From positions 2,418,001-2,482,000 of the forward strand of contig NZ_CP101153.1 in NCBI RefSeq assembly GCF_024298825.1: a DNA stretch of 64,000 nucleotides, given 5' to 3'. Of this stretch, positions 1 to 64,000 are shown one piece after another. A program made the translations under genes and the position numbers. The notes beneath the pieces were generated by a model. That model was not told the DNA's origin. It made no database searches and was given only the letters and a program-made list of their open reading frames with translations. The DNA comes from Haloglomus salinum. GTDB lineage: Archaea > Halobacteriota > Halobacteria > Halobacteriales > Haloarculaceae. How positions within the stretch are numbered: position 1 is the stretch's first letter; every line of letters starts with the position of its first letter.

Positions 1-154
1 CAGCCGGCGCAGCCGCGACGCTCGAGAACTGCAGGCGGGCGTCCGGCACCGCGGCGGCCGTACCGAGGGTCGACGCTGCCGGTGCGAGCACCAGGCAGGC
101 GACGACCAGGACGAGTCCTGCACGGGCGGGCGAAATCGCGGGCTGGCGGCGCAT
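1..154 (-). CDS. Secreted protein, N-terminal fragment (cut by window edge)
   Basis: Reading leftwards from an ATG at 154 gives 51 residues beginning MRRQPAISPARAGLVLVVAC. Two arginines, a hydrophobic stretch of about 20 residues and a small-residue region (APAAS, TAAAVPDA) make a convincing signal peptide, so the product is probably exported. The mature part lies outside the window and no family can be named. A T-rich box lies roughly 35 bases upstream of the ATG on the minus strand. The next gene to the right (288-1292) is also on the minus strand, 133 bp away. Confidence 0.6.
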   Translation of the reverse strand, partial: MRRQPAISPARAGLVLVVACLVLAPAASTLGTAAAVPDARLQFSSVAAAPA

Positions 155-287
155 CTGGTTGCCAGAAGTAGGGGGCGGACGCGCAAAAGGGTTCGCGTGG
201 CGGTCCCGACGACCCGACGCCGGCGTCGGATTTCCGGTGACTCCACCGAACGAGTGGGCCGCTCACGATGCGCCGGCGGGATATCCT

Positions 288-1292
288 TCACTCCGCTTGC
301 GAGCGCAGGCGCGCGAGCGCAGGGTGGTCGAATTCGAATCCGACAGCCGGGCGCGGCTCCGCCGCGGATGCCCCGGACGCCCCGAACCGGGCGTCGAACC
401 GCCCTCCCAGAACCGCCGGCGGGTGGCCGTCGGCCGTCCCCGGGACCCGGACGGTGATGCCGGTGTCGTACGGGCGGTCGGGGAGCGCGGCCAGCGAGAC
501 CTCGACCCGCTCGACCACCTCACCGGCGGCATCGAGGACGGTCCGGAGGTCGTCGACGGCCGACCGGACGGCCTCGGAGCCGGTCAGGTCGGCCAGCGCG
601 TCCAGGTCGGTGATTCCGACCCCGACCAGTTCGGCCAGCGTGTCCGCCTGGCCGTAGTTCATGCCGGCGTCGACGAGCGCGTCGTGGTACGCCTCCGTGG
701 TCGTGTCGTGGGTCGCCGTCGCCGCCAGGGCGGCCTCGATGTCGATATCGCCGCTGAACGAGTCGAAGACCGCTGCAAGGAGTCCCCGGTGGGAGACGCG
801 GAGCCTCGCGGCCGGGCCATCGAGGCCACACGCATCGAGCGCCGACGCCGCGAGCGACAGCAGCTCGGCGTCGGCATCGGGGCCGCCCCCGGTGTGGATA
901 GCCGCCGTGCGGTGGAACTCGCGGCGGTCGTCGGCACGGACGCCGGCTGCCCGCCAGCAGGGTCCCGTCGCCCGCCACCGCCCCGACTGCTTCGGGTCGG
1001 CGTCGTCACCCGCCGTGACCGCTCGGGCGAGTGCCATCGTCAGCTCCGGGGCCAGAACCGTCTCCTCCTCGGTGTCGTCAGTGTCCTCGTCACCGTCGTG
1101 GGCCAAGCGCTCGCCCGACTCGTCCGCCGGGTCGGCGACTGAGAGGAGCCCCCCGTGGCCGTGGTCGGCGTACCGGCTCGCGGGGGCCAGCGTCGGGTAG
1201 TCGACCGGCTGGTACTCCTGCCGACGCAGGGTCGTCTCTAGGCACTGCCGGACGGGGCGCGTGGTCGGCTCGGTCGTGTCTAGGTTGGTCAT
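288..1292 (-). CDS. HisZ-like / histidyl-tRNA synthetase core-like protein
   Basis: A 334-residue protein. Residues 20-40 (LRRQEYQPVDYPTLAPAS), 79-92 (VLAPELTMALARAV), 105-115 (RWRATGPCWRA) and 122-130 (DRREFHRTA) follow, in order, the class II HisRS/HisZ pattern 'GYxxIxTP', 'LRPDLTxxxAR', 'yxGxvfR' and 'gRxREFxQ'. HisZ is the regulatory partner of short-form HisG in histidine biosynthesis. No hisG is visible nearby, and as general knowledge haloarchaea usually carry long-form HisG, so the actual role is uncertain. It could be a HisRS paralogue with another function. The catalytic HisRS residues are poorly kept. The start chosen is the ATG at 1292; an open frame continues upstream but overlaps the divergent halocyanin gene. 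Confidence 0.6.
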   Translation of the reverse strand: MTNLDTTEPTTRPVRQCLETTLRRQEYQPVDYPTLAPASRYADHGHGGLLSVADPADESGERLAHDGDEDTDDTEEETVLAPELTMALARAVTAGDDADPKQSGRWRATGPCWRAAGVRADDRREFHRTAAIHTGGGPDADAELLSLAASALDACGLDGPAARLRVSHRGLLAAVFDSFSGDIDIEAALAATATHDTTTEAYHDALVDAGMNYGQADTLAELVGVGITDLDALADLTGSEAVRSAVDDLRTVLDAAGEVVERVEVSLAALPDRPYDTGITVRVPGTADGHPPAVLGGRFDARFGASGASAAEPRPAVGFEFDHPALARLRSQAE

Positions 1293-1467
1293 AGGTGTGT
1301 GGCGACCGGTCGCCCGCCGGGCGGCCCCGGTGGCGGCCGTCGTCCTGAAACGCTCCGCGAGACATAAAAAGGAATACCCGAACCCGTTCGCCCCGGCTTC
1401 CCGCCCACTGGGCGCCGGCTTCCCGGTATATCCGGAGGCGGGGTCGATGGACGGATGTGAGCCAAGC

Positions 1468-1971
1468 ATGACGACACGGCGAACCCTCATCCGGAGTCTG
1501 GGCGCAGCGACGGCCGTCGGCCTCGCCGGCTGTACGTCCGGCGACGGTGGCGACGGCGATACCGGCGGTGACGGCGGCGGCGGTGGCGATGGCGGGAGCG
1601 ACGGTGGCGACGGCGGCAGCGGCGGCGACGGCTGGACGCAGACCGACACCGTCGACATGACCGACGAGCTGGCCTTCGACCCCCCGAAGGTCGAGGTGGA
1701 GGCGGGCACGACGCTCACCTTCGAGAACGTCGGCAGCATCGGCCACACGGTGACCGCATACGAGGACAAGATCCCCGACGGCGCCACGTACTTCGCGTCT
1801 GGCGGGTACGACTCCGAGTCGGCGGCAGTCGAGGCGTACAACAACGAACAGGGCGGCAACATCCCGAAAGGCGAGACCTACGAGGTCACGCTCGAGACGA
1901 CCGGGACGTACGAGTACTACTGCGTCCCGCACGAGATGAACGGGATGGTCGGCGAGATAAAGGTGATCTGA
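1468..1971 (+). CDS. Halocyanin-type blue copper protein (Tat lipoprotein)
   Basis: A 167-residue protein that begins with a Tat/lipobox signal (TTRRTLIRSLGAATAVGLAGC). A Gly/Asp-rich linker of about 30 residues follows, then a plastocyanin-like domain. Copper ligands are visible: His in 'SIGHTVTAY', then Cys and His in 'YYCVPHEMNGM' with the following Met. Halocyanins are lipid-anchored electron carriers on the outer face of the membrane. The stop is one base before the nosZ start, so this is almost certainly co-transcribed and the likely electron donor to N2O reductase. An in-frame ATG at 1447 would add seven residues; the start at 1468 places the RR motif at the N-terminus. TATA-like sequences lie at about 1362 and 1425. 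Confidence 0.9.
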   Translation: MTTRRTLIRSLGAATAVGLAGCTSGDGGDGDTGGDGGGGGDGGSDGGDGGSGGDGWTQTDTVDMTDELAFDPPKVEVEAGTTLTFENVGSIGHTVTAYEDKIPDGATYFASGGYDSESAAVEAYNNEQGGNIPKGETYEVTLETTGTYEYYCVPHEMNGMVGEIKVI

Positions 1972-1972
1972 T

Positions 1973-3940
1973 ATGTCCACCGATGAGCGCCGTGACCCGA
2001 ACGACGTGATCGAGGAGTACGAACAGCGGCTCGACGACGTGCTCGCGGAGGTCGAGCCAGCCCCGGACGACCGAGCAGCCGACGAGCCGGTGGTGTCGCT
2101 GGACCTGCCGGACCTGTCGCTGAACCGGCGGGACTTCATGAAGGCCGGCGCGGCCGCCGGCGCGATGGGGGCGCTGGCCGGCTGTTCGAACATCACTGGC
2201 GGCGGTGGCGGCGACGGCGGTGCGAGCGGCTCCGGCCCCGACCACAAGGTCGCGCCGGGCGAGCACGACGAGTACTACGGCTTCTGGTCGGGTGGTCACT
2301 CCGGCGAGCTCCGCGTCGTCGGCATCCCGTCGATGCGCGAGCTGACGCGTATCCCCGTGTTCAACACGGACTGTGCCACCGGCTACGGCTACACCGACGG
2401 CTCGAAGGAGCTGCTGGAGGAGGGCGGCGACTACACCTGGGGTGACAACCACCACCCGAACCTCTCGGAGACGGACGGCGATTACGACGGTGAGTACCTC
2501 TACGTCAACGACAAGGCGAACGGTCGCATCGCCCGGGTGAACCTGACGTACTTCGAGACGGACGCCATCACGGATGTCCCGAACATGCAGGCCATCCACG
2601 GCTGCTGTGTCCTCTCCCCGGACACGAAGTACGTCCTTGGGAACGGGGAGTTCCGGGCGCCCCTGCCCAACGACGGCCGCGACGTGGACAATCCGGACGC
2701 GTACACGTCGCTGTTCGTCGCGGTCGACCCGGAGTCGATGGAGACCCTGTGGCAGGTGAAGGTCGACGGGAACCTCGACATCGTCGACAGCGGCAAGGAG
2801 GGCCGCTGGGCCATCGCCTCCGCGTACAACAGCGAGGAGGCGACCAGTATCACCGGGATGACCAAGAACGACCGCGACGACGTGAAGGCGTTCGACATCC
2901 CGGCCATCGAACAGGCCGTCGAGAACGGCGACTACGAGGAGGTCAACGGCGTGCCGGTCGTCGACGGGACGAAGCAGAGCGCCCTCAACCAGGGGGACCG
3001 CCCCATCGTGAAGTACATCCCGACGCCGAAGAGCCCCCACTGCGTCGAGGTGGGGCCGAACGGGGACTACGCGTTCATCGCCGGAAAGCTCTCCCCGACG
3101 GTGACGATGCTGGATATCAACGCACTGAGCGAGGTTTCGGACCCGTCCGAGGCGGTCGCCGGGCGCCCCCGGGTCGGCCTCGGGCCGCTCCACACCACCT
3201 TCGACGGTAACGGCCATGCCTACACCTCGCTGTTCATCGACAGCCAGGTCGCCAAGTGGGACATCCAGGCCGCCGCCGAGGCCGAGACCGGCTCCGAGGA
3301 CCCGATCATCGAGAAGCAGGACGTCCACTACAACCCCGGCCACATCCAGGCGCTGGAGGCGATGTCGACCGACCCCGACGGGGAGTGGCTGGTCTGCCTC
3401 AACAAGCTGTCCAAGGACCGGTTCCTCCCGGTCGGGCCGACGATGCCGGATAACGACCAGCTCATCCACATCGGCCAGGGTGAGACGTCGATGGAGCTGG
3501 TGGCCGACCACCCGGCGTACCCGGAGCCCCACGACTGCGTCTTCGCCCACCGGGACAAGATCGACGCCAAGAAGGTCTACGACCCGGCCGACTACGAGGA
3601 GACGTACATCGAGGAGGCCGACTCCGGCGTCGAGCGCACCGGTGAGAACAGCGTCCACGTCAAGATGATCACCAAGCGCTCGGAGTTCGGCCTCCCGGAC
3701 TTCACGGTTCAGGAGGGCGACGAGGTGACGCTGACGACGACCAACATCGAGAGCGTGCAGGACATCGTCCACGGGGTCGCCATCCCCCAGTACGACATCA
3801 ACTACGCCGTGCCGCCCCAGGACACGGAAGCGGTGACGTTCACCGCCGATGAGCCCGGGGTCTACTGGATCTACTGCACGTTCTTCTGCTCGGCACTGCA
3901 CCTGGAGATGCGCAGCCGGATGCTCGTCGAGCCCGCCTGA
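1973..3940 (+). CDS. nosZ: Nitrous-oxide reductase NosZ
   Basis: 655 residues. This is the terminal denitrification enzyme, reducing N2O to N2 outside the membrane. A 50-residue acidic N-terminal extension precedes a Tat signal (LNRRDFMKAGAAAGAMGALAGC). The CuZ propeller region shows 'NHHPNLSETDGDYDG' followed by 'VNDKANGRIARV', and later histidines in 'KSPHCVEVGPNGDY', 'NPGHIQALEA' and 'YPEPHDCVF'. The C-terminal cupredoxin domain carries the binuclear CuA site in 'YCTFFCSALHLEM'. The Tat rather than Sec signal is the form usual in haloarchaea and their relatives. The gene starts one base after the halocyanin stop and is followed after 18 bp by a membrane protein and nosDFY. Confidence 0.97.
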   Translation: MSTDERRDPNDVIEEYEQRLDDVLAEVEPAPDDRAADEPVVSLDLPDLSLNRRDFMKAGAAAGAMGALAGCSNITGGGGGDGGASGSGPDHKVAPGEHDEYYGFWSGGHSGELRVVGIPSMRELTRIPVFNTDCATGYGYTDGSKELLEEGGDYTWGDNHHPNLSETDGDYDGEYLYVNDKANGRIARVNLTYFETDAITDVPNMQAIHGCCVLSPDTKYVLGNGEFRAPLPNDGRDVDNPDAYTSLFVAVDPESMETLWQVKVDGNLDIVDSGKEGRWAIASAYNSEEATSITGMTKNDRDDVKAFDIPAIEQAVENGDYEEVNGVPVVDGTKQSALNQGDRPIVKYIPTPKSPHCVEVGPNGDYAFIAGKLSPTVTMLDINALSEVSDPSEAVAGRPRVGLGPLHTTFDGNGHAYTSLFIDSQVAKWDIQAAAEAETGSEDPIIEKQDVHYNPGHIQALEAMSTDPDGEWLVCLNKLSKDRFLPVGPTMPDNDQLIHIGQGETSMELVADHPAYPEPHDCVFAHRDKIDAKKVYDPADYEETYIEEADSGVERTGENSVHVKMITKRSEFGLPDFTVQEGDEVTLTTTNIESVQDIVHGVAIPQYDINYAVPPQDTEAVTFTADEPGVYWIYCTFFCSALHLEMRSRMLVEPA

Positions 3941-3958
3941 GAACGGAGGTGACAGGAG

Positions 3959-4840
3959 ATGCAACGACCGACCCTCGACGAGTTCACCGAGGTCCGACGG
4001 GCGTTCCCCGTTGCAGCGGCGGTGCTGTTCGTCGCCGCGCTGGCGTTCCCGATGTGGCGCATCAGCGTCCACGCCGTCCAGTACCCGAGCACGGTGCTGC
4101 AGGTGGAGCTGTACGCCTACCCCCGTATCGCGGGCGACTTCACGGAGATGGCGCGGCTGAACCACTACATCGGGTTCTACTTCCCGGACCCGGTGTTCGT
4201 CGAGCCGAACTATCCCGTCCAGGACGGCGCCATCGAGGTGCCCGAGTGGTCGCTGGGACCGGTCGCGTTCGTGCTCGTCTCGCTGCTGTCGGCCTTCGTC
4301 GCGCTCGCGCCGACAGTAGAGAAGCTCAAGCGCGGCCTGACCTACCAGCTGGTCGGCACCGTCGCCGTCTTCGCCGTGCTGCTGGCGGACATCCAGTATC
4401 GGCTCCACCAGGCCGGCCACACGCTGGACCCCGACGCCCCGGTGATGGGTGTCGCGGGGTTCACGCCGCCGCTGTGGGGCCGTTACGAGGTCGCAAACAT
4501 CACGAGCTACTCCCGGTTCGGGGTCGGCGCCTACATGGCGATGACCGCGGTCGCGCTGCTCGCGGTGGCGTACTACTACCGCGACACGACCGTCGGCCTC
4601 CGGGACCTCCCTGGCCGCGTCCGGAGTCGAGTCGCGGTCATCCGCGAGCGGCTGCCCGGGGGCGGCTCCGGGGAGGTGCCCGGGGACCAGGCGACCGGGG
4701 ACCGCACGTCGGTGGACGACCGCGCACCGACGGAGAACCACGCATCGGCGGACCAGCCGACGGAGAGCGGCACGACGACGGGCGCGTCGACGGAGAACCA
4801 CGCGGTGAACGCCATCGAGGACACGACGACCGCGGACTGA
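3959..4840 (+). CDS. Uncharacterised membrane protein of the nos cluster
   Basis: 293 residues with a strong ribosome-binding site (GGAGGTGACAGG) just before the ATG. Predicted architecture: a transmembrane helix at about 15-33, an extracytoplasmic segment to about 95, helices at about 98-117 and 128-146, a second external loop, a helix at about 190-210, then a Thr/Glu-rich hydrophilic tail of about 70 residues. Conserved-looking motifs are 'FPMWRISVHAVQYPSTV' and 'RLNHYIGFY'. From memory, similar 'PQYP' and 'LNHYIG' motifs occur in membrane proteins encoded beside bacterial nos genes. The position between nosZ and nosD implies a role in N2O reductase maturation or electron supply, but no function is established. 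It is not NosR or NosL: neither flavin nor copper-chaperone motifs are visible. Confidence 0.75.
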   Translation: MQRPTLDEFTEVRRAFPVAAAVLFVAALAFPMWRISVHAVQYPSTVLQVELYAYPRIAGDFTEMARLNHYIGFYFPDPVFVEPNYPVQDGAIEVPEWSLGPVAFVLVSLLSAFVALAPTVEKLKRGLTYQLVGTVAVFAVLLADIQYRLHQAGHTLDPDAPVMGVAGFTPPLWGRYEVANITSYSRFGVGAYMAMTAVALLAVAYYYRDTTVGLRDLPGRVRSRVAVIRERLPGGGSGEVPGDQATGDRTSVDDRAPTENHASADQPTESGTTTGASTENHAVNAIEDTTTAD

Positions 4841-4846
4841 CAGACG

Positions 4847-6232
4847 ATGCTCGATACAATCGCGCTGGAACGGGCGTTCGCCGTCGCGGCAGCCCTGGCG
4901 CTGCTGTGCTCGCTCGGGGCGGCCGCCGCCGTCGCGCCCGGCGACGCATCGTCGGACTCGGCGCCCTCGGGATTCGAGCCGTCCGTGCCCGACACGGACG
5001 CGTACGAGGCGCCGACGGCCGACGGCGTCGCGACCGTCGATGGCGAATCGTACGACAGTCTCCAGCGCGCCGTCGCGGCGGCCGAGCCGGGCGCGACGGT
5101 GACTGTCGACGGCCGCCTCGACGGGACGGTCGTCGTCCGGACGCCGAACGTCACCATCGCGGGGAGCGGCGTCGACTCGGCGCTCCTCCACGGCGACGGC
5201 GAGGGCGACGTGCTCACGATTCGGGCGCCCGGCGTGACGGTGCGTGACCTCTGGGTCCGCAACAGCGGCCGCGACGCCTCGGGCAACGACGCCGCCGTCT
5301 TCATCAACGCCAGCGGCGTCACGGTACAGGACAGCCGCATCACCCGGACGACGTTCGGCGTCTGGCTGAACGGGGTCAGCGACGCCCGCGTGTCGAACAC
5401 GACCATCGTCGGGCGCGAGGAGATCACGACGCTGTCCCAGCGCGGGAACGGCATCCAGGTCTGGAACACCGAGGACAGCGTCATCCGGAACAACGACATC
5501 ACGACCGTCCGGGACGGGCTCTACTACAACTGGGCCTCGAACGTGACCGCGAGTGGCAACCGGCTGTGGAACCTGCGCTACGGAGTCCACTACATGTACT
5601 CCGACGACTGCCGGCTCGTGGACAACGTCGCGTTCGACAACGACGCGGGCTACGCGCTGATGGTGTCGAAGCGGCTGGTCGTCGCGGACAACGTCGCGGT
5701 CGACAACACCGGCCAGTCCGGCCACGGCATCCTCCTGAAGAGCATCGATGACACGACGGTCCGCGGGAACCACCTCGTCGGGAACGGCAACGGCGTGTTC
5801 ATGTACAACTCGGTGGGCAACACGCTGACCGATAACCTCGTCGCCGACAACGAGGTCGGTGTCCACCTCACCGCGGGCAGTACGGACACGACCGTCACCA
5901 ACAACAGCTTCCTCCGGAACGACCGCGCCGTGCTGGCCGTGCTGGAGGAGCAGGTGTACTGGAACACGAGCACCGGCAACTACTGGGCCGGCGCGAACCC
6001 GGTCGACCTCGACGACGACGGGGTCGGGGAGACCCGCCACCAGCCTGCCGGGGCAATCGAGCAGGTGACCGCCAGGCAGCCGGCGACCCGGGTGTTCGCC
6101 ACCAGCCCGGCGTTCGATGCCGTCCGCCTGGCCGAGGCGACCGTCCCCGCCATCGAGTCGCCGGGCATCGTCGATAGCCGACCGCGTACCGAACCAGCAC
6201 ACGACGACTGGAGGCAGTACTACGATGATTGA
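4847..6232 (+). CDS. nosD: NosD, parallel beta-helix copper-site maturation protein
   Basis: 461 residues with an N-terminal signal (residues about 8-28, ending near AAAAVAPG). Many short repeats of the pectate-lyase/CASH type follow, for example 'NVTIAGSGVDSALLHGDG', 'GVTVQDSRITRTTFGVWL', 'NNDITTVRDGLYYN' and 'GNGVFMYNSVGNTLTDN'. These form a right-handed beta-helix. NosD works outside the membrane with the NosF/NosY transporter to assemble the CuZ cluster of NosZ. It starts six bases after the preceding gene and overlaps nosF by eight bases. A C-terminal tail (about 430-461) is hydrophilic. Confidence 0.93.
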   Translation: MLDTIALERAFAVAAALALLCSLGAAAAVAPGDASSDSAPSGFEPSVPDTDAYEAPTADGVATVDGESYDSLQRAVAAAEPGATVTVDGRLDGTVVVRTPNVTIAGSGVDSALLHGDGEGDVLTIRAPGVTVRDLWVRNSGRDASGNDAAVFINASGVTVQDSRITRTTFGVWLNGVSDARVSNTTIVGREEITTLSQRGNGIQVWNTEDSVIRNNDITTVRDGLYYNWASNVTASGNRLWNLRYGVHYMYSDDCRLVDNVAFDNDAGYALMVSKRLVVADNVAVDNTGQSGHGILLKSIDDTTVRGNHLVGNGNGVFMYNSVGNTLTDNLVADNEVGVHLTAGSTDTTVTNNSFLRNDRAVLAVLEEQVYWNTSTGNYWAGANPVDLDDDGVGETRHQPAGAIEQVTARQPATRVFATSPAFDAVRLAEATVPAIESPGIVDSRPRTEPAHDDWRQYYDD

Positions 6233-7193
6233 GATTACCGATGTTTCGGCGGCGTACGGCGACGTGCAGGCGCTCGATGGGGTCTCGCTATCGGTCGGTC
6301 GCGGCGAGTCCGTCGGCGTCTTCGGCACCAACGGGGCCGGGAAGACGACCCTGTTCAAGCTCCTGGTCGGGCTGAACCGGCCGGACGAGGGGACCGTGCG
6401 CGTCGCGGGCGCCGACCCGGCCGACGGGAACCGGGTCCGGGAGCTGGTCCGCTACTTGCCCGAACACGCGGGCTTCCCGGCGAACCTGACCGGGCGCGAG
6501 GTGCTCCGGTTCCACGCCCGCGTCCGGGGCGTCCCCGCGGACGGCCGGGACCACCACGTCCGGCGGATCCTCGCGACGGTCGGGCTGGCCGATGCCGCCG
6601 ACCGCCGGGTGGGCGGCTACTCCAACGGGATGAACCGTCGGCTCGGCCTCGGGACGGCGCTCGTCGGCGACCCGGCCGTGCTCATCCTCGACGAGCCGAC
6701 CGCGGGGCTCGACCCGGACGGCATCGCCGCGTTCCACGATGTCGTCGGTGGCCTCGCCGACCGGACGGACGTGACCGTCCTGTTCTCCTCGCACGCGCTG
6801 TCGGAGATCGAGCGGCTCTGCGACCGGGCGGTCCTGATGAACGACGGGCGGGTCGCCGCCGACGGCCCCGTCGAGCGGCTCCGCCGGTCGGGGGACACGG
6901 TGACCGTCTCGCTGGCGCTTCCGGGCCCGGAGGCCGCCGCCGCCGCCGCTCGACTGCTCCGGGAGCGGGCGGCCGTGGCGGCCGTCTCGCAGCGCGGGAC
7001 GCGGGTGACCGCGGACTGCCCGCCGGGCGAGGCGTACGACGCGCTGGTCGCCGTCGGCGAGGCCCACCCCCTCGAACGGTTCGAGGTGACCGAACCGGGG
7101 CTGGAGGCCGCGTTCCACGAGGCCGTCGGCGGCACCGAGGACGACGGGACGCGCCCGGAGCGCCCCGCCGGAACAGGAGGTGAGACGGCATGA
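6225..7193 (+). CDS. nosF: NosF, ABC transporter ATPase
   Basis: 322 residues from an ATG that overlaps the nosD stop by eight bases; an open frame extends further upstream but only as a shadow of nosD. Walker A is 'GTNGAGKTT' (about 34-42), the signature region 'GGYSNGMNRRLGLG', Walker B 'AVLILDEPTAGLDPDG', and the switch histidine lies in 'FSSHALSEIE'. The C-terminal 90 residues form the extra domain seen in NosF/CcmA-like ATPases. It powers the NosY permease that supplies a sulfur species for CuZ assembly. The stop overlaps the nosY start (ATGA). Confidence 0.95.
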   Translation: MIEITDVSAAYGDVQALDGVSLSVGRGESVGVFGTNGAGKTTLFKLLVGLNRPDEGTVRVAGADPADGNRVRELVRYLPEHAGFPANLTGREVLRFHARVRGVPADGRDHHVRRILATVGLADAADRRVGGYSNGMNRRLGLGTALVGDPAVLILDEPTAGLDPDGIAAFHDVVGGLADRTDVTVLFSSHALSEIERLCDRAVLMNDGRVAADGPVERLRRSGDTVTVSLALPGPEAAAAAARLLRERAAVAAVSQRGTRVTADCPPGEAYDALVAVGEAHPLERFEVTEPGLEAAFHEAVGGTEDDGTRPERPAGTGGETA

Positions 7194-8161
7194 CCGACGA
7201 GCGGGATTCCCGGGGCGACGACCAGCCCGGGGGAGCCGACGGTGCCGGAGCCAGCACGGGCGACCCCTCGCCCGACGGCGGCGTGGCGGCTTCGGGCACG
7301 ACGGGAACCGGGGACGCGGCAGCGACTGCGGAACCGGTCCGGCGGTCGGCCCGGTTCCCGAGCGGTGACCCGCTCGCGGCGGTCGCCATCCGGGAGTACC
7401 GCATCCTCGTCCGGAGCCGGTGGGCGGTCGGTCTCGTCGCCCTGTTCGGGCTGTTCACGGTCGCGGTGGTCCGGTTCGGCGGCTCGGCGGTCGGTCCGGT
7501 CCGGGCCGACGCCGTCGTCGCGACGGTCGTCGAGCTGGGAGTCTACCTCGTCCCGCTGGCTGCGGTCGCGGTTGGCTACGACACGGTCGTCGGGGCCGAC
7601 GAGCGCGGGTCGCTGGAACTCGTGCTCGCGTTGCCACTCTCCCGCGCGGAACTCCTCGTCGGCCGGTTCGCGGGCCGTGCGGCGGTGCTCGGCGGCGCCA
7701 CGCTGGTCGGCTTCCTCTCCGGCGGGCTCCTGCTGGCCCTGACGCTCGGGACGAGCGGCCTCGGCGCGTACGCCGTCGTCGCGCTCGCCGCGGTCGCGCT
7801 GGGCTGGGCCGTGCTCGCCGTCGCGGTCCTGGTCTCGACGGTGGCCGCCGAGAAGACCCACGCGCTGGGGCTCTCGCTGGCGGGCTGGCTCTGGGTCGTG
7901 CTGTTACACGACCTTGTCGCGTTCGCCGCCATCGCCGGGCTCGACCTCGGGTCGCGGGCGGTCGCGGTCGCCGTGCTGCTCAACCCGGTGGACTGCTTCC
8001 GCGTGCTGGCGCTCTCGCAGGTTGACGTCGTCGCGGGCGGCTTCGGGAGCGTGCTGGCGGCCGCCGGGCTCTCGTTGCCGGTCGTCGCCGCCGCGCTCGC
8101 CGGCTGGGTCGTCGTGCCGACGGCCGTCGCTGCGCGGCTGCTCGGGCGCCGGCGAGTCTGA
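7190..8161 (+). CDS. nosY: NosY, ABC transporter permease
   Basis: 323 residues. The start is fixed by a four-base ATGA overlap with nosF. About 60 hydrophilic, low-complexity residues precede the first helix, which is longer than usual for NosY, so an internal start is possible. Six hydrophobic segments follow, at about 80-100, 110-130, 155-185, 190-215, 225-250 and 285-315, with the cytoplasmic motif 'GADERGSLELVLALPLSRAE' that is typical of this permease family. It is the partner of NosF. No nosL follows: the next gene is an epimerase after an 88-bp gap. Confidence 0.92.
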   Translation: MTDERDSRGDDQPGGADGAGASTGDPSPDGGVAASGTTGTGDAAATAEPVRRSARFPSGDPLAAVAIREYRILVRSRWAVGLVALFGLFTVAVVRFGGSAVGPVRADAVVATVVELGVYLVPLAAVAVGYDTVVGADERGSLELVLALPLSRAELLVGRFAGRAAVLGGATLVGFLSGGLLLALTLGTSGLGAYAVVALAAVALGWAVLAVAVLVSTVAAEKTHALGLSLAGWLWVVLLHDLVAFAAIAGLDLGSRAVAVAVLLNPVDCFRVLALSQVDVVAGGFGSVLAAAGLSLPVVAAALAGWVVVPTAVAARLLGRRRV

Positions 8162-8249
8162 GCGCCGGGTGACGGTTCGCCGGGTGACGATTCCAGGTCG
8201 CCGGCGCGGCCGGCGAAACCCACATGCCGCCGCCCCGTGTCCGGCCCGT

Positions 8250-9236
8250 ATGACCGACGCCGACGCGCTCGTCATCGGTGGCTCCCGCTTCATCGGCCGC
8301 CACACCGTCCAGGCCCTCCTCGCCGAGGGGTACGAGGTGACCACGTTCAACCGCGGCAACCGCGAGTCACCGTTCGGGGATGCGGTCGGCCACGTCGAGG
8401 GCGACCGCCGCGAGGACGAGGACCTCCGTGACGCGTGCGACGCCGTCGACCCGGATGTCGTCGTGGACTGCGTCGCCTACTACCCCCGCGATGTGGAAGT
8501 CGCCTGCGAGGTCTTCGCCGACGTCGACGCCTACGTCTTCGTCAGTTCGGGTGCCGCCTACGGCGCCGAGCGCATCCCCAAGCGCGAGGGCGAGACGCCC
8601 CTCCACGACTGCACCGACGAGCAGGCCACCGACGACACCTGGGACACCTACGGGAACAGAAAGGCCGAGGCCGACCGGCGGCTGTTCGCCGCGGCCGAGG
8701 ACGGCGTGAACGCGATGAGTCTCCGCCCGCCCATCGTCTACGGCCCCCACGACTACACGGAGCGGTTCGACTACTGGGTCGACCGTGTGGACGGCGCCGA
8801 CCGTGTCCTGGTGCCGGGCGACGGTACCAACCTCCGCCACCTCGTCTACGTCGCGGACGTGGCCGACGCCATCCTGACGCTCATCGACCGTGGCGAGCCG
8901 GGCGAGGCGTACAACTGCGGCGACGACCACCTGCCGACGCTGGGCGAGTGGGTCGACCTCGTGGCCGATGCCTGCGACTCGCACCCCGAGATCGTCACGG
9001 CCGGCACGCGGGAACTCGAGGCCGGCGACCTGACCCACGAGGACTTCCCGCTATACCGGGGCTACCCCCACGTGCTCGACACGACGAAGCTCCGGGACCT
9101 GGGCTGGCGGTCGACACCCCACGAGGAGGCCGTGGCGGCGACCGTCGAGCACGTCCGCGAGCGCGGCTTCGAGGGGGAGCGTGGTCCCGAGCGCGAGAAC
9201 GAGGAGCGCGTGCTGGACATTCTCGAAACGATGTAG
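8250..9236 (+). CDS. NAD-dependent epimerase/dehydratase (extended SDR)
   Basis: 328 residues. The N-terminal Rossmann motif is 'VIGGSRFIGRHTVQALL' (about 7-23), the active-site pair sits in 'YGNRKAEADRR', and 'SLRPPIVYGPHDY' is the family's substrate-domain signature. 'RHLVYVADVADAI' follows. Such enzymes modify sugar nucleotides or similar substrates; the substrate cannot be read from sequence. The start at 8250 is chosen because the fold begins immediately after it; open sequence upstream belongs to the nosY shadow. It ends about 60 bp before a large non-coding repeat region. Confidence 0.88.
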   Translation: MTDADALVIGGSRFIGRHTVQALLAEGYEVTTFNRGNRESPFGDAVGHVEGDRREDEDLRDACDAVDPDVVVDCVAYYPRDVEVACEVFADVDAYVFVSSGAAYGAERIPKREGETPLHDCTDEQATDDTWDTYGNRKAEADRRLFAAAEDGVNAMSLRPPIVYGPHDYTERFDYWVDRVDGADRVLVPGDGTNLRHLVYVADVADAILTLIDRGEPGEAYNCGDDHLPTLGEWVDLVADACDSHPEIVTAGTRELEAGDLTHEDFPLYRGYPHVLDTTKLRDLGWRSTPHEEAVAATVEHVRERGFEGERGPERENEERVLDILETM

Positions 9237-9297
9237 AACGGGTCTGGTGGAGGAGTTGCGTTTTGTCATTCGGGGCCCGGCGACGGCTGAGACCCCT

Positions 9298-9957
9298 GCG
9301 AAGCCCTCGCGCTTCGAGTCCACTAGGATTCGGCTGTTCACCGGAACGTTCGCGCCTGGTGGTTCCAGCGGAGCGCAGTGTCCCCACACCTCCCCGCGCT
9401 CGCGCCGTCAGAGCAAGCTCTGACGAGCCCTCGTTCGCTTCGCTCACGAGGACGCCGCGGTGTTCCGGCACGCTCCCTGCGGTCGCGGTCGTCCGAAAAC
9501 CGGAGATCTTCGTGATCACGAGAGGGCGTCGCTCTCTCGAACGACCTCCACGGCGGAGGCACAAGCGCGCTTCCTGGTTCCGGAACCAGCCGGTCGACCC
9601 AGCCGCTCGTCTGGTGCGTGCCAGCCTCGTCAGCCCAACCGGCGCGCGCTGGTGGACGGCGCCCGCCTCCGCGAGCGGCTTCATGCCGCGAGCTGCCAGC
9701 GGTCGCCGTCCATCTCTAAGCGCGCGAGGGCTGAGGAGCGCAGCGGTAGCGAGCACCGCAGGCGGCTGGGGAGGCATGAGGCCCATGGACCCGACTGACC
9801 CACGCGCGGGCCTGGTGGACTTCCGAAGGGCGAACCCGCTCGACCCATCCCGGACCCGGCAAGCACCGCAGGCCGGAGCGTAGCGGAGGCCGAAGAGCGC
9901 AGCCGTCGCCGAAGGCGACGCGAGGGAGCGAAGCGACCGAGCGGGTCCCGGATGGTC
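9298..9957. repeat. Composite intergenic repeat element, copy A
   Basis: No gene is credible here. The stretch is a mosaic of modules found elsewhere in this window. GGTGGTTCCAGCGGAGC (9358-9374) equals 33178-33194. A 26-bp run at 9428-9453, centred on TTCGCTTCGCTCACGAGG, is identical at 37930-37955. GCGCGCTTCCTGGT (9565-9578) equals 33279-33292. CTCTAAGCGCGCGAGGG (9714-9730) is the exact reverse complement of 58032-58048. The left end carries GAAGCCCTCGCGC and the right end the inverted GAGGGCTTCGGG. Several internal perfect palindromes, such as AGAGCAAGCTCT, suggest structured RNA or DNA. The right half is inverted relative to the copies at 33.0 and 57.8 kb. Confidence 0.8.
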
Positions 9958-10311
9958 GAGCGGGTGAGGGCTTCGGGAGCGGTTCCGTCGGAGTCACACA
10001 CCACCCCGGGAGAGCGGGTGAGGGCTTCGGGAGCGGTTCCGTCGGAGTCACACACCACCCCGGGAGAGCGGGTGAGGGCTTCGGGAGCGGTTCCGTCGGA
10101 GTCACACACCACCCCGGGAGAGCGGGTGAGGGCTTCGGGAGCGGTTCCGTCGGAGTCACACACCACCCCGGGAGAGCGGGTGAGGGCTTCGGGAGCGGTT
10201 CCGTCGGAGTCACACACCACCCCGGGAGAGCGGGTGAGGGCTTCGGGAGCGGTTCCGTCGGAGTCACACACCACCCCGGGAGAGCGGGTGAGGGCTTCGG
10301 GAGCGGTTCCG
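9958..10311. repeat. 54-bp perfect tandem repeat array (6.6 copies)
   Basis: Six apparently identical 54-bp units run from 9958 to 10281, followed by a 30-bp partial unit. Each unit starts GAGCGGGTGAGGGCTTCGGG and ends CACACCACCCCGGGA. The first part of the unit is the terminal motif of the neighbouring composite element (copy A), and a two-copy version of the same motif with 45-bp spacing ends the 57.8-kb element (58327 and 58372). The array therefore looks like expansion of an element end. Because 54 is divisible by three, both strands stay open with an 18-residue peptide period, but there is no promoter, ribosome-binding site or non-repeat coding part. There are no spacers, so it is not CRISPR. 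Confidence 0.92.
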
Positions 10312-10450
10312 CCGTAACAGTGATATAAGTCGATGTGGGAATCTGTATGCCTGTATCTATGTTATGCTTTCAAAGTGGGGGATTAGTGATGGAGGTGTCG
10401 TATAAGTCCCGAAGTATTTCGTTTCTGGTAAAATGAACGAATTTATCAGT
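10312..10450. other. A/T-rich spacer
   Basis: About 140 bp of distinctly A/T-rich sequence between the tandem array and the stop of the esterase gene on the opposite strand. It contains runs such as GATATAAGTC and GGTAAAATGAACG. It probably holds the esterase 3' end and terminator. I see no RNA gene or ORF in it. Confidence 0.5.
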
Positions 10451-11491
10451 CTACTCGTAGATGCCGAACCCGCGCTGCAGGTTCTCGCAGATGTCGCCGA
10501 TCGCCTCGTGGGCCCGCTCGAGTTCGACGGGTTCGGTGAGCATCGTGAGGAATCCGTGGATGACATCGTCGTAGTTGCGGTGCTCGACGTCGACGCCGGC
10601 CTGTCCCAGCTTCTCGGCGTAGGCGATGCCCTCGTCCCGGAGCGGGTCGAACCCGGCTGTCACGACCGTTCCCGGGGGCAGGTCGTGGAGGTCGCCCTCC
10701 AGCGGGAACGCGTACGGGTTCTTCTGGTGGATGTCGCTGCCGTAGTAGCAGTCGAAGAACCAGAGCATGTCCTCCTCGACGAGGAAGTAGCCCTCCCTGT
10801 TCTGCTCCCAGGAGGGTCGGTCCTGCCGGGCGTCGACGGCCGGGTAGAGGAGCACCTGCCGGTCGATGTCCGGGATGGGCATCGCGGGCTCTCGCGTTCC
10901 CTCGCCGGTTTCACCGGCTGCGGCGGGGTCCGCCTCCTCCCGCCGGTCACGGGCCATCTGACAGACCGCGGCCGAGAGGTTGCCGCCGGCGCTGTCGCCC
11001 ATCACGGCGAGCTGGCCGTTGCCGTCGACCTCCTCTGGATGCTCGTGGACGTAGCTCGCGGCGGCGTAGGCGTCCTCGATTGCCGCGGGGAACGGGTCCT
11101 CCGGAGCCAGGCGGTAGTCCACGGAGACGACGTTGACCTGCGCGCGGTTGCAGATATGCCGGCAGGTCACGTCGTGGCTGTCGAGGCTCCCGATGACGAA
11201 CCCGCCGCCGTGGTAGTAGACGACCGTCGGGCGGTCCTCGTTGGCCTCGCCGGGGCGGTAGTGCCGGACTGGCACGGGGTCGCGCTGCTCGCCCTCCTGG
11301 GGCTGGTAGCCGGGGACGGTGAAGTCGTGGACGCGCCCGACCTCGGGCTCGTCCTCGTCGGCGTTGAACTGCGAGAACAGGTCGCGGGCGCCCCGGGGGC
11401 CGTACTGGTTGAGCGGGAGCGCGTTCAGGGCGGCGAGTTGTTCGAGAACGAGTTCGACCTCGGGATGTGGTTCGTCGGCTCGCAGAGCCAT
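10451..11491 (-). CDS. HSL-family alpha/beta hydrolase (esterase/lipase)
   Basis: 346 residues from an ATG at 11491. The hormone-sensitive-lipase signature is complete: oxyanion motif HGGGF (94-98), nucleophile motif GDSAGG (165-170, Ser167), the acid in 'GFDPLRDEG' and the base in 'VIHGF'. Cytoplasmic, with no signal. It likely hydrolyses short-chain esters or acyl-modified small molecules; the substrate is unknown. An acidic insertion at about 180-205 (GETGEGTREP) is a halophilic feature. Its 3' end faces the 54-bp array across an A/T-rich spacer and it is divergent from the aldose dehydrogenase gene at 11677. Confidence 0.93.
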   Translation of the reverse strand: MALRADEPHPEVELVLEQLAALNALPLNQYGPRGARDLFSQFNADEDEPEVGRVHDFTVPGYQPQEGEQRDPVPVRHYRPGEANEDRPTVVYYHGGGFVIGSLDSHDVTCRHICNRAQVNVVSVDYRLAPEDPFPAAIEDAYAAASYVHEHPEEVDGNGQLAVMGDSAGGNLSAAVCQMARDRREEADPAAAGETGEGTREPAMPIPDIDRQVLLYPAVDARQDRPSWEQNREGYFLVEEDMLWFFDCYYGSDIHQKNPYAFPLEGDLHDLPPGTVVTAGFDPLRDEGIAYAEKLGQAGVDVEHRNYDDVIHGFLTMLTEPVELERAHEAIGDICENLQRGFGIYE

Positions 11492-11676
11492 ACCCCCGCC
11501 TCTCGCCCCGGTCGCATAAACACGGTGCGACCGATTCGGGGCTCGTTTAACCGCTGCCCGCTGGCGGTCAGCCACCGCACCGACGCGGCGCCGGTCGCCG
11601 ACCGCTCGGTTGCGGTTGGGGTGCGCTGGCGACCGGGTGGCGGGCGTATTTGTGGCTCCCACCCCTCGATGCCGGT

Positions 11677-13014
11677 ATGGACCCATCCACGAGCCGGCGT
11701 CGCCTTCTCCGGGTGGCGGCTGCCGGCGCCGCGGCCGGCCTCGCGGGCTGTACGCTCCCGGGCGACGGCGGCGACGGCGGCGACGGCGCGAGCACCCCGA
11801 CCGACGAACTCCCCGAGGAGACCGACCTCCCGGATGCGGTCGGGCTGGAGCCGTTCGTCGAGGGACTCCGGGCGCCGCTCGATATCCAGTTCGCCCCCGA
11901 CGCCGACCGCTCGTACGTCGCCGAACAGCAGGGCATCGTCCACACGATAGAGGGTGGTGAGCGCCGCGAGGAGCCGTTCCTCGACCTCCGAGAGACGGTG
12001 ACAGCGGGCGGCGAGAAGGGACTGCTCGGCATCGCGCTCCATCCCGACTTCGCCGACAACCGGCGCGTCTTCGTCCGCTACAGCGCCCCCCCGCGCGATG
12101 GGACGCCGTCGAACTACTCGCACACGTTCGTCCTCGCCGAGTTCGCGGCCACGAGCGACGGCCGCCACGCGAGACACGACAGCGAGCGCGCGCTGCTGGA
12201 GATTCCCGAACCGCAGGGTAACCACAACGCCGGCGACCTCGCGTTCGGTCCCGACGGGTTCCTCTACGTCGCGGTCGGTGACGGCGGTGCCGGTGGCGAC
12301 CAGGGCACCGGCCACGTCGCGGACTGGTACGACGCGGTCGGCGGCGGCAACGGGCAGGACGTGACCGAGAACCTGCTCGGCTCCATCCTCCGCATCGACG
12401 TGGACGGCGAGGGCGACAGCAGGCCCTACGCCATCCCCGAGGACAACCCGCTCGTGGGTCGCGAGGGGCTCGACGAGCACTACGCGTGGGGCCTGCGCAA
12501 CCCCTATCGGATGGCGTTCGACGATGGCCGGCTGTTCGTCGGCGACGTGGGACAGAGCAAGTTCGAGGAGATAAGCCTCGTCGAGAAGGGCGGCAACTAC
12601 GGCTGGAACGTCAGGGAGGGCCGGCACTGTTACGGCGCGGACGACTGTCCCGATTCGACGCCCGAGGACGTGCGCGGCGGCGAACCGCTGGCCGGCCCCA
12701 TCGTCGAGTACCCCCACTCCGGCGACGGCGTGAGCGGCATCTCCGTCATCGGCGGCCAGGTGTACCGCGGTGACGCGATTCCCGGGCTCGAGGGTGCCTA
12801 CGTCTTCGGCGACCTGCAGGTCGACGGCCGGCTGTTCGTCGCGACCCAGCCCGAGTCGGACGGCCGCTGGCCCACCCGGACGCTCGGCCTCGGCGACGAC
12901 GCGAGCGCCCTCGGTCGGCTCCTCTCGGTCGGCCGCGACGCCGACGGCGAGCTGTACATGCTTGGGACGGGCGCGAACGGTGGCGGGGTCTACCGGCTCG
13001 TGCGCGCCGAGTAG
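11677..13014 (+). CDS. PQQ-dependent aldose/sorbosone dehydrogenase-like Tat lipoprotein
   Basis: 445 residues. The start at 11677 puts a Tat/lipobox signal at the N-terminus (TSRRRLLRVAAAGAAAGLAGC). A six-bladed propeller of the soluble glucose/sorbosone dehydrogenase family follows, with 'GLLGIALHPDF', 'GNHNAGDLAFGPDGFLYVAVGDGG', 'AWGLRNPYRMAF', 'GGNYGWNVREG' and 'YVFGDLQVDGRLFVA'. Family members oxidise aldoses outside the cell using PQQ. PQQ synthesis genes are not in the window, so the cofactor is inferred. It is followed after 60 bp by another Tat lipoprotein. Confidence 0.9.
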   Translation: MDPSTSRRRLLRVAAAGAAAGLAGCTLPGDGGDGGDGASTPTDELPEETDLPDAVGLEPFVEGLRAPLDIQFAPDADRSYVAEQQGIVHTIEGGERREEPFLDLRETVTAGGEKGLLGIALHPDFADNRRVFVRYSAPPRDGTPSNYSHTFVLAEFAATSDGRHARHDSERALLEIPEPQGNHNAGDLAFGPDGFLYVAVGDGGAGGDQGTGHVADWYDAVGGGNGQDVTENLLGSILRIDVDGEGDSRPYAIPEDNPLVGREGLDEHYAWGLRNPYRMAFDDGRLFVGDVGQSKFEEISLVEKGGNYGWNVREGRHCYGADDCPDSTPEDVRGGEPLAGPIVEYPHSGDGVSGISVIGGQVYRGDAIPGLEGAYVFGDLQVDGRLFVATQPESDGRWPTRTLGLGDDASALGRLLSVGRDADGELYMLGTGANGGGVYRLVRAE

Positions 13015-13074
13015 TCCCGCCGGGACCTGCATCCGGCCCCGTGATTTTTGCCGCTTGTCCTCCGAGAGCCGACC

Positions 13075-14217
13075 ATGCGCCGCCGACGCACCCGGCGCCG
13101 GGTACTCGCGACCACGGGAGCGGCGCTGACGACCGGCCTGGCGGGCTGTTCCGGGCTGACCGGCGACGGGAGCGACGGCCCCGACCCGACGGCGTCGGGC
13201 GAGTCGCCCGTCTCGCCGACCGACCGTACGCCCGCAGCCGGGAGCTTCCGGTTCACCAGCGTCCCGGACCTGTTCAACGCCGACATCCCGTATCCGATGG
13301 CGGGCTGGGCGGACGCCCTGAGCTGGTTCCTCGACCGGCTCAAGCGCGAGGGCCCGGCCTTCACGCTCGTCGCTGGCGACATCATGGACGCGCGGTGGTG
13401 GGAGTCTCACAAGCAGGTCCGGCTGTACGCCAACGCCTACTGGGGCGGCTACGTCCGCCGGATGCGCGACCACGACATCACGCTCTACCCCGCTGTCGGC
13501 GACCACGAACTGGGCGACGACGAGTGGGAAACGGAGGACACGTACGGCCTGACGCCGACGTTCGAGCGCCAGTTCGCCCGCCAGTTCGACACCCCACGGA
13601 ACGGGCCCGAGGGCTACCGGGGGCTCGCCTACACCGTCGAGCGGGAGAACTTCCTGCTGGTCACCGTCGACACCTTCGAGCGGCGCGACGGCGAGGTCCA
13701 CGTCTCGGTCACCGGCGAGCAGCTGGCGTGGCTCCGCTCGGTCCTCTCGGCGACCGACGCCGACCACGTCGTGGTCCAGGGCCACGTCCCTGTCCTGCGA
13801 CCGGTGAAGTCGCGCCACTCCAGCGCGCTCTACCTCGACGGCGGCCGCGAGTCTGGCTTCTGGCGCGCGCTCCGCGAGTTCGACGTGGACACCTACCTCT
13901 GTGGCGAGCACCACGCGCTCACCGTCGACCGTGCCGACGGGGTCTGGCAGGTCACCCACGGCGCGCTCTGGGGGGCCCACTCCCCGGTCAACTACCTCGT
14001 CGGCGCCGTCCGCCCCGACGGGCTCCGGCTGGAGCTGAAACGGTTCCCGCTGGAGTACAGCGGCCCGACCATCTACCAGATGAACCGCCCGAGACCGTTC
14101 GTCAGGACCGAGGTCACTGTACCGGACACGGTTCGGGAGGACGGCCCACGGTCGGCCGGCCGCGTGCTCATCGGCGCCGACGGGAAGAGCCGGGAACGGA
14201 CCGGCGTGTTCGCCTGA
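13075..14217 (+). CDS. Calcineurin-like metallophosphoesterase, Tat lipoprotein
   Basis: 380 residues starting with an arginine-rich Tat signal and lipobox (RRRTRRRVLATTGAALTTGLAGC). Metal-binding motifs of the metallophosphoesterase superfamily appear in order: 'VAGDIMDARWW', 'VGDHELGDD', 'VVQGHVPVL' and 'CGEHHALTV'. The first canonical D-x-H motif is not obvious: 'TSVPDLFNADIPYP' stands where it would be expected, so activity may differ. Likely acts on an extracellular phosphoester. It is probably transcribed with the upstream dehydrogenase. Confidence 0.72.
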   Translation: MRRRRTRRRVLATTGAALTTGLAGCSGLTGDGSDGPDPTASGESPVSPTDRTPAAGSFRFTSVPDLFNADIPYPMAGWADALSWFLDRLKREGPAFTLVAGDIMDARWWESHKQVRLYANAYWGGYVRRMRDHDITLYPAVGDHELGDDEWETEDTYGLTPTFERQFARQFDTPRNGPEGYRGLAYTVERENFLLVTVDTFERRDGEVHVSVTGEQLAWLRSVLSATDADHVVVQGHVPVLRPVKSRHSSALYLDGGRESGFWRALREFDVDTYLCGEHHALTVDRADGVWQVTHGALWGAHSPVNYLVGAVRPDGLRLELKRFPLEYSGPTIYQMNRPRPFVRTEVTVPDTVREDGPRSAGRVLIGADGKSRERTGVFA

Positions 14218-14294
14218 CAGCCGCCCCTCGTCGCGTCGCCGCGGCCGCCCCGCTCCGCGAACGTTTAACACGGGAGTGGCCCGAACCTGTAGCA

Positions 14295-15176
14295 ATGGAC
14301 GACGAGCGGTCCGGCGGACAGGTACTGGTCGGCGTCGGGAACCCGGAGGCCGCCCAGCAGCTGGTCCGGACCGCGGGTGACCTCGCGGCCCTCGGCCCCG
14401 GCACGGTCCGGCTCGTCACCGTCGCGGTGAAGCCCCACGACTCCCCGTTCGGCGTCTTCGCCGACGAGACCATCGTCGACGAGTTCGCCGAGGAGAGCCA
14501 CGAGCTGATCGAGTCGGTGACGACGCCGGAGGGTGTCGCCCTCGAGCGCGACGTGGTCACCGGACGGTCGGTCGCGAAGGGGCTGCTCGCGACGGTCGCG
14601 GAGACGGACCCGGCTGCGCTCGTCGTCGGCTGGCACGGGCAGCGACGCCGGAGCGACGCCGTCCTCGGGAGCACCATCGACACGCTCGTCGAGCGGGCAC
14701 GCTGTGACCTCTACATCGAGCGCGTCGGCCGCGAGGCGAACGGGGTCGAGTCGGTCCTGCTCCCGGTCGCGGGGGGGCCTCACGCCGACGCGGCGGCCAA
14801 CGTCGCGCGGGCCATCGCCGCCCGGAACGATGCCCGCGTCCTCGTGCTCTCGGTCGCCACCGACGGGACGGACACGGACACTGCGGAGGCCTTCGTCGCC
14901 GAGGAACGGGAGGCCCTAGCCGACGACGGCCCGGACGTGTCGACGGCGACGGCGGTCGGGGCGGCCGACGACGTGGCCGACGCCATCGTCGCGGAAGCGA
15001 GCGACCACGACGTGGTCGTCATGGGGGCGACTCGACAGGGGGCCATCAGGCGGAAACTGGCCGGATCGGTCCCACGGCGGGTCGTCGACCGCACCGGCCG
15101 GACGGTCATTCTCGCCCGCGATGGCGACACGGTTGGGGGACTCCGCCACTGGATCGGGGGGCTGCTCCGACGGTGA
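14295..15176 (+). CDS. Tandem universal stress protein (two UspA domains)
   Basis: 293 residues with two Usp folds, about 1-145 and 150-275. The second ends with 'VVVMGATRQGAIRRKLAGSV', which follows the ATP-binding G-x2-G-x9-G(S/T) pattern; the first has 'VGWHGQRRRSDAVLGSTID'. Its stop overlaps the GTG start of the phosphate permease (GTGA), so the two are translationally coupled. A stress/nucleotide-sensing domain pair fused in expression to a transporter suggests regulation of the permease. The ATG at 14295 starts the fold directly. Confidence 0.88.
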   Translation: MDDERSGGQVLVGVGNPEAAQQLVRTAGDLAALGPGTVRLVTVAVKPHDSPFGVFADETIVDEFAEESHELIESVTTPEGVALERDVVTGRSVAKGLLATVAETDPAALVVGWHGQRRRSDAVLGSTIDTLVERARCDLYIERVGREANGVESVLLPVAGGPHADAAANVARAIAARNDARVLVLSVATDGTDTDTAEAFVAEEREALADDGPDVSTATAVGAADDVADAIVAEASDHDVVVMGATRQGAIRRKLAGSVPRRVVDRTGRTVILARDGDTVGGLRHWIGGLLRR

Positions 15177-16378
15177 CCGCGGTCGTCTTCTGGGGTCTGG
15201 TCGTGCTCGCGACGGTCACCAGCCTCGGGACGGCGTGGGCGCTCGGCGCGAACAGCAACTCGCCGCCCTTTGCCCCCGCTATCGGCGCGAACGCAATCTC
15301 GACGATGCGGGCGGCCTTCCTCATCGGCATCCTCGCGGCGCTGGGCGCGCTCACGCAGGGCGGGAGCATCTCCGAGACGGTCGGCGCCGGCCTCATCGAC
15401 GGCGTCGCCATCACGTCGCTCGCGGCGACGGCCGGCCTGCTCACGGCGACGGCGTTCATGGCGTTCGGCATCTTCACCGGCTACCCCGTCCCCGCGGCGT
15501 TCGCCACCACGGGCGCGATGGTGGGTGTCGGCCTCTCGCTTGGGGGTGCCCCCGCCATCGACACCTACCGTCGCATCGCCGTCTTCTGGGCGCTGGTCCC
15601 CCCTGTTTCCGGCGGACTGGCCTACCTGACCGCCACCCTCCTGCGCCGCGACGACGTGCCCGAGACGGTGAGCATCCCCCTGCTCGCGGGGGTCGTCGGC
15701 GGCATCGTCGCGAACGTCGAGTTGAGCATCATCCCCGCGCCCGGTGAGGCCACGCAGAACTCCATCGCCGGGTATCTCGCTGGAGCCGTCTCCTCCCCGG
15801 TCGTCGCCGATATCGACCTCGCGGTCGTCGCCGCGACGCTGCTGGCCGCGGCTGCCAGCTTCTGGTTCATCCGCCGACGGACGCAGGCCTCCGTCGACCG
15901 GGGCGTGAAGACGTTCCTCGTCGCGCTGGGTAGCATCGTCGCGTTCTCCAGCGGCGGGAGTCAGGTGGGACTGGCGACGGGCCCGCTGGAGAACCTCTAC
16001 GTCTCGGAGCTGGGACTGCCGGGAATCGTCCTCCTGTCGGTCGGTGCGGTCGGCATCCTCGGGGGCGCGTGGATGGGGGCGCCGCGACTCCTGCAGGCCA
16101 CCTCACGGGAGTACGCCCAGCTCGGCATCCGGCGCTCCATCGCCGCGCTCGTCCCGGGGTTCATCATCGCCCAGGTCGCCATCGCGCTCGGCATCCCCAT
16201 CTCGTTCAACAACATCATCATCTCCGGCGTCATCGGTGGCGGTCTCGCCGGGGGCTCGGCGGGCGTCTCGCGCCGGAAGATCGGTATCACGCTGACCTTC
16301 TGGGTGCTCACGCTCGGCACGTCGGTCGGCATCGGGTTCGGCCTCTACCGGGTCTTCGCGACGGTGCTGGGCTCGTAG
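15173..16378 (+). CDS. PiT-family inorganic phosphate transporter
   Basis: 401 residues and about ten hydrophobic helices. The duplicated PiT signature is seen near the N-terminus ('LGANSNSPPFAPAIGANAIST') and again in the C-terminal half ('ISFNNIIISGVIGGGLAGG', 'VSRRKIGITLTFWVLT'). Members import phosphate with H+ or Na+. The GTG start is set by the four-base overlap with the upstream tandem stress protein. The conserved GANDxAN is altered here to GANSNSP, so another oxyanion cannot be excluded. Confidence 0.88.
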   Translation: MTAVVFWGLVVLATVTSLGTAWALGANSNSPPFAPAIGANAISTMRAAFLIGILAALGALTQGGSISETVGAGLIDGVAITSLAATAGLLTATAFMAFGIFTGYPVPAAFATTGAMVGVGLSLGGAPAIDTYRRIAVFWALVPPVSGGLAYLTATLLRRDDVPETVSIPLLAGVVGGIVANVELSIIPAPGEATQNSIAGYLAGAVSSPVVADIDLAVVAATLLAAAASFWFIRRRTQASVDRGVKTFLVALGSIVAFSSGGSQVGLATGPLENLYVSELGLPGIVLLSVGAVGILGGAWMGAPRLLQATSREYAQLGIRRSIAALVPGFIIAQVAIALGIPISFNNIIISGVIGGGLAGGSAGVSRRKIGITLTFWVLTLGTSVGIGFGLYRVFATVLGS

Positions 16379-16402
16379 CTATCGGATGACCGCGCCGCGT
16401 TG

Positions 16403-16834
16403 CTACCGGACGACCGTCACCGTCACCGACGCCTCGCCGACGACCTTCGTCGCGACGGTTCCGAGGAGCCGCCGCGCGAGGTCGCCCCGCGACCCGCCGT
16501 GCCCGCCCATCACGACGTGGTCGATGTCGTGGTCCTCGACGTACCCGAGGATGGTGTCGGCGGGGTCGCCCGCTTCGACGGCGGTGTCGATGGTCCTTCC
16601 GGCCTCCTCGGCCCGGCGTTTCGCGTCCGCGACCAGTTCGTCGGCCCGCTCGCGGGCGGCCGCCTGTCGCTCCTCCGCGGTCTCGAGGACGCCCCCCTCG
16701 CTCATCCCGGCGTCGAGCGGTGTCACCACGTTCAGCACCGTCACCGGACAGTCGAACACCGCGAGTGCGTGGGCCAGCGCGTCGTCCGCGAGCGGCGACC
16801 CGTCCAGCGGGACGAGGACGTGGGACGGCTCCAT
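16403..16834 (-). CDS. Universal stress protein, single domain
   Basis: 143 residues. It begins 'SHVLVPLDGSPLADDAL' and ends with 'VVMGGHGGSRGDLARRLLGTVATKVV' followed by 'VTVTVV', the ATP-binding Usp pattern. It converges on the phosphate permease gene (24-bp gap). A TATA-like TACTTGTA lies about 30 bases upstream of the ATG, supporting this start over a longer frame upstream that would encode a repetitive Arg-Pro-Val peptide (16860-16960). Confidence 0.9.
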   Translation of the reverse strand: MEPSHVLVPLDGSPLADDALAHALAVFDCPVTVLNVVTPLDAGMSEGGVLETAEERQAAARERADELVADAKRRAEEAGRTIDTAVEAGDPADTILGYVEDHDIDHVVMGGHGGSRGDLARRLLGTVATKVVGEASVTVTVVR

Positions 16835-17020
16835 GCCCACGCTCGGTGGCCGAGGTACAAGTATGTCGGCGGTGCCCACCGGCCGCGCCGCTGGAGATTC
16901 CACCGGCCGCCCCGCGGGCCGCTCCACCGGCCGCGTCGTCGCGGTATCCGCGGGTGTTCGCCGCTCTCCACCCACATCGTGTCATGATTTAACACCCATG
17001 GTTCGCAAGGACAACCTGAG

Positions 17021-18211
17021 ATGAGAGGGGAACCACGGGAACAGCCATCCGGGACGGAGGGTGGCGCCGGGACGGGGGGTACAGGACACGGGAGCGCCAG
17101 CGTCGAGGACCGGCTGGCGGATGTGTACCAGGGCCGGCCCAGCCTGGACTGGCGGTATCTGGTCGTCGGGATCGGACTGCTGGTCGGGTGGTGGGTCCTG
17201 TTCGGGCCGTTCAGCGCCTTCCTCGCCATGATGGGGCTGGTGGCCCTGGCAGTGGGCCTCGCCCCGGCACGAACGGCGCTCGCGGCCCGGGGGTGGCCGA
17301 CCACCGAGGCCGTCGTCCTCGAGTCGCGGGTGTTCACGCTGCGCGAACTCCGGGACAGCTTCGGCGGCCTCACCACGACTGGCTCGACATCTGGCGGCTA
17401 CGTCCCGTTCGTCCGCTACGAGTACAGCGTCGACGGTGAGACCTACGTCAACGTCCGGGTGTCCCCGTTCGACGGGCCGATCCGCCGCCGCCGCTACGCC
17501 GAGCGTATCGCCGACAGCTACGAGGAGAACACCCGCGTGACGGTCCCGTACGACCCCGCGGACCCGTCGCGGTCGTTCCTCCGGACGTGGACCTGGTCGA
17601 CGCGGCTGCTGTTCTTCCTCGTCGGCTCCGTCGTCTTCCTCGTCCCGGCTATCGTGCTCGCGGCGGACGTCCCCGTCGGCATCCCCACCGCCATTGCCGG
17701 CGACATCCCGCCGGTGACCCTCGTCTTCGCCTTCGGCGGGCTGTTCCTGCTGTTCGGCCTCCGAACCATGGTGAAGGGGCTCCGGACCTACCGCTGGCCG
17801 ACGACGAGCGGTGTCGTCCGTGGACAGGATATCACGAGCAGTACCTCCTCGGAGGGGGGCTCGACCAGCTACAGCCCGAAGCTCCGGTACGAGTACGAGG
17901 TGGACGGCACCACGTACGTCAGCTCCCGCATCGCCGTCGGCAGCGGTCCGTCGTTCAGCTCCCGCTCCGGGGCCCGCGAGTGGCTGGAGGCGTACCCGAC
18001 CGACAGCGAGGTGACCGTCCACTACAACCCCCGTCGCCCGGACCGCTCGGTACTCCAGCCGGGGGGCGTCCTCGGAGGACTCTTCCTGGTCGTGCTCGCA
18101 GCGGCCGGGCTGACGGTCCTGATGGCCCTGACGACCGGTCTCCCGGCGCCGGTCGAACGGTTCCTCGACCGGCTGCCGCTGGAGCGGTTGCTCCAGCGCG
18201 TGCTCGGCTGA
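17021..18211 (+). CDS. DUF3592-like membrane protein with two repeated extracytoplasmic domains
   Basis: 396 residues. A Gly-rich N-terminus leads to helices at about 45-62 and 64-82, a soluble domain containing 'VPFVRYEYSVDGETYVNVRV' and 'VTVPYDPADPSRSFL', a helix pair at about 188-250, a second copy of the soluble domain ('SPKLRYEYEVDGTTYVSSRI', 'VTVHYNPRRPDRSVL') and a final helix. The repeated 'rYeYeVdGxxY ... VxYnPxxPxrs' pattern is that of DUF3592. Function is unknown. A TTTAA box about 30 bp upstream suits a leaderless start at 17021; an ATG at 16998 opens only eight codons. Confidence 0.82.
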   Translation: MRGEPREQPSGTEGGAGTGGTGHGSASVEDRLADVYQGRPSLDWRYLVVGIGLLVGWWVLFGPFSAFLAMMGLVALAVGLAPARTALAARGWPTTEAVVLESRVFTLRELRDSFGGLTTTGSTSGGYVPFVRYEYSVDGETYVNVRVSPFDGPIRRRRYAERIADSYEENTRVTVPYDPADPSRSFLRTWTWSTRLLFFLVGSVVFLVPAIVLAADVPVGIPTAIAGDIPPVTLVFAFGGLFLLFGLRTMVKGLRTYRWPTTSGVVRGQDITSSTSSEGGSTSYSPKLRYEYEVDGTTYVSSRIAVGSGPSFSSRSGAREWLEAYPTDSEVTVHYNPRRPDRSVLQPGGVLGGLFLVVLAAAGLTVLMALTTGLPAPVERFLDRLPLERLLQRVLG

Positions 18212-18282
18212 GGGCACGACACCGGAACCGCTGCCCGTCCGGTGATGTGCGAGCGTTCGAGCGAGATGCCGGGCGACCGATG

Positions 18283-19437
18283 TCAGTACGACGCGATGCC
18301 GGCGGCGATGCGGTCCAGGCCGGTCCGGAGGCGTTCCTTCGAAGCAGCGAAGGAGAGCCGGAGCCGTCCCTCGCCGGCGGTCCCGAAGCCGCTGCCCGGC
18401 GCGAGCACGACGCCGTGCTCCCGGAGGAGGTACTTCGCGAACGAGAGGGCGTCGGCGTCGACATCGGGGTCGAGGAACGCGTAGAACGCCCCCTCCGGAC
18501 GCGGCGCGGAGAGGCCGTCGATGTCGGCGATGCGGTCGACGACGAGGTCACGCCGCTCCGCGAACGCCTCGTACATCGCCTCGAACGGTTCCTGTGACCC
18601 GGTGAGCGCCTCGATGGCCGCCGCCTGGGCGACACTGGAGGGGCAGGCCGTCGTCGACTCGCGAACCTTCGTCACCTCGTCGATTACGGCCCGGTCGCCG
18701 GCGAGCCAGCCGAGGCGCCAGCCCGTCATCGCGTACGTCTTCGAACACGAGCCGACCGTGAGGACGTGCGGCGGGTGCCCGGTGAGTGCCGCGACGCCGC
18801 GCGGGTCGCGGTCGTAGGTCAACCCGGCGTACACCTCGTCGGCGATGACGTACGCCCCGCAGTCGGCGGCCGCCTCGACGACCGCCCGGATGGCCGCGGG
18901 CTCGAACACCCGCCCGGTCGGATTCGACGGCGTCGTGAGGACGACCGCCGCCGTCTCGGGACCCATCCGCTCGACCAGCCGGTCCGGGTCGAGGGCGAAC
19001 CCCGTCTCGGCGGGCATCGGGACCTCGACCGGCTGTCCGTCGGCCAGGAACGCCTGCGTCTCGTAGTTCGGCCACGCCGGCCCTGGATAGAGCAACTCCT
19101 CCCCCGGGCCGACGACCGCCATCGTCGCCAGGTGGAGCGCCTCCATCCCGCCGACCGTGACGACGATCTCGTCGATGGTATGCTCGACCCCGTAGTCGGC
19201 CGCCATCGCGTCCCGGATGGCCCGCCGGCACTCGGGGGTCCCCGCGTTCGGCGTGTAGTGGGTCGCGCCGTCCCGGGCCGCGGCCGCGGCGGCATCGATG
19301 ACGTGCTCGGGCGTGTCGAAGTCCGGCTCGCCGACCTCCAGCCGGACGAGGTCGCGGTCGGCCGCCTCCGCGAGGTCGTACATCACCCGTATCTGGGAGC
19401 GTGAGGCCCGCTGCACCCGCTCGGTCGGTTCGTGCAC
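18283..19437 (-). CDS. PLP-dependent class I/II aminotransferase
   Basis: 384 residues from a GTG start at 19437. Fold-type I motifs are present: 'RLEVGEPDFDTP', 'TPSNPTGRVF', 'YVIADEVYAGLTY', the Schiff-base lysine in 'SCSKTYAMTGWRLGW', and 'RLRLSFA'. It resembles the AspC/alanine aminotransferase subgroup; the amino-acid substrate is not determinable. The GTG is preferred over an ATG 69 bases upstream because a TTTACCC box lies about 25-30 bases before it, consistent with leaderless transcription, and because family members begin near this point. Confidence 0.9.
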   Translation of the reverse strand: MHEPTERVQRASRSQIRVMYDLAEAADRDLVRLEVGEPDFDTPEHVIDAAAAAARDGATHYTPNAGTPECRRAIRDAMAADYGVEHTIDEIVVTVGGMEALHLATMAVVGPGEELLYPGPAWPNYETQAFLADGQPVEVPMPAETGFALDPDRLVERMGPETAAVVLTTPSNPTGRVFEPAAIRAVVEAAADCGAYVIADEVYAGLTYDRDPRGVAALTGHPPHVLTVGSCSKTYAMTGWRLGWLAGDRAVIDEVTKVRESTTACPSSVAQAAAIEALTGSQEPFEAMYEAFAERRDLVVDRIADIDGLSAPRPEGAFYAFLDPDVDADALSFAKYLLREHGVVLAPGSGFGTAGEGRLRLSFAASKERLRTGLDRIAAGIASY

Positions 19438-19570
19438 GGGCGTGATTGGACGGGTGCGGGTAAAGGGTTGGTTCGTGGGGGAGAACTCCTCCCGGACTGG
19501 TGTCACGACGGTCGTGACGCCGGACTCACGATGCCGAATAACTCGGTAAAATGTGAAGTTAAAGAGTTAT

Positions 19571-19644
19571 AGTCCATCCTGGATTCGAACCAGGGTCGTT
19601 GCCCCCAGAAGGCAACAGGATTGGCCGATCTACCCCAATGGACT
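19571..19644 (-). tRNA. tRNA-Gln (anticodon CUG)
   Basis: On the minus strand the acceptor arms AGTCCAT and ATGGACT pair over seven bases. The D arm begins GGGTAGATCGG, and the anticodon stem TTGCC/GGCAA closes the loop TTCTGGG, giving anticodon CTG. The T arm CCTGG-TTCGAAT-CCAGG is perfect. The gene is 74 nt and carries no encoded CCA. It lies 70 bp downstream, on the same strand, of a gene for a double-HNH protein. Confidence 0.95.
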
Positions 19645-19714
19645 GCGTCTACAGACATCGCTAGCGGACATCGATATATGAGTGTTGCGGAGTCCCGTTA
19701 CTGGCTCCCGGTTC

Positions 19715-20506
19715 TCAGTGTTCATCGGGCGCTGGCGGTTCGTGATGTTCCCGCCGGTGGCAGTTCGCACAGAGGACGACGCAGCGGGCGATCTCCTCTC
19801 TGATTATCTCGTACGGTCGGTCGTTCGCCAGTAACCGGGCGACGGTCGTCCGCTTCGCTCCGTCGTGGTGGCAGTCGAGGGCCACCGGGTCGTCCTCGTC
19901 GCAGCGCCCACACCCACGGGTCGCCTTGTGGGCGTGGACCCAACCCCGCAGGCCGTCGGTTGCCGTGTCGTGATGCTCCCGCCGGTGACAGTTCGCGCAC
20001 AACACCTCGCAGGCGTCGAGTTCCTCCCGGAGCCGCTCCCGGCCGTGGCCGTGGGTGATGAGCTTCCCGACGGCGCGCTCCTTCGCGGCCGGGTCGGTGT
20101 GATGGAGGTCCAGACAGGCGGGGTCGTCTTCTGTGCATCGTCGGCAGCCGCGTTCCTCCTTCCGCTCGTTCACCCACGCCCGGTGCCGTGCGCGTCGCTT
20201 CAGGGTCAACTGGGCGTTCCGTTCGCGGTTCCGATAGTCCCAGCGCCGGTCGACCGACAGCTCAGCCCACTCTTCGTCGGTCACGTTCACATCGTCGGGC
20301 CTGGGGCCCACCCTGGACCCTGTGGAGGCGTTCGTTTCCAGGCCCGCTTGCTCCTTCGCCACGTTCCAGCCCCCGACCTGTCGGATGATCGTCGCCGACG
20401 CGGGCTGCAGTCCAAGCTCCTCGTATGCCGCTTTCGTCGGCGATTCCTCCAGTCGCTCGGCGGCCTCTCGTAGCGCGTCCAGGCACTCCTCCGGCGTCGT
20501 CGCCAT
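19715..20506 (-). CDS. Double-HNH nuclease-like protein with homing-endonuclease-associated repeat
   Basis: 263 residues. Residues 8-56 (ALREAAERLEESPTKAAYEE, then IIRQVGGWNVAKEQAGL) fit the homing-endonuclease-associated repeat. Two HNH zinc modules follow. The first has Cys121/Cys124, His135/His136 and Cys170/Cys173 (VLCANCHRREHH). The second has Cys199/Cys202, His213/His214 and Cys246/Cys249 with the same VLCANCHRREHH. The duplication within one chain is unusual. The N-terminal repeat probably binds DNA. It is located immediately upstream of tRNA-Gln on the same strand, which suggests a free-standing mobile or formerly mobile gene. The ATG at 20506 starts the repeat directly. Confidence 0.8.
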   Translation of the reverse strand: MATTPEECLDALREAAERLEESPTKAAYEELGLQPASATIIRQVGGWNVAKEQAGLETNASTGSRVGPRPDDVNVTDEEWAELSVDRRWDYRNRERNAQLTLKRRARHRAWVNERKEERGCRRCTEDDPACLDLHHTDPAAKERAVGKLITHGHGRERLREELDACEVLCANCHRREHHDTATDGLRGWVHAHKATRGCGRCDEDDPVALDCHHDGAKRTTVARLLANDRPYEIIREEIARCVVLCANCHRREHHEPPAPDEH

Positions 20507-20575
20507 GCCGTCGGTGCCCACGTCATCGGAGAAAAGTATCGGCCGACCGCCGCGGAACTAGAACGGGCGTTCAGG

Positions 20576-21181
20576 TCACTCCGTCCGCGCGAAGGCGAGC
20601 TGGCCGGAGATGTTCTCGATGTAGACATCGACCACGTCGCCCTCCTGGGTGCCGGGGACGAAGATGGTGTAGCCGCCGCGCTTGGCGACGCCGTCGCCCT
20701 TGCGGCCGGTGTCGGTGATCTCGACGGTGTAGCGGCCGCCCTTCTCGACGGCGTCGGCCTGCTGCTGGCTGGACGAGCGGCGCTTCGAGACCGGGCGGAA
20801 GGCACCACAGGCGTCACAGCGGAGCATCTGCGTGCCGTCCTCGTTCACGATGCGGGTGTCCGGCAGGCCACACTCCGAGCAGCGGACGTACTCCTCGATG
20901 TAGTCGGTGATGGCGGCGTCGAAGTCGGCGCCGTCGAAGCGGCCGTTGTAGCGGCCGACGCCCTCGCTGAGCTGGCCGGCCGTCGCGAGCGCGCGCTGGA
21001 CGAACGAGTGGACGTGCTCGGTCTCGCGGCTGAGCGCGTCGGCGACATCGTCGAGGTTGGTGAACCGGGTGAAGGCGCCGTCGGCCTGGCCCTCGGGGTC
21101 CGGGACGGAGAGGCGGGAGCTCTCCGCGCTCCGCTCGGGGAGCGCGTCGAGCGCTCTGGTGAGTGAGGCTTCGTAGTCCAT
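20576..21181 (-). CDS. Translation initiation factor aIF2 beta subunit with TRAM domain
   Basis: 201 residues. The central region carries 'RFTNLDDVADALSRETEHV' and 'RYNGRFDGADFDAAITDYIEEYV', then the zinc ribbon 'CSECGLPDTRI ... CDACGAFRPV', which is the aIF2-beta/eIF5 pattern. The C-terminal 60 residues ('GGRYTVEITDTGRKGDGVAK', 'GDVVDVYIENISGQLAFA') form a TRAM RNA-binding domain, a fusion known in haloarchaeal aIF2-beta. It acts in tRNA-Met delivery to the 30S subunit. It is divergent from mptD. Confidence 0.9.
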   Translation of the reverse strand: MDYEASLTRALDALPERSAESSRLSVPDPEGQADGAFTRFTNLDDVADALSRETEHVHSFVQRALATAGQLSEGVGRYNGRFDGADFDAAITDYIEEYVRCSECGLPDTRIVNEDGTQMLRCDACGAFRPVSKRRSSSQQQADAVEKGGRYTVEITDTGRKGDGVAKRGGYTIFVPGTQEGDVVDVYIENISGQLAFARTE

Positions 21182-21304
21182 ACGCGAGTGAGTCCGTGCG
21201 AACGTATACGCGTTCCGTGTCGCTCTCTGACGGGCCGCGTGGCCCCGAACGACACGGTTCCGGGGCTCCCAACGGTTATTGTCGGTCCCGGCCGACCGGC
21301 CCGT

Positions 21305-21703
21305 ATGACCGACGACCTGCCGGCCGACGGGTCGGCGCCGCGGGCCGACGAGAATCAGCCGACCGACCGCGAGGTGGCGTGCTTCGAGGCGGGTGTGAAG
21401 TTCGGCTCGCTCTACCATCAGTTCGCCGGGACACCGCTGTCGCCCGACAGCGCCGACGCGCTGGCGACCGCGATGGAGGCGAGCATCGAGAACCAGCCCC
21501 ACTGCGAGGACGTGGCCGTCGAGATGCGCGACGAGGAACTCGCCGCCGCGCTCGCAGAGGGCAGCGCCGATTACACCGAGTGGACCGGCCGGTTCTCCGA
21601 GGTCCGGATGCGCATCGAGTACGGGGACGTGACCGTCCACACCGAGATGGCGATGCAGGACGGCTACCCGCTGATGTCGGTGGACTCGGTCGAGGAGTCC
21701 TGA
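21305..21703 (+). CDS. mptD: Archaeal-type dihydroneopterin aldolase (MptD family)
   Basis: 132 residues. 'FEAGVKFGSLYHQFAGTPLS', 'SIENQPHCEDVAVEM' and 'YTEWTGRFSEVRMRIEYG' followed by 'YPLMSV' match the small archaeal DHNA family in order. This enzyme cleaves 7,8-dihydroneopterin to 6-hydroxymethyl-dihydropterin for tetrahydromethanopterin/folate-type cofactors. An acidic 20-residue N-terminus precedes the domain. It stands alone, divergent from aIF2-beta, with a roughly 430-bp structured leader region after it. Confidence 0.82.
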   Translation: MTDDLPADGSAPRADENQPTDREVACFEAGVKFGSLYHQFAGTPLSPDSADALATAMEASIENQPHCEDVAVEMRDEELAAALAEGSADYTEWTGRFSEVRMRIEYGDVTVHTEMAMQDGYPLMSVDSVEES

Positions 21704-22131
21704 GTTTTCGGAATCTTCGGCGAGTAGCCTGCGTACCTCTGGAACAATCGGCGAGCTTCGGAAACCTATCGATAATCTCCACTTCCGTCCGGTTTCGGGG
21801 TGTGGGATGGTCCCACACCTGACGGGAGCGGCCGTCACGAAAGGGTTTAGTAGAGCGCTGTGCCCAGAATCATTCACGATGACGACGGACTCCCCCCTGT
21901 GCTCGGTCGCCCCGAGCGCCGGGGCCCGGACTGCGGGCGTGCCCGCAGTCTCGTTCGATGGCGGCAGCGCCGCCATCCGTCACTTCGCCCCGCGACGACC
22001 GCGACCGGGCCGTTAGGCCCGACTATTCTCACTTCCCCTGACGACCGCATCGCTCCCTGGCCGCGCCACTCGCTCGTGGCGCGGCCGCGGATATCGAACG
22101 ACCCATCACACACCGCACGCACCACACATCC
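21704..22131 (+). promoter_or_regulatory. Structured intergenic leader region before argG
   Basis: 428 bp with no confident gene. It holds a perfect palindrome GGTGTGGGA-TGG-TCCCACACC (21799-21819), a TATA-like box at about 21846, the small candidate ORF, and three GC-rich hairpins at 21929-21950, 21957-21977 and 22059-22086. The palindrome is a plausible operator and the hairpins could attenuate or stabilise the argG message. No second TATA box with ideal spacing is evident directly before the argG ATG, so transcription may begin at about 21879. Confidence 0.5.
21879..22016 (+). CDS. Possible 45-codon leader ORF upstream of argG
   Basis: A small frame beginning MTTDSPLCSVAP and ending RPRPGR. 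A TTTAG box (21846-21850) sits about 30 bases before the ATG, the spacing of a leaderless haloarchaeal transcript. The frame contains two strong hairpins: GACTGCGGGC/GCCCGCAGTC (21929-21950) and GATGGCGGC/GCCGCCATC (21957-21977). A third, GGCCGCGCCA/TGGCGCGGCC (22059-22086), lies just before argG. The peptide has no recognisable family. It may be a regulatory leader rather than a protein gene. It contains five arginines near its end (HFAPRRPRPGR), which is notable upstream of an arginine-biosynthesis operon. Confidence 0.35.
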   Translation: MTTDSPLCSVAPSAGARTAGVPAVSFDGGSAAIRHFAPRRPRPGR

Positions 22132-23367
22132 ATGACACACGAGAAAGTCGCGCTCGCGTTCTCCGGCGGGCTCGACACCACCGTCTGCGTTCCGCTGCTG
22201 GAAGAAGAGTACGGCTACGACGAGGTCATCGGCGTCACCGTCGACGTCGGGCAACCGGCCGACGAGTTCGACGAGGCCCACGAGACCGCCGAGGCGCTCG
22301 GCCTCGAGCACTACGTCGTCGACGCACAGGAGGAGTTCGCCGACCTCTGTATGGACGCCATCCGCGCGAACGCCACCTACCAGGGCTACCCCCTCGGGAC
22401 GGCGCTCGCGCGCCCGGTCATCGCGAAGGCCATCCTCGCGGTCGCCGAGGAGAACGACTGCACCGGCATCGCCCACGGCTGCACCGGGAAGGGCAACGAC
22501 CAGCTCCGGTTCGAGGCCGTCTGGCGCGACTCCGACCTCGAGGTCATCGCGCCGGTCCGCGAACTCGGCCTGACCCGCGAGTGGGAACAGGAGTACGCCG
22601 CCGAGCGCAACCTGCCCGTCGAGGGCGGCGATGGCGGCGCCTACTCCATCGACACCAACCTCTGGAGTCGCTCCGTCGAGGGGAGCGAACTGGAGGAGCC
22701 GAGCCACGTCCCGAGCGAGGACATCTACGACTGGACCTCGGCCCCGGGCAGCGAGACACAGGAACTCATCATCGAGTTCGAGGAGGGCTACCCCGTCGCC
22801 CTCGACGGCGACGACCTCGACCCCGTCGAACTCATCGAGACGCTGAACGAGACCGCCGGCTCGTACGGCGTCGGCCGCACGGACGTGATGGAGGACCGCA
22901 TGCTCGGGCTGAAGGTGCGCGAGAACTACGAGCACCCGGCGGCGACGACGCTCCTGAATGCGCACGAGGCGCTGGAGTCGCTCGTCCTCACCCAGGAGGA
23001 GCGCCAGTTCAAGAACTACATCGACCAGGAGTGGGCCGAGAAGGGGTACCAGGGCCTCGTCGACGCGCCGCTCGTCCGCGCGCTGGAGGGATTCATCGAC
23101 GAGACCCAGCAGCGCGTCACCGGCAGCGTCACCGTCCGCCTGGAGGGCGGCCAGGCGCGCCCGGTCGGGCGCGAGAGCCCGTACGCGGTCTACTCCGCGG
23201 AGGCCGCCTCGTTCAACACCGAGGACGTCATCGGCGGCATCGAACAGAAGGACGCCACCGGCGTCGCGAAGTACCACGGGTTCCAGCAGCGCCTCTCGAA
23301 CAAGGTCACGAAGGCCGCCGACGCTGGCCAGCCCCTCGCCGACGGAGGCGACGAGGACGACGAGTAG
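22132..23367 (+). CDS. argG: Argininosuccinate synthase
   Basis: 411 residues. The N-terminal PP-loop 'LAFSGGLDTTVCVPLL', 'GCTGKGNDQLRFE' and 'YSIDTNLWSRSVEG' with 'LEEP' are signatures of ArgG, which joins citrulline and aspartate using ATP. First gene of the arginine block. It is followed after four bases by argH. A hydrophilic acidic C-terminal tail is present. Confidence 0.97.
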   Translation: MTHEKVALAFSGGLDTTVCVPLLEEEYGYDEVIGVTVDVGQPADEFDEAHETAEALGLEHYVVDAQEEFADLCMDAIRANATYQGYPLGTALARPVIAKAILAVAEENDCTGIAHGCTGKGNDQLRFEAVWRDSDLEVIAPVRELGLTREWEQEYAAERNLPVEGGDGGAYSIDTNLWSRSVEGSELEEPSHVPSEDIYDWTSAPGSETQELIIEFEEGYPVALDGDDLDPVELIETLNETAGSYGVGRTDVMEDRMLGLKVRENYEHPAATTLLNAHEALESLVLTQEERQFKNYIDQEWAEKGYQGLVDAPLVRALEGFIDETQQRVTGSVTVRLEGGQARPVGRESPYAVYSAEAASFNTEDVIGGIEQKDATGVAKYHGFQQRLSNKVTKAADAGQPLADGGDEDDE

Positions 23368-23371
23368 ACGG

Positions 23372-24889
23372 ATGACCTGGCGCGAGCACGAGGACGACGT
23401 GGATGCGGGAACGGGCACGAACGACGCGGTCGCCACCGATGGCGGGAGCGACGGCAACGATGTCGTCCGCCGGGACCGCTTCAGCGGCGGCCCCGCCCGC
23501 GAGTTCCTCTCCTCGCTCGCGCAGGACGAGCGCATCTTCGCCGCGGACCTCGCGGTGGACCGCGCGCACACGGTGATGCTGGCCGAGCAGGACATCATCG
23601 GCGACGACGAGGCCAGCGAGATACTCGGGGCCCTCGCGGACGTAGAAGGGGCCGGCCACGCCGCCCTCGACGGCGGCGAGGACGTCCACGCCGCCATCGA
23701 GACGGCCGTCATCGAGCGCGTCGGTCCCGTCGGCGGGAAGATGCACACCGCGCGCTCGCGCAACGACGAGGTGGCGACGTGCATCCGGTACCGCCTCCGC
23801 GAGGACCTGCTCGATACCGTCGAGGCGGTCCTCGCCGCGCGCGACGTACTGCTGGAGGCGATGGACGCCGAACGCGAGACGCTCGCGCCCGGCTACACCC
23901 ACCTCCAGCCCGCACAGCCCACGACCGTCGCGCACTGGCTCGGCTCGTACGAGGGCGCGCTGGCGCGTGACACGGGTCGCCTGCTGGACGCGTTCGAGCG
24001 CACCAACCGCTCGCCGCTGGGCGGGGCTGCCTTCGGCGGGACGCCGTTCGACATCGACCGCGAGCGGACGGCCGACCTGCTGGGCTTCGACGGCCTCGTC
24101 GAGAACAGCATGGACGCGTCCTCGGCGCGGGACTTCCTGCTTGAGGCGACGAGTGCGCTCGCGACGCTCGCGACGCACCTGTCCGGACTGGCAGAGGACC
24201 TCGTCGTCTTCGCCAACCGCGGGTTCGTGGAGCTGGACGACGACTACGCCTCGACGTCGTCCATCATGCCCCAGAAGAAGAACCCCGACACGCTGGAACT
24301 CGTCCGCGCGGTCGCGGGCGACGCGGCGGGCGACCTCCAGGCCATCCTGACGAGCCTGAAGGGGCTGCCCCGGGCGTACAACCGCGACCTCCAGCGGGTC
24401 CACCCGCACGCGTTCGACGCGGCCGACGCCGTCTTCGACGCGGTGGAGGTGGCGGCCGGCGCCGTCGCCACCGCGGACTGGAACGAGGCCGCGCTCGCCG
24501 AGGCTGCGGGCGAGGGCTTCTCGACGGCGACGGGTGTCGCGGACCTGCTGGCGATGGCCGGGGTGCCGTTCCGCACCGCGCACGAGGTGGTCGCGCGGGC
24601 TGCCGAGGAGGGAGACGACTTCGAGACCGTCGAGCGCGTCGCCGCCGACGTGCTGGACGCGCCGCTCGCGGAGTACGTCGACCCCGACGAGGTGCGCCGT
24701 GCGCTCGACCCGGCCGAGAGCGTGGCGATGCGTGACTCCCGTGGCGGGCCCGCACCCGCGGCGATGGCGGACGCACACGAACGCGCCGCCGAGCGCCTCG
24801 CGGCCGACCGTGCAACACTCAGAGCCCGTCGCGAGACGCTCGACGAGGCGGCCGACCGACTCGCCGCGGAGGTGGCGGACTATGTCTGA
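23372..24889 (+). CDS. argH: Argininosuccinate lyase
   Basis: 505 residues from the ATG at 23372. After an acidic N-terminal extension of about 35 residues come 'GGKMHTARSRNDEVATCIR', 'YTHLQPAQPTTVAHWL' and the fumarase/aspartase superfamily signature 'SSIMPQKKNPDTLE'. It releases arginine and fumarate. It lies four bases after argG and is surely co-transcribed. A gap of 225 bp with its own promoter then precedes lysW, so the arg block has at least two transcription units. Confidence 0.97.
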   Translation: MTWREHEDDVDAGTGTNDAVATDGGSDGNDVVRRDRFSGGPAREFLSSLAQDERIFAADLAVDRAHTVMLAEQDIIGDDEASEILGALADVEGAGHAALDGGEDVHAAIETAVIERVGPVGGKMHTARSRNDEVATCIRYRLREDLLDTVEAVLAARDVLLEAMDAERETLAPGYTHLQPAQPTTVAHWLGSYEGALARDTGRLLDAFERTNRSPLGGAAFGGTPFDIDRERTADLLGFDGLVENSMDASSARDFLLEATSALATLATHLSGLAEDLVVFANRGFVELDDDYASTSSIMPQKKNPDTLELVRAVAGDAAGDLQAILTSLKGLPRAYNRDLQRVHPHAFDAADAVFDAVEVAAGAVATADWNEAALAEAAGEGFSTATGVADLLAMAGVPFRTAHEVVARAAEEGDDFETVERVAADVLDAPLAEYVDPDEVRRALDPAESVAMRDSRGGPAPAAMADAHERAAERLAADRATLRARRETLDEAADRLAAEVADYV

Positions 24890-25114
24890 GGGTGACCACG
24901 CGGTGGCCACCCGTCCGGCCCGCGGTGTACGGCCCTCACCCGGCGGGCCACGGGCGCCGCCGCCGTCCCCGCCGCGGTGACTGACAACTATCTGATACAG
25001 ACTGCTGGAGTGGGGTTATGGGCGTTCTGCGGACTGTTAGCGGACGGTGCGATTATACCATCTTTTCGACAAGTTCGACATGCTTAAGTGGCGAGGCCCC
25101 CAGGTACGGGTACA

Positions 25115-25279
25115 ATGGTAGACTGTCCCGAGTGTGGGGCCGACGTGGACCTGCACGACGACCTCGAGGTCGGAGAGATCGTCGACTGTGCGACCTGCGG
25201 TGCCGAGCTCGAAGTGGTCAACGACGACCCCGTCGAGCTGGACACGGCACCCGAACTCGAGGAGGACTGGGGGGAGTAA
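25115..25279 (+). CDS. lysW: LysW/ArgW amino-group carrier protein
   Basis: 54 residues. A zinc-binding pair 'CPECGADVDL' and 'CATCGAELEV' is followed by the C-terminal EDWGE motif whose terminal glutamate gamma-carboxylate is linked to the substrate amino group. It carries glutamate (arginine route) and possibly aminoadipate through the pathway. A CTTAAGT box about 28 bases upstream of the ATG indicates a leaderless transcript starting here. It is too short for many gene finders but unmistakable. One base separates its stop from the next small ORF. Confidence 0.96.
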   Translation: MVDCPECGADVDLHDDLEVGEIVDCATCGAELEVVNDDPVELDTAPELEEDWGE

Positions 25280-25280
25280 G

Positions 25281-25433
25281 ATGACCGTGCCCGGCGCGAT
25301 TCGTGCCCTCCTGCTCGCGGCTCCGCCGCTCGCAAGGGGCGGCAGTGCCGCCCCGCAGGCCCGGCGCGACCGCGCCGGGCGACCGACGCCACCGGCAGCA
25401 GTAGCCACCACCTCCCGGGGAGGTGACTGCTGA
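25281..25433 (+). CDS. Tiny ORF coupled between lysW and argX
   Basis: 50 codons, MTVPGAIRALLLAAPPLARG and on to TSRGGDC. It starts one base after the lysW stop, and its TGA overlaps the argX ATG (TGATG). It contains two perfect hairpins, GGGGCGGC/GCCGCCCC and CCGGCGCG/CGCGCCGG, and near its end GGGGAGGTGA, a ribosome-binding site for argX. No homologous family is recognised and the basic, Ala/Pro-rich composition is unlike neighbouring acidic proteins. It may be a translated spacer that couples argX translation, or simply non-coding. Confidence 0.35.
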   Translation: MTVPGAIRALLLAAPPLARGGSAAPQARRDRAGRPTPPAAVATTSRGGDC

Positions 25434-26302
25434 TGCAGGTCGGCATGCTGTACTCGCGCATCCGGCGCGACGAGAAGCTCCTGCTCAGCGAACTGCGCGA
25501 CCGCGACCACGAGGTGACGAAGGTCGATGTCCGCAAGGAGCACTTCGACGTCCACGAGACACCCGAGGCGTTCCAGGACGTGGACCTCGTGCTGGACCGC
25601 TGTCTCGCGACCAGTCGCTCGCGCTACGCCACGGAGTTCGTCGCCCACTACGACGTGCCTGTGGTCAACGACCCGCGGACGGCGGCCATCTGCGCGGACA
25701 AGGCCCGGAACAGCCTCGTCCTCGCCGAGGCCGACGTGCCGACGCCGCGGACGACGGTCGCGTTCACCAAGGAGTCGGCGCTGGAGGCCATCGAGAACTT
25801 CGGCTACCCGTGTGTGCTGAAGCCCGTCGTGGGCTCGTGGGGTCGCCTGATGGCGAAGATCGACTCCCGGAATGCCGCCGAGGCCATCCTCGAACACAAG
25901 GAGACGCTCGGCCACTACGAGCACAAGGTGTTCTACATCCAGGAGTTCGTCGAGAAGCCGGGCCGTGACATCCGCGTCCTGGCGACGGACGGGGAGCCGG
26001 TCGCGGCGATGGCCCGCTCCTCGGACCACTGGCTCACGAACGCCGCGAAGGGTGCCACCACCGAGCGCATCGAGGTGACCGACGAGATGCGCGACCTCGT
26101 CGAGCGCGCCAGTGCCGCGGTCGGTGACGGCCTCCTCGGTGTCGACCTCATGGAGACGGGCGAGAACTACACCGTCCACGAGGTGAACCACACGGTCGAG
26201 TTCAAGGCGCTCAACGAGGTCGCCGACGTGGACGTGCCCGGCACGGTCGTCGACTGGCTGGAGGGGAAGGCCGACACGGAGACCGCGGAGGTCCAGACAT
26301 GA
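25433..26302 (+). CDS. argX: Glutamate--LysW ligase (ArgX/LysX ATP-grasp)
   Basis: 289 residues. A RimK-type ATP-grasp with 'PVVNDPRTAAICADKARNSL', 'YPCVLKPVVGSWGRLMAKI', 'FYIQEFVEKPGRDIRVL' and 'GVDLMETGENYTVHEVNHTVEF'. It ligates the alpha-amino group of glutamate (and/or aminoadipate) to the LysW C-terminus. The ArgX versus LysX specificity motif would lie near 'EVNHTVEFK', but I cannot decide from sequence; the surrounding arg genes favour arginine. Its stop overlaps argC. Confidence 0.94.
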   Translation: MQVGMLYSRIRRDEKLLLSELRDRDHEVTKVDVRKEHFDVHETPEAFQDVDLVLDRCLATSRSRYATEFVAHYDVPVVNDPRTAAICADKARNSLVLAEADVPTPRTTVAFTKESALEAIENFGYPCVLKPVVGSWGRLMAKIDSRNAAEAILEHKETLGHYEHKVFYIQEFVEKPGRDIRVLATDGEPVAAMARSSDHWLTNAAKGATTERIEVTDEMRDLVERASAAVGDGLLGVDLMETGENYTVHEVNHTVEFKALNEVADVDVPGTVVDWLEGKADTETAEVQT

Positions 26303-27336
26303 CCACGACCGCCAGCGTCGTCGGCGGCACCGGCTTCACGGGCGGGGAACTCCTGCGCCTGCTCGACGGCCACCCCGAGTTCGAGGTCGTGCAGGCGACC
26401 TCGCGCTCGGAGGCGAACAAGACCGTCGGCGGCAGCCACCCGAACCTGCGCCACATGGACCTGCGGTTCTCCGACCCGGAGGACCTCGAGTCCGTGGACA
26501 CGCTGTTCGCGTGTACGCCCCACGGCGTCTCGATGGGCCAGGTCGACGAGTTCCGCGACGCCGCGGGCACCGTCGTCGACCTCTCGGCGGACTTCCGTCT
26601 GCCCGAGGAGCAGTACTACGACGACTACTACGACGGCCACGAGCGGCCGGAACTGCTGGACGAGGCCGAGTACGCCCTGCCGGAACTCAACCGCGAGAAC
26701 CTGCCGGGTGCCGACCTCATCGCGGCGGGTGGCTGCAACGCCACCGCCAGTATCGTCGGCCTGCTCCCGCTGTTCGAGGCGGGCATCCTCGACGGCGACG
26801 AGCAGCTCGTCATCGACATCAAGGTCGGGTCCAGCGAGGGCGGCGCCGGCGGCGGCGCGGCCTCCTCGCACGCCGAGCGCTCGGGCGTCGTCCGCCCGTA
26901 CGCGCCGACCGGCCACCGTCACGAGGCCGAGATAGAGGCGTACCTCGGCACGAGCGTCTCGTTCACCGTCCACGCCGTGGACATGATCCGCGGCGCGAGC
27001 GCGACCTGCCATATCTTCCCGAACGGGCCCGTCTCGAAGGGCGACCTCTGGCAGGCGTACCGGGGCCAGTACGAGGACGAGCCGTTCGTCCGCATGGCCG
27101 CCGGCGGCGGTGGCGTCTACCGCTACCCCGAGCCGAAGGCCGTCGCGGGCTCGAACTTCGCCGAGGTCGGATTTGAAATCGACCCCGGCAACAAGCGCCT
27201 CGTCGTCTTCTCGGCCATCGACAACATGATGAAGGGCTCGGCGGGCCAGGCGGTCCACGCCGCCAACGTCGCGCTGGGCTTCGAGGAGACCGCCGGGCTG
27301 GAGCACACCGGGTTCCATCCCATCGGCGCACCCTGA
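26299..27336 (+). CDS. argC: LysW-glutamyl-phosphate reductase (ArgC/LysY type)
   Basis: 345 residues. 'VVGGTGFTGGELLRLLDGHP' is the NADP-binding start, the catalytic cysteine lies in 'AAGGCNATASIVGL', and 'GSSEGGAGGGAASSHAERSG' and 'VHAVDMIRGASATCHIF' are family features. It reduces LysW-gamma-glutamyl phosphate to the semialdehyde. It overlaps argX by four bases. About 190 bp containing a second tiny coupled ORF separates it from argB. Confidence 0.95.
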   Translation: MTTTASVVGGTGFTGGELLRLLDGHPEFEVVQATSRSEANKTVGGSHPNLRHMDLRFSDPEDLESVDTLFACTPHGVSMGQVDEFRDAAGTVVDLSADFRLPEEQYYDDYYDGHERPELLDEAEYALPELNRENLPGADLIAAGGCNATASIVGLLPLFEAGILDGDEQLVIDIKVGSSEGGAGGGAASSHAERSGVVRPYAPTGHRHEAEIEAYLGTSVSFTVHAVDMIRGASATCHIFPNGPVSKGDLWQAYRGQYEDEPFVRMAAGGGGVYRYPEPKAVAGSNFAEVGFEIDPGNKRLVVFSAIDNMMKGSAGQAVHAANVALGFEETAGLEHTGFHPIGAP

Positions 27337-27380
27337 GGACAGCAACGCAACTGCAAAGCGTGCGGAATTTTTCGAAAACG

Positions 27381-27530
27381 ATGCAACTTCACGACGAAAA
27401 CGCGTGTTCTACGACGAACGATTCGACGAGCAGCCCTGGGGCGCCCGTATCTGGGCGACCAGTCAGTCCACGAGCGGCTGCTCGACCACCCCGCACGCCA
27501 GCCACGGTGCACGGAGGTGAGGCGGCGTGA
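27381..27530 (+). CDS. Tiny ORF coupled between argC and argB
   Basis: 49 codons, MQLHDENACSTTNDSTSSPG and on to TVHGGEAA. It begins 44 bases after the argC stop, and its TGA overlaps the argB GTG (GTGA). It contains GGAGGTGA shortly before that overlap. Ser/Thr/Pro-rich, with no known family. Its arrangement mirrors the small ORF before argX: same size, same end overlap and same embedded ribosome-binding site. Expression is unproven; it could be a translational-coupling spacer. Confidence 0.35.
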   Translation: MQLHDENACSTTNDSTSSPGAPVSGRPVSPRAAARPPRTPATVHGGEAA

Positions 27531-28384
27531 GCGACGTGGCAGACTACGACTGCGTCGTCGTCAAGATCGGCGGCGCGAAGGCCGTCGAACCGGAGGGTGC
27601 GCTGGCCGACATCGCCGACCTCGTGGACGAGAGCGTCGAGATGGCCGTCGTCCACGGCGGCTCGACGGCGGTCGACGACACGCTCGAACGGATGGGGATG
27701 GAGCCCGAGTACGTCGAGACCCCCTCGGGTGTCGTCGGGCGCTTCACCGACGAGGAGACCATGGACGTGTTCAAGATGGCCATGGCCGGCCTCGTGAACA
27801 CCGACCTCGTGACGGGCCTGCGCGACGCCGGCGCCGACGCCGTCGGCCTCTCCGGGGTGGACGGCGGGCTCCTGACGGGCTCGCGCAAGTCCGCGGTTCG
27901 GGTCGTCGAGGACGGGAAGAAGAAGATCCGCCGCGGCGACCACTCGGGCACAATCAAGCAGGTCAACGGTGACCTGCTCGAGACGCTGCTCGATGACGGC
28001 TACACGCCGGTCGCGTCGCCGCCGATGCTGGCCGACGACGGTGTTGCGGTGAACACCGACGCCGACCGCGCGAGTGCGGCGGTGGCGGGCGCGCTCGGCG
28101 CGACGCTCGTCTCGCTCACCGACGTGGAGGGCGTCTACCGTGACCCCGACGACGCCTCGACGCGCATCGAGACGGTCGAGACCGCCGACGACTTCGCGGA
28201 ACTCGAATCGGCGGCGGAGGGGTTCATGAGCCGGAAGGTGATGGCCGCGACGGAGGCGCTCGAGGGTGGGTCCCCCGAGGTCGTCGTCGCCTCGGCCAAC
28301 GCCGACCGCCCCGTCCGCGCGGCGCTGGAGGGCGGCGGCACGCACGTCCTGCAGCGCGCGCTCCCCGAGGGGGACGAGACATGA
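27527..28384 (+). CDS. argB: LysW-glutamate kinase (ArgB/LysZ type)
   Basis: 285 residues from a GTG start overlapping the tiny ORF. Amino-acid kinase motifs: 'CVVVKIGGAKAVEP', 'MAVVHGGSTAVDDTLERMG', 'GLSGVDGGLLTG', 'NTDADRASAAVAGALGATLV' and 'LTDVEGVYRDPDD'. It phosphorylates the gamma-carboxylate of LysW-bound glutamate. It ends 61 bp before argD. Confidence 0.95.
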   Translation: MSDVADYDCVVVKIGGAKAVEPEGALADIADLVDESVEMAVVHGGSTAVDDTLERMGMEPEYVETPSGVVGRFTDEETMDVFKMAMAGLVNTDLVTGLRDAGADAVGLSGVDGGLLTGSRKSAVRVVEDGKKKIRRGDHSGTIKQVNGDLLETLLDDGYTPVASPPMLADDGVAVNTDADRASAAVAGALGATLVSLTDVEGVYRDPDDASTRIETVETADDFAELESAAEGFMSRKVMAATEALEGGSPEVVVASANADRPVRAALEGGGTHVLQRALPEGDET

Positions 28385-28445
28385 CCGACCGGCAGCACTG
28401 TCACGGACCGACAGGTTCGATAACGCAGGCCCGCCACACGTACGC

Positions 28446-29573
28446 ATGACCGGATTCGTCTTCTCCGAGAAGCCCATCCGCATCGAACGCGGCGAGGGCG
28501 TCCACCTCTACGACGCCAACGGGACCGAGTATCTGGACTTCGGCGCCAGCTACGCCTGCACGCCGGTCGGCCACTGCCACCCCGAGGTGGTCGACGCCGC
28601 GACCAGCCAGCTGGAGGACCTGATGTACGTCCAGGCCTCGTACCCGACCGACGTGCGCGACGCACTGTACGAGGCGCTCGCGGACTCTGCGCCGGGCGAC
28701 CTGGACTACGTCTGGCTCTGCAACTCCGGGACCGAGGCGAACGAGGCCGCCCTGAAGTTCGCCCGGAGCGCGACGGGGAACGAGAAACTCGTCGCGACCA
28801 CGCGTGGCTTCCACGGCCGCACGATGGGCGCGCTCGCGGCCACCTGGAAGGACAAGTACAAGAAGCCGTTCGAGCCGCTGGCCGGCGGCGTCGAGTTCGT
28901 GGAGTACGGCGACGCCGACGCGATGGCCGAGGCCGTCGACGACGAGACCGCCGCGGTCATCCTCGAACCGCTGCAGGGCGAGGGTGGCATCAACCCCGCC
29001 GACCCCGAGTACCTGCACGCGGTCCGCGAGACCGCGACCGAGCACGGCGCGGCGATGGTGCTGGACGAGATACAGACGGGGCTCGGGCGTACCGGCCACA
29101 TGTGGGCCGCCGAGAAGCACGACGTCGTCCCGGACATCCTGACCACGGCGAAGGGCCTCGGTAGCGGGCTCCCCATCGGCTCGACGGTCGTGAAGGAGTG
29201 GGTCGCGGAGAACTGCGGCGACCACGGCTCCACCTTCTCGGGTGGGCCGGTCGTCTCGGCTGCGGCGGGCGCCACGCTGGACGTGCTCCAGCGCGAGAAC
29301 GTCCCCCAGCACGCCGCCGAGGTGGGCGACTACCTCATGGGCGAGGTCGAGAGCCGCCTCGGTGACGAGGTGCGCGACGTGCGCGGGCACGGCCTGATGG
29401 TCGGCATCGAGGTGAAACGTGGGGCCAACCGCCTGCTGCGCGACCTCGCCATCGAACACCAGATACTCGCGCTCCCCGCGGGCCGGACGGTGCTGCGGCT
29501 GCTGCCGCCGCTCACCATCGAGCGCGAGCACGCCGACGAGGTCGTCGACGCGCTGGAGGCGATCATCGCGTGA
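28446..29573 (+). CDS. argD: LysW-gamma-glutamyl-semialdehyde aminotransferase (ArgD/LysJ)
   Basis: 375 residues. A class III PLP aminotransferase with 'NSGTEANEAALKFAR', 'GFHGRTMGALAAT', 'VLDEIQTGLGRTGHMW' and the Schiff-base lysine in 'TTAKGLGSGLPIGS'. It forms LysW-ornithine. The ATG at 28446 is chosen because the domain starts at 'FSEKPIRIERGEG'. It overlaps argE by four bases. Confidence 0.95.
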   Translation: MTGFVFSEKPIRIERGEGVHLYDANGTEYLDFGASYACTPVGHCHPEVVDAATSQLEDLMYVQASYPTDVRDALYEALADSAPGDLDYVWLCNSGTEANEAALKFARSATGNEKLVATTRGFHGRTMGALAATWKDKYKKPFEPLAGGVEFVEYGDADAMAEAVDDETAAVILEPLQGEGGINPADPEYLHAVRETATEHGAAMVLDEIQTGLGRTGHMWAAEKHDVVPDILTTAKGLGSGLPIGSTVVKEWVAENCGDHGSTFSGGPVVSAAAGATLDVLQRENVPQHAAEVGDYLMGEVESRLGDEVRDVRGHGLMVGIEVKRGANRLLRDLAIEHQILALPAGRTVLRLLPPLTIEREHADEVVDALEAIIA

Positions 29574-30682
29574 GCGACGCCGCCGAAGCGCCGGCTGAGG
29601 CCGCGGTGCCCGTCGACGAGGAGGCGCGCGACCTCCTCGAACGCGTGGTCGATACGCCCTCTCCGACGGGCGAGGAGTCGGCCGCGGCCGCCGAACTCGT
29701 CGCGTTCTTCGAGTCTCACGGTCGGGAGGCGTGGACCGACGAGGTCGGCAACGTCCGCGCGCCCGCGGACGAGAGCGTCCTGCTCACCTCGCACGTCGAC
29801 ACCGTCCCCGGCGACATCCCCGTCCGCGTCGAACCCGGCGAGGGCGACGAGAGCGACGTGCTGTGGGGCCGGGGCAGCGTCGACGCGAAGGGGCCGCTGT
29901 GTGCGATGGCCGTCGCCGCGGTCCGCACCGGCGTCTCCTTCGTCGGCGTTGTCGGCGAGGAGGTCGACTCCCGGGGTGCGCGTCATCTCGTCGAGGACCG
30001 CGAGGCGCCCGACGCCGTCGTCAACGGCGAGCCGTCGGGCTGGGACGGGGTGACGCTCGGCTACCGCGGGTTGACCGCGGGCCGCTACGTCTGCACCTCG
30101 GAGTCCGGGCACACCTCGCGCGAGGACGCCAACGCCATCCAGTCGGCCATCCGCTGGTGGGCCCGCGTCGAGGACCGCTACGAGACCGACGAGTACGAAC
30201 CGGTCTTCGAGCAGGTCACGACCAAGCCCGTCGCGATGGACGGCGGCCTCACCGAGGACGGCCTCTCGGTGGAGGCGACGATGGACGTCCAGTTGCGGGT
30301 GCCGCCGTCGCTGACCGTCGAGGGCGTCCGCGAGGCCGTCGTCGCCGAACTCGACGAGGGGACAATCAACTGGAAGGACGCCGTCCAGCCGGTGATGGTC
30401 TCGCCGCGGACCGACGTGGCGCGGGCGTTCCGCGTCGCCATCCGCGACGTGGGCGGCGACCCGCGGCTCCTGCGTAAGACCGGCACCAGCGATATGAACG
30501 TTTTCGCCGGCGCGTGGGATTGTCCGATTGCGACCTACGGCCCCGGCGATTCCGACCTGGACCACGCGCCGAACGAGCACCTGCCGCTGCGCGACCTGGA
30601 CCGTGCCGTCGCGGTGCTCGAACACGTCGCGAGCGATTTCACCGACGACGCGGCCGACAGCGACCCCTCCCACGATGACTGA
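29570..30682 (+). CDS. argE: LysW-ornithine hydrolase (ArgE/LysK, M20 peptidase fold)
   Basis: 370 residues, GTG start inside the GTGA overlap with argD. Zinc ligands are seen in 'LLTSHVDTVPGD' (His), 'GRGSVDAKGPL' (Asp), 'GVVGEEVDSRGARH' (Glu pair) and 'YGPGDSDLDHAPNEHL'. It releases ornithine from LysW. The stop overlaps the argF start by eight bases. Confidence 0.94.
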   Translation: MSDAAEAPAEAAVPVDEEARDLLERVVDTPSPTGEESAAAAELVAFFESHGREAWTDEVGNVRAPADESVLLTSHVDTVPGDIPVRVEPGEGDESDVLWGRGSVDAKGPLCAMAVAAVRTGVSFVGVVGEEVDSRGARHLVEDREAPDAVVNGEPSGWDGVTLGYRGLTAGRYVCTSESGHTSREDANAIQSAIRWWARVEDRYETDEYEPVFEQVTTKPVAMDGGLTEDGLSVEATMDVQLRVPPSLTVEGVREAVVAELDEGTINWKDAVQPVMVSPRTDVARAFRVAIRDVGGDPRLLRKTGTSDMNVFAGAWDCPIATYGPGDSDLDHAPNEHLPLRDLDRAVAVLEHVASDFTDDAADSDPSHDD

Positions 30683-31589
30683 CGACACCGAGCCACGCAA
30701 CTTCGTCGATATCGACGACCTGACCACCGAGGAACTGCACGCGGTGCTGACCCGCGCGACCGACCTGAAAGAGCGCGAGCGCCGCGGGAAACACCACCCG
30801 CTCCTCTCTGGGCAGACGCTCGGGATGATATTCGAGAAGCCCTCGACGCGGACGCGGGTGTCGTTCGAGACAGGGATGACCCAGCTGGGTGGCCATGCCA
30901 TCTTCCTCGGCCCGGACGACATCCACCTCGGGCACGGCGAACCCGTCAAGGACACCGCCCGCGCGCTCTCGCGCTACGTGGACCTGCTGATGGCTCGCGT
31001 GTTCGACCACGCCGACATACAGGAACTGGCCGAGTACGCCACCGTCCCGGTGGTCAACGGCCTGACCGACGACGCCCATCCATGTCAGACGCTGGCGGAC
31101 CTGCTCACCATCCGCGAGCGGTTCGGCGACTTCGAGGCCGAGGTCACGTGGGTCGGCGACGGCAACAACGTCGCACAGTCGTTCGTGCTGGGCGCGGCGA
31201 TGGTCGACCTCGACCTGACGGTGGCGACGCCGCCGGAGTACGCCATCAGCGACGAAGTGCTCGACCGGGCGGCCGAACTCGGGACGCCGCCCGAGACCAC
31301 CGACGACCCCGAGGCGGCCGTCGAGGGCGCCGACATCGTCTACACGGATGTCTGGGTCAGCATGGGCCAGGAGGACCAGCGCGCGGAGAAACTGGAGCGG
31401 TTCCAGCGCGGTGGCTTCCAGGTGGACGACGACCTGCTCGACCCGGGCACGGAGGTGATGCACTGTCTCCCCGCCCACCGTGGCGAGGAGATCACCGACG
31501 AGGTGATGGAGTCCGACCGTGCCCTGGTGTGGGACCAGGCGGAGAACCGGCTCCACGCCCAGAAGGGGCTCATGACCTGGCTGGACTGA
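30675..31589 (+). CDS. argF: Ornithine carbamoyltransferase
   Basis: 304 residues. The carbamoyl-phosphate motif 'FEKPSTRTRVSFE', 'DAHPCQTLADLLTI', 'WVGDGNNVAQS' and 'MHCLPAHRGEEI' are diagnostic for ornithine (not aspartate) transcarbamylase. It produces citrulline for ArgG. Last gene of the block, followed by a small membrane protein after 52 bp. With argG and argH the route from glutamate to arginine is complete apart from carbamoyl-phosphate synthase, which is not in this window. Confidence 0.96.
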   Translation: MTDDTEPRNFVDIDDLTTEELHAVLTRATDLKERERRGKHHPLLSGQTLGMIFEKPSTRTRVSFETGMTQLGGHAIFLGPDDIHLGHGEPVKDTARALSRYVDLLMARVFDHADIQELAEYATVPVVNGLTDDAHPCQTLADLLTIRERFGDFEAEVTWVGDGNNVAQSFVLGAAMVDLDLTVATPPEYAISDEVLDRAAELGTPPETTDDPEAAVEGADIVYTDVWVSMGQEDQRAEKLERFQRGGFQVDDDLLDPGTEVMHCLPAHRGEEITDEVMESDRALVWDQAENRLHAQKGLMTWLD

Positions 31590-31641
31590 CCGACGCGGTC
31601 GAAACGCGGCTTTCTTGTCCGTCTGCCCGGACCGTTCGGTG

Positions 31642-31899
31642 ATGCCCTCTGACCCGCCGTTCCTCGACTCGACCGACCGGAGCCTCGACACCGACCAGCT
31701 ACTGTACGAAGCCGTTCCCGTCGCCAAACTCGTCGCCCTGGTCACCCTCGTCGCGTTCGTTCCGTTCGCGCTCCAGTTCGGCGTCGGCGGAAACGAGTTC
31801 CTCGGCGTCCTGTTCGGTGTCCTCGGGCAGTTCGTCCTCGCGGTCGGCGCCGCCGTCGTCCTGCTGTACGTCGTCGCCCGCGCACGGCAACTCGCGTAG
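31642..31899 (+). CDS. Small two-helix membrane protein, unknown function
   Basis: 85 residues. A 20-residue acidic N-terminus is followed by two hydrophobic helices (about 24-44 and 53-78) and a short basic end (RARQLA). No family recognised. It sits 52 bp after argF on the same strand and converges with thiL (19-bp gap). Confidence 0.6.
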   Translation: MPSDPPFLDSTDRSLDTDQLLYEAVPVAKLVALVTLVAFVPFALQFGVGGNEFLGVLFGVLGQFVLAVGAAVVLLYVVARARQLA

Positions 31900-31918
31900 G
31901 GTGGGCGGTCCCGGCCAG

Positions 31919-32842
31919 CTACCCGCCGTGCGTGTACCCGCGGTCCGGGAGCGGGTCGCCGTCGATGGTGAGCCCCGCGTCGGCCTGGACGACCGTTCCG
32001 ACCCGCGTCAGCGCGACCGGGCACGCATCGCGCGCGGTCGCGAGCGCCGCCTCCGGCACCGTGACGACGAGTTCGAAGTCCTCGCCGAAGAAGGCCGCCA
32101 GCTCCCGTTCGTCGGCCGCGTCGGCGGCCACGTCGGCCACGGCGCCGTGGATGGGGAGCGCGTCGCCCTCCAGCGCGATACCGCAGTCCGAGGCCTCGGC
32201 CAGCTGGTGGCACGAGCGCGCAAGGCCGTCGCTGGAGTCCATCATCGCCGTCGCACGCGGTGCGAGTGCGCGGCCCGCAGCCACGCGCGGCTCGAACCGG
32301 AAGAGGTCGTTGGCGCGCTTGGGGTCGTCGGCGAACAGCCGGAGCGCCGCGGCCGACCGCCCGAGCTCGCCTGTGACGCAGAGCGCGTCTCCCGGCGTTG
32401 CGCCGGAGCGCCGGACCGGTCCCGCCTCCCCGAGTCGGCCGAGCGCCGTCGTCGCGACCGTGAACTCGTCGTGGCCGTCGAGGTCGCCGCCGACGTACTC
32501 GGCGTCGACGGCCGCGCAGACCTCGCGGGCACCGCGGACGAACTCGCGCACCTCGTCCGGGCGGAACTCGGGCGCGCCGTAGACCGCGACGGCGGCGGTC
32601 GCGGCCGCGCCCATCGCGGCCACATCCGAGAGCGAGGCCGCGACCGCCCGCCAGCCCGCCGTGTAGCGCGTCGTCCCGTCCGGGAAGTCCGTCGTCTCGT
32701 GGAGCATGTCCGTCGTGAGGACCTGCCCGTCGACGACGGCGGCGTCGTCGCCCGCGGCCGGGAGGGTGTCCGCGATGAGGGCGAGGGCAGCGCGCTCGTC
32801 GAGGGGGGTGTCGGGGTCGGGGTCGCTCCCGGACTCGGTCAT
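31919..32842 (-). CDS. thiL: Thiamine-monophosphate kinase
   Basis: 307 residues. 'GDDAAVVDGQVLTTDMLHETT', 'GWRAVAASLSDVAAMGAAATA', 'YVGGDLDGHDEF' and 'MDSSDGLARSCHQLA' are the ordered ThiL/PurM-fold motifs that bind Mg-ATP. It makes thiamine pyrophosphate, which the E1 enzyme encoded further right requires. Upstream, within about 130 bp, begins a composite repeat. Confidence 0.93.
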   Translation of the reverse strand: MTESGSDPDPDTPLDERAALALIADTLPAAGDDAAVVDGQVLTTDMLHETTDFPDGTTRYTAGWRAVAASLSDVAAMGAAATAAVAVYGAPEFRPDEVREFVRGAREVCAAVDAEYVGGDLDGHDEFTVATTALGRLGEAGPVRRSGATPGDALCVTGELGRSAAALRLFADDPKRANDLFRFEPRVAAGRALAPRATAMMDSSDGLARSCHQLAEASDCGIALEGDALPIHGAVADVAADAADERELAAFFGEDFELVVTVPEAALATARDACPVALTRVGTVVQADAGLTIDGDPLPDRGYTHGG

Positions 32843-32974
32843 CGTCGGAGGAGGGGGCGCGCGGGGTAAAGGGATGCCGGCAAGGAGGTGGAGTTAATCG
32901 AGACGGTACCCGTGTGTCCAAATTCTCCGCCTGCTCTCTCTGGAACAGCGGAGACGACAACGAGAGAACCGATA

Positions 32975-33455
32975 GAAAGCCCCCGCCCGCTCGACCAGCC
33001 GCGGCTCGTTGCGCTCCTCGCGCTCACTCCGCTCGCGCTGCGGTGCTTACGTCGCCGGGGCTGGGTCGAGGCGGATTGTCGGCTCCGCCGACAATCTAGT
33101 AGCTGGCGGCTTCGCCGCCAGCCGGGCGGCCCCTTTCAGTCCCGCCCTGTTGCCTGTGGCACCGAGCGTTCGCGGGTGGTGGTTCCAGCGGAGCAGGGTG
33201 CCCCCACACCTCCCCGCGCCGTCGCCGCGAGGCTTCGACACGCTCGCTTTCGCTCGCGGTCTCAGCCGGGGGGCGACGGCGCGCTTCCTGGTCGCGGAAC
33301 CAGCCGGCCGACCAACCGCCACCCGGCCGGGAGCGCGTGCCGAGGGCCGGACGGCCCGAGTGCCGCGCGACCTGGGGAAGGGAAGGGGCGCCGCGCCCAT
33401 GACACCGGCCACGTCGGGTGGGAATGAAAGCGGCCGGGGGCTTTCGACAGCCTCC
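32975..33455. repeat. Composite intergenic repeat element, copy B
   Basis: No gene lies between thiL and 33545. This stretch matches the 57.8-kb element from end to end in the same orientation: the left end GAAAGCCCCC then CTCGACCA, GCGGTGCTTACGTCGCC (33040-33056, identical at 57887-57903), GGGAGCGCGTG, GCGACCTGGGGAAGGG (33367-33382, identical at 58166-58181), and a right end GGGGGCTTTCG that is an inverted version of the left end. Internal modules at 33178-33194 and 33279-33292 are shared with copy A at 9.3 kb. Two perfect hairpins lie at 33073-33123. Open frames here are fortuitous. Confidence 0.8.
33073..33123. repeat. 51-bp double-hairpin module
   Basis: Two perfect inverted repeats joined by TAGTA: GATTGTCGGC/GCCGACAATC and GCTGGCGGC/GCCGCCAGC, each with a three-base loop. 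The same 51-bp module occurs in reverse orientation at 37809-37859, and differences fall mainly in loops and linker, so stems are conserved. Confidence 0.85.
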
Positions 33456-33544
33456 CGTCGTCGCCGTCACCACCATCCCCGTACACCCACCACTTCCACT
33501 CCGCCACCGAACACCTTTAGACGGCACCCGCCCACCGGCCGGAC

Positions 33545-33970
33545 ATGGATTATCGTCAGGTCGAGGGCGCCCGGGAGTTCGTCGCCCGACTCGACCACGG
33601 CCGGGACTGGCGCGCGCAGATCGAGGAATTCGCCGCCGACGAGGGCATCGACGCGGCCTTCTTCGTCGGCCTCGGGGCGGTGCAGGACGCGGAGATATAC
33701 TTCTACGACCAGGACGAGCAGGAGTACTACCCCGAACGGTTCGACGAGCCGTTCGAGGTCGCCTCGTGTACGGGCAACGTCTCGTGGCTCGACGGGGAAC
33801 GCTTCGCGCACACGCACATGGTCCTCTCTCGCGAGGACGGCTCCTGTGTCGCGGGCCACCTCAACGAGGCCACGACGTTCGCCGGCGAACTGTACGTCCG
33901 TGAGTTCGACACCGACCTCGTCCGGGAGCACGACGAGACGACCGACCTCGACCTGTGGGGCGGGCTCTGA
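33545..33970 (+). CDS. PPC/DUF296-domain protein
   Basis: 141 residues. 'EFAADEGIDAAFFVGLGAVQ', 'EIYFYDQDEQEYY', 'VASCTGNVSWLDGERFAHTH' and 'GHLNEATTFAGELYVREFDT' match the PPC (DUF296) fold, which in plants is attached to AT-hooks. The prokaryotic stand-alone form has no settled function, although DNA binding is often assumed. His residues in 'FAHTHMV' and 'GHL' could bind a metal. It precedes polC by 119 bp on the same strand. Confidence 0.85.
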   Translation: MDYRQVEGAREFVARLDHGRDWRAQIEEFAADEGIDAAFFVGLGAVQDAEIYFYDQDEQEYYPERFDEPFEVASCTGNVSWLDGERFAHTHMVLSREDGSCVAGHLNEATTFAGELYVREFDTDLVREHDETTDLDLWGGL

Positions 33971-34089
33971 GGACGGGAAATAACCTGGAAATGTGGGCGG
34001 AAAACGGCGTGGGAACGACATACGACTTGAACTGACTGGATAATCGACGAAACCGTGATACAACGATACAATATCTGGGGGCGGTCGTA

Positions 34090-37000
34090 GTGCGCGAGGC
34101 CGACGAGCGCTACTTCGAGCGCATCGAGGACCAGCTGGACGACGCCTTCGCCGCGGCGCGCGCGGCCAAGGAGCGGGGTGGCGACCCCTCGACCGAGATC
34201 GAGATTCCGGTCGCGAAGGACATGGCCGACCGGGTCGAGAACATCCTCGGCATCGACGGGGTCGCCGAGCGGGTCCGGGAACTGGAGGGGGAGATGTCCC
34301 GCGAGGAGGCGGCGCTGGAACTGGTCACCGATTTCGTCGACGGGAACGTCGGGGACTACGACGGGCGCGCCGGGAAGGTCGAGGGCGCGGTCCGCACGGC
34401 GGTCGCGCTCCTCACCGAGGGGGTCGTCGCGGCGCCCATCGAGGGCATCGACCGCGTCGAACTGCTGGAGAACGACGACGGCACGGAGTTCGTGAACGTC
34501 TACTACGCCGGCCCCATCCGCTCTGCGGGCGGGACGGCACAGGCACTCTCGGTGCTGGTTGCGGACTACGCCCGGGCGCTGCTGGGCATCGAGGAGTACC
34601 GGGCGCGGGACGCGGAGGTCGAGCGCTACGCCGAGGAGATCGGCCTCTACGACAAGGAGACGGGGCTCCAGTACACCCCGAAGGACCCCGAGACGAAGTT
34701 CATCGCCGAGAACCTCCCCATCATGCTGGACGGGGAGGCCACCGGCGACGAGGAGGTCTCGGGCTTTCGCGACCTCGACCGGGTCGACACCAACAACGCT
34801 CGCGGGGGGATGTGTCTCGTCCTCGCCGAGGGTATCGCGCTGAAGGCCCCGAAGATACAGCGCTACACGCGCGGGCTGGACGAGGTCGACTGGCCGTGGC
34901 TCCAGGACCTCATCGACGGGAACTACAAGGAAGACAAGGGCGATGGCGACGAGGCCGAGACGGAGGCCGACGACGACGGTGAGGGGGAGGAGGCGGCCGA
35001 GGACGACGCCGACCCCGAAGCCGACGGCCCCGCGGGCCCGCCGCGCGTCGAGAAGTCGAAGAAGTTCCTGCGCGACCTCATCGCTGGCCGGCCCGTGTTC
35101 GGTCACCCGTCGGAGGCGGGGGGCTTCCGCCTGCGCTACGGCCGCGCGCGCAACCACGGGTTCGCGACAGCGGGCGTCCACCCGGCGACGATGCACCTCG
35201 TCGACGACTTCCTCGCGACCGGGACCCAGATCAAGACCGAGCGCCCCGGCAAGGCGGCGGGTGTCGTCCCCGTCGACTCCATCGAGGGGCCGACCGTCAA
35301 ACTCGCCAACGGCGAGGTCCGGCGGGTGGACGATGTCGACGAGGCCAGGGAGATACGCAACGGCGTCGACGCCATCCTCGACCTGGGCGAGTACCTCGTC
35401 AACTACGGCGAGTTCGTCGAGAACAACCATCCACTCGCGCCCGCCTCCTACACGGTCGAGTGGTGGACCCACGAGATGCGGGACTCCGAGGCCGACGTAC
35501 AGGCGCTCGAGGACGACCCGCACGTCGACCTCGCGCATCCCTCGGCCGCGGAAGCGCTGGAGTGGGCGACGACGTACGACGCGCCACTCCACCCCACCTA
35601 CACCCCCTGCTGGCACGACATCTCCGTCGAGGCGTTCGACGCGCTCGCGACAGCCGCGAGCGAGGGCTCCTGGGCCGAGGCCGATGGGCTGGCGATGCCC
35701 GACGACGACTCCGGGACGGGCGGCCGCGACGTCGCCGGCGGCGAGGGTCGGACCCTCGTCCTCCCGCGCTCGGACCTCGCCACGGACGCACTGGAGGCCC
35801 TTCTCGTCGAGCACACGCAGGGCGAGGACACGCTGACGGTTCCGGACGCGCTCCCGCTCGTGCGCTCGCTCGGACTCACCGAGGGGCTCGAACGGACGTG
35901 GACGCTCGACGACCTCCCGTCCGAGGCCCGCGAGTACGACGGCGGCGACAACGCAATCGAGGCTGCGAACGCGGTCGCCCCGTTCGCGCTCCGCGAGCGC
36001 GCACCCACCCGCATCGGCGCGCGGATGGGCCGCCCGGAGAAGTCCGAGAGCCGCGACCTCTCGCCCGCGGTCCACACGCTGTTCCCCATCGGCGAGGCGG
36101 GCGGCAGTCAGCGCTCGTTCGCCGACGCCGCGAAGTACGCGCCCACGATGGAGCATCCGCAGGGCCGCGTCGACGTGGAACTCGCACGCCGGGAGTGCCC
36201 GGACTGCCGGACCGAGACCTTCCGTGCGCGCTGCCCGGACTGCAACGCCGTCACCGACGCCGTCTACGTCTGCCCGGACTGCGACAGCGAGGTCGTCCCC
36301 GACGAATCCGGTCGTGCGGAGTGCCCGCGCTGCGAGACGCTCGCCTCACCCACCCAGTACGTCACGCTCGATGCCAACGACGAGTATCGTGGCGCGATGG
36401 AGAGCGTCAAGGAGCGCGAGAACGCCTTCGGGACGCTGAAAGCGGTCAAGGGACTCACCTCCGAGGAGAAGGTCCCCGAACCCGTCGAGAAGGGCATCCT
36501 CCGGGCGAAGAACGGCGTCTCGGTGTTCAAGGACGGCACCGTCCGCTACGACATGACCGACCTCCCGGTCACGTCGGTCCGGCCGGAGGAACTCGACGTG
36601 ACGGCCGAGGACTTCCGCGAACTCGGCTACCACGAGGACATCGACGGCCAGCCGCTCCGCCACGACGACCAGCTGGTCGAGCTGAAGGTGCAGGACATCG
36701 TCCTCTCGGACGGCGCGGCCGAGCACATGCTCCGGACGGCGGACTTCGTCGACGACCTGCTCACCCAGTACTACGGAACGGAGCCGTTCTACGACGTGGA
36801 CGAACGGCAGGACCTCGTCGGGGAACTCGTGTTCGGGATGGCGCCACACACCTCCGCGGCCGTGGTCGGGCGGGTGGTCGGGTTCACGAGTGCTGCGGTC
36901 GGTTATGCCCACCCATATTTCCACGCAGCGAAGAGGCGCAACTGTGACGGCGATGAAGACTGTGTTATGCTACTTATGGACGGCCTTCTCAACTTCTCGC

Positions 37001-37689
37001 GGAAATATCTCCCGAATCAGCGCGGTGGACGGATGGACGCGCCCCTCGTCATGTCCTCGCGCATCGACCCCTCCGAAATCGACGACGAGGCGCACAACAT
37101 GGACATCGTCACCTCGTACCCCCGCGAGTTCTACGAGGCGACCCGCGAGATGGCCGACCCGGAGGAGGTGGACGTCCAGATCGCCGAGTCCACCCTCGGC
37201 ACCGACGAGGAGTACCGCGGGTTCGACCACACCCACGATACGACGGACATCGCGCTCGGCCCGGACCTCTCGGCGTACAAGACGCTCGACGACATGGACA
37301 AGAAGATGGACGGCCAGCTGGAGCTGGCCCGGAAGATACGGGCGGTCGACGAGACCGACGTGGCCGAGCGTATCATCGAGTACCACTTCCTGCCGGACCT
37401 CATCGGGAACCTCCGGGCGTTCAGCCGGCAGGAGACGCGCTGTCGGGACTGCGGGGAGAAGTACCGCCGGATGCCGCTCTCGGGTGACTGCCGGGAGTGC
37501 GGCGGCGAGGTCTCGCTCACCGTCTACCAGGGCTCCGTGAACAAGTACATGGACACCGCCCGGCGCGTGGCCGAGGAGTACGGCGCCCGGCCGTACACGA
37601 AACAGCGCCTCGAGATACTGAACAAGGCGCTCGAATCCATCTTCGAGAACGACCACAACAAGCAGTCAGGCATCGCGGACTTCATGTGA
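34090..37689 (+). CDS. polC: DNA polymerase D large subunit (DP2)
   Basis: 1199 residues, GTG start. 'YYAGPIRSAGGTAQALSVLV' lies in the N-terminal half. An acidic linker (about 280-320) precedes 'FVENNHPLAPASYTVEWW'. Zinc-finger pairs begin at 'CPDCRTETFRARCPDCNAVT'. The catalytic motif 'KRRNCDGDEDCVMLLMDGLL' places the probable catalytic aspartates at 953 and 955. The C-terminal zinc motif 'CRDCGEKYRRMP' follows. No intein is present. Codons 934-981 (36889-37032) use A/T-ending codons (TAT, CCA, GTT, CTA, CTT, AAA, AAT, GGA) far more than the rest of the gene. The replicative partner DP1 is not in the window. A T-run terminator follows directly. Confidence 0.96.
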   Translation: MREADERYFERIEDQLDDAFAAARAAKERGGDPSTEIEIPVAKDMADRVENILGIDGVAERVRELEGEMSREEAALELVTDFVDGNVGDYDGRAGKVEGAVRTAVALLTEGVVAAPIEGIDRVELLENDDGTEFVNVYYAGPIRSAGGTAQALSVLVADYARALLGIEEYRARDAEVERYAEEIGLYDKETGLQYTPKDPETKFIAENLPIMLDGEATGDEEVSGFRDLDRVDTNNARGGMCLVLAEGIALKAPKIQRYTRGLDEVDWPWLQDLIDGNYKEDKGDGDEAETEADDDGEGEEAAEDDADPEADGPAGPPRVEKSKKFLRDLIAGRPVFGHPSEAGGFRLRYGRARNHGFATAGVHPATMHLVDDFLATGTQIKTERPGKAAGVVPVDSIEGPTVKLANGEVRRVDDVDEAREIRNGVDAILDLGEYLVNYGEFVENNHPLAPASYTVEWWTHEMRDSEADVQALEDDPHVDLAHPSAAEALEWATTYDAPLHPTYTPCWHDISVEAFDALATAASEGSWAEADGLAMPDDDSGTGGRDVAGGEGRTLVLPRSDLATDALEALLVEHTQGEDTLTVPDALPLVRSLGLTEGLERTWTLDDLPSEAREYDGGDNAIEAANAVAPFALRERAPTRIGARMGRPEKSESRDLSPAVHTLFPIGEAGGSQRSFADAAKYAPTMEHPQGRVDVELARRECPDCRTETFRARCPDCNAVTDAVYVCPDCDSEVVPDESGRAECPRCETLASPTQYVTLDANDEYRGAMESVKERENAFGTLKAVKGLTSEEKVPEPVEKGILRAKNGVSVFKDGTVRYDMTDLPVTSVRPEELDVTAEDFRELGYHEDIDGQPLRHDDQLVELKVQDIVLSDGAAEHMLRTADFVDDLLTQYYGTEPFYDVDERQDLVGELVFGMAPHTSAAVVGRVVGFTSAAVGYAHPYFHAAKRRNCDGDEDCVMLLMDGLLNFSRKYLPNQRGGRMDAPLVMSSRIDPSEIDDEAHNMDIVTSYPREFYEATREMADPEEVDVQIAESTLGTDEEYRGFDHTHDTTDIALGPDLSAYKTLDDMDKKMDGQLELARKIRAVDETDVAERIIEYHFLPDLIGNLRAFSRQETRCRDCGEKYRRMPLSGDCRECGGEVSLTVYQGSVNKYMDTARRVAEEYGARPYTKQRLEILNKALESIFENDHNKQSGIADFM

Positions 37690-37691
37690 AC

Positions 37692-38001
37692 GAGCTTTTT
37701 TACGCCTCGGGTACCGCTTGACCGGCGTTCGCGAGAGCGAAGCTCTCGCAGCCCATCAGAACCGCGGAGCGGTTCTGAGGACGGCGAGGCCGCCGGTCTG
37801 CGGGTACCGGCTGGCGGCTACGCCGCCAGCTAATAGATTGTCGGCGTAGCCGACAATCCACTCGGCGCAAAAAACGTTCAGAAAAAAGGCCGGCCTCCGC
37901 GCCCTCAGCCAGAGCAAGCTCTACCACGGCCCTCGTTCGCTTCGCTCACGAGGACTCCGGGCGCTCCGGCCGGTGAAACCGCGCCTTCGGCGCGGTATGC
38001 A
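37692..38001. repeat. 3'-end structured repeat, copy 1 (after polC)
   Basis: It begins at the polC stop with a T-run (GAGCTTTTTTACGCCTCGGG), a likely terminator. A chain of perfect palindromes follows: CAGAACCGC/GCGGTTCTG, the 51-bp double hairpin (37809-37859) and AGAGCAAGCTCT (37911-37922). AAAACGTTCAGAAAAAA (37871-37887) and a 33-bp block at 37969-38001, containing GTGAAACC and the tight hairpin CGCGCC-TTCG-GGCGCG, are identical to the element after htpX (41223-41239 and 41270-41302). The 26-bp run at 37930-37955 is shared with 9428-9453. No coding potential is credible. The stretch from 38002 to 38127 holds the promoter region of the next gene. Confidence 0.82.
37809..37859. repeat. 51-bp double-hairpin module (inverted copy)
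   Basis: Reverse-oriented counterpart of 33073-33123: GCTGGCGGC/GCCGCCAGC, a short A/T linker (TAATA), then GATTGTCGGC/GCCGACAATC. Both stems are perfect and the three-base loops read TAC and GTA instead of TTC and TCC. Confidence 0.85.
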
Positions 38002-38127
38002 GACGGTCTACGGTCAGCGGAGTCGAAGCGGCCACCGCATGGGAAGCGCACACCGGTCCCGAACACGCTACCACATCACACGGCAAGTGTGGAACCTTTT
38101 GAAGGAGGAGGGTGCAAGCGGGGGTAC

Positions 38128-39147
38128 ATGGCCGCCATCGAATTAGACGGGGTCACCAAGCGATACGGGACCCTCACGGCCCTCGACGACCTGTCGCTGA
38201 CGGTCGAGGAGGGCGAGGTGTTCGGGTTCCTCGGGCCGAACGGGGCGGGCAAATCGACGACGATCAACGTCCTGCTGGACTTCGTCCGGCCGGACGACGG
38301 CGAGGTACGCCTGCTCGGCGAACCCGTCCGGCGCGAGCAGAGCGACGCGGTTCGCGAGCGCGTCGGCGTCCTCCCCGAGGGGTTCGGCGTCTACGACCGC
38401 CTCTCCGGGCGCAAGCACCTCGCGTTCGCCATCGATTCGAAGGACGCGGCCGACGACCCCGACGAACTGCTGGAGCGGGTCGGGCTCGACGGTGACGGCG
38501 ACCGGCCGGCGGGGGATTACTCCCGCGGGATGAAACAGCGGCTCGTCCTCGCGATGGCGCTCGTCGGCGAGCCGGAGCTGCTGGTACTGGACGAGCCCTC
38601 GACCGGACTGGACCCCAACGGCGCGCGCCGGATGCGCGAGGTGGTCCGCGAGGAGGCCGCCCGCGGTGCGACGGTGTTCTTCTCCTCGCACATCCTCGGG
38701 CAGGTCGAGGCGGTCTGTGACCGCGTCGGCATCATCCGCGACGGCGAGATGATCGCGGTCGACTCCGTCGAGGGGCTGCGCGAGGCCAGCGGCGCGGAGA
38801 GCGCGCTCGAGGTTTCGACCGAATCGGAGGCCTCCGAGACGGCGCTCGACGACGTGCGGGCCCTGGCCGGCGTCTCCGAGGTCCGGGCGGCGGGCACGCA
38901 GGTGACGGTCACGCTGGGGGACGAGGTCCGGAAGACCGAGATACTGGATGCGCTCGAGTCGGCCGGCGTTCAGGTCGTCGATTTCGAGACCCGCGAGACC
39001 TCGCTCGAGGACCTGTTCGCAGCCTACACCGAGGGTGACGAGGCCGAGAACGGTGACAGCGACGCCGAGGACGCCACCGCTGCCGACGAGGGTGACGAGG
39101 CCGACCCCGACGGGTCCGTGGGCGACGAGGGGGGTGAGACCGCGTGA
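38128..39147 (+). CDS. ABC transporter ATP-binding protein
   Basis: 339 residues from ATG 38128. Walker A 'GPNGAGKSTT', the signature 'GDYSRGMKQRLVLAMAL', Walker B 'LLVLDEPSTGLDPNG' and the H-loop 'FSSHILGQVE' are all intact. A 100-residue C-terminal extension ends in an Asp/Glu-rich halophilic tail. It is of the CcmA/NatA-like export class. It overlaps the permease gene by four bases. The substrate is unknown. Confidence 0.94.
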   Translation: MAAIELDGVTKRYGTLTALDDLSLTVEEGEVFGFLGPNGAGKSTTINVLLDFVRPDDGEVRLLGEPVRREQSDAVRERVGVLPEGFGVYDRLSGRKHLAFAIDSKDAADDPDELLERVGLDGDGDRPAGDYSRGMKQRLVLAMALVGEPELLVLDEPSTGLDPNGARRMREVVREEAARGATVFFSSHILGQVEAVCDRVGIIRDGEMIAVDSVEGLREASGAESALEVSTESEASETALDDVRALAGVSEVRAAGTQVTVTLGDEVRKTEILDALESAGVQVVDFETRETSLEDLFAAYTEGDEAENGDSDAEDATAADEGDEADPDGSVGDEGGETA

Positions 39148-40091
39148 ACTCGGTGCTCGCCATCGCGCGCAAGGACTTCGAGGACGCCATCCGGTCGCGC
39201 GGCGTGTTGCTGGTCTCCGTGCTGTTCGTCGGGCTGTTCGTGTTCGGTGCGTACTTCTTCGCCGACGCGGTCTCGCAGGCGGCACAGCAGGCCGGCAACG
39301 CGCCCGCCCAGGGCGGCGGTGGCGGCAGCCCGGACTCGAACACGTTCCTTCGGGTCCTCTCCTCGGGCGTGACGCTGCTCGTCCCCGTGGTCGCACTCGT
39401 CGCGTCCTACAGCGCCATCGTCGGCGAGCGGACGGACGGGACCCTGAAGCTCCTGCTCTCGCTGCCCCACTCCCGCCGGGACGTGGTCGTCGGGAAGCTC
39501 CTGGGCCGCGGTGCGGTCGTCTGTCTCCCTGCGGTTGGGGGCCTGCTGCTGTCGATGCTGGTGTTCCCGCTCACCGGCGTCTCGCTCAAGCCGGCCACGT
39601 TCCTCGGGTTCATCCTCCTGACAGGGCTGTTGGCGGTCACCTTCGTGGCGCTCTCGGTGGGCATCTCGGCCGCTGCCTCCACCGGCCGCCGCGCGGTGGT
39701 CGGCACCGTCGGCGCCTACATCGGCCTGCTGGTGTTCTGGAACCAGGCGGTCGACCCTCTCGTGAGCCGGCTCGCCAACACCCTCGACTGGGGCCAGGCG
39801 ACCGTCCTCAAGGCCTCGATCACCCTGAAGCTCCTCAACCCGCTCGGGGCCTACAACTCGCTCGTCGCCTCGCTCGTCACCGACTCGACGGCTAGCGCCC
39901 GGGCCGCCGTCACGGGTGGTATCCAGCTCTCACGCCAGGCGGGGCTCCTCCAGCGAGTGTACGCCCAGCAACTCAGCCAGCAGGGGATTCCGTTCTACCT
40001 CACCGACGCGGCCGTCGTGGTCTACCTGCTGCTGTGGCTGGTCGTGCCGCTCCTCGTGGGGTATGCCCTGTTCCGGTCGGCCGACCTCTGA
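39144..40091 (+). CDS. ABC-2 type transporter permease
   Basis: 315 residues, GTG start in the GTGA overlap. One N-terminal helix (about 19-40), an extracytoplasmic Gly/Ser/Gln-rich loop, then at least five helices between about 70 and 312, with the coupling motif 'GERTDGTLKLLLSLPHSRRD'. It is related in type to NosY and is the partner of the preceding ATPase. The following 170 bp are A/T-rich and hold a terminator-like CGAG-AAAAAG-CTCG and the htpX promoter. Confidence 0.93.
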   Translation: MNSVLAIARKDFEDAIRSRGVLLVSVLFVGLFVFGAYFFADAVSQAAQQAGNAPAQGGGGGSPDSNTFLRVLSSGVTLLVPVVALVASYSAIVGERTDGTLKLLLSLPHSRRDVVVGKLLGRGAVVCLPAVGGLLLSMLVFPLTGVSLKPATFLGFILLTGLLAVTFVALSVGISAAASTGRRAVVGTVGAYIGLLVFWNQAVDPLVSRLANTLDWGQATVLKASITLKLLNPLGAYNSLVASLVTDSTASARAAVTGGIQLSRQAGLLQRVYAQQLSQQGIPFYLTDAAVVVYLLLWLVVPLLVGYALFRSADL

Positions 40092-40263
40092 GCGGCACAC
40101 GCCGGGGAATTGATAGATAACGAGAAAAAGCTCGCCATTCGGTTCGTTTATTGGTGAATATATCTATATGTGGCCTCCTAGTTGATTTATTCGGCCCGTA
40201 TTAGTCTTGATATGGTGCCTGGGCCACGCGGTTTATGACCCTGCGTGGCCTACCCCTGGGTAC

Positions 40264-41094
40264 ATGACAGATTTCGGACTGCGACTGCGGATGGTCGTCG
40301 TCGGGACGATCCTGTTCGCGTTCTACCTCGCCGCGGGCACCTTCGTGGCGGCGGCAACCGGGCTGCCGCTTCTGCCGGTCCTGGCGGTCGGTATCCTCGT
40401 CGTTCCGGCCGCCCAGTACAAACTCGGGAAGTGGCTGGCGACGCGGAAGGCCGAGGAGATTCCGGCCGAGGCGACCGGCCAGTACGGCCAGGTCCGGCAG
40501 ATGACGCTGCAGCTCGCCGAGGAGATGGATGTCCCCGAGCCCACCGTCATGCGGATGCGGATGGGCGTCCCCAACGCCTTCGCCGTCGGCCGGAAGGGTG
40601 CCGGCGTCGTCTGTGTGAGCGAGGAGCTCGTCGCCATGCTCGACCGCGACGAGCTGGAAGGCGTCATCGCCCACGAGCTGGCCCACATCAAGAACCGCGA
40701 CGTGATCACGATGGTTATCGGCCAGTCTATCGGGATGATTGTCGGCTACGTCGCCTACTTCGCGGTGCTGATGGGCGGCGAGCGCAACATCGGCTCGTTC
40801 ATCGTCGCGATGGTCGCCTCCTCCCTGGCGAACGCGCTGGTGATGGTCTTCGTCCTCGCCATCTCGCGCTACCGGGAGTACGTCGCCGACTCCGACGCGA
40901 AAGAGGCCATCGGCTCGGGTGACCCGCTCGCGCGGGCGCTGGAGAAGATATCCCGCGGCTCCGAGGGCCGCGAGATGGAGATGGACGACTCGATGAGCGC
41001 GCTCTGCATCTTCAACTCCGAGCGCGGCCTGCTGGAGAAGGTGTTCTCGACGCACCCGCCGATGGAGAAGCGTATCGAGCGGCTTCGGGCCTGA
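40264..41094 (+). CDS. htpX: HtpX-family membrane zinc metalloprotease
   Basis: 276 residues with two N-terminal helices (about 9-30 and 35-52), the zinc motif 'HELAHIKNRDV' with the third ligand in 'YREYVADSDA', and two further helices (about 150-200). It degrades misfolded membrane proteins. TTTATGA about 30 bases before the ATG suits a leaderless transcript. The gene ends in a T-run and a repeat homologous to the one after polC. Confidence 0.94.
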   Translation: MTDFGLRLRMVVVGTILFAFYLAAGTFVAAATGLPLLPVLAVGILVVPAAQYKLGKWLATRKAEEIPAEATGQYGQVRQMTLQLAEEMDVPEPTVMRMRMGVPNAFAVGRKGAGVVCVSEELVAMLDRDELEGVIAHELAHIKNRDVITMVIGQSIGMIVGYVAYFAVLMGGERNIGSFIVAMVASSLANALVMVFVLAISRYREYVADSDAKEAIGSGDPLARALEKISRGSEGREMEMDDSMSALCIFNSERGLLEKVFSTHPPMEKRIERLRA

Positions 41095-41097
41095 CCC

Positions 41098-41302
41098 CGA
41101 GCCTTTTTGACGCTTCGGGTGTCCTCGGCGGCCTCCGGCCGTCATCGGCCACCACTCGGCGTCGTGGAATCGCTTCGCGATTCTACGGACAATCAGAACG
41201 CTTCGCGTTCTGATGACGGCACAAAACGTTCAGAAAAAATGCCGGCACTCGAGCGCTTCGCGCTCTCGTGCCGGTGAAACCGCGCCTTCGGCGCGGTATG
41301 CA
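41098..41302. repeat. 3'-end structured repeat, copy 2 (after htpX)
   Basis: It starts with GAGCCTTTTTGACGCTTCGG, aligned with the T-run after polC. It contains perfect hairpins GAATCGC-TTC-GCGATTC and CAGAACGC-TTC-GCGTTCTG. It then shares AAAACGTTCAGAAAAAA (41223-41239) and the 33-bp end block (41270-41302) exactly with 37871-37887 and 37969-38001. It lies between the convergent htpX and E2 genes and may terminate both. Confidence 0.82.
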
Positions 41303-41323
41303 ATGAAAAGAATCGGCTCTGCT

Positions 41324-42919
41324 CTACTCCAGGAGTAGTAGTTCCGGGTTCTGCAGATACTCCATCAGCGTGTTCGCGAACTGTGCGGCCTCCGCGCCGT
41401 CGATGACACGGTGGTCGATAGACAGCGAGATGGGGATGGTGTGCTTCGCGACCACTTCACCGTCCTCCACGACGGGGCGCTGCTTCAGCTCGCCCAGCCC
41501 GAGGATGGCGGTCTCGGGGTAGTTGATGATGGGCGTGGCGTACTCGCCGCCGATGGCGCCGAAGTTGGTGATGGAGAAGGTGCCGCCCTGCATCTCCTCC
41601 CGAGAGATGGAGCGGTCGCGTGCCTTGCTCGCCAGCTCGTTGACGTCGCTGGCGATGGTGAGCATGTCCTTCTCGCCGGCGTTCTTCACGACGGGGACCA
41701 TCAGGCCCGCGTCGGTGGCGACGGCGATACCGATATTGTGGTAGTGCTTGACGAGGATCTCCTCGTCGTCCTCGTTCAGCTGGGAGTTGAGGACGGGGTA
41801 CTCCTTCAGCGCCGCGACGATGGCCTTCACGATGAAGGGCATGTAGGTCAGCTTGATATCCCGTTCCTTGGCCTTCGGCTTGAGGCGGGCGCGGGTCTCC
41901 ACGAGGTCGTCGACGACGACGGTGTCGTGGTGGGTGACGTGGGGCGCGGTGTACTTCGAGTTCTCCATCGCCTTCCCGATGGTCCGGCGGATGCCCCGGT
42001 AGGGGACCCGCTCGACCTCGCCCTCGGGCGTGGTCTCCGTGTCGGCGGCGGCAGCGGCCGTGGCCGTCTCCGCAGCCTCCTGCTGGACCGCCTGCGTGTC
42101 GGCCTCCTGTGCGACGCGCTGGGCCTCGGCGTACTCGCGGACCTGCTCGGCGTCGACGAACGGTTCGCCGTCCCGTATCTCGTCGGTCGGCACGTCGTCG
42201 ATATCGATTCCCTCCTCCTGGGCCACCTGCCGGGTCGCTGGCGCGGCCAGTGTCTGGTCGCGGCCGGCCGCCTCGGGCGCGCCACCGGGGTGCGCGTCGG
42301 CCGGTGCGGGTTCGGCGTCGCCCTCGGCCGCCGGTTCGTCGGTCACCTTCCGCGTGGCCGACCGCACGGCGGGTTCGGCGTCGCTCTCGCTCGCGGCCGA
42401 CTCGGGCTCGCCGCCGGCGTCGGCCGCCGCACGCACGTCACCCTCGGTGACGCGGCCGCCGGGCCCGCTCCCGGCGACCGTCTCGATATCGACGCCGAGT
42501 TCGCGGGCCAGCCGTCGTGCGGAGGGCGCTGCGAAGACGCGGCCTCCCTTCGCCGACACCTCGCCGCCGGACTCGCCGTCCGTGCTTGCGTCGTCGACCG
42601 CGGAGCCGGCGGACTCGACCTCGTCGGTCTCGGATGGTTCGGACCCGGCGCCCTCGTCCGCCATCGGCTCGACGGGCTCGCCCTCCACGTCGAACGTGAT
42701 GATGACCTCGCCGACGGGGACCATCTCGCCCTCCTCGGCCAGTATCTCCCGGACGGTGCCGTTGACGGGCGCGGGCACCTCGACGACGGCCTTGTCGGTC
42801 TCGACCTCGGCGACGGGCTGGTCCTCGGAGACGGTGTCGCCGGGCTCGACCAGCCAGCTGACGATCTCCGCCTCGGTCAGCCCCTCACCGACGTCGGGGA
42901 GTTTGAACTCGCGGACCAT
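41324..42919 (-). CDS. pdhC: 2-oxoacid dehydrogenase E2 (dihydrolipoyl acyltransferase)
   Basis: 531 residues. A lipoyl domain at about 1-78 ('EVETDKAVVEVPAPVNG', lipoylated Lys in ETDKA) leads to an acidic linker and a peripheral-subunit-binding domain ('PSARRLARELGVDIETVAGS', 'GGRVTEGDV'). A second such domain appears to follow at about 205-260 ('APATRQVAQEEGIDIDDVP'). The C-terminal catalytic domain carries 'ISLSIDHRVIDGAEAAQF'. It transfers the acyl group to CoA. It is two bases downstream of E1-beta. Two binding-domain-like segments in one chain are uncommon. Confidence 0.94.
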   Translation of the reverse strand: MVREFKLPDVGEGLTEAEIVSWLVEPGDTVSEDQPVAEVETDKAVVEVPAPVNGTVREILAEEGEMVPVGEVIITFDVEGEPVEPMADEGAGSEPSETDEVESAGSAVDDASTDGESGGEVSAKGGRVFAAPSARRLARELGVDIETVAGSGPGGRVTEGDVRAAADAGGEPESAASESDAEPAVRSATRKVTDEPAAEGDAEPAPADAHPGGAPEAAGRDQTLAAPATRQVAQEEGIDIDDVPTDEIRDGEPFVDAEQVREYAEAQRVAQEADTQAVQQEAAETATAAAAADTETTPEGEVERVPYRGIRRTIGKAMENSKYTAPHVTHHDTVVVDDLVETRARLKPKAKERDIKLTYMPFIVKAIVAALKEYPVLNSQLNEDDEEILVKHYHNIGIAVATDAGLMVPVVKNAGEKDMLTIASDVNELASKARDRSISREEMQGGTFSITNFGAIGGEYATPIINYPETAILGLGELKQRPVVEDGEVVAKHTIPISLSIDHRVIDGAEAAQFANTLMEYLQNPELLLLE

Positions 42920-42921
42920 GC

Positions 42922-43935
42922 TCAGAACTCCACCGTCTCCCGGATACCGTCTGCGATACGCGCGGCCTCGGGCAGGTAGTAGTCCTCCAGCGCGTACAGC
43001 GGGAACGGGACGTCGAACCCGGTGACGCGGTTGACCGGTGCCTCCTGGTACAGCAGGGCCTCCTCCTGGATTGTCGCCGTGATTTCACCGGCGAGACCGC
43101 CCGTCTTGGGGGCCTCGTGGACGACGACCGCGCGGCCGGTCTTCTTGAACGACTCGAGGATGGTGTCGGTGTCCATCGGCGACAGCGTCCGCAGATCGAC
43201 CACCTCACAGTCGATGCCCTCGTTCTCGGCGAGGTCCTCGGCCGCCTCCATCGTCGGGCGGGTCATCGCACCCCAGGTGTAGACGGAGACGTCGGCGCCC
43301 TCGCGCCGGACCGCGGCCTCGCCGAGCGGGACGGTGTACGTCTCGTCGGGCACCTCCTCGCGGAAGGCACGGTAGATGAGCTTCGGCTCGAGGAAGACCA
43401 CGGGGTCCGGGTCCCGGATGGCGCTCGCGAGCAGGCCCTTCGTGTCGTACGGCGTCGAGGGGATGACCACCTTGAGTCCCGGTTCGTGGACGAAGAACGC
43501 CTCCTTGGATTCGGAGTGGTGCTCGGGGGCCCGGATGCCGCCGCCGTAGGGCGCGCGCACGACCATCGGGCACGTGTACCGCCCACGCGAGCGGGTACGC
43601 ATCCGCGCGGCGTGGGAGATGATCTGGTCGAACGCGGGGTAGATGAACCCCATGAACTGGATCTCCGGCACGGGCCGCATCCCGTAGGCCGCCATCCCGA
43701 CGGCGGTGCCGACGATGCCGGCCTCCGCGAGCGGCGTGTCCACGACGCGGTCGTCGCCGAACTCGTCGTAGAGGCCCTGCGTGGCGCGGAAGACGCCGCC
43801 GTTCTGGCCGACGTCCTCGCCCATCACCAGCACCGAGTCGTCTCGTTCCATCTCGCCGTACAGTCCGTCCCGGACGGCCTGTACGAGGGTGAGGTTCTGC
43901 GTGCTGCCCGCCGTGTCCGCGTCTTGCGTGCTCAT
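42922..43935 (-). CDS. pdhB: 2-oxoacid dehydrogenase E1 beta subunit
   Basis: 337 residues. '[21 protein letters not shown]', '[20 protein letters not shown]', '[10 protein letters not shown]'-like '[20 protein letters not shown]' and '[12 protein letters not shown]' are the transketolase C-terminal-half motifs of E1-beta. It forms the heterotetramer with the product of the overlapping upstream gene (ATGA-type four-base overlap). Substrate is pyruvate or branched-chain 2-oxoacids; this cannot be settled from sequence. Confidence 0.94.
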
Positions 43936-45035
43936 TCCAGGAGTACCTCGTCACCGTGCGTTTCGCGTAGCCGCTGGAGGTACGCGAGCTGTTCCTGCAG
44001 TCGCTTGGGCTGGTCGGCGTAGACGTGCTCGAAGATGTCCTCGGGCTCGGGGCGCTCGACCGTCTCGGCCGTCTCGATGGCGTCCGCGACGGCCTCCTCG
44101 ACCTCCGCCTGTATCTCGGCGTGGCGCTCGTCGTCGAGCAGCCCCTGATTGCGGAGGAATGCCTCCAGCCGGGGGATGGGGTCTTTGGCCTTCCAGCGCT
44201 CGACCTCGTCCTCGTCGCGGTAGACCGAGGGGTCGTCGGCCGTCGTATGCGCGCCGAAGCGGTACTGGACCGCCTCGATGAGTGTCGGCCGGAGTTCGTC
44301 CTCGTCGGGGTCCTTGGCCTTCTCGACGGCCTCGCGGGTCACCTTGTACACCGCGAGCGGGTCCATCCCGTCGACCTGGACGCCCTCGAAGCCGTAGCCG
44401 ACGGCCTTCTGTGCCAGCGTCTCCGCCGCGGTCTGCCGTTCGCGCGGCACGGAGATGGCCCACTGGTTGTTGTTGCAGAAGAATATCGCGGGGGCGTCGA
44501 ACACGCCGGCGAAGTTGAGCCCCTCGTGGAAGTCACCCTCCGAGGTCGCGCCGTCGCCGAAGTAGCAGATGAACGCCTCGTCGTTGCCCTGCAGCCGGGA
44601 GGCCCACGCCATCCCGGTCGCGTGCGGAATCTGCGTCGCGATGGGCACGGCGACGGGGAAGATGTTCAACTCGTCCAGCTTGTTCCCCCGCTCGTCGCCC
44701 ATCCAGTAGCGCAGCGTCCCGCTCAGACTCTGCCCTCGGACCATGGCGACGCCGTGCTCGCGGTAGGAGGGCACGACCCAGTCCTCGTCGTCGAGGGCGT
44801 ACGCCGAGCCGACCTGTGCGCCCTCTTGGCCCGACAGCGGGGGGTAGGTCCCCATCCGGCCCTGTCGCTGGAGGCTCACCGCACGCTGGTCGAAGTGGCG
44901 CGCCAGTTTCATGTCGCGGTACATCCCGAGGAGGTCGTCGTCGTCGATATCGGGGACCTCGGCCCCGTCGAGGACGCGCCCGTCCTCGTCGAGGACCTGG
45001 ACCTGTTCGCGGGGGTCCCGCTGTAACGTGCTCAT
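43932..45035 (-). CDS. pdhA: 2-oxoacid dehydrogenase E1 alpha subunit
   Basis: 367 residues from ATG 45035. The thiamine-diphosphate motif '[20 protein letters not shown]' runs to 'NNNQWAIS'. The phosphorylation-loop region '[16 protein letters not shown]' is intact. It needs thiamine diphosphate, whose kinase ThiL is also encoded in this window. An AAACTATA box lies about 50-60 bases upstream. lipA lies 226 bp upstream on the same strand. Confidence 0.94.
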
Positions 45036-45261
45036 GGGTGTCTCACCCTGCGGTACGGCATAGGTCCGACTGCCGCCGCCGATGCCGTATAGTTTACGTA
45101 AGATTTGCCCGAAACGCACGGACGTTCGGCTCCGACCGCTGGAACTGTTGGACATCACGGGAGCTATCTGAACGGTCGGTGAACGTTCGGGGCGTGTCGC
45201 CGCCCGGGAACGTCCCGGCAGTTCGACCGGTCACGCGCCCGGCGCCGGCGCCGTGGGACCC

Positions 45262-46194
45262 TCAGTCCCCGCGTGCCCGTGCCTCCGCGCGGGCCTCCTC
45301 GACGCTCTTGCCCTCGCGGGCGACGGCCTCGACGAAGAACTCGCCCGCCTTGAACGACGACCGGACCATCGGGCCCGAGGCACAGTAGCGGAACGCGAAC
45401 TCCTCTTCGGCCACGTCGCGCCAGACATCGAACTTGTCGGGGTGGACGTAGTCGAACACCTCCAGGTGCGACCGCGAGGGCTGGAGGTACTGCCCGAACG
45501 TGACGATGTCCGTGCCGACTTCCCGCAGGTCGCCCAGCGTGCGGTACACCTCGTGGTCGTACTCGCCGACCCCGAGCATCAGGCTCGTCTTCACGTACGC
45601 GTCGGACTCGCGGGCGTACTGCTCGAGCACCGAGAGCGACTGCTCGTACCCCGCGCGACGGTCCCGGACGGGCCACTGGAGCCGCTCCACCGTCTCGACG
45701 TTGTGCGCCAGCACGTCCGCGCCGGCCTCGGCTACCTCCCGGACGAGGTCGGACTCGCCCTGGAAGTCCGGGGTGAGCGCCTCGACGAGGATGGAGGGGT
45801 CGCGGTCCTTGATGGCGCGGATGGTGTCGGCGAAGTGGCCCGCGCCCTGGTCGGGCAGGTCGTCGCGGTCGACCGAGGTGAGGACGACGTAGTCCAGGCC
45901 GATCTCCGCGACGGCGTCGGCCACGTTGTCGGGTTCGTCCGGGTCCGGCGGCTCCATCCCGCCGGTCTGGACGTCACAGAAGTTGCAGCCCCGCGAGCAG
46001 CGGTCCCCTAGCAGCATGAACGTCGCCGTGCCGGGGCCGTTGCGCCCGGACCAGCAGTCGCCCAGGTTCGGGCAGGACGCCTCCTCGCAGACGGTGTGGA
46101 GGTCGTGCTCGCGGAGGGTCGATTTTATCTCCGTGAACCGCTCGCCCGACGGCGGCCGCATCTTCAACCAGTCGGGCTTGCGCGCGCCGCTCAT
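45262..46194 (-). CDS. lipA: Lipoyl synthase
   Basis: 310 residues. Two iron-sulfur cluster motifs: the auxiliary 'CEEASCPNLGDCW' and the radical-SAM 'CSRGCNFC'. 'ALTPDFQGE' and the C-terminal Ser region 'PMVRSSFKAGEFF' complete the family. It inserts sulfur into the octanoyl group on the E2 lipoyl domain encoded downstream on the same strand. No lipB or lipoate ligase is seen nearby. An unknown gene lies 51 bp upstream. Confidence 0.95.
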   Translation of the reverse strand: MSGARKPDWLKMRPPSGERFTEIKSTLREHDLHTVCEEASCPNLGDCWSGRNGPGTATFMLLGDRCSRGCNFCDVQTGGMEPPDPDEPDNVADAVAEIGLDYVVLTSVDRDDLPDQGAGHFADTIRAIKDRDPSILVEALTPDFQGESDLVREVAEAGADVLAHNVETVERLQWPVRDRRAGYEQSLSVLEQYARESDAYVKTSLMLGVGEYDHEVYRTLGDLREVGTDIVTFGQYLQPSRSHLEVFDYVHPDKFDVWRDVAEEEFAFRYCASGPMVRSSFKAGEFFVEAVAREGKSVEEARAEARARGD

Positions 46195-46245
46195 TACGTG
46201 GCTGGTTGGTGTGGGTCGGTGAAAGACCTGTGGTTGGGGCGGCCC

Positions 46246-46818
46246 TCACCCCTTCACGTCGGACTCCTGGTCGGCCTCCGGGGGGTAGACCCCGGCGTCG
46301 GGGTGCTGGTCGGCGTCCTCGACCAGCCGCCCCTCGTCGCGCAGGCGCTCTAGTTCCGCCTTCGCCGCCTCGCGGTCGAACCCGCCGACTGCGGCCGCCA
46401 CGTCCAGCAGGTCGTCCTCCGGGACCGTCCTGTCGGCCCACGCCGCGACGCCCTCGAAGTCGGCGTCCGTGAGGTACCGAACCATCACCACGAGGTCGCG
46501 TGACCCGCCCAACGCGTCGTGCCACGCCGGGGGATACGCGCTCAGTCGGCCGCTGCCGAGCGCGTAGACGGTGGTGTCGTCCACCCATTCCTCCGACTCG
46601 ACGGTGGCCTCCGTCAGCGCGTCGCGGAACGACGCCCCGTCGACGTGGCTGTCACGCTCCGCGAGGGCCGTGACGTGCTCGACGACGGTCGAGTGTTCGA
46701 CACCCGGCGCGCTCGCCTCGTCGGGGACGTACCGCTCGGCCAGCAGCACCAGTCCCCGTGGGTGGAGGTACTCGCTTCGACCGCCGGCTTCCTCGAGCAG
46801 CGGCTCGGAGAGTGACAT
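46246..46818 (-). CDS. Hypothetical acidic cytoplasmic protein
   Basis: 190 residues, no signal peptide or helices. It begins MSLSEPLLEEAGGRSEYLHP and contains 'RGLVLLAERYVPDEA' and a C-terminal helix-rich part ('GGFDREAAKAELERLRDEGR'). The last segment resembles a winged-helix-like or helical tail, but no family can be named. It lies upstream of lipA on the same strand with a 51-bp gap, so a link to lipoate metabolism is possible but unproven. Confidence 0.65.
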   Translation of the reverse strand: MSLSEPLLEEAGGRSEYLHPRGLVLLAERYVPDEASAPGVEHSTVVEHVTALAERDSHVDGASFRDALTEATVESEEWVDDTTVYALGSGRLSAYPPAWHDALGGSRDLVVMVRYLTDADFEGVAAWADRTVPEDDLLDVAAAVGGFDREAAKAELERLRDEGRLVEDADQHPDAGVYPPEADQESDVKG

Positions 46819-46869
46819 ACCCGGCGGTTGGGGACTCGGCCGATAAGGTGGCCGTCCCCCGGCAAGTCC

Positions 46870-47105
46870 GACCGGAGGGCCAGGACGTGATATGGGGGTC
46901 GAGAGCGCGGCCCCTCCACCGCCGACACCACCGTACACCCTCCCGCCTCGCGCGCCAGCCGGGGCCGAGACCAGGAAGCGCGCGCCCCGGTGAGGGCGCG
47001 AGCGGAGCGACCGGACAAGCAACGGGGCGGAATCGAGCGGGGCCGCCATCGGCGGGGCGAGCGGGCGGGGGCATTCGACGGGCCTCCGTCGTCGCCGTGA
47101 CTGCT
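46870..47105. repeat. Partial composite repeat, copy D
   Basis: The 390-bp gap between 46818 and rpsG holds fragments of the composite family. ACCAGGAAGCGCGC (46970-46983) is the exact reverse complement of the module at 9565-9578 and 33279-33292. GGGGGCATTCGACGGGCCTC (47067-47086), followed by CGTCGTCGCCGTGA, closely matches the right end of copy B (33436-33466). The palindromic terminal hairpins are absent, so this looks like a decayed or shuffled copy. I see no gene in it; 47106-47205 holds the rpsG 3' flank. Confidence 0.65.
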
Positions 47106-47205
47106 GGCGAAGTCGCCCTCGCGATTACGTCCGAGATAGTCGCTCTGATGGCGAAAAGATGACTCTGCTCGAAAAAATGGGGGGATAGAAGGGATATACG
47201 ACGGA

Positions 47206-47817
47206 TTACCGAGCTGCAGCGGCGACGCGCTCCTTCTCTTCCTTCTGGGAGATGGCGTACGTCTGCAGGTCGTAGTCGGCGGCGCCGATGAGCTGCTGGG
47301 CGAGGGCTTCGGCGGCCGTGGTCTTCGTCTTGTAGGAGTTCTGCTTGACGCCCTGGGCGATGAACTTCAGGGCCTGGTCGACGCGGCGCTGCGGGGCCAC
47401 GTCGACGGCCTTCGGGACGGAGATGCCACCGTACTTCAGGCGGACGGTCTCCTCGCGGGGACCGCTGTTCTCGACGGCCGTGACGAGCACCTGCACCGGG
47501 TTCTCCTCGGTGCGGCTCTCGATGGTGTCGAACGCGTCGCGGACGATCTGGGTCGCCATCTGCTTTTTGCCCGTGTTCTCGTCGGTCTGCATCAGGCGGT
47601 TGATGAGCCGCTCGACGACGGATATCTCGGACTTCTTGAACTGCTTGTTCGCGTGACGGCCCATCGTGTGCGCGACCGGTGTGACGGTGATGTAGCGTCG
47701 TGTCGAGGGGTCGTCGTACTCGATGTCGTCGACGGAGTAGCGCTCGAACAGCTTCGCGGAGATGCGCTCGTCGTCGGTGTCGGCGGGTGCGTCGGGGTCA
47801 GGCTGTTCCGTGCTCAT
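47206..47817 (-). CDS. rpsG: 30S ribosomal protein S7 (uS7)
   Basis: 203 residues. 'YITVTPVAHTMGRHANKQF', 'SEISVVERLINRLMQTDENT', 'VLVTAVENSGPREETVRLKY' and 'VDVAPQRRVDQALKFI' are typical of archaeal S7. An acidic 20-residue halophilic N-terminal extension is present. Its ATG overlaps the rpsL stop (TAATG). Translation elongation factor EF-2, which often follows S7 in archaea, is not downstream here; instead there is a repeat and unrelated genes. Confidence 0.96.
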   Translation of the reverse strand: MSTEQPDPDAPADTDDERISAKLFERYSVDDIEYDDPSTRRYITVTPVAHTMGRHANKQFKKSEISVVERLINRLMQTDENTGKKQMATQIVRDAFDTIESRTEENPVQVLVTAVENSGPREETVRLKYGGISVPKAVDVAPQRRVDQALKFIAQGVKQNSYKTKTTAAEALAQQLIGAADYDLQTYAISQKEEKERVAAAAR

Positions 47818-48245
47818 TATCGGACGGGTTTCTCCGCGTTCCCGCGGACGAGTTCGATCAGGGAGACGCCGTTCACCTTCTCGACCTTGTAGTTGACACC
47901 GGAGAGGTCGCCCATCGCGCGGCCCTTCGCGCCGCCGATGCCGGCGATGGTGACCTCGTCGTGCTCGTCGATGAACGAGATGGCACCGTCACCGGGACAG
48001 AACGCGGTGACCTGCTTCCCGTTCTTGATGAGCTGGACCCGGACACACTTCCGGATGGCCGAGTTGGGCTGCTTCGCCTCGATGCCCACCTTCTCCAGTA
48101 CGATACCACGACCCTGCGGGGCGCCTTCGAGCGGGTCGGACTTCTTGCCCAGCCCGCGTGCCCGCCGTGCGTAATCCGAGTCGGACCACCGGTGCTTCTG
48201 GCGGTCCTTCTTCAGCTTACGCGCGGCGTACTTGCCGTTCGCCAT
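47817..48245 (-). CDS. rpsL: 30S ribosomal protein S12 (uS12)
   Basis: 142 residues. '[20 protein letters not shown]' and '[20 protein letters not shown]' include the conserved decoding-centre loop; the lysine in KQPNS is the classical streptomycin-related position. The start is ATG 48245. It is one-base coupled to rpsG and separated by 138 bp from a GAF-domain gene. Confidence 0.97.
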
Positions 48246-48383
48246 AGTGCACGTCTGTTTCTGATGGAGGGACTTAAGCGTCCCTTTTCGTTCGCCGCCG
48301 CGTGAGGTTCTCACGTGGGGGCGGGCATTCGACCGCCGCCATCCGGCTGTCGCCACCTGACCGCCGTCGCCACGCCGGGGTGC

Positions 48384-49292
48384 TCACTCATCCAGCGTGA
48401 GCTCGTTCTCGGTGGAGATGTACGTGTCCGGGTCCTGCGGGCGGGCGATGAGCCGGCGGAGTTCGAGTTGTTCCATCGCCTCGTCGGCCAGCGCTGAGAG
48501 CCGCCACTGCTCGCCGTCCGACAGCGGCGCCGAGCGCGACTCGTCGTACACCGCGAGCGTGCCGACGGGGTGGCCGTCCGGGGCGACCAGGCGCGCACTC
48601 GCGTACCAGCGGAAGTCGTCGCCGGGCGCGAACCCACCCCACTCGTGATTCTTCAGGTCCGGGATACAGGCCACGCCCGGCTCCAGGAACGTTCGGGCAC
48701 AGAGGCTCTCGCGCCGGGGCTGGGTCACGTCCGGCGTACCGTAGGCTGCGAGCGCCTGGTAGCGGGTGCGGTCCACGAGTCCGAGCAGCGCCGCCGATAC
48801 GCCGAGCGTCTCGGCGGTCAGCCGGCAGAGCCGCTCCAGACTGGGCCGCGCCAGCAGGGGGGCCATCCCGTACCGGTCGGCCGTCACCGAACGCTCCTCC
48901 TCGGCCTCGGACAGGGGATAGTCGGCCTCATCGGGTCGGATGGCCTCCAGAACCCGGTCGGCCAGCCGCTCGAACTGGTCGGGCTGTGACTTGTCGACGT
49001 GGCCGGCCACCTCCGGCCGGTCGGCGAGCGCCGGCCGGCCCGCGGAGAAGGCGATGACCGTCACGTCACGCTCGGCCGCGGTCCGGAGGGTCTCGTCCCA
49101 CTCGTCGTCCTGTCCCACCCCTGGCTCGAAGACGAGGACGTCGATGCCCTCGCGCTCCAGCGTCGCGGTCGCGACCCGCGGGTTCGAGGCGTCGAGCACG
49201 TCCACCCCGTCCGCGCGCATCTCCAGTGCCAGCCCGGTCGCCTCCGCTGTGGGCCCGCCATCCACGCAGAGCACCGTGATACCCGTCTCCAT
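48384..49292 (-). CDS. GAF-domain sensor protein with receiver-like N-terminus
   Basis: 302 residues. Residues 1-125 resemble a degenerate receiver/HalX-type fold ('TVLCVDGGPTAEATGLAL', 'IDVLVFEPG', 'DVTVIAFSAGR'). Residues about 145-285 form a GAF domain ('LCRLTAETLGVSAALLGLVD', 'RESLCARTFLEPGVACIPDL', 'WYASARLVAPDGHPVGTLAV'). Ligand unknown; no histidine kinase or output domain is attached. It is inserted between nusA and rpsL, which are usually neighbours in archaea. Confidence 0.82.
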   Translation of the reverse strand: METGITVLCVDGGPTAEATGLALEMRADGVDVLDASNPRVATATLEREGIDVLVFEPGVGQDDEWDETLRTAAERDVTVIAFSAGRPALADRPEVAGHVDKSQPDQFERLADRVLEAIRPDEADYPLSEAEEERSVTADRYGMAPLLARPSLERLCRLTAETLGVSAALLGLVDRTRYQALAAYGTPDVTQPRRESLCARTFLEPGVACIPDLKNHEWGGFAPGDDFRWYASARLVAPDGHPVGTLAVYDESRSAPLSDGEQWRLSALADEAMEQLELRRLIARPQDPDTYISTENELTLDE

Positions 49293-49482
49293 TACTCCCT
49301 CACGGTGGCCGCGAGTACTTGAGCGTTCGGTGAAGAAGGGCCGGCTATCCACTGTTGCGTCGCGCTGCGACCTCAGTTGTCACCGGGGACGGCCGTCGCC
49401 TCCTCGCCGCCGAGGCCGGCCGAGACCTGATTCTGGATTGAACGGACGGAAAGCAAGTGTTGGGTTGGGGCGGTCCGCGCGC

Positions 49483-49908
49483 TCAGGTCAACTCGATATC
49501 GTCGATATCGAAGTGTCGCTGGGCCAGTTCTCGGGCCCGCCGGATAGTCCGGCCCTCGGTGCCGATGGCGACCCCGCGGTCGGCCGAGTCGACCTCGGCG
49601 TACGCGATACGGTCGCCGTTCTCGCTGACGGTCACGTTGTAGACGGCGGCGGGGGCGAGCGCGTTCGCCACGAAGTCGGCGGCCCGGTCGGCCCCCTCGA
49701 CCAGCTCCACGTCGCGGTCCAGCTGGCGCTCCATCCGCTTGACGTGCTTGCCGTCCGGACCGATGGCCTTCCCCATCTCGCCGGCCGGCACGACGAACAC
49801 CACGCGGTCGAACTCGTCGTCGACGAGGCAGTCCCGGGCCGCCACGTCGGTTTCGTCCTCGAACAGCGCGACCAGCCGACGTGCCTCGTCCGACAGCGTG
49901 ACCCGCAT
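49483..49908 (-). CDS. nusA: Archaeal NusA-type KH-domain protein
   Basis: 141 residues with two KH domains: 'VVFVVPAGEMGKAIGPDGKH' and 'RGVAIGTEGRTIRRARELAQ' each contain the G-x-x-G loop. It binds RNA and is linked to transcription elongation/termination. In most archaea it follows the RNA polymerase A'' gene and precedes rpsL; here neither neighbour is adjacent. It is divergent from sufS. The 190 bp on its 3' side hold no clear gene. Confidence 0.93.
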   Translation of the reverse strand: MRVTLSDEARRLVALFEDETDVAARDCLVDDEFDRVVFVVPAGEMGKAIGPDGKHVKRMERQLDRDVELVEGADRAADFVANALAPAAVYNVTVSENGDRIAYAEVDSADRGVAIGTEGRTIRRARELAQRHFDIDDIELT

Positions 49909-50055
49909 ACCTCGCTGTTCGACAGGAGCGCGGATAAGTTCGCCGTCCTGACCCGGGCGAGTCGACCGGTTCGACGGGGCCGTGATGCCGGATTCGACTA
50001 GCAGCCGGCACGATGCACCGAAGAAGTGACCTACGTCCGTCGCTAGGTTCCCCTA

Positions 50056-51297
50056 ATGGCAACGCAGGACGTTACCCCGCTGGACGTCGAGCGCATCCGG
50101 GCGGACTTCCCCATCCTGGAGCGTGAGATCGACGGCCAGCAGCTCGTCTACCTCGACAACGCGGCCACCTCGCAGACGCCCGAGCGCGTCATCGACGCCA
50201 TCAGCGACTACTACCGCGAGTACAACGCCAACGTCCACCGCGGCATCCACCAGCTCTCCCAGGAGGCCTCCATCGCTTACGAGGAGGCCCACGACCGGGT
50301 CGCGGAGTTCGTCGGCGCCGACGGCCGCGAGGAGATCGTCTTCACAGGGAACACGACGGAGGCCATGAACACCGTCGGCTACGCCTGGGGGCTCAACGAA
50401 CTCGGTCCCGGCGATGAGGTGGTGCTGACGGAGATGGAGCATCACGCCTCACTGGTGACGTGGCAGCAGATCGCGAAGCTGACGGGCGCCGAGTGCAAGT
50501 ACATCCCCATCACCGACGAGGGCTACCTCGATATGGAGGCCGCCGCGGAGCTCATCACCGACGACACGGAGATGGTGAGCGTCGTCCACGTCTCCAACAC
50601 GCTCGGGACCGTGAACCCGGTGTCGGAACTCGCGGACATCGCCCACGACCACGACTCGCTCATCTTCGTCGATGGCGCCCAGTCGGTCCCCCACCAGCCG
50701 GTCGACGTGGAGGCCATGGACTGTGACTTCTTCGCGTTCTCCGGGCACAAGATGTGTGGCCCCACGGGTATCGGCGCGCTGTACGGCAAGGAGCATATCC
50801 TCGAGGAGATGGAGCCGTACAGCTACGGCGGCGACATGATTCTCAAGGTCACCTTCGAGGACTCGCAGTGGAACGAACTCCCCTGGAAGTTCGAGGCCGG
50901 CACCCCCAACATCGCCGACGGCATCGCCTTCGCCGAGGCGTGTGACTACCTCGACGACATCGGCCTCGAACGCATCCACCGCCATGGGCAACAGCTCGCG
51001 GAGTACGCCTACGACCGCCTGACCGAGTGGGACGATGTCGAGGTGTACGGGCCGCCGGGTGACGACCGCGCCGGGCTCGTCGCGTTCAACCTCGAGACCA
51101 CCCACGCCCACGACCTCTCCAGCATCCTCAACGACTACGCCGTCGCCATCCGCGCTGGCGACCACTGTACCCAGCCGCTCCACGACGTGCTGGGCACGGC
51201 TGCGTCCGCGCGAGCCTCGTTCTACCTCTACAACACCCGCGAGGAGGTCGACGCGCTCGTGGAGGCGATCGACGAGGCCCGGCAGCTGTTCGCCTGA
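50056..51297 (+). CDS. sufS: Cysteine desulfurase SufS
   Basis: 413 residues. 'YLDNAATSQTPERVIDAI', 'NVHRGIHQLSQEASIAYE', the PLP lysine in 'AFSGHKMCGPTGIGALYGKE' and the catalytic cysteine in 'RAGDHCTQPLHDVLG' identify the group II desulfurase SufS. It mobilises sulfur for Fe-S clusters. No sufU or sufBCD adjoins it in this window. tRNA-Arg follows after 63 bp. Confidence 0.94.
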   Translation: MATQDVTPLDVERIRADFPILEREIDGQQLVYLDNAATSQTPERVIDAISDYYREYNANVHRGIHQLSQEASIAYEEAHDRVAEFVGADGREEIVFTGNTTEAMNTVGYAWGLNELGPGDEVVLTEMEHHASLVTWQQIAKLTGAECKYIPITDEGYLDMEAAAELITDDTEMVSVVHVSNTLGTVNPVSELADIAHDHDSLIFVDGAQSVPHQPVDVEAMDCDFFAFSGHKMCGPTGIGALYGKEHILEEMEPYSYGGDMILKVTFEDSQWNELPWKFEAGTPNIADGIAFAEACDYLDDIGLERIHRHGQQLAEYAYDRLTEWDDVEVYGPPGDDRAGLVAFNLETTHAHDLSSILNDYAVAIRAGDHCTQPLHDVLGTAASARASFYLYNTREEVDALVEAIDEARQLFA

Positions 51298-51360
51298 ACG
51301 GGGCCACTCCCGCCCCGAACCCGTACCGCTTTTGCGCGAGGCGGCCGTTCCTCGGCCCGA

Positions 51361-51435
51361 GGGCGCGTAGCTCAGCTCGGATAGAGCGTCGGACTTCTAA
51401 TCCGATGGTCGTGGGTTCGAATCCCACCGCGCTCG
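51361..51435 (+). tRNA. tRNA-Arg (anticodon UCU)
   Basis: 75 nt. Acceptor arms GGGCGCG and CGCGCTC pair with one G-U. The anticodon stem TCGGA/TCCGA closes the loop CTTCTAA, giving anticodon TCT. The T arm GTGGG-TTCGAAT-CCCAC is perfect. The discriminator is G and no CCA is encoded. A second copy of the last 22 bases lies at 51530-51551. Confidence 0.95.
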
Positions 51436-51529
51436 CTATCTCCGAGCAACGCGAGGAGTAGCGACGCCCGTGGGATTCGAACCCTGGAAGTCGCGCGGAG
51501 CGAAGCAGTGAGCGAGCACGTCTTCCTCC

Positions 51530-51551
51530 GGTTCGAATCCCACCGCGCTCG
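51530..51551 (+). repeat. Att-like duplicate of the tRNA-Arg 3' end
   Basis: GGTTCGAATCCCACCGCGCT followed by CG is identical to 51414-51435, the T loop to discriminator of tRNA-Arg. Only 94 bp separate the two copies. Between them, at 51471-51488, TGGGATTCGAACCCTGGA is an inverted T-arm-like sequence. Direct repeats of a tRNA 3' end are the signature of integrase-type attachment sites. No integrase is present, so this is probably the empty or collapsed scar of an integrated element. Confidence 0.7.
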
Positions 51552-51658
51552 TTCACTCGTCGCTGGCGCTCGTCAGCTGCGAACGAAGCGGCGATAATGA
51601 CGTGGCGAGCCGCGGGCCCGGCGGAAGACACTTGCCGGCCCGAAGCCCACGCCCGGCC

Positions 51659-52054
51659 GTGTCTCCAGCCTCCCGCCGGTCCCTCCTCGGTAGCATCGCC
51701 ACGGTCGGCCTCGGCGTGTCCGCCGGTTGTTCCGCCTTCGGGACGGTCACGTCGCGCGGCGCGACCGACATCGTCCTCCACAACGAGGCGCCCGACCAGC
51801 GCAGCGTCGCGGTGCTGGTCACGCAGGACGGCGACGACGAGCCACGGATCGATACCAGCTTCGAGCTGGCGCCGAACACGCGAGAGACCATCAACAACGA
51901 GGTGCTGATGAACGCCGATTACGATGTCGAGGTCACGATGACCGGCGAGTTCGCCGACTCGCCCTACAGCGAGACCCACTCGTGGCAGGACGCCGGCCAG
52001 CCCCTCCACGTCATCGTCCACGAGCAGATCGTCTTCGCGGTGCAGGTCGGCTGA
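51659..52054 (+). CDS. Small lipoprotein, unknown function
   Basis: 131 residues from a GTG at 51659. The N-terminus SPASRRSLLGSIATVGLGVSAGC carries a twin-arginine and lipobox signal. The remaining domain ('IVLHNEAPDQRSVAVLVTQD', 'FELAPNTRETINNEVL', 'DYDVEVTM') looks like a small beta-sandwich. No family recognised. Starts further upstream would run into the att-like region and mask the signal peptide. It converges on cdd. Confidence 0.68.
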   Translation: MSPASRRSLLGSIATVGLGVSAGCSAFGTVTSRGATDIVLHNEAPDQRSVAVLVTQDGDDEPRIDTSFELAPNTRETINNEVLMNADYDVEVTMTGEFADSPYSETHSWQDAGQPLHVIVHEQIVFAVQVG

Positions 52055-52062
52055 CGGCGGGT

Positions 52063-52476
52063 CTATTCGCTGTCCTCGTCCGTGGGGACCTCGTCGCCGG
52101 ACATCGCGCCCGGCAGGAGCTCGCCGAGCGTCCACTCTTCGATGCCATCGCCCACGTCACAGAGCACCCGGAGGTCGTCGTCGCAGAGCTCGGCGAGCGT
52201 CTGCCGGCAGAGTCCACAGGGCGTGACGCCGTCGCGCTCCGCCGAGGAGACGGCGACGGCGTCGAACTCGCGGTGTCCTGCCGCGACGGCGGCACCGAGC
52301 GCGCCGCTCTCGGCGTGGATGGTGTTGGTGAACGTGACCATCTCGACGTTGCAGCCACGGAAGACTGTGCCGTCACGGGTACGGAGCGCAGCGCCCACGT
52401 CGTACCCCGAGTAGGGGGCGTACGCCCGGTCGCATGCCTCACGCGCCCGGGCAACGAGTTCGTCGTCGGTGGTCAT
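52063..52476 (-). CDS. cdd: Cytidine deaminase
   Basis: 137 residues. Zinc motifs 'TIHAESGALGAAVAAG' (H-A-E) and 'PCGLCRQTLAELCDD' (PC-x2-C) are intact, with 'YAPYSGYDVGAALRTRDGTV' and 'RGCNVEM'. It deaminates cytidine and deoxycytidine in pyrimidine salvage. A C-terminal acidic tail is typical of halophiles. The start is ATG 52476. Confidence 0.93.
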   Translation of the reverse strand: MTTDDELVARAREACDRAYAPYSGYDVGAALRTRDGTVFRGCNVEMVTFTNTIHAESGALGAAVAAGHREFDAVAVSSAERDGVTPCGLCRQTLAELCDDDLRVLCDVGDGIEEWTLGELLPGAMSGDEVPTDEDSE

Positions 52477-52679
52477 ACCGGCGTCTCGTCGGGGGACCGC
52501 TTCAACTGCACGGCGGCGGAAGAGCGGACCGACCGGTGAGAGAGAAAGAATCAACGAAATATGGAGATATGGGGATTCTACTCCATTCTTCCGACCAACA
52601 TGTGGTGTAGGCTGAAAACGTTCTCGGGCGACGGTCCCTGCGCCAGTCCGTAGGTATTACCCCCTCGGGCCCGAAGGGG

Positions 52680-53213
52680 GTGGTAGTGCCAGTCTCTCGA
52701 ACGTACCGGTGTCTGAACTGCATGGAAGGCACCGTCACCCGGTCGTACGATGTCTCCCACCTCACGCGGAGCTGCGATGTCTGCGGCGAGTTCGAGCGAC
52801 ACGTCAACCAGCGGGTGGTCGACCAGTACGAGGCGTTCGAGGCCGACCCACCCGAGGGGCTCGACTGGGCGGGCCTCGACCGGACGCGGAAGTTCGTCGT
52901 CGCCGAGCGGGTCGCCCGCCACGGTCGCTCCGTCGAATCGCTCGCGGGCGACCGGAGAGAGCCCGAGATCGAGTCCGACGAGGAGACGGCCCCCGACAAC
53001 GGGACGGCCGGCGAGCGTCCCCCGGCCGACGCGGCCGTCTCTGGTGAGTCGGCCGACGCGACGGACCCGGACAGCGAGGACGCCGGCGACGGGGAGGAAG
53101 CGGGGGAGGCGGACACGGCCCAGGAGGCGGAGCACGCGGAAACTGACCCGGACCCGGACGGCGACGGCGACGCGCCAGCCGGCCACGACTCGACGCCGAG
53201 CGGGAGCGATTGA
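52680..53213 (+). CDS. Zinc-ribbon protein with long acidic disordered tail
   Basis: 177 residues if it starts at GTG 52680 (GTG 52686 is also possible). Residues about 8-45 hold 'YRCLNCMEGTVTRSY' and 'RSCDVCGEFERHV', a four-cysteine zinc ribbon, then a short helical segment ('NQRVVDQYEAFEADPP'). The last 90 residues are Asp/Glu/Ala-rich and surely disordered. GGTATTACC about 26 bases upstream supports a leaderless start at 52680. It precedes srp54 by 63 bp. Function unknown. Confidence 0.72.
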   Translation: MVVPVSRTYRCLNCMEGTVTRSYDVSHLTRSCDVCGEFERHVNQRVVDQYEAFEADPPEGLDWAGLDRTRKFVVAERVARHGRSVESLAGDRREPEIESDEETAPDNGTAGERPPADAAVSGESADATDPDSEDAGDGEEAGEADTAQEAEHAETDPDPDGDGDAPAGHDSTPSGSD

Positions 53214-53276
53214 GCCCCGCCGCGAGCGCGGACGCCACGGAAAGCGTTTAGCGTCCCGACCGATTATCCCGTGTAA

Positions 53277-54671
53277 ATGGTACTCGACAATCTCGGCTCC
53301 TCGCTGCGCGGCTCCCTCGAGAAGCTCCGGGGGCAGTCCCGTCTGAGCGAGGAGGACGTCGAGGAGATCGTCAAGGAGATCCAGCGGGCGCTCATCCAGG
53401 CCGACGTCGACATCGCGCTGGTCCAGGCGCTGTCGGACGACATCAAGGAGCGCGCGCTGGAGGAGGAGCCACCCGCCGGCACCACGGCGCGCGACCACAT
53501 CCTCCGCATCGTCTACGAGGAACTGGTCGCACTCGTCGGCGACTCCACGGAGATTCCCCTCGAACCGCAGACCATCGTCCTCGCCGGCCTCCAGGGGTCG
53601 GGGAAGACCACGACGGCCGCGAAGATGGCGTGGTGGTTCTCGAAGAAGGGCCTGCGGCCGGCGGTCATCCAGACCGACACCTTCCGCCCGGGCGCGTACG
53701 ACCAGGCCAAGCAGATGACCGAGCGGGCGGAGGTCGACTTCTACGGCGACCCCGACGAGGAGGACCCCGTGAAGATCGCCCGAGACGGCCTCGAGAAGAC
53801 CCAGGACGCCGACGTCCGCATCGTCGACACCTCCGGTCGCTCCGGTCTGAACGAGGAACTCGTCGACGAACTGGAGGAGATCGAGGCCGAGGTCAACCCG
53901 GACCACAACCTGCTCGTGCTGGACGCCGCTATCGGCCAGGGCGCGAAGGACCAGGCGAAGGCGTTCGGCGACGCGGTCGGCATCGACGGCGTCGTCATCA
54001 CCAAACTGGACGGGACGGCGAAGGGTGGTGGCGCGCTCGCCGCGGTCGACCAGACGAACTCCACCATCGCCTTCCTCGGTACGGGGGAGGAGGTGCAGGA
54101 CATCGAGCGGTTCGAGCCGTCGGGGTTCATCTCTCGGCTGCTCGGGATGGGCGATCTGAAGCAGCTCACCGAACGCGTCGAGCGCGCGATGGAGGAGACG
54201 GGGGAGGAGGACGACGACTGGGACCCCGAGGACCTGATGGAGGGGGAGTTCACCCTCCACGACATGCGCAAGCAGATGAACGCGATGAACAAGATGGGCC
54301 CGCTCGACCAGGTGATGGACATGATTCCGGGGCTGGGCGGCGGGCTGATGGACCAGCTTCCCGACGACGCGATGGACGTCACCCAGGACCGGATGCGCAA
54401 CTTCGAGGTCGTGATGGACTCGATGACCGAGGAGGAACTCCAGCAGCCCCGCTCCATCGGCAAGTCGCAGGTCGAGCGCATCGCCCGCGGCTCCGGCCAG
54501 GGGGAGGAGGTCGTCCGCGAACTCCTCGAACAGCACAAGATGATGGCCCGGATGCTCAAGCAGTTCCAGGGGATGGGCGATGGCGACATGCAGCGGATGA
54601 TGAAGCAGATGCAGGGCGGCGGCGGTGGCGGCGGTGGCGGTATGGGCGGGATGGGGCCGTTCGGGGACTGA
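53277..54671 (+). CDS. srp54: Signal recognition particle 54 kDa protein (Ffh/SRP54)
   Basis: 464 residues. The N domain ('[20 protein letters not shown]') and G domain with '[15 protein letters not shown]' (G1), '[12 protein letters not shown]', '[12 protein letters not shown]' (G3, normally DTAGR) and '[13 protein letters not shown]' (G4) are followed by a methionine-rich M domain and a Gly-rich end ([16 protein letters not shown]). It targets membrane proteins together with 7S RNA. A GTTTAG box lies about 32 bases upstream. FtsY and 7S RNA are not seen nearby. Confidence 0.96.
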
Positions 54672-54683
54672 GCCCTACCGCGC

Positions 54684-56003
54684 TCAGTCCGCCTCGACCT
54701 CGTTCTCCTCGGTTCGGAGGCGTGCCAGCCGCGCGTCCACCCAGTCCGGCGTCTCGACCCGCTCGGCCGTCCGGGCAGCCGCGAGGCCGGCGAGCACGAG
54801 ACAGCCCCAGAGCCCGGGCTGGAACAGGAAGTACGCGGGACGGAGGGCCTCGAACGCCGGGACGTGGTGAGGGATGGTGTCCACGATGAACTTCAGCCCG
54901 TAGCTGTGGAACTGGAGGAGAAGGAGTCCGACCAGCGGGAGCGCCGGTCGGCCGCTCGGGTGGTCGAACTCGATAGCGAGCAGCACGACGACGGCCGGGA
55001 GGACGGCCGTGAAGTAGTACGTGTACACGAGCGGTGCGAGCAGGGGGATGCTCGCGACGCCCAGCGCGAACACCTCGCGGTCGGCGTCGGTCGCGAGCAT
55101 CGCGTAGCCCGCGACGACGGCGCTCCCGACGAGCCTGAGGGCGATACTCCCCGGGAGCCACGCCAGCGGCTTGTAGTACGGCGGGAGCCAGAGTGCCGGG
55201 TTCCGGGCGCCGCCGCCCGATTCGACGCCCCACGCCAGCACGTCGACGTAGAGCCGGTGGCTGTCGACACCGAAGACGGCCAGGGAGACGGCGAGCAGGA
55301 CGACGCCGGTGCCGATGGCGGCGGCGAACCGGCGCTTGCTCCGGAGGAGGTGGGCGCTGGCGGGGGCGAACGGGAGCTTCAGGAGCCCGACGCCGGCCGT
55401 CGCCGCGCCCGCGAGCGTCGCCCACGCGCCACGGAACCGCCGTCTGGCGGAGTCGTTCATCACGCCGGCGCCGGCGAGCGCGAGCAGGCCGCCGGTGACA
55501 CCGACGGTCTGGCCCATCTTCACGCCGAGCAGGAACGGCTGGAAGCCCAGCAGTGCGAGCAGGCCGAGGAGGCGCTCCGGGACCGAGAGTGACCGTCCCA
55601 GCGAGGCGACCAGCGCCTGCAGGCCGACCCACATGACTCCGACCGAGACGGCGCTCCAGACGAGTCGGGTCACGTCGGGTTCGAACAGCGCCACGAACGG
55701 GTAGAACAGCAGCACCGAGAACGGTGGGTAGAGGTAGCTCCCGTGGAAGCCACCGTTCTCGTTCCGGACGTAGAGCGGCTCGCCGGCCTGCCAGCGGTTG
55801 ACGGCGTTACCGTAGGCCCCGAAGTCCCAGAAACGAAACTGTGGGGCGATCTCGATGCCGCGGAGCCACCAGTCGACGGCGGGCCACGCCAGCAGTATCG
55901 CGAGCGTGGCGACGGCGAGCGCCGTCCAGCGCGGCCGTTCCCGGCGGCAGCGCTGGAGGGCCTGGAGGGCGGACATGCGCGAGGGGTAGGGGTATCTCGG
56001 CAT
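54684..56003 (-). CDS. GT87/DUF2029-like multi-helix membrane glycosyltransferase
   Basis: 439 residues, ATG at 56003 (a second ATG at 55976 is possible). About ten to twelve helices. The first external loop contains 'RFWDFGAYGNAVNRWQAGEP' and 'YLYPPFSVLLFYPF', the pattern of the polyprenyl-phosphate-mannose-using mannosyltransferase family GT87, where the Asp of 'FWDFGAY' is the catalytic candidate. 'NPALWLPPYYKPL' follows later. It may modify lipids or glycans on the outer face. It is divergent from the small secreted protein at 56067, with a shared TATA element. Confidence 0.78.
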   Translation of the reverse strand: MPRYPYPSRMSALQALQRCRRERPRWTALAVATLAILLAWPAVDWWLRGIEIAPQFRFWDFGAYGNAVNRWQAGEPLYVRNENGGFHGSYLYPPFSVLLFYPFVALFEPDVTRLVWSAVSVGVMWVGLQALVASLGRSLSVPERLLGLLALLGFQPFLLGVKMGQTVGVTGGLLALAGAGVMNDSARRRFRGAWATLAGAATAGVGLLKLPFAPASAHLLRSKRRFAAAIGTGVVLLAVSLAVFGVDSHRLYVDVLAWGVESGGGARNPALWLPPYYKPLAWLPGSIALRLVGSAVVAGYAMLATDADREVFALGVASIPLLAPLVYTYYFTAVLPAVVVLLAIEFDHPSGRPALPLVGLLLLQFHSYGLKFIVDTIPHHVPAFEALRPAYFLFQPGLWGCLVLAGLAAARTAERVETPDWVDARLARLRTEENEVEAD

Positions 56004-56037
56004 ATGTCTTGGGTCATTGCTCGGCGCCAAACGCTCG

Positions 56038-56047
56038 TTTATATATG
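56038..56047. promoter_or_regulatory. Shared bidirectional TATA element
   Basis: TTTATATATG reads as a TATA box on both strands (CATATATAAA on the other). It lies 20-29 bases before the ATG at 56067 and 35-44 before the ATG at 56003, so one short A/T island probably serves both divergent genes. The spacing would give a leaderless rightward transcript and a leftward transcript with a leader of roughly ten bases. Confidence 0.6.
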
Positions 56048-56066
56048 CCGGTGATGAAGAGAAAGC

Positions 56067-56561
56067 ATGGATTCCCGAATCGCTGTCCTCCTCGCCGGCC
56101 TCGTCGTCGGCGCCATCATCGGTGGCGTCGGCGTGCAGGCGGCCCAGCCTCCACAATCCGGTGTCAGTGTCCCCTCGATGGGAACGACCGCCGCGACCGG
56201 CTGTCTCACCGGTGACGAGCCCCGTGCGTGGGTCGGCCAGACCAGCGCCAACGCGGGCGAGTACCGCGCCGTCTACCTCCAGAACTACTCGTTCACCCAC
56301 GACACGCCCAACCTCGCCGTCCGCGGTGACCTCACCGACGCGGGCGACGGCCGGTGGGAACTCGCGCTGACGACCGACCCCGACACGCCGACGAAGGAGG
56401 CCCCCGAGGACTGCACGCCCCGGACCACGGTGAGCGCCTCGGCCGCGCTCCCGCCGGAGTTCGAGACGCTGCGGGTCACGCTCGACGGTGACGAGGTGGC
56501 GACGGTCCGGAACTCCGGGAACCAGCCGGCGTTCCGCTACCTGAACGACTCGGGGGACTGA
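56067..56561 (+). CDS. Small secreted or anchored protein, unknown function
   Basis: 164 residues. The N-terminus MDSRIAVLLAGLVVGAIIGG is a signal or anchor helix. The exported part contains two cysteines (GCLTGDEP and EDCTPRTT) that could form a disulfide, and a beta-rich region ('YRAVYLQNYSFTHDTPNLAV', 'WELALTTDPDTP', 'LRVTLDGDEVATV'). No family recognised. It is followed closely by another predicted lipoprotein. Confidence 0.68.
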   Translation: MDSRIAVLLAGLVVGAIIGGVGVQAAQPPQSGVSVPSMGTTAATGCLTGDEPRAWVGQTSANAGEYRAVYLQNYSFTHDTPNLAVRGDLTDAGDGRWELALTTDPDTPTKEAPEDCTPRTTVSASAALPPEFETLRVTLDGDEVATVRNSGNQPAFRYLNDSGD

Positions 56562-56595
56562 GCGGTTCACCAGGCTTTTAGTCGGCCAGTCCCCG

Positions 56596-57060
56596 GTGCC
56601 GGGCGTGCCATCGAGACGGGGACTGCTGGCGAGTGCCGGGGCGCTCGCGGCTGGGACGGGGTGTATGGGGCTGAATCCACTGGCCGAGCGCGAGCCGTTG
56701 CCGCGGCTGGGTCCCGTCAGGTTGTCGAACGCCGACGACGTTCCGCACGAACTGTCGGTCCGTATCCGGCGGGCCGGCGAGCAGGTGTACGCCGAGACGT
56801 TCGAACTGGAGACGGACGGCGAGGAAGGGACGTTCGGTGGGCTGGCCACCGTCGAATGTGGGCCCGGGTCCGAGCGCGGTCGCTATACGCTGTCGTTCGA
56901 AACCGAGACAGGAGAATCGGCGGACATCGAACTCGAACGTGGTGACGGCCCAGCGCTGTCGGTCCTGGCGGAGATACGTGGGGGTGGGGAGGTCGGTATC
57001 TTCAGCGGTGCCAACAGCTACGGGAATATGTGCGACGCTCCGACGCCGACGCCGGAGTAG
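56596..57060 (+). CDS. Small Tat-type lipoprotein, unknown function
   Basis: 154 residues from GTG 56596; a GTG at 56605 would also work. 'PSRRGLLASAGALAAGTGC' is a twin-arginine/lipobox signal. The domain 'PHELSVRIRRAGEQVYAETF' runs on through 'TVECGPGSERGRYTLSFETE' and resembles the short beta-sandwich lipoproteins common in haloarchaea, with 'MCDAP' near the end. Function unknown. It converges on msrA, nine bases away. Confidence 0.68.
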   Translation: MPGVPSRRGLLASAGALAAGTGCMGLNPLAEREPLPRLGPVRLSNADDVPHELSVRIRRAGEQVYAETFELETDGEEGTFGGLATVECGPGSERGRYTLSFETETGESADIELERGDGPALSVLAEIRGGGEVGIFSGANSYGNMCDAPTPTPE

Positions 57061-57069
57061 CCGAGCGCC

Positions 57070-57663
57070 CTACCGGAACAGCCGCCGCACCCGGTCGGCC
57101 AGCGACTCGCCTGATGCCGCCGGAACGCCCCCGTCCGCGCGCACCTTCGCCGAGAACTTCTCGCGGACCTTCTCGACCTTCGGCCGGACCTGCGCGGCGC
57201 AGTAGGGCTGGTTGGGGTTCTTCTCGAAGTAGTCCTGATGTTTCTCCTCGGCGCGATACCACTCGCCCAGGGGCTCGACCTCCGTGACGATACCCTCGTA
57301 GACGCCCTCCGTTTCGAGTGCGTCGATGAACCCCTCGACGAGTTCCTGCTGCTGGTCGTCGTGGTAGTAGACGGCCGAGCGGTACTGCGAGCCCACGTCC
57401 GGGCCCTCGCGGTCCTCCGTCGTCGGGTCGTGGATGGAGAAGAACACCTCCAGCAGTTCCTCGTACGTGATGACGTCGGAGTCGTACTCCACCTGTACGG
57501 CCTCGGCGTGGCCCGTGCTGCCCGAGCAGACCGCACGATAGCTGGGGTCCTCGGTGTGGCCGCCGGTGTAGCCGGATTCGGCGGCGTGGACGCCGTCGAG
57601 TTCCTTCATCGCCGCTTCGATGCACCAGAAGCACCCGCCCGCGAACGTCGCCGTCTCGGTCAT
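57070..57663 (-). CDS. msrA: Peptide methionine-S-sulfoxide reductase
   Basis: 197 residues. The catalytic motif GCFWC opens the protein ('TFAGGCFWCIEAAMKELDGV'). 'SGYTGGHTEDPSYRAVCSGS', 'HAEAVQVEYD', 'FFSIHDPTT' and 'GSQYRSAVYYH' are all present. It repairs oxidised methionine using thioredoxin. A CCTTATG box lies about 30 bases upstream of its ATG. The C-terminal 35 residues are basic and extra to the fold. Confidence 0.96.
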   Translation of the reverse strand: MTETATFAGGCFWCIEAAMKELDGVHAAESGYTGGHTEDPSYRAVCSGSTGHAEAVQVEYDSDVITYEELLEVFFSIHDPTTEDREGPDVGSQYRSAVYYHDDQQQELVEGFIDALETEGVYEGIVTEVEPLGEWYRAEEKHQDYFEKNPNQPYCAAQVRPKVEKVREKFSAKVRADGGVPAASGESLADRVRRLFR

Positions 57664-57752
57664 GGTCGTACTTGGTGTCGGAGGGGCATAAGGGTCCGCT
57701 CGGTGGGTGACACGGGGCGGAAAACGGCTCCTGTACCGACGAGTCTGGCGTC

Positions 57753-58389
57753 GAAGCCCTCGCGCTCTCTCTTGGTGACTCCTCTCCTGATGACTCTGAG
57801 GTCAATAGGGACGGCTACGAAGCCCTCGCGCTCTCGACCATCCGGGGCTCGCTGCGCTCCTCACCCGCTCCCTTCGGTCACTCGTTGCGGTGCTTACGTC
57901 GCCCGGGATGGGTCGAGAACGCTCGCTCTTCGATTCCGCCAGGAGAGCCGTTCCTCAGTCAGTTAGCCTGTACCTCATACCTCCCCAGCCGACTGCGGTG
58001 CTCACTTCGCTTCGCTCGTTGCGCTCCTCGTCCCTCGCGCGCTTAGAGGCGGCTGGCCCTGAGGGCACAGCCGCCAGCGCGCGCCCGGTCGACTGACGGG
58101 TATGCGCGACCCGCTACAGTCCACGGGCCGGGAGCGCGTGGTTCGCGGCTTGTCCGCGAACCCGTGCGACCTGGGGAAGGGCAGGGCCGCAGCGCCCGTG
58201 CCACGGTCCCCATCCCTGGTGGAATCGAAGGGCGAGCGCTCTGGACGAAGCACGACGACGCAAGCACCACAGCGAACGAGCGCAGCGAGTGAGCGAGGAG
58301 CGCAGCGAGGCGCGCGAGTCCAGAGCGCGAGGGCTTCGTAGGTGGTTCCGTTGTCGCTGTCCTGAGAGCGCGCGAGGGCTTCGTAGGTG
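57753..58389. repeat. Composite intergenic repeat element, copy C
   Basis: The 900-bp gap between msrA and 58562 has no credible gene. Two copies of GAAGCCCTCGCGCTCTC (57753, 57819) mark the left end and two copies of GCGAGGGCTTCGTAGGTG (58327-58344, 58372-58389) the right end, in inverted orientation. Inside, GCGGTGCTTACGTCGCC (57887-57903) and GCGACCTGGGGAAGGG (58166-58181) are identical to copy B. CCCTCGCGCGCTTAGAG (58032-58048) is the exact inverse of 9714-9730 in copy A, with further similarity over about 250 bp. A/T-rich sequence with putative operators follows. Confidence 0.82.
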
Positions 58390-58429
58390 CCTCGGAAGGG
58401 GCTGTCGCCTCGGCTGTAGGTCTGTTACT

Positions 58430-58483
58430 TTCCAAGCTGGAGTTTTAAACCAATAATGGCCGAATTATCCTTCCAATTTGGAG
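58430..58483. promoter_or_regulatory. Paired operator-like palindromes
   Basis: TTCCAAGCTGGAG (58430-58442) and TTCCAATTTGGAG (58471-58483) agree at 11 of 13 positions, are near-palindromic (TCCA/TGGA arms) and start 41 bp apart, about four helical turns. A half-site TTTGGA recurs at 58507. They lie in an A/T-rich island (with TTTTAAACCAATAA) 80-130 bp before the deaminase-like gene, so a dimeric regulator binding here is plausible. Confidence 0.45.
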
Positions 58484-58561
58484 ATACATAGGAAATATAG
58501 AGTTTATTTGGAAAATTCACATCCGCCACATTCACCCGCTCCACCCGAGAACCCCGCTCAC

Positions 58562-59899
58562 ATGACCACACCAGAGGCGGGAACCTACCGCATCACCGGT
58601 GGGCACGTTCTCCGACCCGATATGAGCGTCGAGCGGGCGGATGTCGTCGTCGACCGCGAGGCGGGCGTCATCGAGGCCGTCGGCGACCCATCCGAGGACG
58701 ACCTGCCCGACGCCGAGGCGACACTCGACGCCGAGGACTGTCTCGTGCTGCCCGGACTCGTCAACGCCCACACGCACGTCGCGATGACCCTCCTCCGGGG
58801 CTACGCCGACGACAAGCCACTCGACGCCTGGCTGCAGGAGGACATCTGGCCCGTCGAGGGCGTCCTCGAACCGGCGGACGTACGCGCCGGCGCCCAGCTC
58901 GGCGTGCTGGAGATGATCCGGTCCGGAACCACGGCGTTCGCGGACATGTACTTCCATATGGAGCAGGTCGCCGACGTGGTCGCGGAGGCGGGCCTCCGCG
59001 CGCGGCTGGGCCACGGCGTCGTCACCGTCGGGAAGGACGAGGAGGCAGCGCGGGCCGATTTCGAGGAGTCGCTGGACGTGGCGCGCGACCTGGATGGCGC
59101 CGCGGACGGCCGCGTCCGGACCGCGCTGATGCCCCACTCGCTGACGACGGTCGACGCCGACCTGCTCGACGAGTACGTCGCGAAGGCGCGCGAGGCCGGC
59201 GTCCCGGTCCACCTGCACGCCAACGAGACACGCGAGGAGGTCGAGCCCATCGTCGAGGCGCACGACCAGCGACCGCTGGCGTACGCCCACGAGCACGGCC
59301 TGCTCGATGGCACGGCGGGCGACTTCCTCGCGCACGGCGTCCACCTCGACGATGCCGAAATCGATCTGCTCGCGGAGACGGGCACGGGTGTGGTCCACTG
59401 CCCTGCCTCGAACATGAAGCTCGCGAGCGGGATGGCCCCGGTGCAGGACCTGCTGGACACGGGCGTCCCCGTGGCTCTGGGGACGGACGGCGCGGCCTCG
59501 AACAACGACCTCTCGATGTTCGACGAACTGCGCGACGCCGCGATGCTGGGCAAGCTCGCGGCCGACGATGCCAGTGCGGTCCCCGCCGAGGCTGCCGTCG
59601 AGATGGCGACCGCGGGCGGCGCCGAGGTGCTGGGGCTCCCCGGTGGACGGGTCGAACCGGGCGCGGCCGCCGACCTCGCCGTCGTCGACCTCGATGCGGC
59701 GCATCTCACGCCCCGGCACGACCTCGTGAGCCACCTCTCGTACGCGGCGAGCGCGAGCGACGTGCGCCACACGGTCTGCGACGGGCGCGTGCTGATGCGC
59801 GACCGCGAGGTGCTGACGCTCGATGCGGCGGCGACGAGACGTGCGGCCGAGCGCCGTGCTCGGGAGGCGGCCGACCGGGCCGAATCCGGCGGCGACTGA
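58562..59899 (+). CDS. Amidohydrolase, SAH/5'-methylthioadenosine deaminase type
   Basis: 445 residues from ATG 58562. Metal ligands: 'NAHTHVAMTLLRGYADD' (HxH), 'VHLHANETREEV' (His), 'LAHGVHLDD' (His) and 'ALGTDGAASNNDLSMFDELR' (Asp). 'LDAWLQEDIWPVE', 'GTTAFADMYFHME' and 'HCPASNMKLASG' are typical of the MtaD/DadD branch, which deaminates S-adenosylhomocysteine, methylthioadenosine and related adenosines. An SAH hydrolase-like gene lies 1.8 kb downstream on the same strand. Substrate choice is inferred from family. Confidence 0.88.
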   Translation: MTTPEAGTYRITGGHVLRPDMSVERADVVVDREAGVIEAVGDPSEDDLPDAEATLDAEDCLVLPGLVNAHTHVAMTLLRGYADDKPLDAWLQEDIWPVEGVLEPADVRAGAQLGVLEMIRSGTTAFADMYFHMEQVADVVAEAGLRARLGHGVVTVGKDEEAARADFEESLDVARDLDGAADGRVRTALMPHSLTTVDADLLDEYVAKAREAGVPVHLHANETREEVEPIVEAHDQRPLAYAHEHGLLDGTAGDFLAHGVHLDDAEIDLLAETGTGVVHCPASNMKLASGMAPVQDLLDTGVPVALGTDGAASNNDLSMFDELRDAAMLGKLAADDASAVPAEAAVEMATAGGAEVLGLPGGRVEPGAAADLAVVDLDAAHLTPRHDLVSHLSYAASASDVRHTVCDGRVLMRDREVLTLDAAATRRAAERRAREAADRAESGGD

Positions 59900-60062
59900 C
59901 GGGATCTCCGGCCGACACTCTTACCGATTTAGATGTGCTATTGAACAGTATGGGGGCCTCTGAGCCGCTCTCGGGCTGCTTGGTCTCCATCGTTTGAACG
60001 GCCTGAACGGTACGAACGTCGAACACGGTTTATGAAGGGATAGCCCCTCGACTGCGAGTGAG

Positions 60063-61610
60063 ATGACCCAGACCAGAAGGAAACTGTTCGCGGTGCTGCT
60101 GGCCTCGCTGCTGATGTGCTCGGCGTTCGCGCCGGGGGCACTGGCGGCGACAGCGACAGCGGCGAATGCGCAGGTCAGCGTCGATACGGATGCAGCGGCG
60201 GACGTGTCCGCCGACAGCGCCAGGCTGAACGGTAACGTGACGGAGCTGAACAACTCGAACGCCACGGTCTCGTTCGAGTACTGGATGCAGGGTGACCAGG
60301 CGAACTCGACGACCGTGGAGGTCGGCGAACTGACCGGTCCGGGGACGTTCGATGCCGAGGTCACGGGCCTCAGCGCGAACACGACGTACGTGTACGTGGC
60401 CAAGGCCGAGGCGAACGGCAGTGCCGCCACCGGCAGTCAGGAGACGTTCACGACGCTGGAGACGCTCTCGGTGAGCGTCGAGACCGGTGCCGCGACGAAC
60501 GTCACCGAGCGCAACGCGACGCTGGCTGGCAACCTCACCCACGTGAGCGGGACGGAGAACGCCTCCGTGGCCGTGCGATACTGGGTGCAGGGTGACCGGA
60601 CGACCACGACGGTCGTTCAGGCCGGCGAGCAGTCCGAGGGGGACTTCTCCGTGGCCGTGAGCGGCCTCGACGCGAATACGACGTACAGCTACGTCGCGCT
60701 CGCGGAGGCCGAGCGTGGTGACGAAACCGCCGAGGACAGCGGGAACGAGAGCACCTTCACGACAGGCGAGACCGAGGAGTCGCTCGGTGTCGAAACGCTC
60801 GACGCCAGCGACCTGACGAACGACTCGGCGACGCTCAACGGTGATCTGACCGGAATCGGCGGCGCCGAGAACGCCACGGTCGCCTTCGAGTACTGGGTCG
60901 AGGGAGACCGTGCCAACTCGACGAACACGACCGATGTCGAACTCGATTCGCCGGGTACGTTCAGCGCGGCGGTCTCGGGCCTTCAGAACGACACCGCGTA
61001 CGTCTACGTGGCACAGGCCCAGGCCAACGACACGACTGTCACCGGCGAACAGGTGACCTTCGAGACGGAGGTGGGGACGGAGAACGAGACCGACACCGGC
61101 AACGAGTCCGACGGTCCGTTCGGGCAGACTGTCTCCGCGTTCGTCGCCGAGCTTGTCCAGCAGCGCACGGACGCGAACGAGACCCAGTCCCAGAACATCG
61201 GGCTGCAGGTCGCAGCGTTCGTGACCGCTACCAACCCCGGCCAGGGCAACGGCCCGCCGGCCTTCGTCTTCGGCGACGGTGGGAACGAGACCGACGACCG
61301 CGGCCCGCCGGCGTTCGTGACCGGTGACGACGACGGCAACGAGACCGACCGCGAGCGCGGCCCGCCGGAGGACCGCGGCCCCGACGAGGACAAGGAGCGT
61401 GGCCCGCCGGAGGACCGCGGCCCGGACCGGGCTGACGATGACGACACGGACGAGGAAGAGACCGAAGAAGAGACGGAGACCGAAGAAGCGGACGAGGAAG
61501 AGACCGAAGAGGACGATGACGCCGACACCGAGGACGGCGACGACGGTGCCGACGATGCGGAGAACGACGACTCCGCGCCCGGCAACAGCGGCGACGCGCC
61601 CGGCCAGTAG
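60063..61610 (+). CDS. Secreted surface protein with three FN3-like repeats and acidic tail
   Basis: 515 residues. A signal peptide (about 5-28, LFAVLLASLLMCSAFAPGAL) is followed by three repeats of about 95 residues (near 37-130, 135-235 and 242-335). Each has a pattern like 'ATVSFEYWMQGD' with 'ANTTYVYVAKAEANG', resembling fibronectin type III strands. More than a dozen N-x-S/T sequons suggest heavy N-glycosylation. A region rich in GPPAFV and RGPPEDRGP copies leads to a Glu/Asp/Thr tail of about 80 residues. No transmembrane or PGF-type anchor is visible at the C-terminus. A TTTATGA box lies about 30 bases upstream. Confidence 0.82.
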   Translation: MTQTRRKLFAVLLASLLMCSAFAPGALAATATAANAQVSVDTDAAADVSADSARLNGNVTELNNSNATVSFEYWMQGDQANSTTVEVGELTGPGTFDAEVTGLSANTTYVYVAKAEANGSAATGSQETFTTLETLSVSVETGAATNVTERNATLAGNLTHVSGTENASVAVRYWVQGDRTTTTVVQAGEQSEGDFSVAVSGLDANTTYSYVALAEAERGDETAEDSGNESTFTTGETEESLGVETLDASDLTNDSATLNGDLTGIGGAENATVAFEYWVEGDRANSTNTTDVELDSPGTFSAAVSGLQNDTAYVYVAQAQANDTTVTGEQVTFETEVGTENETDTGNESDGPFGQTVSAFVAELVQQRTDANETQSQNIGLQVAAFVTATNPGQGNGPPAFVFGDGGNETDDRGPPAFVTGDDDGNETDRERGPPEDRGPDEDKERGPPEDRGPDRADDDDTDEEETEEETETEEADEEETEEDDDADTEDGDDGADDAENDDSAPGNSGDAPGQ

Positions 61611-61725
61611 ACGCTGAACGGTTCCCTCGCGACCCCCACTTCCTGATTCCCGTTCTCGCCCCGCCAGCGGCCGCGCTGCGCCGGGGTTCGGTAGCGTTTT
61701 CCGGCCGCTTCCCGTCCGCTCGGGC

Positions 61726-63003
61726 ATGACCGAGTCCATCACCGCCCGGGTCGAGGACCCCGACGCGGCCCGCGAATCCGGCCGACAGAAGATGGCGTGG
61801 GCACGCCAGCACATGCCCATCCTGGAGTCGCTGCGCGAGGAGTTCCGCGACGAGCAGCCCCTCGACGGCGAGGTGGTCGGGATGGCCATGCACGTCGAGG
61901 CGAAGACCGCGGTCCTGACCGAGACGCTCGCCGAGGCGGGCGCCGAGGTCGCCATCACTGGCTGCAACCCGCTCTCGACGCACGACGACGTGAGCGTCGC
62001 GCTCGACGCGCACGACTCCATCACCTCCTACGCCGAGCGCGGCGTGGACGACGAGGCGTACTACGAGGCGATGGAGGCCGTCATCGGCCACGAGCCGACC
62101 ATCACCGTCGACGACGGTGGGGACCTCGTCTTCCGCATCCACGAGGAGCACCCGCACCTCATCGAGAGCATCGTCGGCGGCTGCGAGGAGACGACCACCG
62201 GCGTCCACCGGCTCCGCGCGATGGCCGAGGACGGCGCGCTCGACTACCCGATGTTCGCCGTCAACGACACGCCGATGAAGCGGCTGTTCGACAACGTCCA
62301 CGGCACGGGCGAGGCCTCGCTGTCGAACATCTCGATGACGACGAACCTCTCGTTCGCCGGGAAGACGGTCGTCGTCGCCGGCTACGGCTACTGCGGCCGC
62401 GGCGTCGCGAAGAAGGCCGCCGGACAGAACGCCCACGTCGTCGTCACGGAGGTCGACCCCCGGCGCGCGCTGGAGGCGCACATGGAGGGCTACGAGGTCC
62501 TGCCGATGCGCGAGGCCGCCGCCGAGGGCGACATCTTCGTCACGACCACGGGCAACCGCGACGTCATCACTCGCGAGGACTTCCGGGAGATGCAGGACGG
62601 CGTCGTGCTCGCCAACGCCGGGCACTTCGACGTGGAGATCAACCTCGACCAGCTCGAGGAGATGGCCGACTCGCACGAAGAGGTCCGCGACGGCGTCGAG
62701 GCGTACCAGCTCCCCGACGGCCGGCACATCAACGTCCTCGCGGAGGGGCGACTCGTCAACCTCGCCTCGCCCATCGCGCTCGGGCACCCGGTCGAGGTGA
62801 TGGACCAATCGTTCGGCGTACAGGCGGTCTGCGTGCGCGAACTCGTCGAGAACCCCGACGACTACGGCGCGGGCGTCCACGAGGTGCCCGATGACCTGGA
62901 CCGCGAGGTCGCGGAGGTCAAACTCGACGCCGAGGGTATCGATATCGACGCGCTGAGCGCCGACCAGGAGGAGTACATGGGCTCCTGGGACCACGGGACC
63001 TGA
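61726..63003 (+). CDS. ahcY: Adenosylhomocysteinase family (SAH or S-inosylhomocysteine hydrolase)
   Basis: 425 residues. 'CNPLSTHDDVSVAL', 'DDGGDLVF', 'GGCEETTTGVHRLRAM', 'AVNDTPMKRLFDNVHG', the NAD motif 'VAGYGYCGRGVAKKA' and 'LANAGHFDVEINLDQLEE' place it firmly in the SahH family. In the substrate loop 'MHVEAKTAV' (His56, Glu58, Lys60) the Thr and Glu that contact adenine in eukaryotic SahH (H-M-T-x-E) are Glu and Lys, and the C-terminal KPDHYRY segment is missing. Both features are, as I recall, shared with archaeal and Thermotoga-type enzymes, some of which act on S-inosylhomocysteine. Confidence 0.92.
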   Translation: MTESITARVEDPDAARESGRQKMAWARQHMPILESLREEFRDEQPLDGEVVGMAMHVEAKTAVLTETLAEAGAEVAITGCNPLSTHDDVSVALDAHDSITSYAERGVDDEAYYEAMEAVIGHEPTITVDDGGDLVFRIHEEHPHLIESIVGGCEETTTGVHRLRAMAEDGALDYPMFAVNDTPMKRLFDNVHGTGEASLSNISMTTNLSFAGKTVVVAGYGYCGRGVAKKAAGQNAHVVVTEVDPRRALEAHMEGYEVLPMREAAAEGDIFVTTTGNRDVITREDFREMQDGVVLANAGHFDVEINLDQLEEMADSHEEVRDGVEAYQLPDGRHINVLAEGRLVNLASPIALGHPVEVMDQSFGVQAVCVRELVENPDDYGAGVHEVPDDLDREVAEVKLDAEGIDIDALSADQEEYMGSWDHGT

Positions 63004-63015
63004 GAGTGGCCCACC

Positions 63016-63717
63016 CTATCCGGCACGTTCGACGGCCCGCCCACCCCGCACCAGGAGAACGGCTCCGCCGACCCAGCCCGCGTACCGGATACCGAGGACG
63101 ACGAGGAATCCGGGCTCCTTCCAGCCCCACCCGGTAATCCGGGTCCGTTCCGAGACGCGACGCACCTCGTACATCGTCCCGTTCTTCACGACGCCCATCC
63201 TGAGCGGGAGGGCCGACTCGGTCGGTCCAGGGTCCTCGGGCACGGGGACCGTCACGCTCCCCCTGTCGACGGCGGTCCGTGCCGTCTCGGGTGCCTCGTC
63301 GTAGGGGACCGCCAGTGCCCGCAGCACGGTCCCCCACTCGACCCGTTCGAGGTCGAGTACGACGCTCTCGTTCTCCAGCCGCTCGGTGGTCCGGTAGTAT
63401 CGGGTGGTCGTCCGGTCGGGTTGTAGCCGGACGTATTCCGTCCCGTCGAGCGGCGGGTCGAGGTCGGTGCCATCCCTGACCCGGATGGGGCCGTCGGCGG
63501 CGATGTGGCGCGCGACCGCACAGGTCCGTGTCTCCCCGGACCGGCAGTCCAGATAGGACGTGTCGCTCTCCCACCGTTCCGGGGACAGCGGTTCCTGTGC
63601 GGCCTCGTACTCGCGGACCTCCTGTCCGGACACCTCCTCGGGGTAGGCCCACGCGCCGTTGGCGAGCAGGGCGAGTCCGAGCAGCACCAGCAGCGCGGGA
63701 CGGGCGTACCGATGCAC
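63016..63717 (-). CDS. Two-helix membrane-anchored protein, unknown function
   Basis: 233 residues from a GTG at 63717, chosen because a CACTTACC box lies about 28 bases upstream and the first helix follows at once (HRYARPALLVLLGLALLANG). An extracytoplasmic region of about 170 residues has a Cys pair in 'LDCRSGETRTCAV', suggesting a disulfide, and a second helix (about 208-227) precedes a basic cytoplasmic end. No family recognised. An upstream ATG at 63843 would add 42 basic residues and overlap the divergent gene. Confidence 0.7.
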   Translation of the reverse strand: MHRYARPALLVLLGLALLANGAWAYPEEVSGQEVREYEAAQEPLSPERWESDTSYLDCRSGETRTCAVARHIAADGPIRVRDGTDLDPPLDGTEYVRLQPDRTTTRYYRTTERLENESVVLDLERVEWGTVLRALAVPYDEAPETARTAVDRGSVTVPVPEDPGPTESALPLRMGVVKNGTMYEVRRVSERTRITGWGWKEPGFLVVLGIRYAGWVGGAVLLVRGGRAVERAG

Positions 63718-63841
63718 GTCCCCGGCCAGTGACGCCGCTGGTAAGTGCCTTCTGCAGAGTCCCCAGTCGGCCCACCTCGCGCCGGGTTTCACTTCCGGTT
63801 CCCGGCGTTTCTTTAAAACCCATCCGGGCCAACGCGGGGCC

Positions 63842-64000
63842 ATGAGTCAGTCCACCTTCGACGACGACGAGCTGTTCGATGAGGCGACGATGGAGATGCG
63901 CGAGGAGGTCGAGGCCGCCCTCGCCGAGGCCCGTGCCGCGCTCCCCGAGCCCGACAGCATCTGGGACGTGGAAGCCGACAACACGCTGGGCGTGCTGAAC
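63842..64000 (+). CDS. DUF5790-like haloarchaeal protein (cut by window edge)
   Basis: 53 residues are visible, MSQSTFDDDELFDEATMEMR followed by a helical segment and 'DVEADNTLGVLN'. The acidic start and 'NTLGVLN' recall a small protein family conserved in haloarchaea (DUF5790, from memory), of unknown function. A TTTAAAA box lies 25-31 bases upstream, typical of a leaderless start. The gene continues beyond the window. Confidence 0.65.
   Translation, partial: MSQSTFDDDELFDEATMEMREEVEAALAEARAALPEPDSIWDVEADNTLGVLN

Follow-up and report, generated by a model that had tools for sequence, protein, structure and literature searches.

A putative HNH homing endonuclease gene anchored upstream of tRNA-Gln(CUG) in halobacterial chromosomes

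A gene for a 263-residue protein with two HNH modules, found upstream of tRNA-Gln in the archaeon Haloglomus salinum, is quite probably a free-standing HNH homing endonuclease gene that is anchored at the tRNA-Gln(CUG) locus of archaeal chromosomes and whose product is presumed to cut DNA. It was identified in a stretch of 64,000 nucleotides of contig NZ_CP101153.1, referred to here as the window. Its position upstream of one tRNA in about one third of the haloarchaeal genomes examined, its absence from close relatives and the differences between sisters suggest a selfish gene for which the tRNA is the docking site. At the sequence level, comparison of the loci shows that the site is of a single type, that the gene was inserted in place, that empty alleles exist, that lineages are exchanged, that copies decay and that zinc residues are retained. 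The gene is thus a strongly patterned mobile gene of a known type in a new setting, that of archaeal chromosomes and a single tRNA gene.

Table 1. Features of the HNH gene and its surroundings (window coordinates).
Feature	Position	Strand	Basis or remark
HNH endonuclease gene, double-module, 263 aa (putative)	19715..20506	-	reading frame and profile matches
PF18780 homing-endonuclease-associated repeat, residues 5-57, predicted helical	20336..20494	-	Pfam match
HNH module 1, C121 to H179	19970..20146	-	sequence motif, relatives, model
HNH module 2, C199 to H255	19742..19912	-	sequence motif, relatives, model
70-bp spacer including presumed tRNA promoter	19645..19714	-	CCGCAACACTCATAT also present in HNH-less G002 and G003
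tRNA-Gln, anticodon CTG, presumed target or anchor gene	19570..19644	-	tRNA call
Left junction of insert	20507..20575	-	homology with HNH-less G002 stops at the upstream gene's stop codon (L001 versus L040)
Upstream neighbour, IF2-beta-like + TRAM protein	20576..21181	-	directly before tRNA-Gln in HNH-less G002 and G003
Downstream neighbour, class I/II aminotransferase	18283..19506	-	locus comparison

The gene is an intergenic reading frame of its own between the IF2-beta-like gene and tRNA-Gln, outside any intron or intein. A preliminary description had given its span as 19571-20506, the upper end of which coincides with the ATG at 20506 on the minus strand, but the lower end reaches into the tRNA; the stop codon lies at 19715. 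The same description had rightly placed the gene directly upstream of a tRNA gene: tRNA-Gln(CTG), which has one match in the window's genome, follows 70 bp downstream of the stop codon on the same strand. This tRNA has 75 nt, with two extra bases before GGCCAAT compared with most relatives, as is also the case in the sister species. The sister species carries a 96% identical HNH copy in the same place.

The proposed architecture of an N-terminal homing-type repeat followed by two HNH zinc modules with a shared VLCANCHRREHH was confirmed. The PF18780 match (34.2 bits) passes the Pfam cut-off of 26, and both modules can be read as C..C - D.HH - VLCANCHRREHH, each ending in VLCANCHRREHH. The match to the HNH family PF01844 (14.4 bits) is below the cut-off of 21.4, and phage HNH profiles match strongly over two stretches each (phrog_3106, E 4.8e-40; phrog_2255, E 4.3e-33). 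No GIY-YIG family was present among the Pfam matches at E up to 1. PF18780 occurs in many multi-repeat proteins and was therefore rejected as a tRNA marker on its own. A structure model built from six aligned sequences (mean pLDDT 83.8, pTM 0.60) predicts helices at residues 5-19, 25-31, 37-44 and 47-53 in the repeat, a long helix at 85-119 between the repeat and the modules, and two short strands and a helix (strand-strand-helix) in each module. Foldseek with this model gave nothing at E ≤ 0.001, a PDB sequence search returned only cytochromes (E 0.55 or worse), and there are weak structural matches to HNH folds (Gme HNH 4h9d, CBASS Cap5 8fmh) with Z scores of 2.4 for module 2 and 2.2 for module 1.

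Relatives of the HNH protein (match at E ≤ 1e-5) were detected in 138 of 391 Halobacteria genomes, while the remaining 253, which include relatives of the same genus, yielded none with at most six candidates scored per genome. Rescoring of four HNH-less genomes gave one weak, repeat-only match (E 1.7e-4). A tRNA-Gln match is present in 384 of the 391 genomes. The survey of tRNA proximity for which the preliminary description had called gave a clear answer, in that 125 of the 138 genomes that have a relative show a same-strand tRNA-Gln(CTG) downstream of it. Of the 90 genomes of the first batch, 89 have this tRNA no more than about 400 bp away in the same orientation, the remaining one being G312. 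In that genome an insert of ∼1.7 kb, transposon-like by eye, lies between the HNH end at 1359 and tRNA-Gln at 3085 (L176). In the second batch the tRNA is adjacent in 32 of 35 genomes, comprising 30 found by default ARAGORN and two with an intron-bearing tRNA (G202 and G276). A third set, of 13 genomes with weak matches, adds three more: fragments adjoin tRNA-Gln(CTG) in G060 and G207 and the distance is 776 bp in G369, whereas ten have no tRNA-Gln near. The genomes left outside the 125, which also number 13 and include G297, hold weak or repeat-only matches. All six relatives found in a separate search of genome contigs have tRNA-Gln(CTG) just downstream. Placement upstream of tRNA-Gln(CTG) is thus the rule among Halobacteria carriers, and the homologues are not the randomly placed proteins with catalytic residues lost in both modules that would have spoken against the preliminary description.

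Several individual loci differ in arrangement. Two HNH copies precede one tRNA-Gln in L048:1998-4829 (G330) and in L061, and in the former a 395-residue reading frame, restriction-like by eye, lies between them. A relative in G297 (L241:1290-1884) has lost a zinc cysteine (LCANSHR) and lies ∼90 bp after an intron-containing tRNA-Lys(TTT). PF18780-type proteins are located ∼160-320 bp after tRNA-Gly(CCC) in G254 (L244:1251-1947) and G050 (L253:1093-1946); both appear by eye to have an HNH-like C terminus. In L253 this part is read in a different frame and is followed by a further, odd call of tRNA-Gly(CCC).

Locus comparison indicates that the HNH gene is an insertion at the tRNA-Gln locus, with occupied and empty alleles in related genomes. 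In the HNH-less genomes G002 and G003 the IF2-beta-like gene directly precedes tRNA-Gln and only the insert is missing, and the sequences of G002 and of the window's genome become alike again some 50 bp short of the tRNA. An IMP cyclohydrolase-like gene takes the upstream position in many other genera, at occupied and empty loci alike (65 occupied, 33 other loci). The upstream flanks form 16 similarity clusters, of which 12 contain an occupied locus, and the HNH gene therefore precedes tRNA-Gln(CTG) in many neighbourhoods. An exact repeat of the tRNA of at least 10 bp, as expected of an attachment site, was not found upstream in nine loci.

The lineage that occupies a given locus also varies. 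On a tree of 87 HNH proteins the host families are strongly clustered and require 13 changes, the minimum being four, and a single genus (g19) includes empty loci along with HNH genes of three distinct lineages. Loci L012 and L101 have flanks that are 92% and 91% identical and a neighbour protein that is 98% identical, with HNH proteins at about 50-52%; the corresponding values for L028 and L100 are 93% and 97% for the flanks and 55% for HNH, and for L050 and L014 they are 91% and 98% and 73%. In 241 pairs the neighbours are 90% or more identical; HNH identity is below 65% in 74 of these and at least 80% in 23. These different lineages at one locus point to horizontal spread. There is a vertical component besides, as HNH distances correlate with neighbour-gene distances (r = 0.57), and much of the history of the gene would therefore be vertical or among close kin. 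Several copies carry stop codons, and in G092 a 27-residue remnant of the end of the gene is found before tRNA-Gln. The earlier suggestion of a free-standing mobile gene is accordingly well supported, since the site is of one fixed type, empty alleles have the neighbour found at occupied ones, lineages are swapped and copies decay.

It is unlikely that the gene is instead a host gene, vertically inherited and kept beside tRNA-Gln for a job in the cell, such as expression of that tRNA or DNA repair at this position. Such a gene would be expected to keep long open frames, which are seen in 87 of the 90 first-batch loci, to track the neighbour gene and to hold the same position in most flank clusters, as it does. 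However, it would not be expected to lack any match in so many genomes, including those of the same genus, to decay, or to belong to different lineages where close relatives share a locus.

Both forms of the protein, with one and with two modules, were found when homologues were surveyed for module number, as had also been suggested. The 87 proteins of at least 180 residues comprise 49 with two modules and 38 with one, split by length, and the single-module forms occupy the same tRNA-Gln site, so that two modules appear unnecessary for persistence there. CxxCH is present in every relative's module by construction, since modules were located by this motif, and the search expression missed the second module in two of the 49 two-module proteins. 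The remaining zinc pair, CxxC, and the last histidine (CxxCHxxxH) are kept in all 49 first modules and all 47 second modules, and [DEN]xHH in 47 of 49 and 36 of 47, respectively, the listed exceptions keeping HH and losing the acid. With these residues retained in both modules, the tandem form may cut both strands, as had been put forward. As judged from this conservation pattern, the two modules are not a chance repeat. On a module tree the second modules are essentially one group, with another second module as nearest neighbour for 46 of 47, and first and single modules interleave. This fits a single origin of the second module followed by repeated losses, which is the scenario that we favour, within the limits of a tree of 87 columns. 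One- and two-module enzymes at one site provide a natural series for testing what module 2 adds.

An altered anticodon stem of the tRNA is commoner in carriers than in non-carriers. The latter were represented by 80 of a random 120 HNH-less genomes, of which 76 gave one tRNA-Gln(CTG) and four gave none, using a pattern that would miss intron-bearing tRNA-Gln. The 90 first-batch carriers of this comparison include G001, which is near-identical to G000 and was not part of the class draw, and leave out L021. Two types of anticodon stem are common; others were seen in 30 of 90 first-batch carriers versus 4 of 76 non-carriers (Fisher p = 4.8e-6), and the difference persists on stratification by family (p = 0.0037, OR 5.1). 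The second batch, added late, contributes 30 carriers with a readable stem, seven of them altered, giving 37 of 120 versus 4 of 76 (stratified p = 0.0029, OR 4.9). Taken family by family, the difference in the first batch is no more than suggestive (p = 0.29 in f1, 0.15 in f3, 0.04 in f4 and 0.10 in f8). One of the four altered non-carriers is G092, the holder of the HNH remnant. The 15 stem types of the first batch comprise ten that are fully Watson-Crick, two with a G-T pair and three with a mismatch. The tRNA-Gln(CTG) directly after the HNH gene is interrupted by an anticodon-loop intron in two carriers (L215:1669-1774 in G202 and L222:1817-1932 in G276); these are the only such cases among 216 tRNA-Gln calls, a number that includes duplicates and an HNH-less set prone to miss introns. 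In G276 the 3' end of the tRNA-Gln and the bases that follow are repeated about 110 bp downstream (L222:1910-2070).

Other comparisons of the tRNA gave mixed results. T-stems other than CCCTG show no association, being present in 52 of 90 first-batch carriers versus 42 of 76 non-carriers, for which 34 of 76 were counted by eye. Once the neighbour gene was controlled for, tRNA allele and HNH lineage were uncorrelated over 65 loci (partial r = −0.02, p = 0.6). When nearest pairs whose upstream flanks share at least 85% identity are compared, the tRNA is less than 95% identical in 26 of 45 occupied-empty, 33 of 56 occupied-occupied and 1 of 11 empty-empty pairs, in which pairs repeat and the empty set is partly biased. 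This first empty-site set (L102-L141) was ranked by similarity to the window's tRNA and was used in the pair comparisons and not in the stem comparison. In Haloglomus the tRNA-Gln of G002 and G003 is 90% and 81% identical to that of the window over 64-70 bases, compared with 96% for tRNA-Arg(TCT). A control pattern for tRNA-Arg(TCT) matched in 39 of 80 genomes, and by eye the TCT matches share one stem except in two f2 genomes.

One possible interpretation, which we put forward tentatively, is that the nuclease recognizes the anticodon arm of tRNA-Gln(CUG) and that carriers are protected by paired, structure-preserving recoding or by an intron in the anticodon loop. Recoding as self-protection serves here as a working hypothesis. 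Ordinary stems are found in 83 of 120 carriers, and self-resistance would therefore be unexplained in these unless insertion itself breaks the site. The equal frequency of T-stem variants in carriers and non-carriers and the lack of correspondence between tRNA allele and HNH lineage also speak against a simple resistance model. If the interpretation is correct, the HNH gene and the recoded tRNA would act together as a natural gene drive, under which a tRNA that is otherwise conserved is made to evolve rapidly. The altered stems and the two introns would also be in keeping with a toxin or defence nuclease that cuts the tRNA-Gln RNA and for which the adjoining tRNA allele is the resistant antidote. 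We regard this as very improbable, however, given the carriers with ordinary stems and the several different tRNAs that adjoin viral relatives. HNH modules of this type are DNases in characterized relatives. No anticodon-nuclease family was present among the family-profile matches, and an immunity or anticodon-related role, as mooted in the preliminary description, is unsupported by any good match to a defence family, the sole PADLOC match at E up to 1 being a type IV restriction model (E 0.0035, 15.1 bits).

Relatives of the HNH protein also occur in phages, where tblastn matched parts of the protein in 159 records, always less than 80% of its length; plasmid matches are distant, and a scan of viral contigs revealed no relative. 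A same-strand tRNA lies within 50 bp downstream in eight of 14 viral and plasmid records examined and not in the other six, which suggests that members of the wider family are often attached to tRNA genes. In HCTV-16, KIL4, S-RIM50, Hena1 and PHB09 the HNH stop codon (TAG or TAA) is formed by nucleotides 8-10 of the tRNA. The phages in which the stop lies inside the tRNA number five, from four host genera (L142, L145, L195, L198 and L201). Such overlap was not seen in the first-batch chromosomal copies, in which the stop codon and the tRNA are at least 23 bp apart. The HNH gene may plausibly have come from, or been carried by, viruses. That the gene is a leftover of an integrated virus or element with the tRNA gene as attachment site is scarcely credible, since, despite the relatives beside tRNA genes in haloviruses, the insert is a single gene 5' of the tRNA with continuous flanks and without the upstream tRNA repeat sought in nine loci.

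The reading as a homing endonuclease gene leads us to propose the following mechanism. Occupied and empty tRNA-Gln(CUG) loci would meet in one cell after mating or gene transfer, or through polyploidy. The enzyme would bind the empty locus via its N-terminal repeat domain and cut at or near the tRNA gene, and repair templated by the occupied copy would put the HNH gene after the upstream neighbour but ahead of the presumed promoter of the tRNA, so that the tRNA would stay functional. Later, HNH copies would be swapped for other lineages, decay and be lost. In this scheme we infer DNA cutting, the position of the cut, recombination as the means of spread and the escape of the host locus from its own nuclease.

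Links between homing nucleases and tRNA genes have been described in phages. A search of titles and abstracts, which covered few subscription papers, found nothing on chromosomal, tRNA-anchored HNH genes in archaea and no paper on a homing nuclease that keeps to one tRNA gene in the chromosomes of an archaeal class. Should homing be borne out, the system would be a natural gene drive amenable to study in archaea with workable genetics, and could be used to learn whether selfish nucleases cause tRNA sequences to change.

Among known systems, the HNH genes in the tRNA arrays of phages HCTV-16, HGTV-1, KIL4, S-RIM50, Hena1 and PHB09 resemble the gene described here in having a similar HNH module directly 5' of a same-strand tRNA, but the matches cover the HNH part without the PF18780 repeat and the tRNAs are various. 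The genes for F-TflI, F-TflII and F-TflIV of phage T5 are located by tRNA genes. These proteins are site-specific endonucleases of the phage genome, as cited in PMC3326045; they are phage genes, and the likeness to the HNH gene is by description only. The Mob and Seg endonucleases of T-even phages are likewise agents of intronless homing, and co-conversion of flanking sequence has been described for free-standing endonucleases of these phages (PMC2988022). Unlike the gene described here, their listed targets are mostly protein genes, and activity has been reported for several. SegB of T4 and T6 is the nearest functional analogue. It is free-standing and located among tRNA genes, is reported to break DNA within them, and has relatives that co-localize with tRNAs (PMC13096335). 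The two thus have in common a free-standing, tRNA-associated gene, whereas SegB is a GIY-YIG enzyme of phages for which the available account reports no tRNA isotype preference, and the gene described here encodes an HNH protein of archaeal chromosomes that is nearly always found at one isoacceptor.

Follow-up and report, generated by a model that had tools for sequence, protein, structure and literature searches.

The polC codon patch and the question it raises

Why should the codons over a nearly invariant protein motif, NCDGDED, end so often in A or T when the GC3 of the whole gene is 0.92? This question is raised by the polC gene of Haloglomus salinum, found in the window considered here (the whole stretch of DNA that was analysed, 64,000 nucleotides). 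An initial annotation had counted about 20 A/T-ending codons at 934-981 and proposed that they are the trace of a lost intein. The genus is represented by four genomes, that of the window itself (G000, H. salinum) and those of three congeners (G001, G002 and G003). The features discussed below are as follows:

34090..37689, + strand: polC, open reading frame for the DNA polymerase II (PolD) large subunit DP2, with matches to TIGR00354, PRK04023 and PRK14714; product of 1199 aa, intein-free at both known sites
36862..37029, + strand: silent zone of low GC3 and high divergence (the patch), codons 925-980
36862..36942, + strand: left half of the patch (U), codons 925-951, shared with G002 and G003, not with G001
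36943..37029, + strand: right half of the patch (M), codons 952-980, unlike G003 and closer to G001 and G002
36942..36943, + strand: pol-IIa intein insertion point, empty, N951/C952; inteins there in G001 and G003
37029..37030, + strand: pol-IIb intein insertion point, empty, G980/R981, the downstream edge of the patch

In the polC frame (TIGR00354, PRK04023), codon 934 starts at position 36889, so the numbering and coordinates of the initial annotation are right, and its count was borne out as well. Codons 934-981 (36889-37032) include 28 G/C-ending codons out of 48, the minimum among all 48-codon windows of polC, and A/T-ending codons make up 20 of the 47 at 934-980 as against about 7-8% elsewhere in the gene (binomial P 4e-12). 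The scan of GC3 along the gene that the annotation had proposed therefore returns the patch as the lowest window. When GC3 is corrected for amino-acid content, the lowest 56-codon window of polC deviates by -0.30, the remaining windows having a mean of 0.00 (sd 0.03) and the next-lowest a value of -0.16. In homologues, the full trough runs from codon 924/925 to 978/980 (36859-37029), about 28 codons on each side of the insertion site.

Intein insertion sites within and at the edge of the patch

The polC gene is uninterrupted in H. salinum and in G002, and carries an insert exactly at N951/C952 in G001 (a mini-intein of 179 aa, which does not contain the endonuclease domain PF14528) and in G003 (an intein of 515 aa with a LAGLIDADG endonuclease domain; PF14528, E 5e-14). 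The insertion point between the Asn and the Cys of NCDGDED, which had been given in the initial annotation, is thus the one used in the congeners, and we identify it with the pol-IIa site of the literature (PMC4071816). According to that survey, pol-IIa inteins are found in many Halobacteria genomes, often as mini-inteins, and an early invasion of the site, with later loss in some lineages, is proposed (PMC4071816). The site is occupied in most of the 146 genomes of the family studied here. Most pol-IIa inteins end in Gln (..SQ/C, ..NQ/C) and not in Asn, a few being Asn-ended.

In 18 of the analysed family genomes a second set of inteins, with the junctions S...HN/SMDAPL, is inserted between G980 and residue 981, and this site is taken to be pol-IIb. 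Of the two insertion points, pol-IIa (N951/C952) thus falls inside the patch and pol-IIb (G980/R981) at its downstream end.

Distribution of the trough across intein states, family and order

From the family set of 146 genomes, 101 polC genes were put into codon-aligned classes, namely 27 empty alleles, 26 with inteins of endonuclease size, 30 with mini-inteins and 18 with pol-IIb inteins. Against a background GC3 of 0.87-0.89 in the compared classes, GC3 by bin over codons 925-980 is 0.63-0.78 in empty alleles, 0.68-0.84 in endonuclease-bearing alleles and 0.75-0.92 in mini-intein alleles. With phylogeny ignored, the mini-intein class is distinct from the empty class (P 9e-5) and from the full-intein class (P 8e-4), and empty and full-intein alleles show no significant difference (P 0.12), the empty ones being deepest if anything. 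Comparisons made within genera give the same direction for mini-intein alleles, the GC3 of which is closer to the norm in 7 of 9 genera when the patch is taken as a whole (P 0.027) and in all 9 when the left half U is taken (P 0.004).

The trough is widespread in the order. Among 85 distinct intein-free haloarchaeal polC genes with a flank GC3 >0.75, the mean patch deficit is 0.21 and the deficit exceeds 0.1 in 73%, and no control window of equal length on either side of the patch has a deficit >0.1 in these genes. A box with two free edges fitted to the 85 genes places the trough at codons 924-978, with its midpoint at codon 951, the insertion site. As the trough is present in most intein-free haloarchaea, the patch is not peculiar to H. 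salinum and says more about the site than about any single loss; the loss in this species in particular, of which the initial annotation took it as a footprint, may have occurred. In six low-GC3 polC genes of the order, patch and flanks are on average equal. Among 44 intein-free polC genes from outside the haloarchaea (Methanosarcina, Methanothrix, Archaeoglobi, Thermococci and others) no trough was found (patch 0.53, flanks 0.52), though most of these genes have a low GC3, against which a trough is harder to see; the catalytic motif as such therefore does not need these codons.

Two further observations concern composition. One of the few high-GC3 polC genes outside the haloarchaea, the intein-free L367 of a Thermococcus MAG, has a trough over the same codons (0.81 in the flanks and 0.63 in the patch). 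An early indication that the GC3 of the patch does not depend on that of the host was dropped, as it failed when confidence intervals and a larger set were applied, the slopes being too imprecise to argue for a foreign origin.

Silent divergence and the history of the two halves

Silent identity inside the patch is near saturation and changes in blocks. For pairs with a background silent identity of 0.78-0.85, the two windows of the box have values of 0.57 and 0.61, and the adjoining windows about 0.8. The variance of identity over 157 close pairs is 3.3 and 2.8 times the binomial expectation in the two box windows and 0.9-1.6 times elsewhere. Single pairs show one-sided blocks: L072 and L076 have identical silent codons at 8 of 27 positions left of the site and at 23 of 27 right of it, and the reverse is seen in G002 and G003 (22 of 27 left, 6 of 25 right). 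One-sided blocks and overdispersion together fit an episodic replacement and not merely a smooth rise in rate. Amino-acid differences within the replaced blocks are increased, and those in the flanks are increased as well, which makes them uninformative.

The same blocks appear when H. salinum is compared with its congeners. Over polC its closest relative is G001, the genome with the mini-intein, but the left half U matches G001 at only 13 of 27 silent codons (P 2e-6), as compared with 23 of 27 for G002 and 24 of 27 for G003, and the 17 consecutive codons directly before the site are identical in H. salinum and G003. In the right half M, silent identity to G003 is 0.24, and 18 of 27 codons match each of G001 and G002. 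As U groups with G002 and G003, and M resembles G001 and G002 and not G003, the two halves differ in history. In addition, U is common to an empty allele (G002) and an occupied one (G003); the scar is therefore older than any loss in H. salinum, or else its movement has nothing to do with such a loss. G003 may have been invaded while already carrying this left half; alternatively, H. salinum and G002 may both descend from occupied alleles. An earlier intein occupancy in the H. salinum lineage is plausible.

The one clear transferred tract that we found comes from two species of another genus, L116 and L080, the pol-IIa inteins of which are 93% identical over 1521 bp, in genes that differ at about a third (32%) of background silent codons. 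The stretch of polC best conserved between them, codons 933-969, has the intein within it; silent differences are found at 2 of 35 codons (permutation P 0.014), GC3 is about 0.6 in both genes, and we take the pair as a recent intein transfer with a co-inherited flank tract. A second transfer pair, L096 and L074, gave no significant tract (P 0.13), and among full inteins the similarity of the intein fails to predict that of the patch once the background is controlled.

No donor of the H. salinum patch was found when 293 genomes from the order were scanned at the DNA level, or among viral contigs, plasmids and phages, and in the family no pair is significantly closer in the patch than in the flanks by silent identity after correction. 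A tree of the patch, which the initial annotation had proposed, would have no power: by nearest-neighbour concordance, 27-codon segments taken anywhere in polC fail to recover the neighbours. The sole match in the viral collection, L120 (IMGVR_UViG_3300001598_000765), is a low-GC3 DP2/polC, 53% identical, on a contig filed as viral that is probably a fragment of an archaeal chromosome.

Other intein sites

A scan of the genus found GC3 troughs also around the MCM intein site, at polB-b and downstream of it, where an empty polB-c is expected. In the same scan there was no trough at the intein sites of atpA, rir1 (three sites), rpoA2, rfcS and polB-a, and no centred trough at that of gyrB. Among 30 intein-free family members, both GC3 and silent identity are low in MCM over query codons 109-234, a box that takes in the MCM intein sites and about 25 codons beyond them at either end; in polB, again for 30 intein-free family members, such a box lies at about 163-234 and encloses sites b and c. 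The pattern goes with heavily invaded sites and not with rarely invaded ones.

Several particular observations were made at these loci. GC3 is 0.36 just downstream of the MCM intein in H. salinum mcm (L168), and 0.44 in its polB (L170), 28-60 codons past the polB-b intein, where the empty polB-c would lie. Directly at the insertion point of polB site a, H. salinum has LDLASLYP (L170) and the congeners LDLKSLYP (L167, L162), a change that may give resistance to invasion. In the rir1 gene of G003 (L158, G003:C34), a single ribonucleotide reductase frame contains four inteins and is broken right behind the last of them, by a frameshift or an assembly error.

Repeated homing as the probable origin of the patch, and alternatives

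Taking together the site, the shape of the box, its dependence on intein state, the one-sided episodic blocks and the recurrence at other hot sites, we think that the patch is probably an exon zone rewritten by recurrent pol-IIa homing and repair through gene-conversion tracts, an explanation that includes the H. salinum allele as an empty target carrying the scar. The cutting and repair, the donors and the cause of the A/T bias are what we infer from these patterns. The LAGLIDADG endonuclease encoded by the intein would cut an empty site between codons 951 and 952, and the resected break would be repaired from another polC allele, one bearing the intein at a gain and one free of it at a loss or reconversion, with some 55-85 bp of flank being copied on one or both sides. 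Many rounds with unrelated donors would give the segment a history unlike that of the rest of the gene and saturate its silent sites, and codon bias would decay because the segment spreads with the drive and not with host fitness; we infer that segments borne in this way escape weak codon selection. Once the endonuclease has decayed to leave a mini-intein, cutting would cease and the codons would be expected to drift back to host usage. The tract shared by L116 and L080 reaches about 55 bp to either side of the site, a length similar in magnitude to that of the box (about 80-85 bp to either side). In Haloferax, intein homing was shown experimentally to proceed by homologous recombination, to depend on repair and to be sensitive to flank length, its efficiency falling from 90% to 20% as the flank homology is reduced from 850 to 250 bp (PMC3024317).

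The weak point of this gene-conversion account is the low GC3 itself. Haloarchaeal donors have a high GC3, so co-conversion alone leaves the A/T bias unexplained; moreover, co-conversion acts directly on alleles that have gained the intein, but the empty alleles are deepest if anything. That haloarchaeal genes carry a scar made by the drive at the sites favoured by inteins, either through homing that rewrites about 85 bp on each side too often for codon bias to persist or through hosts that recode their flanks to escape, seems to us about as likely as not.

A special case of recurrent homing is the history favoured by the initial annotation, in which an ancestor gained the pol-IIa intein together with flanks co-converted from a donor of lower GC and then lost the intein precisely. 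We regard it as possible but rather doubtful. It agrees with an empty site that has a trough in a genus where two of three congeners are occupied, with the plant cox1 intron, for which a tract was kept after presumed loss (PMC3192709), and with an early invasion of pol-IIa and later losses as proposed in the Halobacteria survey (PMC4071816). It is weakened by the left half common to G002 and G003, by the possibility that G003 was invaded when it already had this half, and by the absence of a low-GC donor from the scanned genomes of the order, phages, plasmids and viral contigs. What is left of the original proposal is that the silent patch is tied to the homing site and behaves as conversion of flanks would; a gain from a low-GC donor and a loss in this lineage may have taken place.

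Mutagenic repair, as put forward for mobile introns of fungi (PMC5378118), is to our mind unlikely. Recurrent cuts with error-prone resynthesis would increase the mutation rate up to about 85 bp from the site. With purifying selection leaving only silent changes that drift toward A/T, this would account for the A/T bias, for the symmetry about the cut and for the deepest trough being in the empty, that is cuttable, alleles. The one-sided saturated blocks of G002 and G003 and the tract that travelled with the transferred intein of L116 and L080 suit conversion better, and the asymmetry between T- and A-ending codons expected from single-strand deamination is not seen.

A still smaller chance is given to resistance by recoding, in which intein-free hosts would be selected for silent divergence beside the cut. 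Repair would then draw on their own sister chromosomes and not on the incoming intein allele; in a GC-rich gene, such divergence would be a shift to A/T-ending codons. The deep trough of empty alleles, its recovery in mini-intein alleles, the saturation between species and the dependence of Haloferax homing on flank homology (PMC3024317) would all fit, but alleles bearing the endonuclease show the trough too. Finally, A/T-ending codons might be imposed by an intrinsic constraint at the catalytic NCDGDED, whether from codon choice, from an overlapping element or from RNA structure, the last of which had been named in the initial annotation as a possible refutation. Such a constraint is suggested by the nearly invariant motif under the patch, but we reject it as very improbable because patch GC3 is 0.89-0.98 in relatives, intein-free or with a mini-intein, that have almost the same protein, the 44 other archaeal genes have no trough, and the patch codons vary between species where a constraint would conserve them.

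Comparison with known systems and significance

In fungal mitochondria, SNP density is raised within about 70 nt of mobile self-splicing introns (Repar and Warnecke 2017, PMC5378118). As in polC, the excess diversity lies near the homing site and is found with mobile and not with immobile elements, and the candidate mechanisms are likewise mutagenic repair and co-conversion from outside donors. The haloarchaeal case is different in that it concerns inteins in an archaeal chromosomal gene, measured between species, and a trough in codon composition that is repeated at several genes, is present in element-free alleles too and is weak at elements that have no endonuclease. The group I intron of plant cox1 also has silent exon changes beside its homing site, one of them kept after presumed loss, but its tract is canonically 3-21 bp, on the 3' side only and of conserved sequence (PMC3192709), unlike the polC zone of about 165 bp, which is two-sided and different in each lineage. 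The survey of Halobacteria pol-IIa and pol-IIb inteins deals with the same two sites of the same gene and, in its available part, treats the inteins and does not describe silent patterns of the flanking gene (PMC4071816). For the neighbouring MCM inteins of Haloferax, homing sites are close, events at one affect the next and a flanking residue is co-converted during invasion, although there it is a matter of one amino acid and of competition in homing and not of a silent zone (PMC10643990). Diversity near homing sites and co-conversion tracts were therefore already known; our literature search, which mostly did not reach subscription papers, found no account of troughs in codon bias, be it at intein sites or in archaea.

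A codon-bias trough centred on the target would be a mark of homing that persists after the element has gone and that one genome is enough to reveal; the scar, if true, makes it possible to read gene-drive activity, whether current or former, from one genome that has no intein. It would allow natural gene drives to be mapped in archaeal replication genes (polC, mcm, polB), and would also allow natural tract lengths to be estimated and tests of whether drives mutate or recode host genes. Conserved regions with such troughs can mislead phylogenies and the detection of transfer based on composition.
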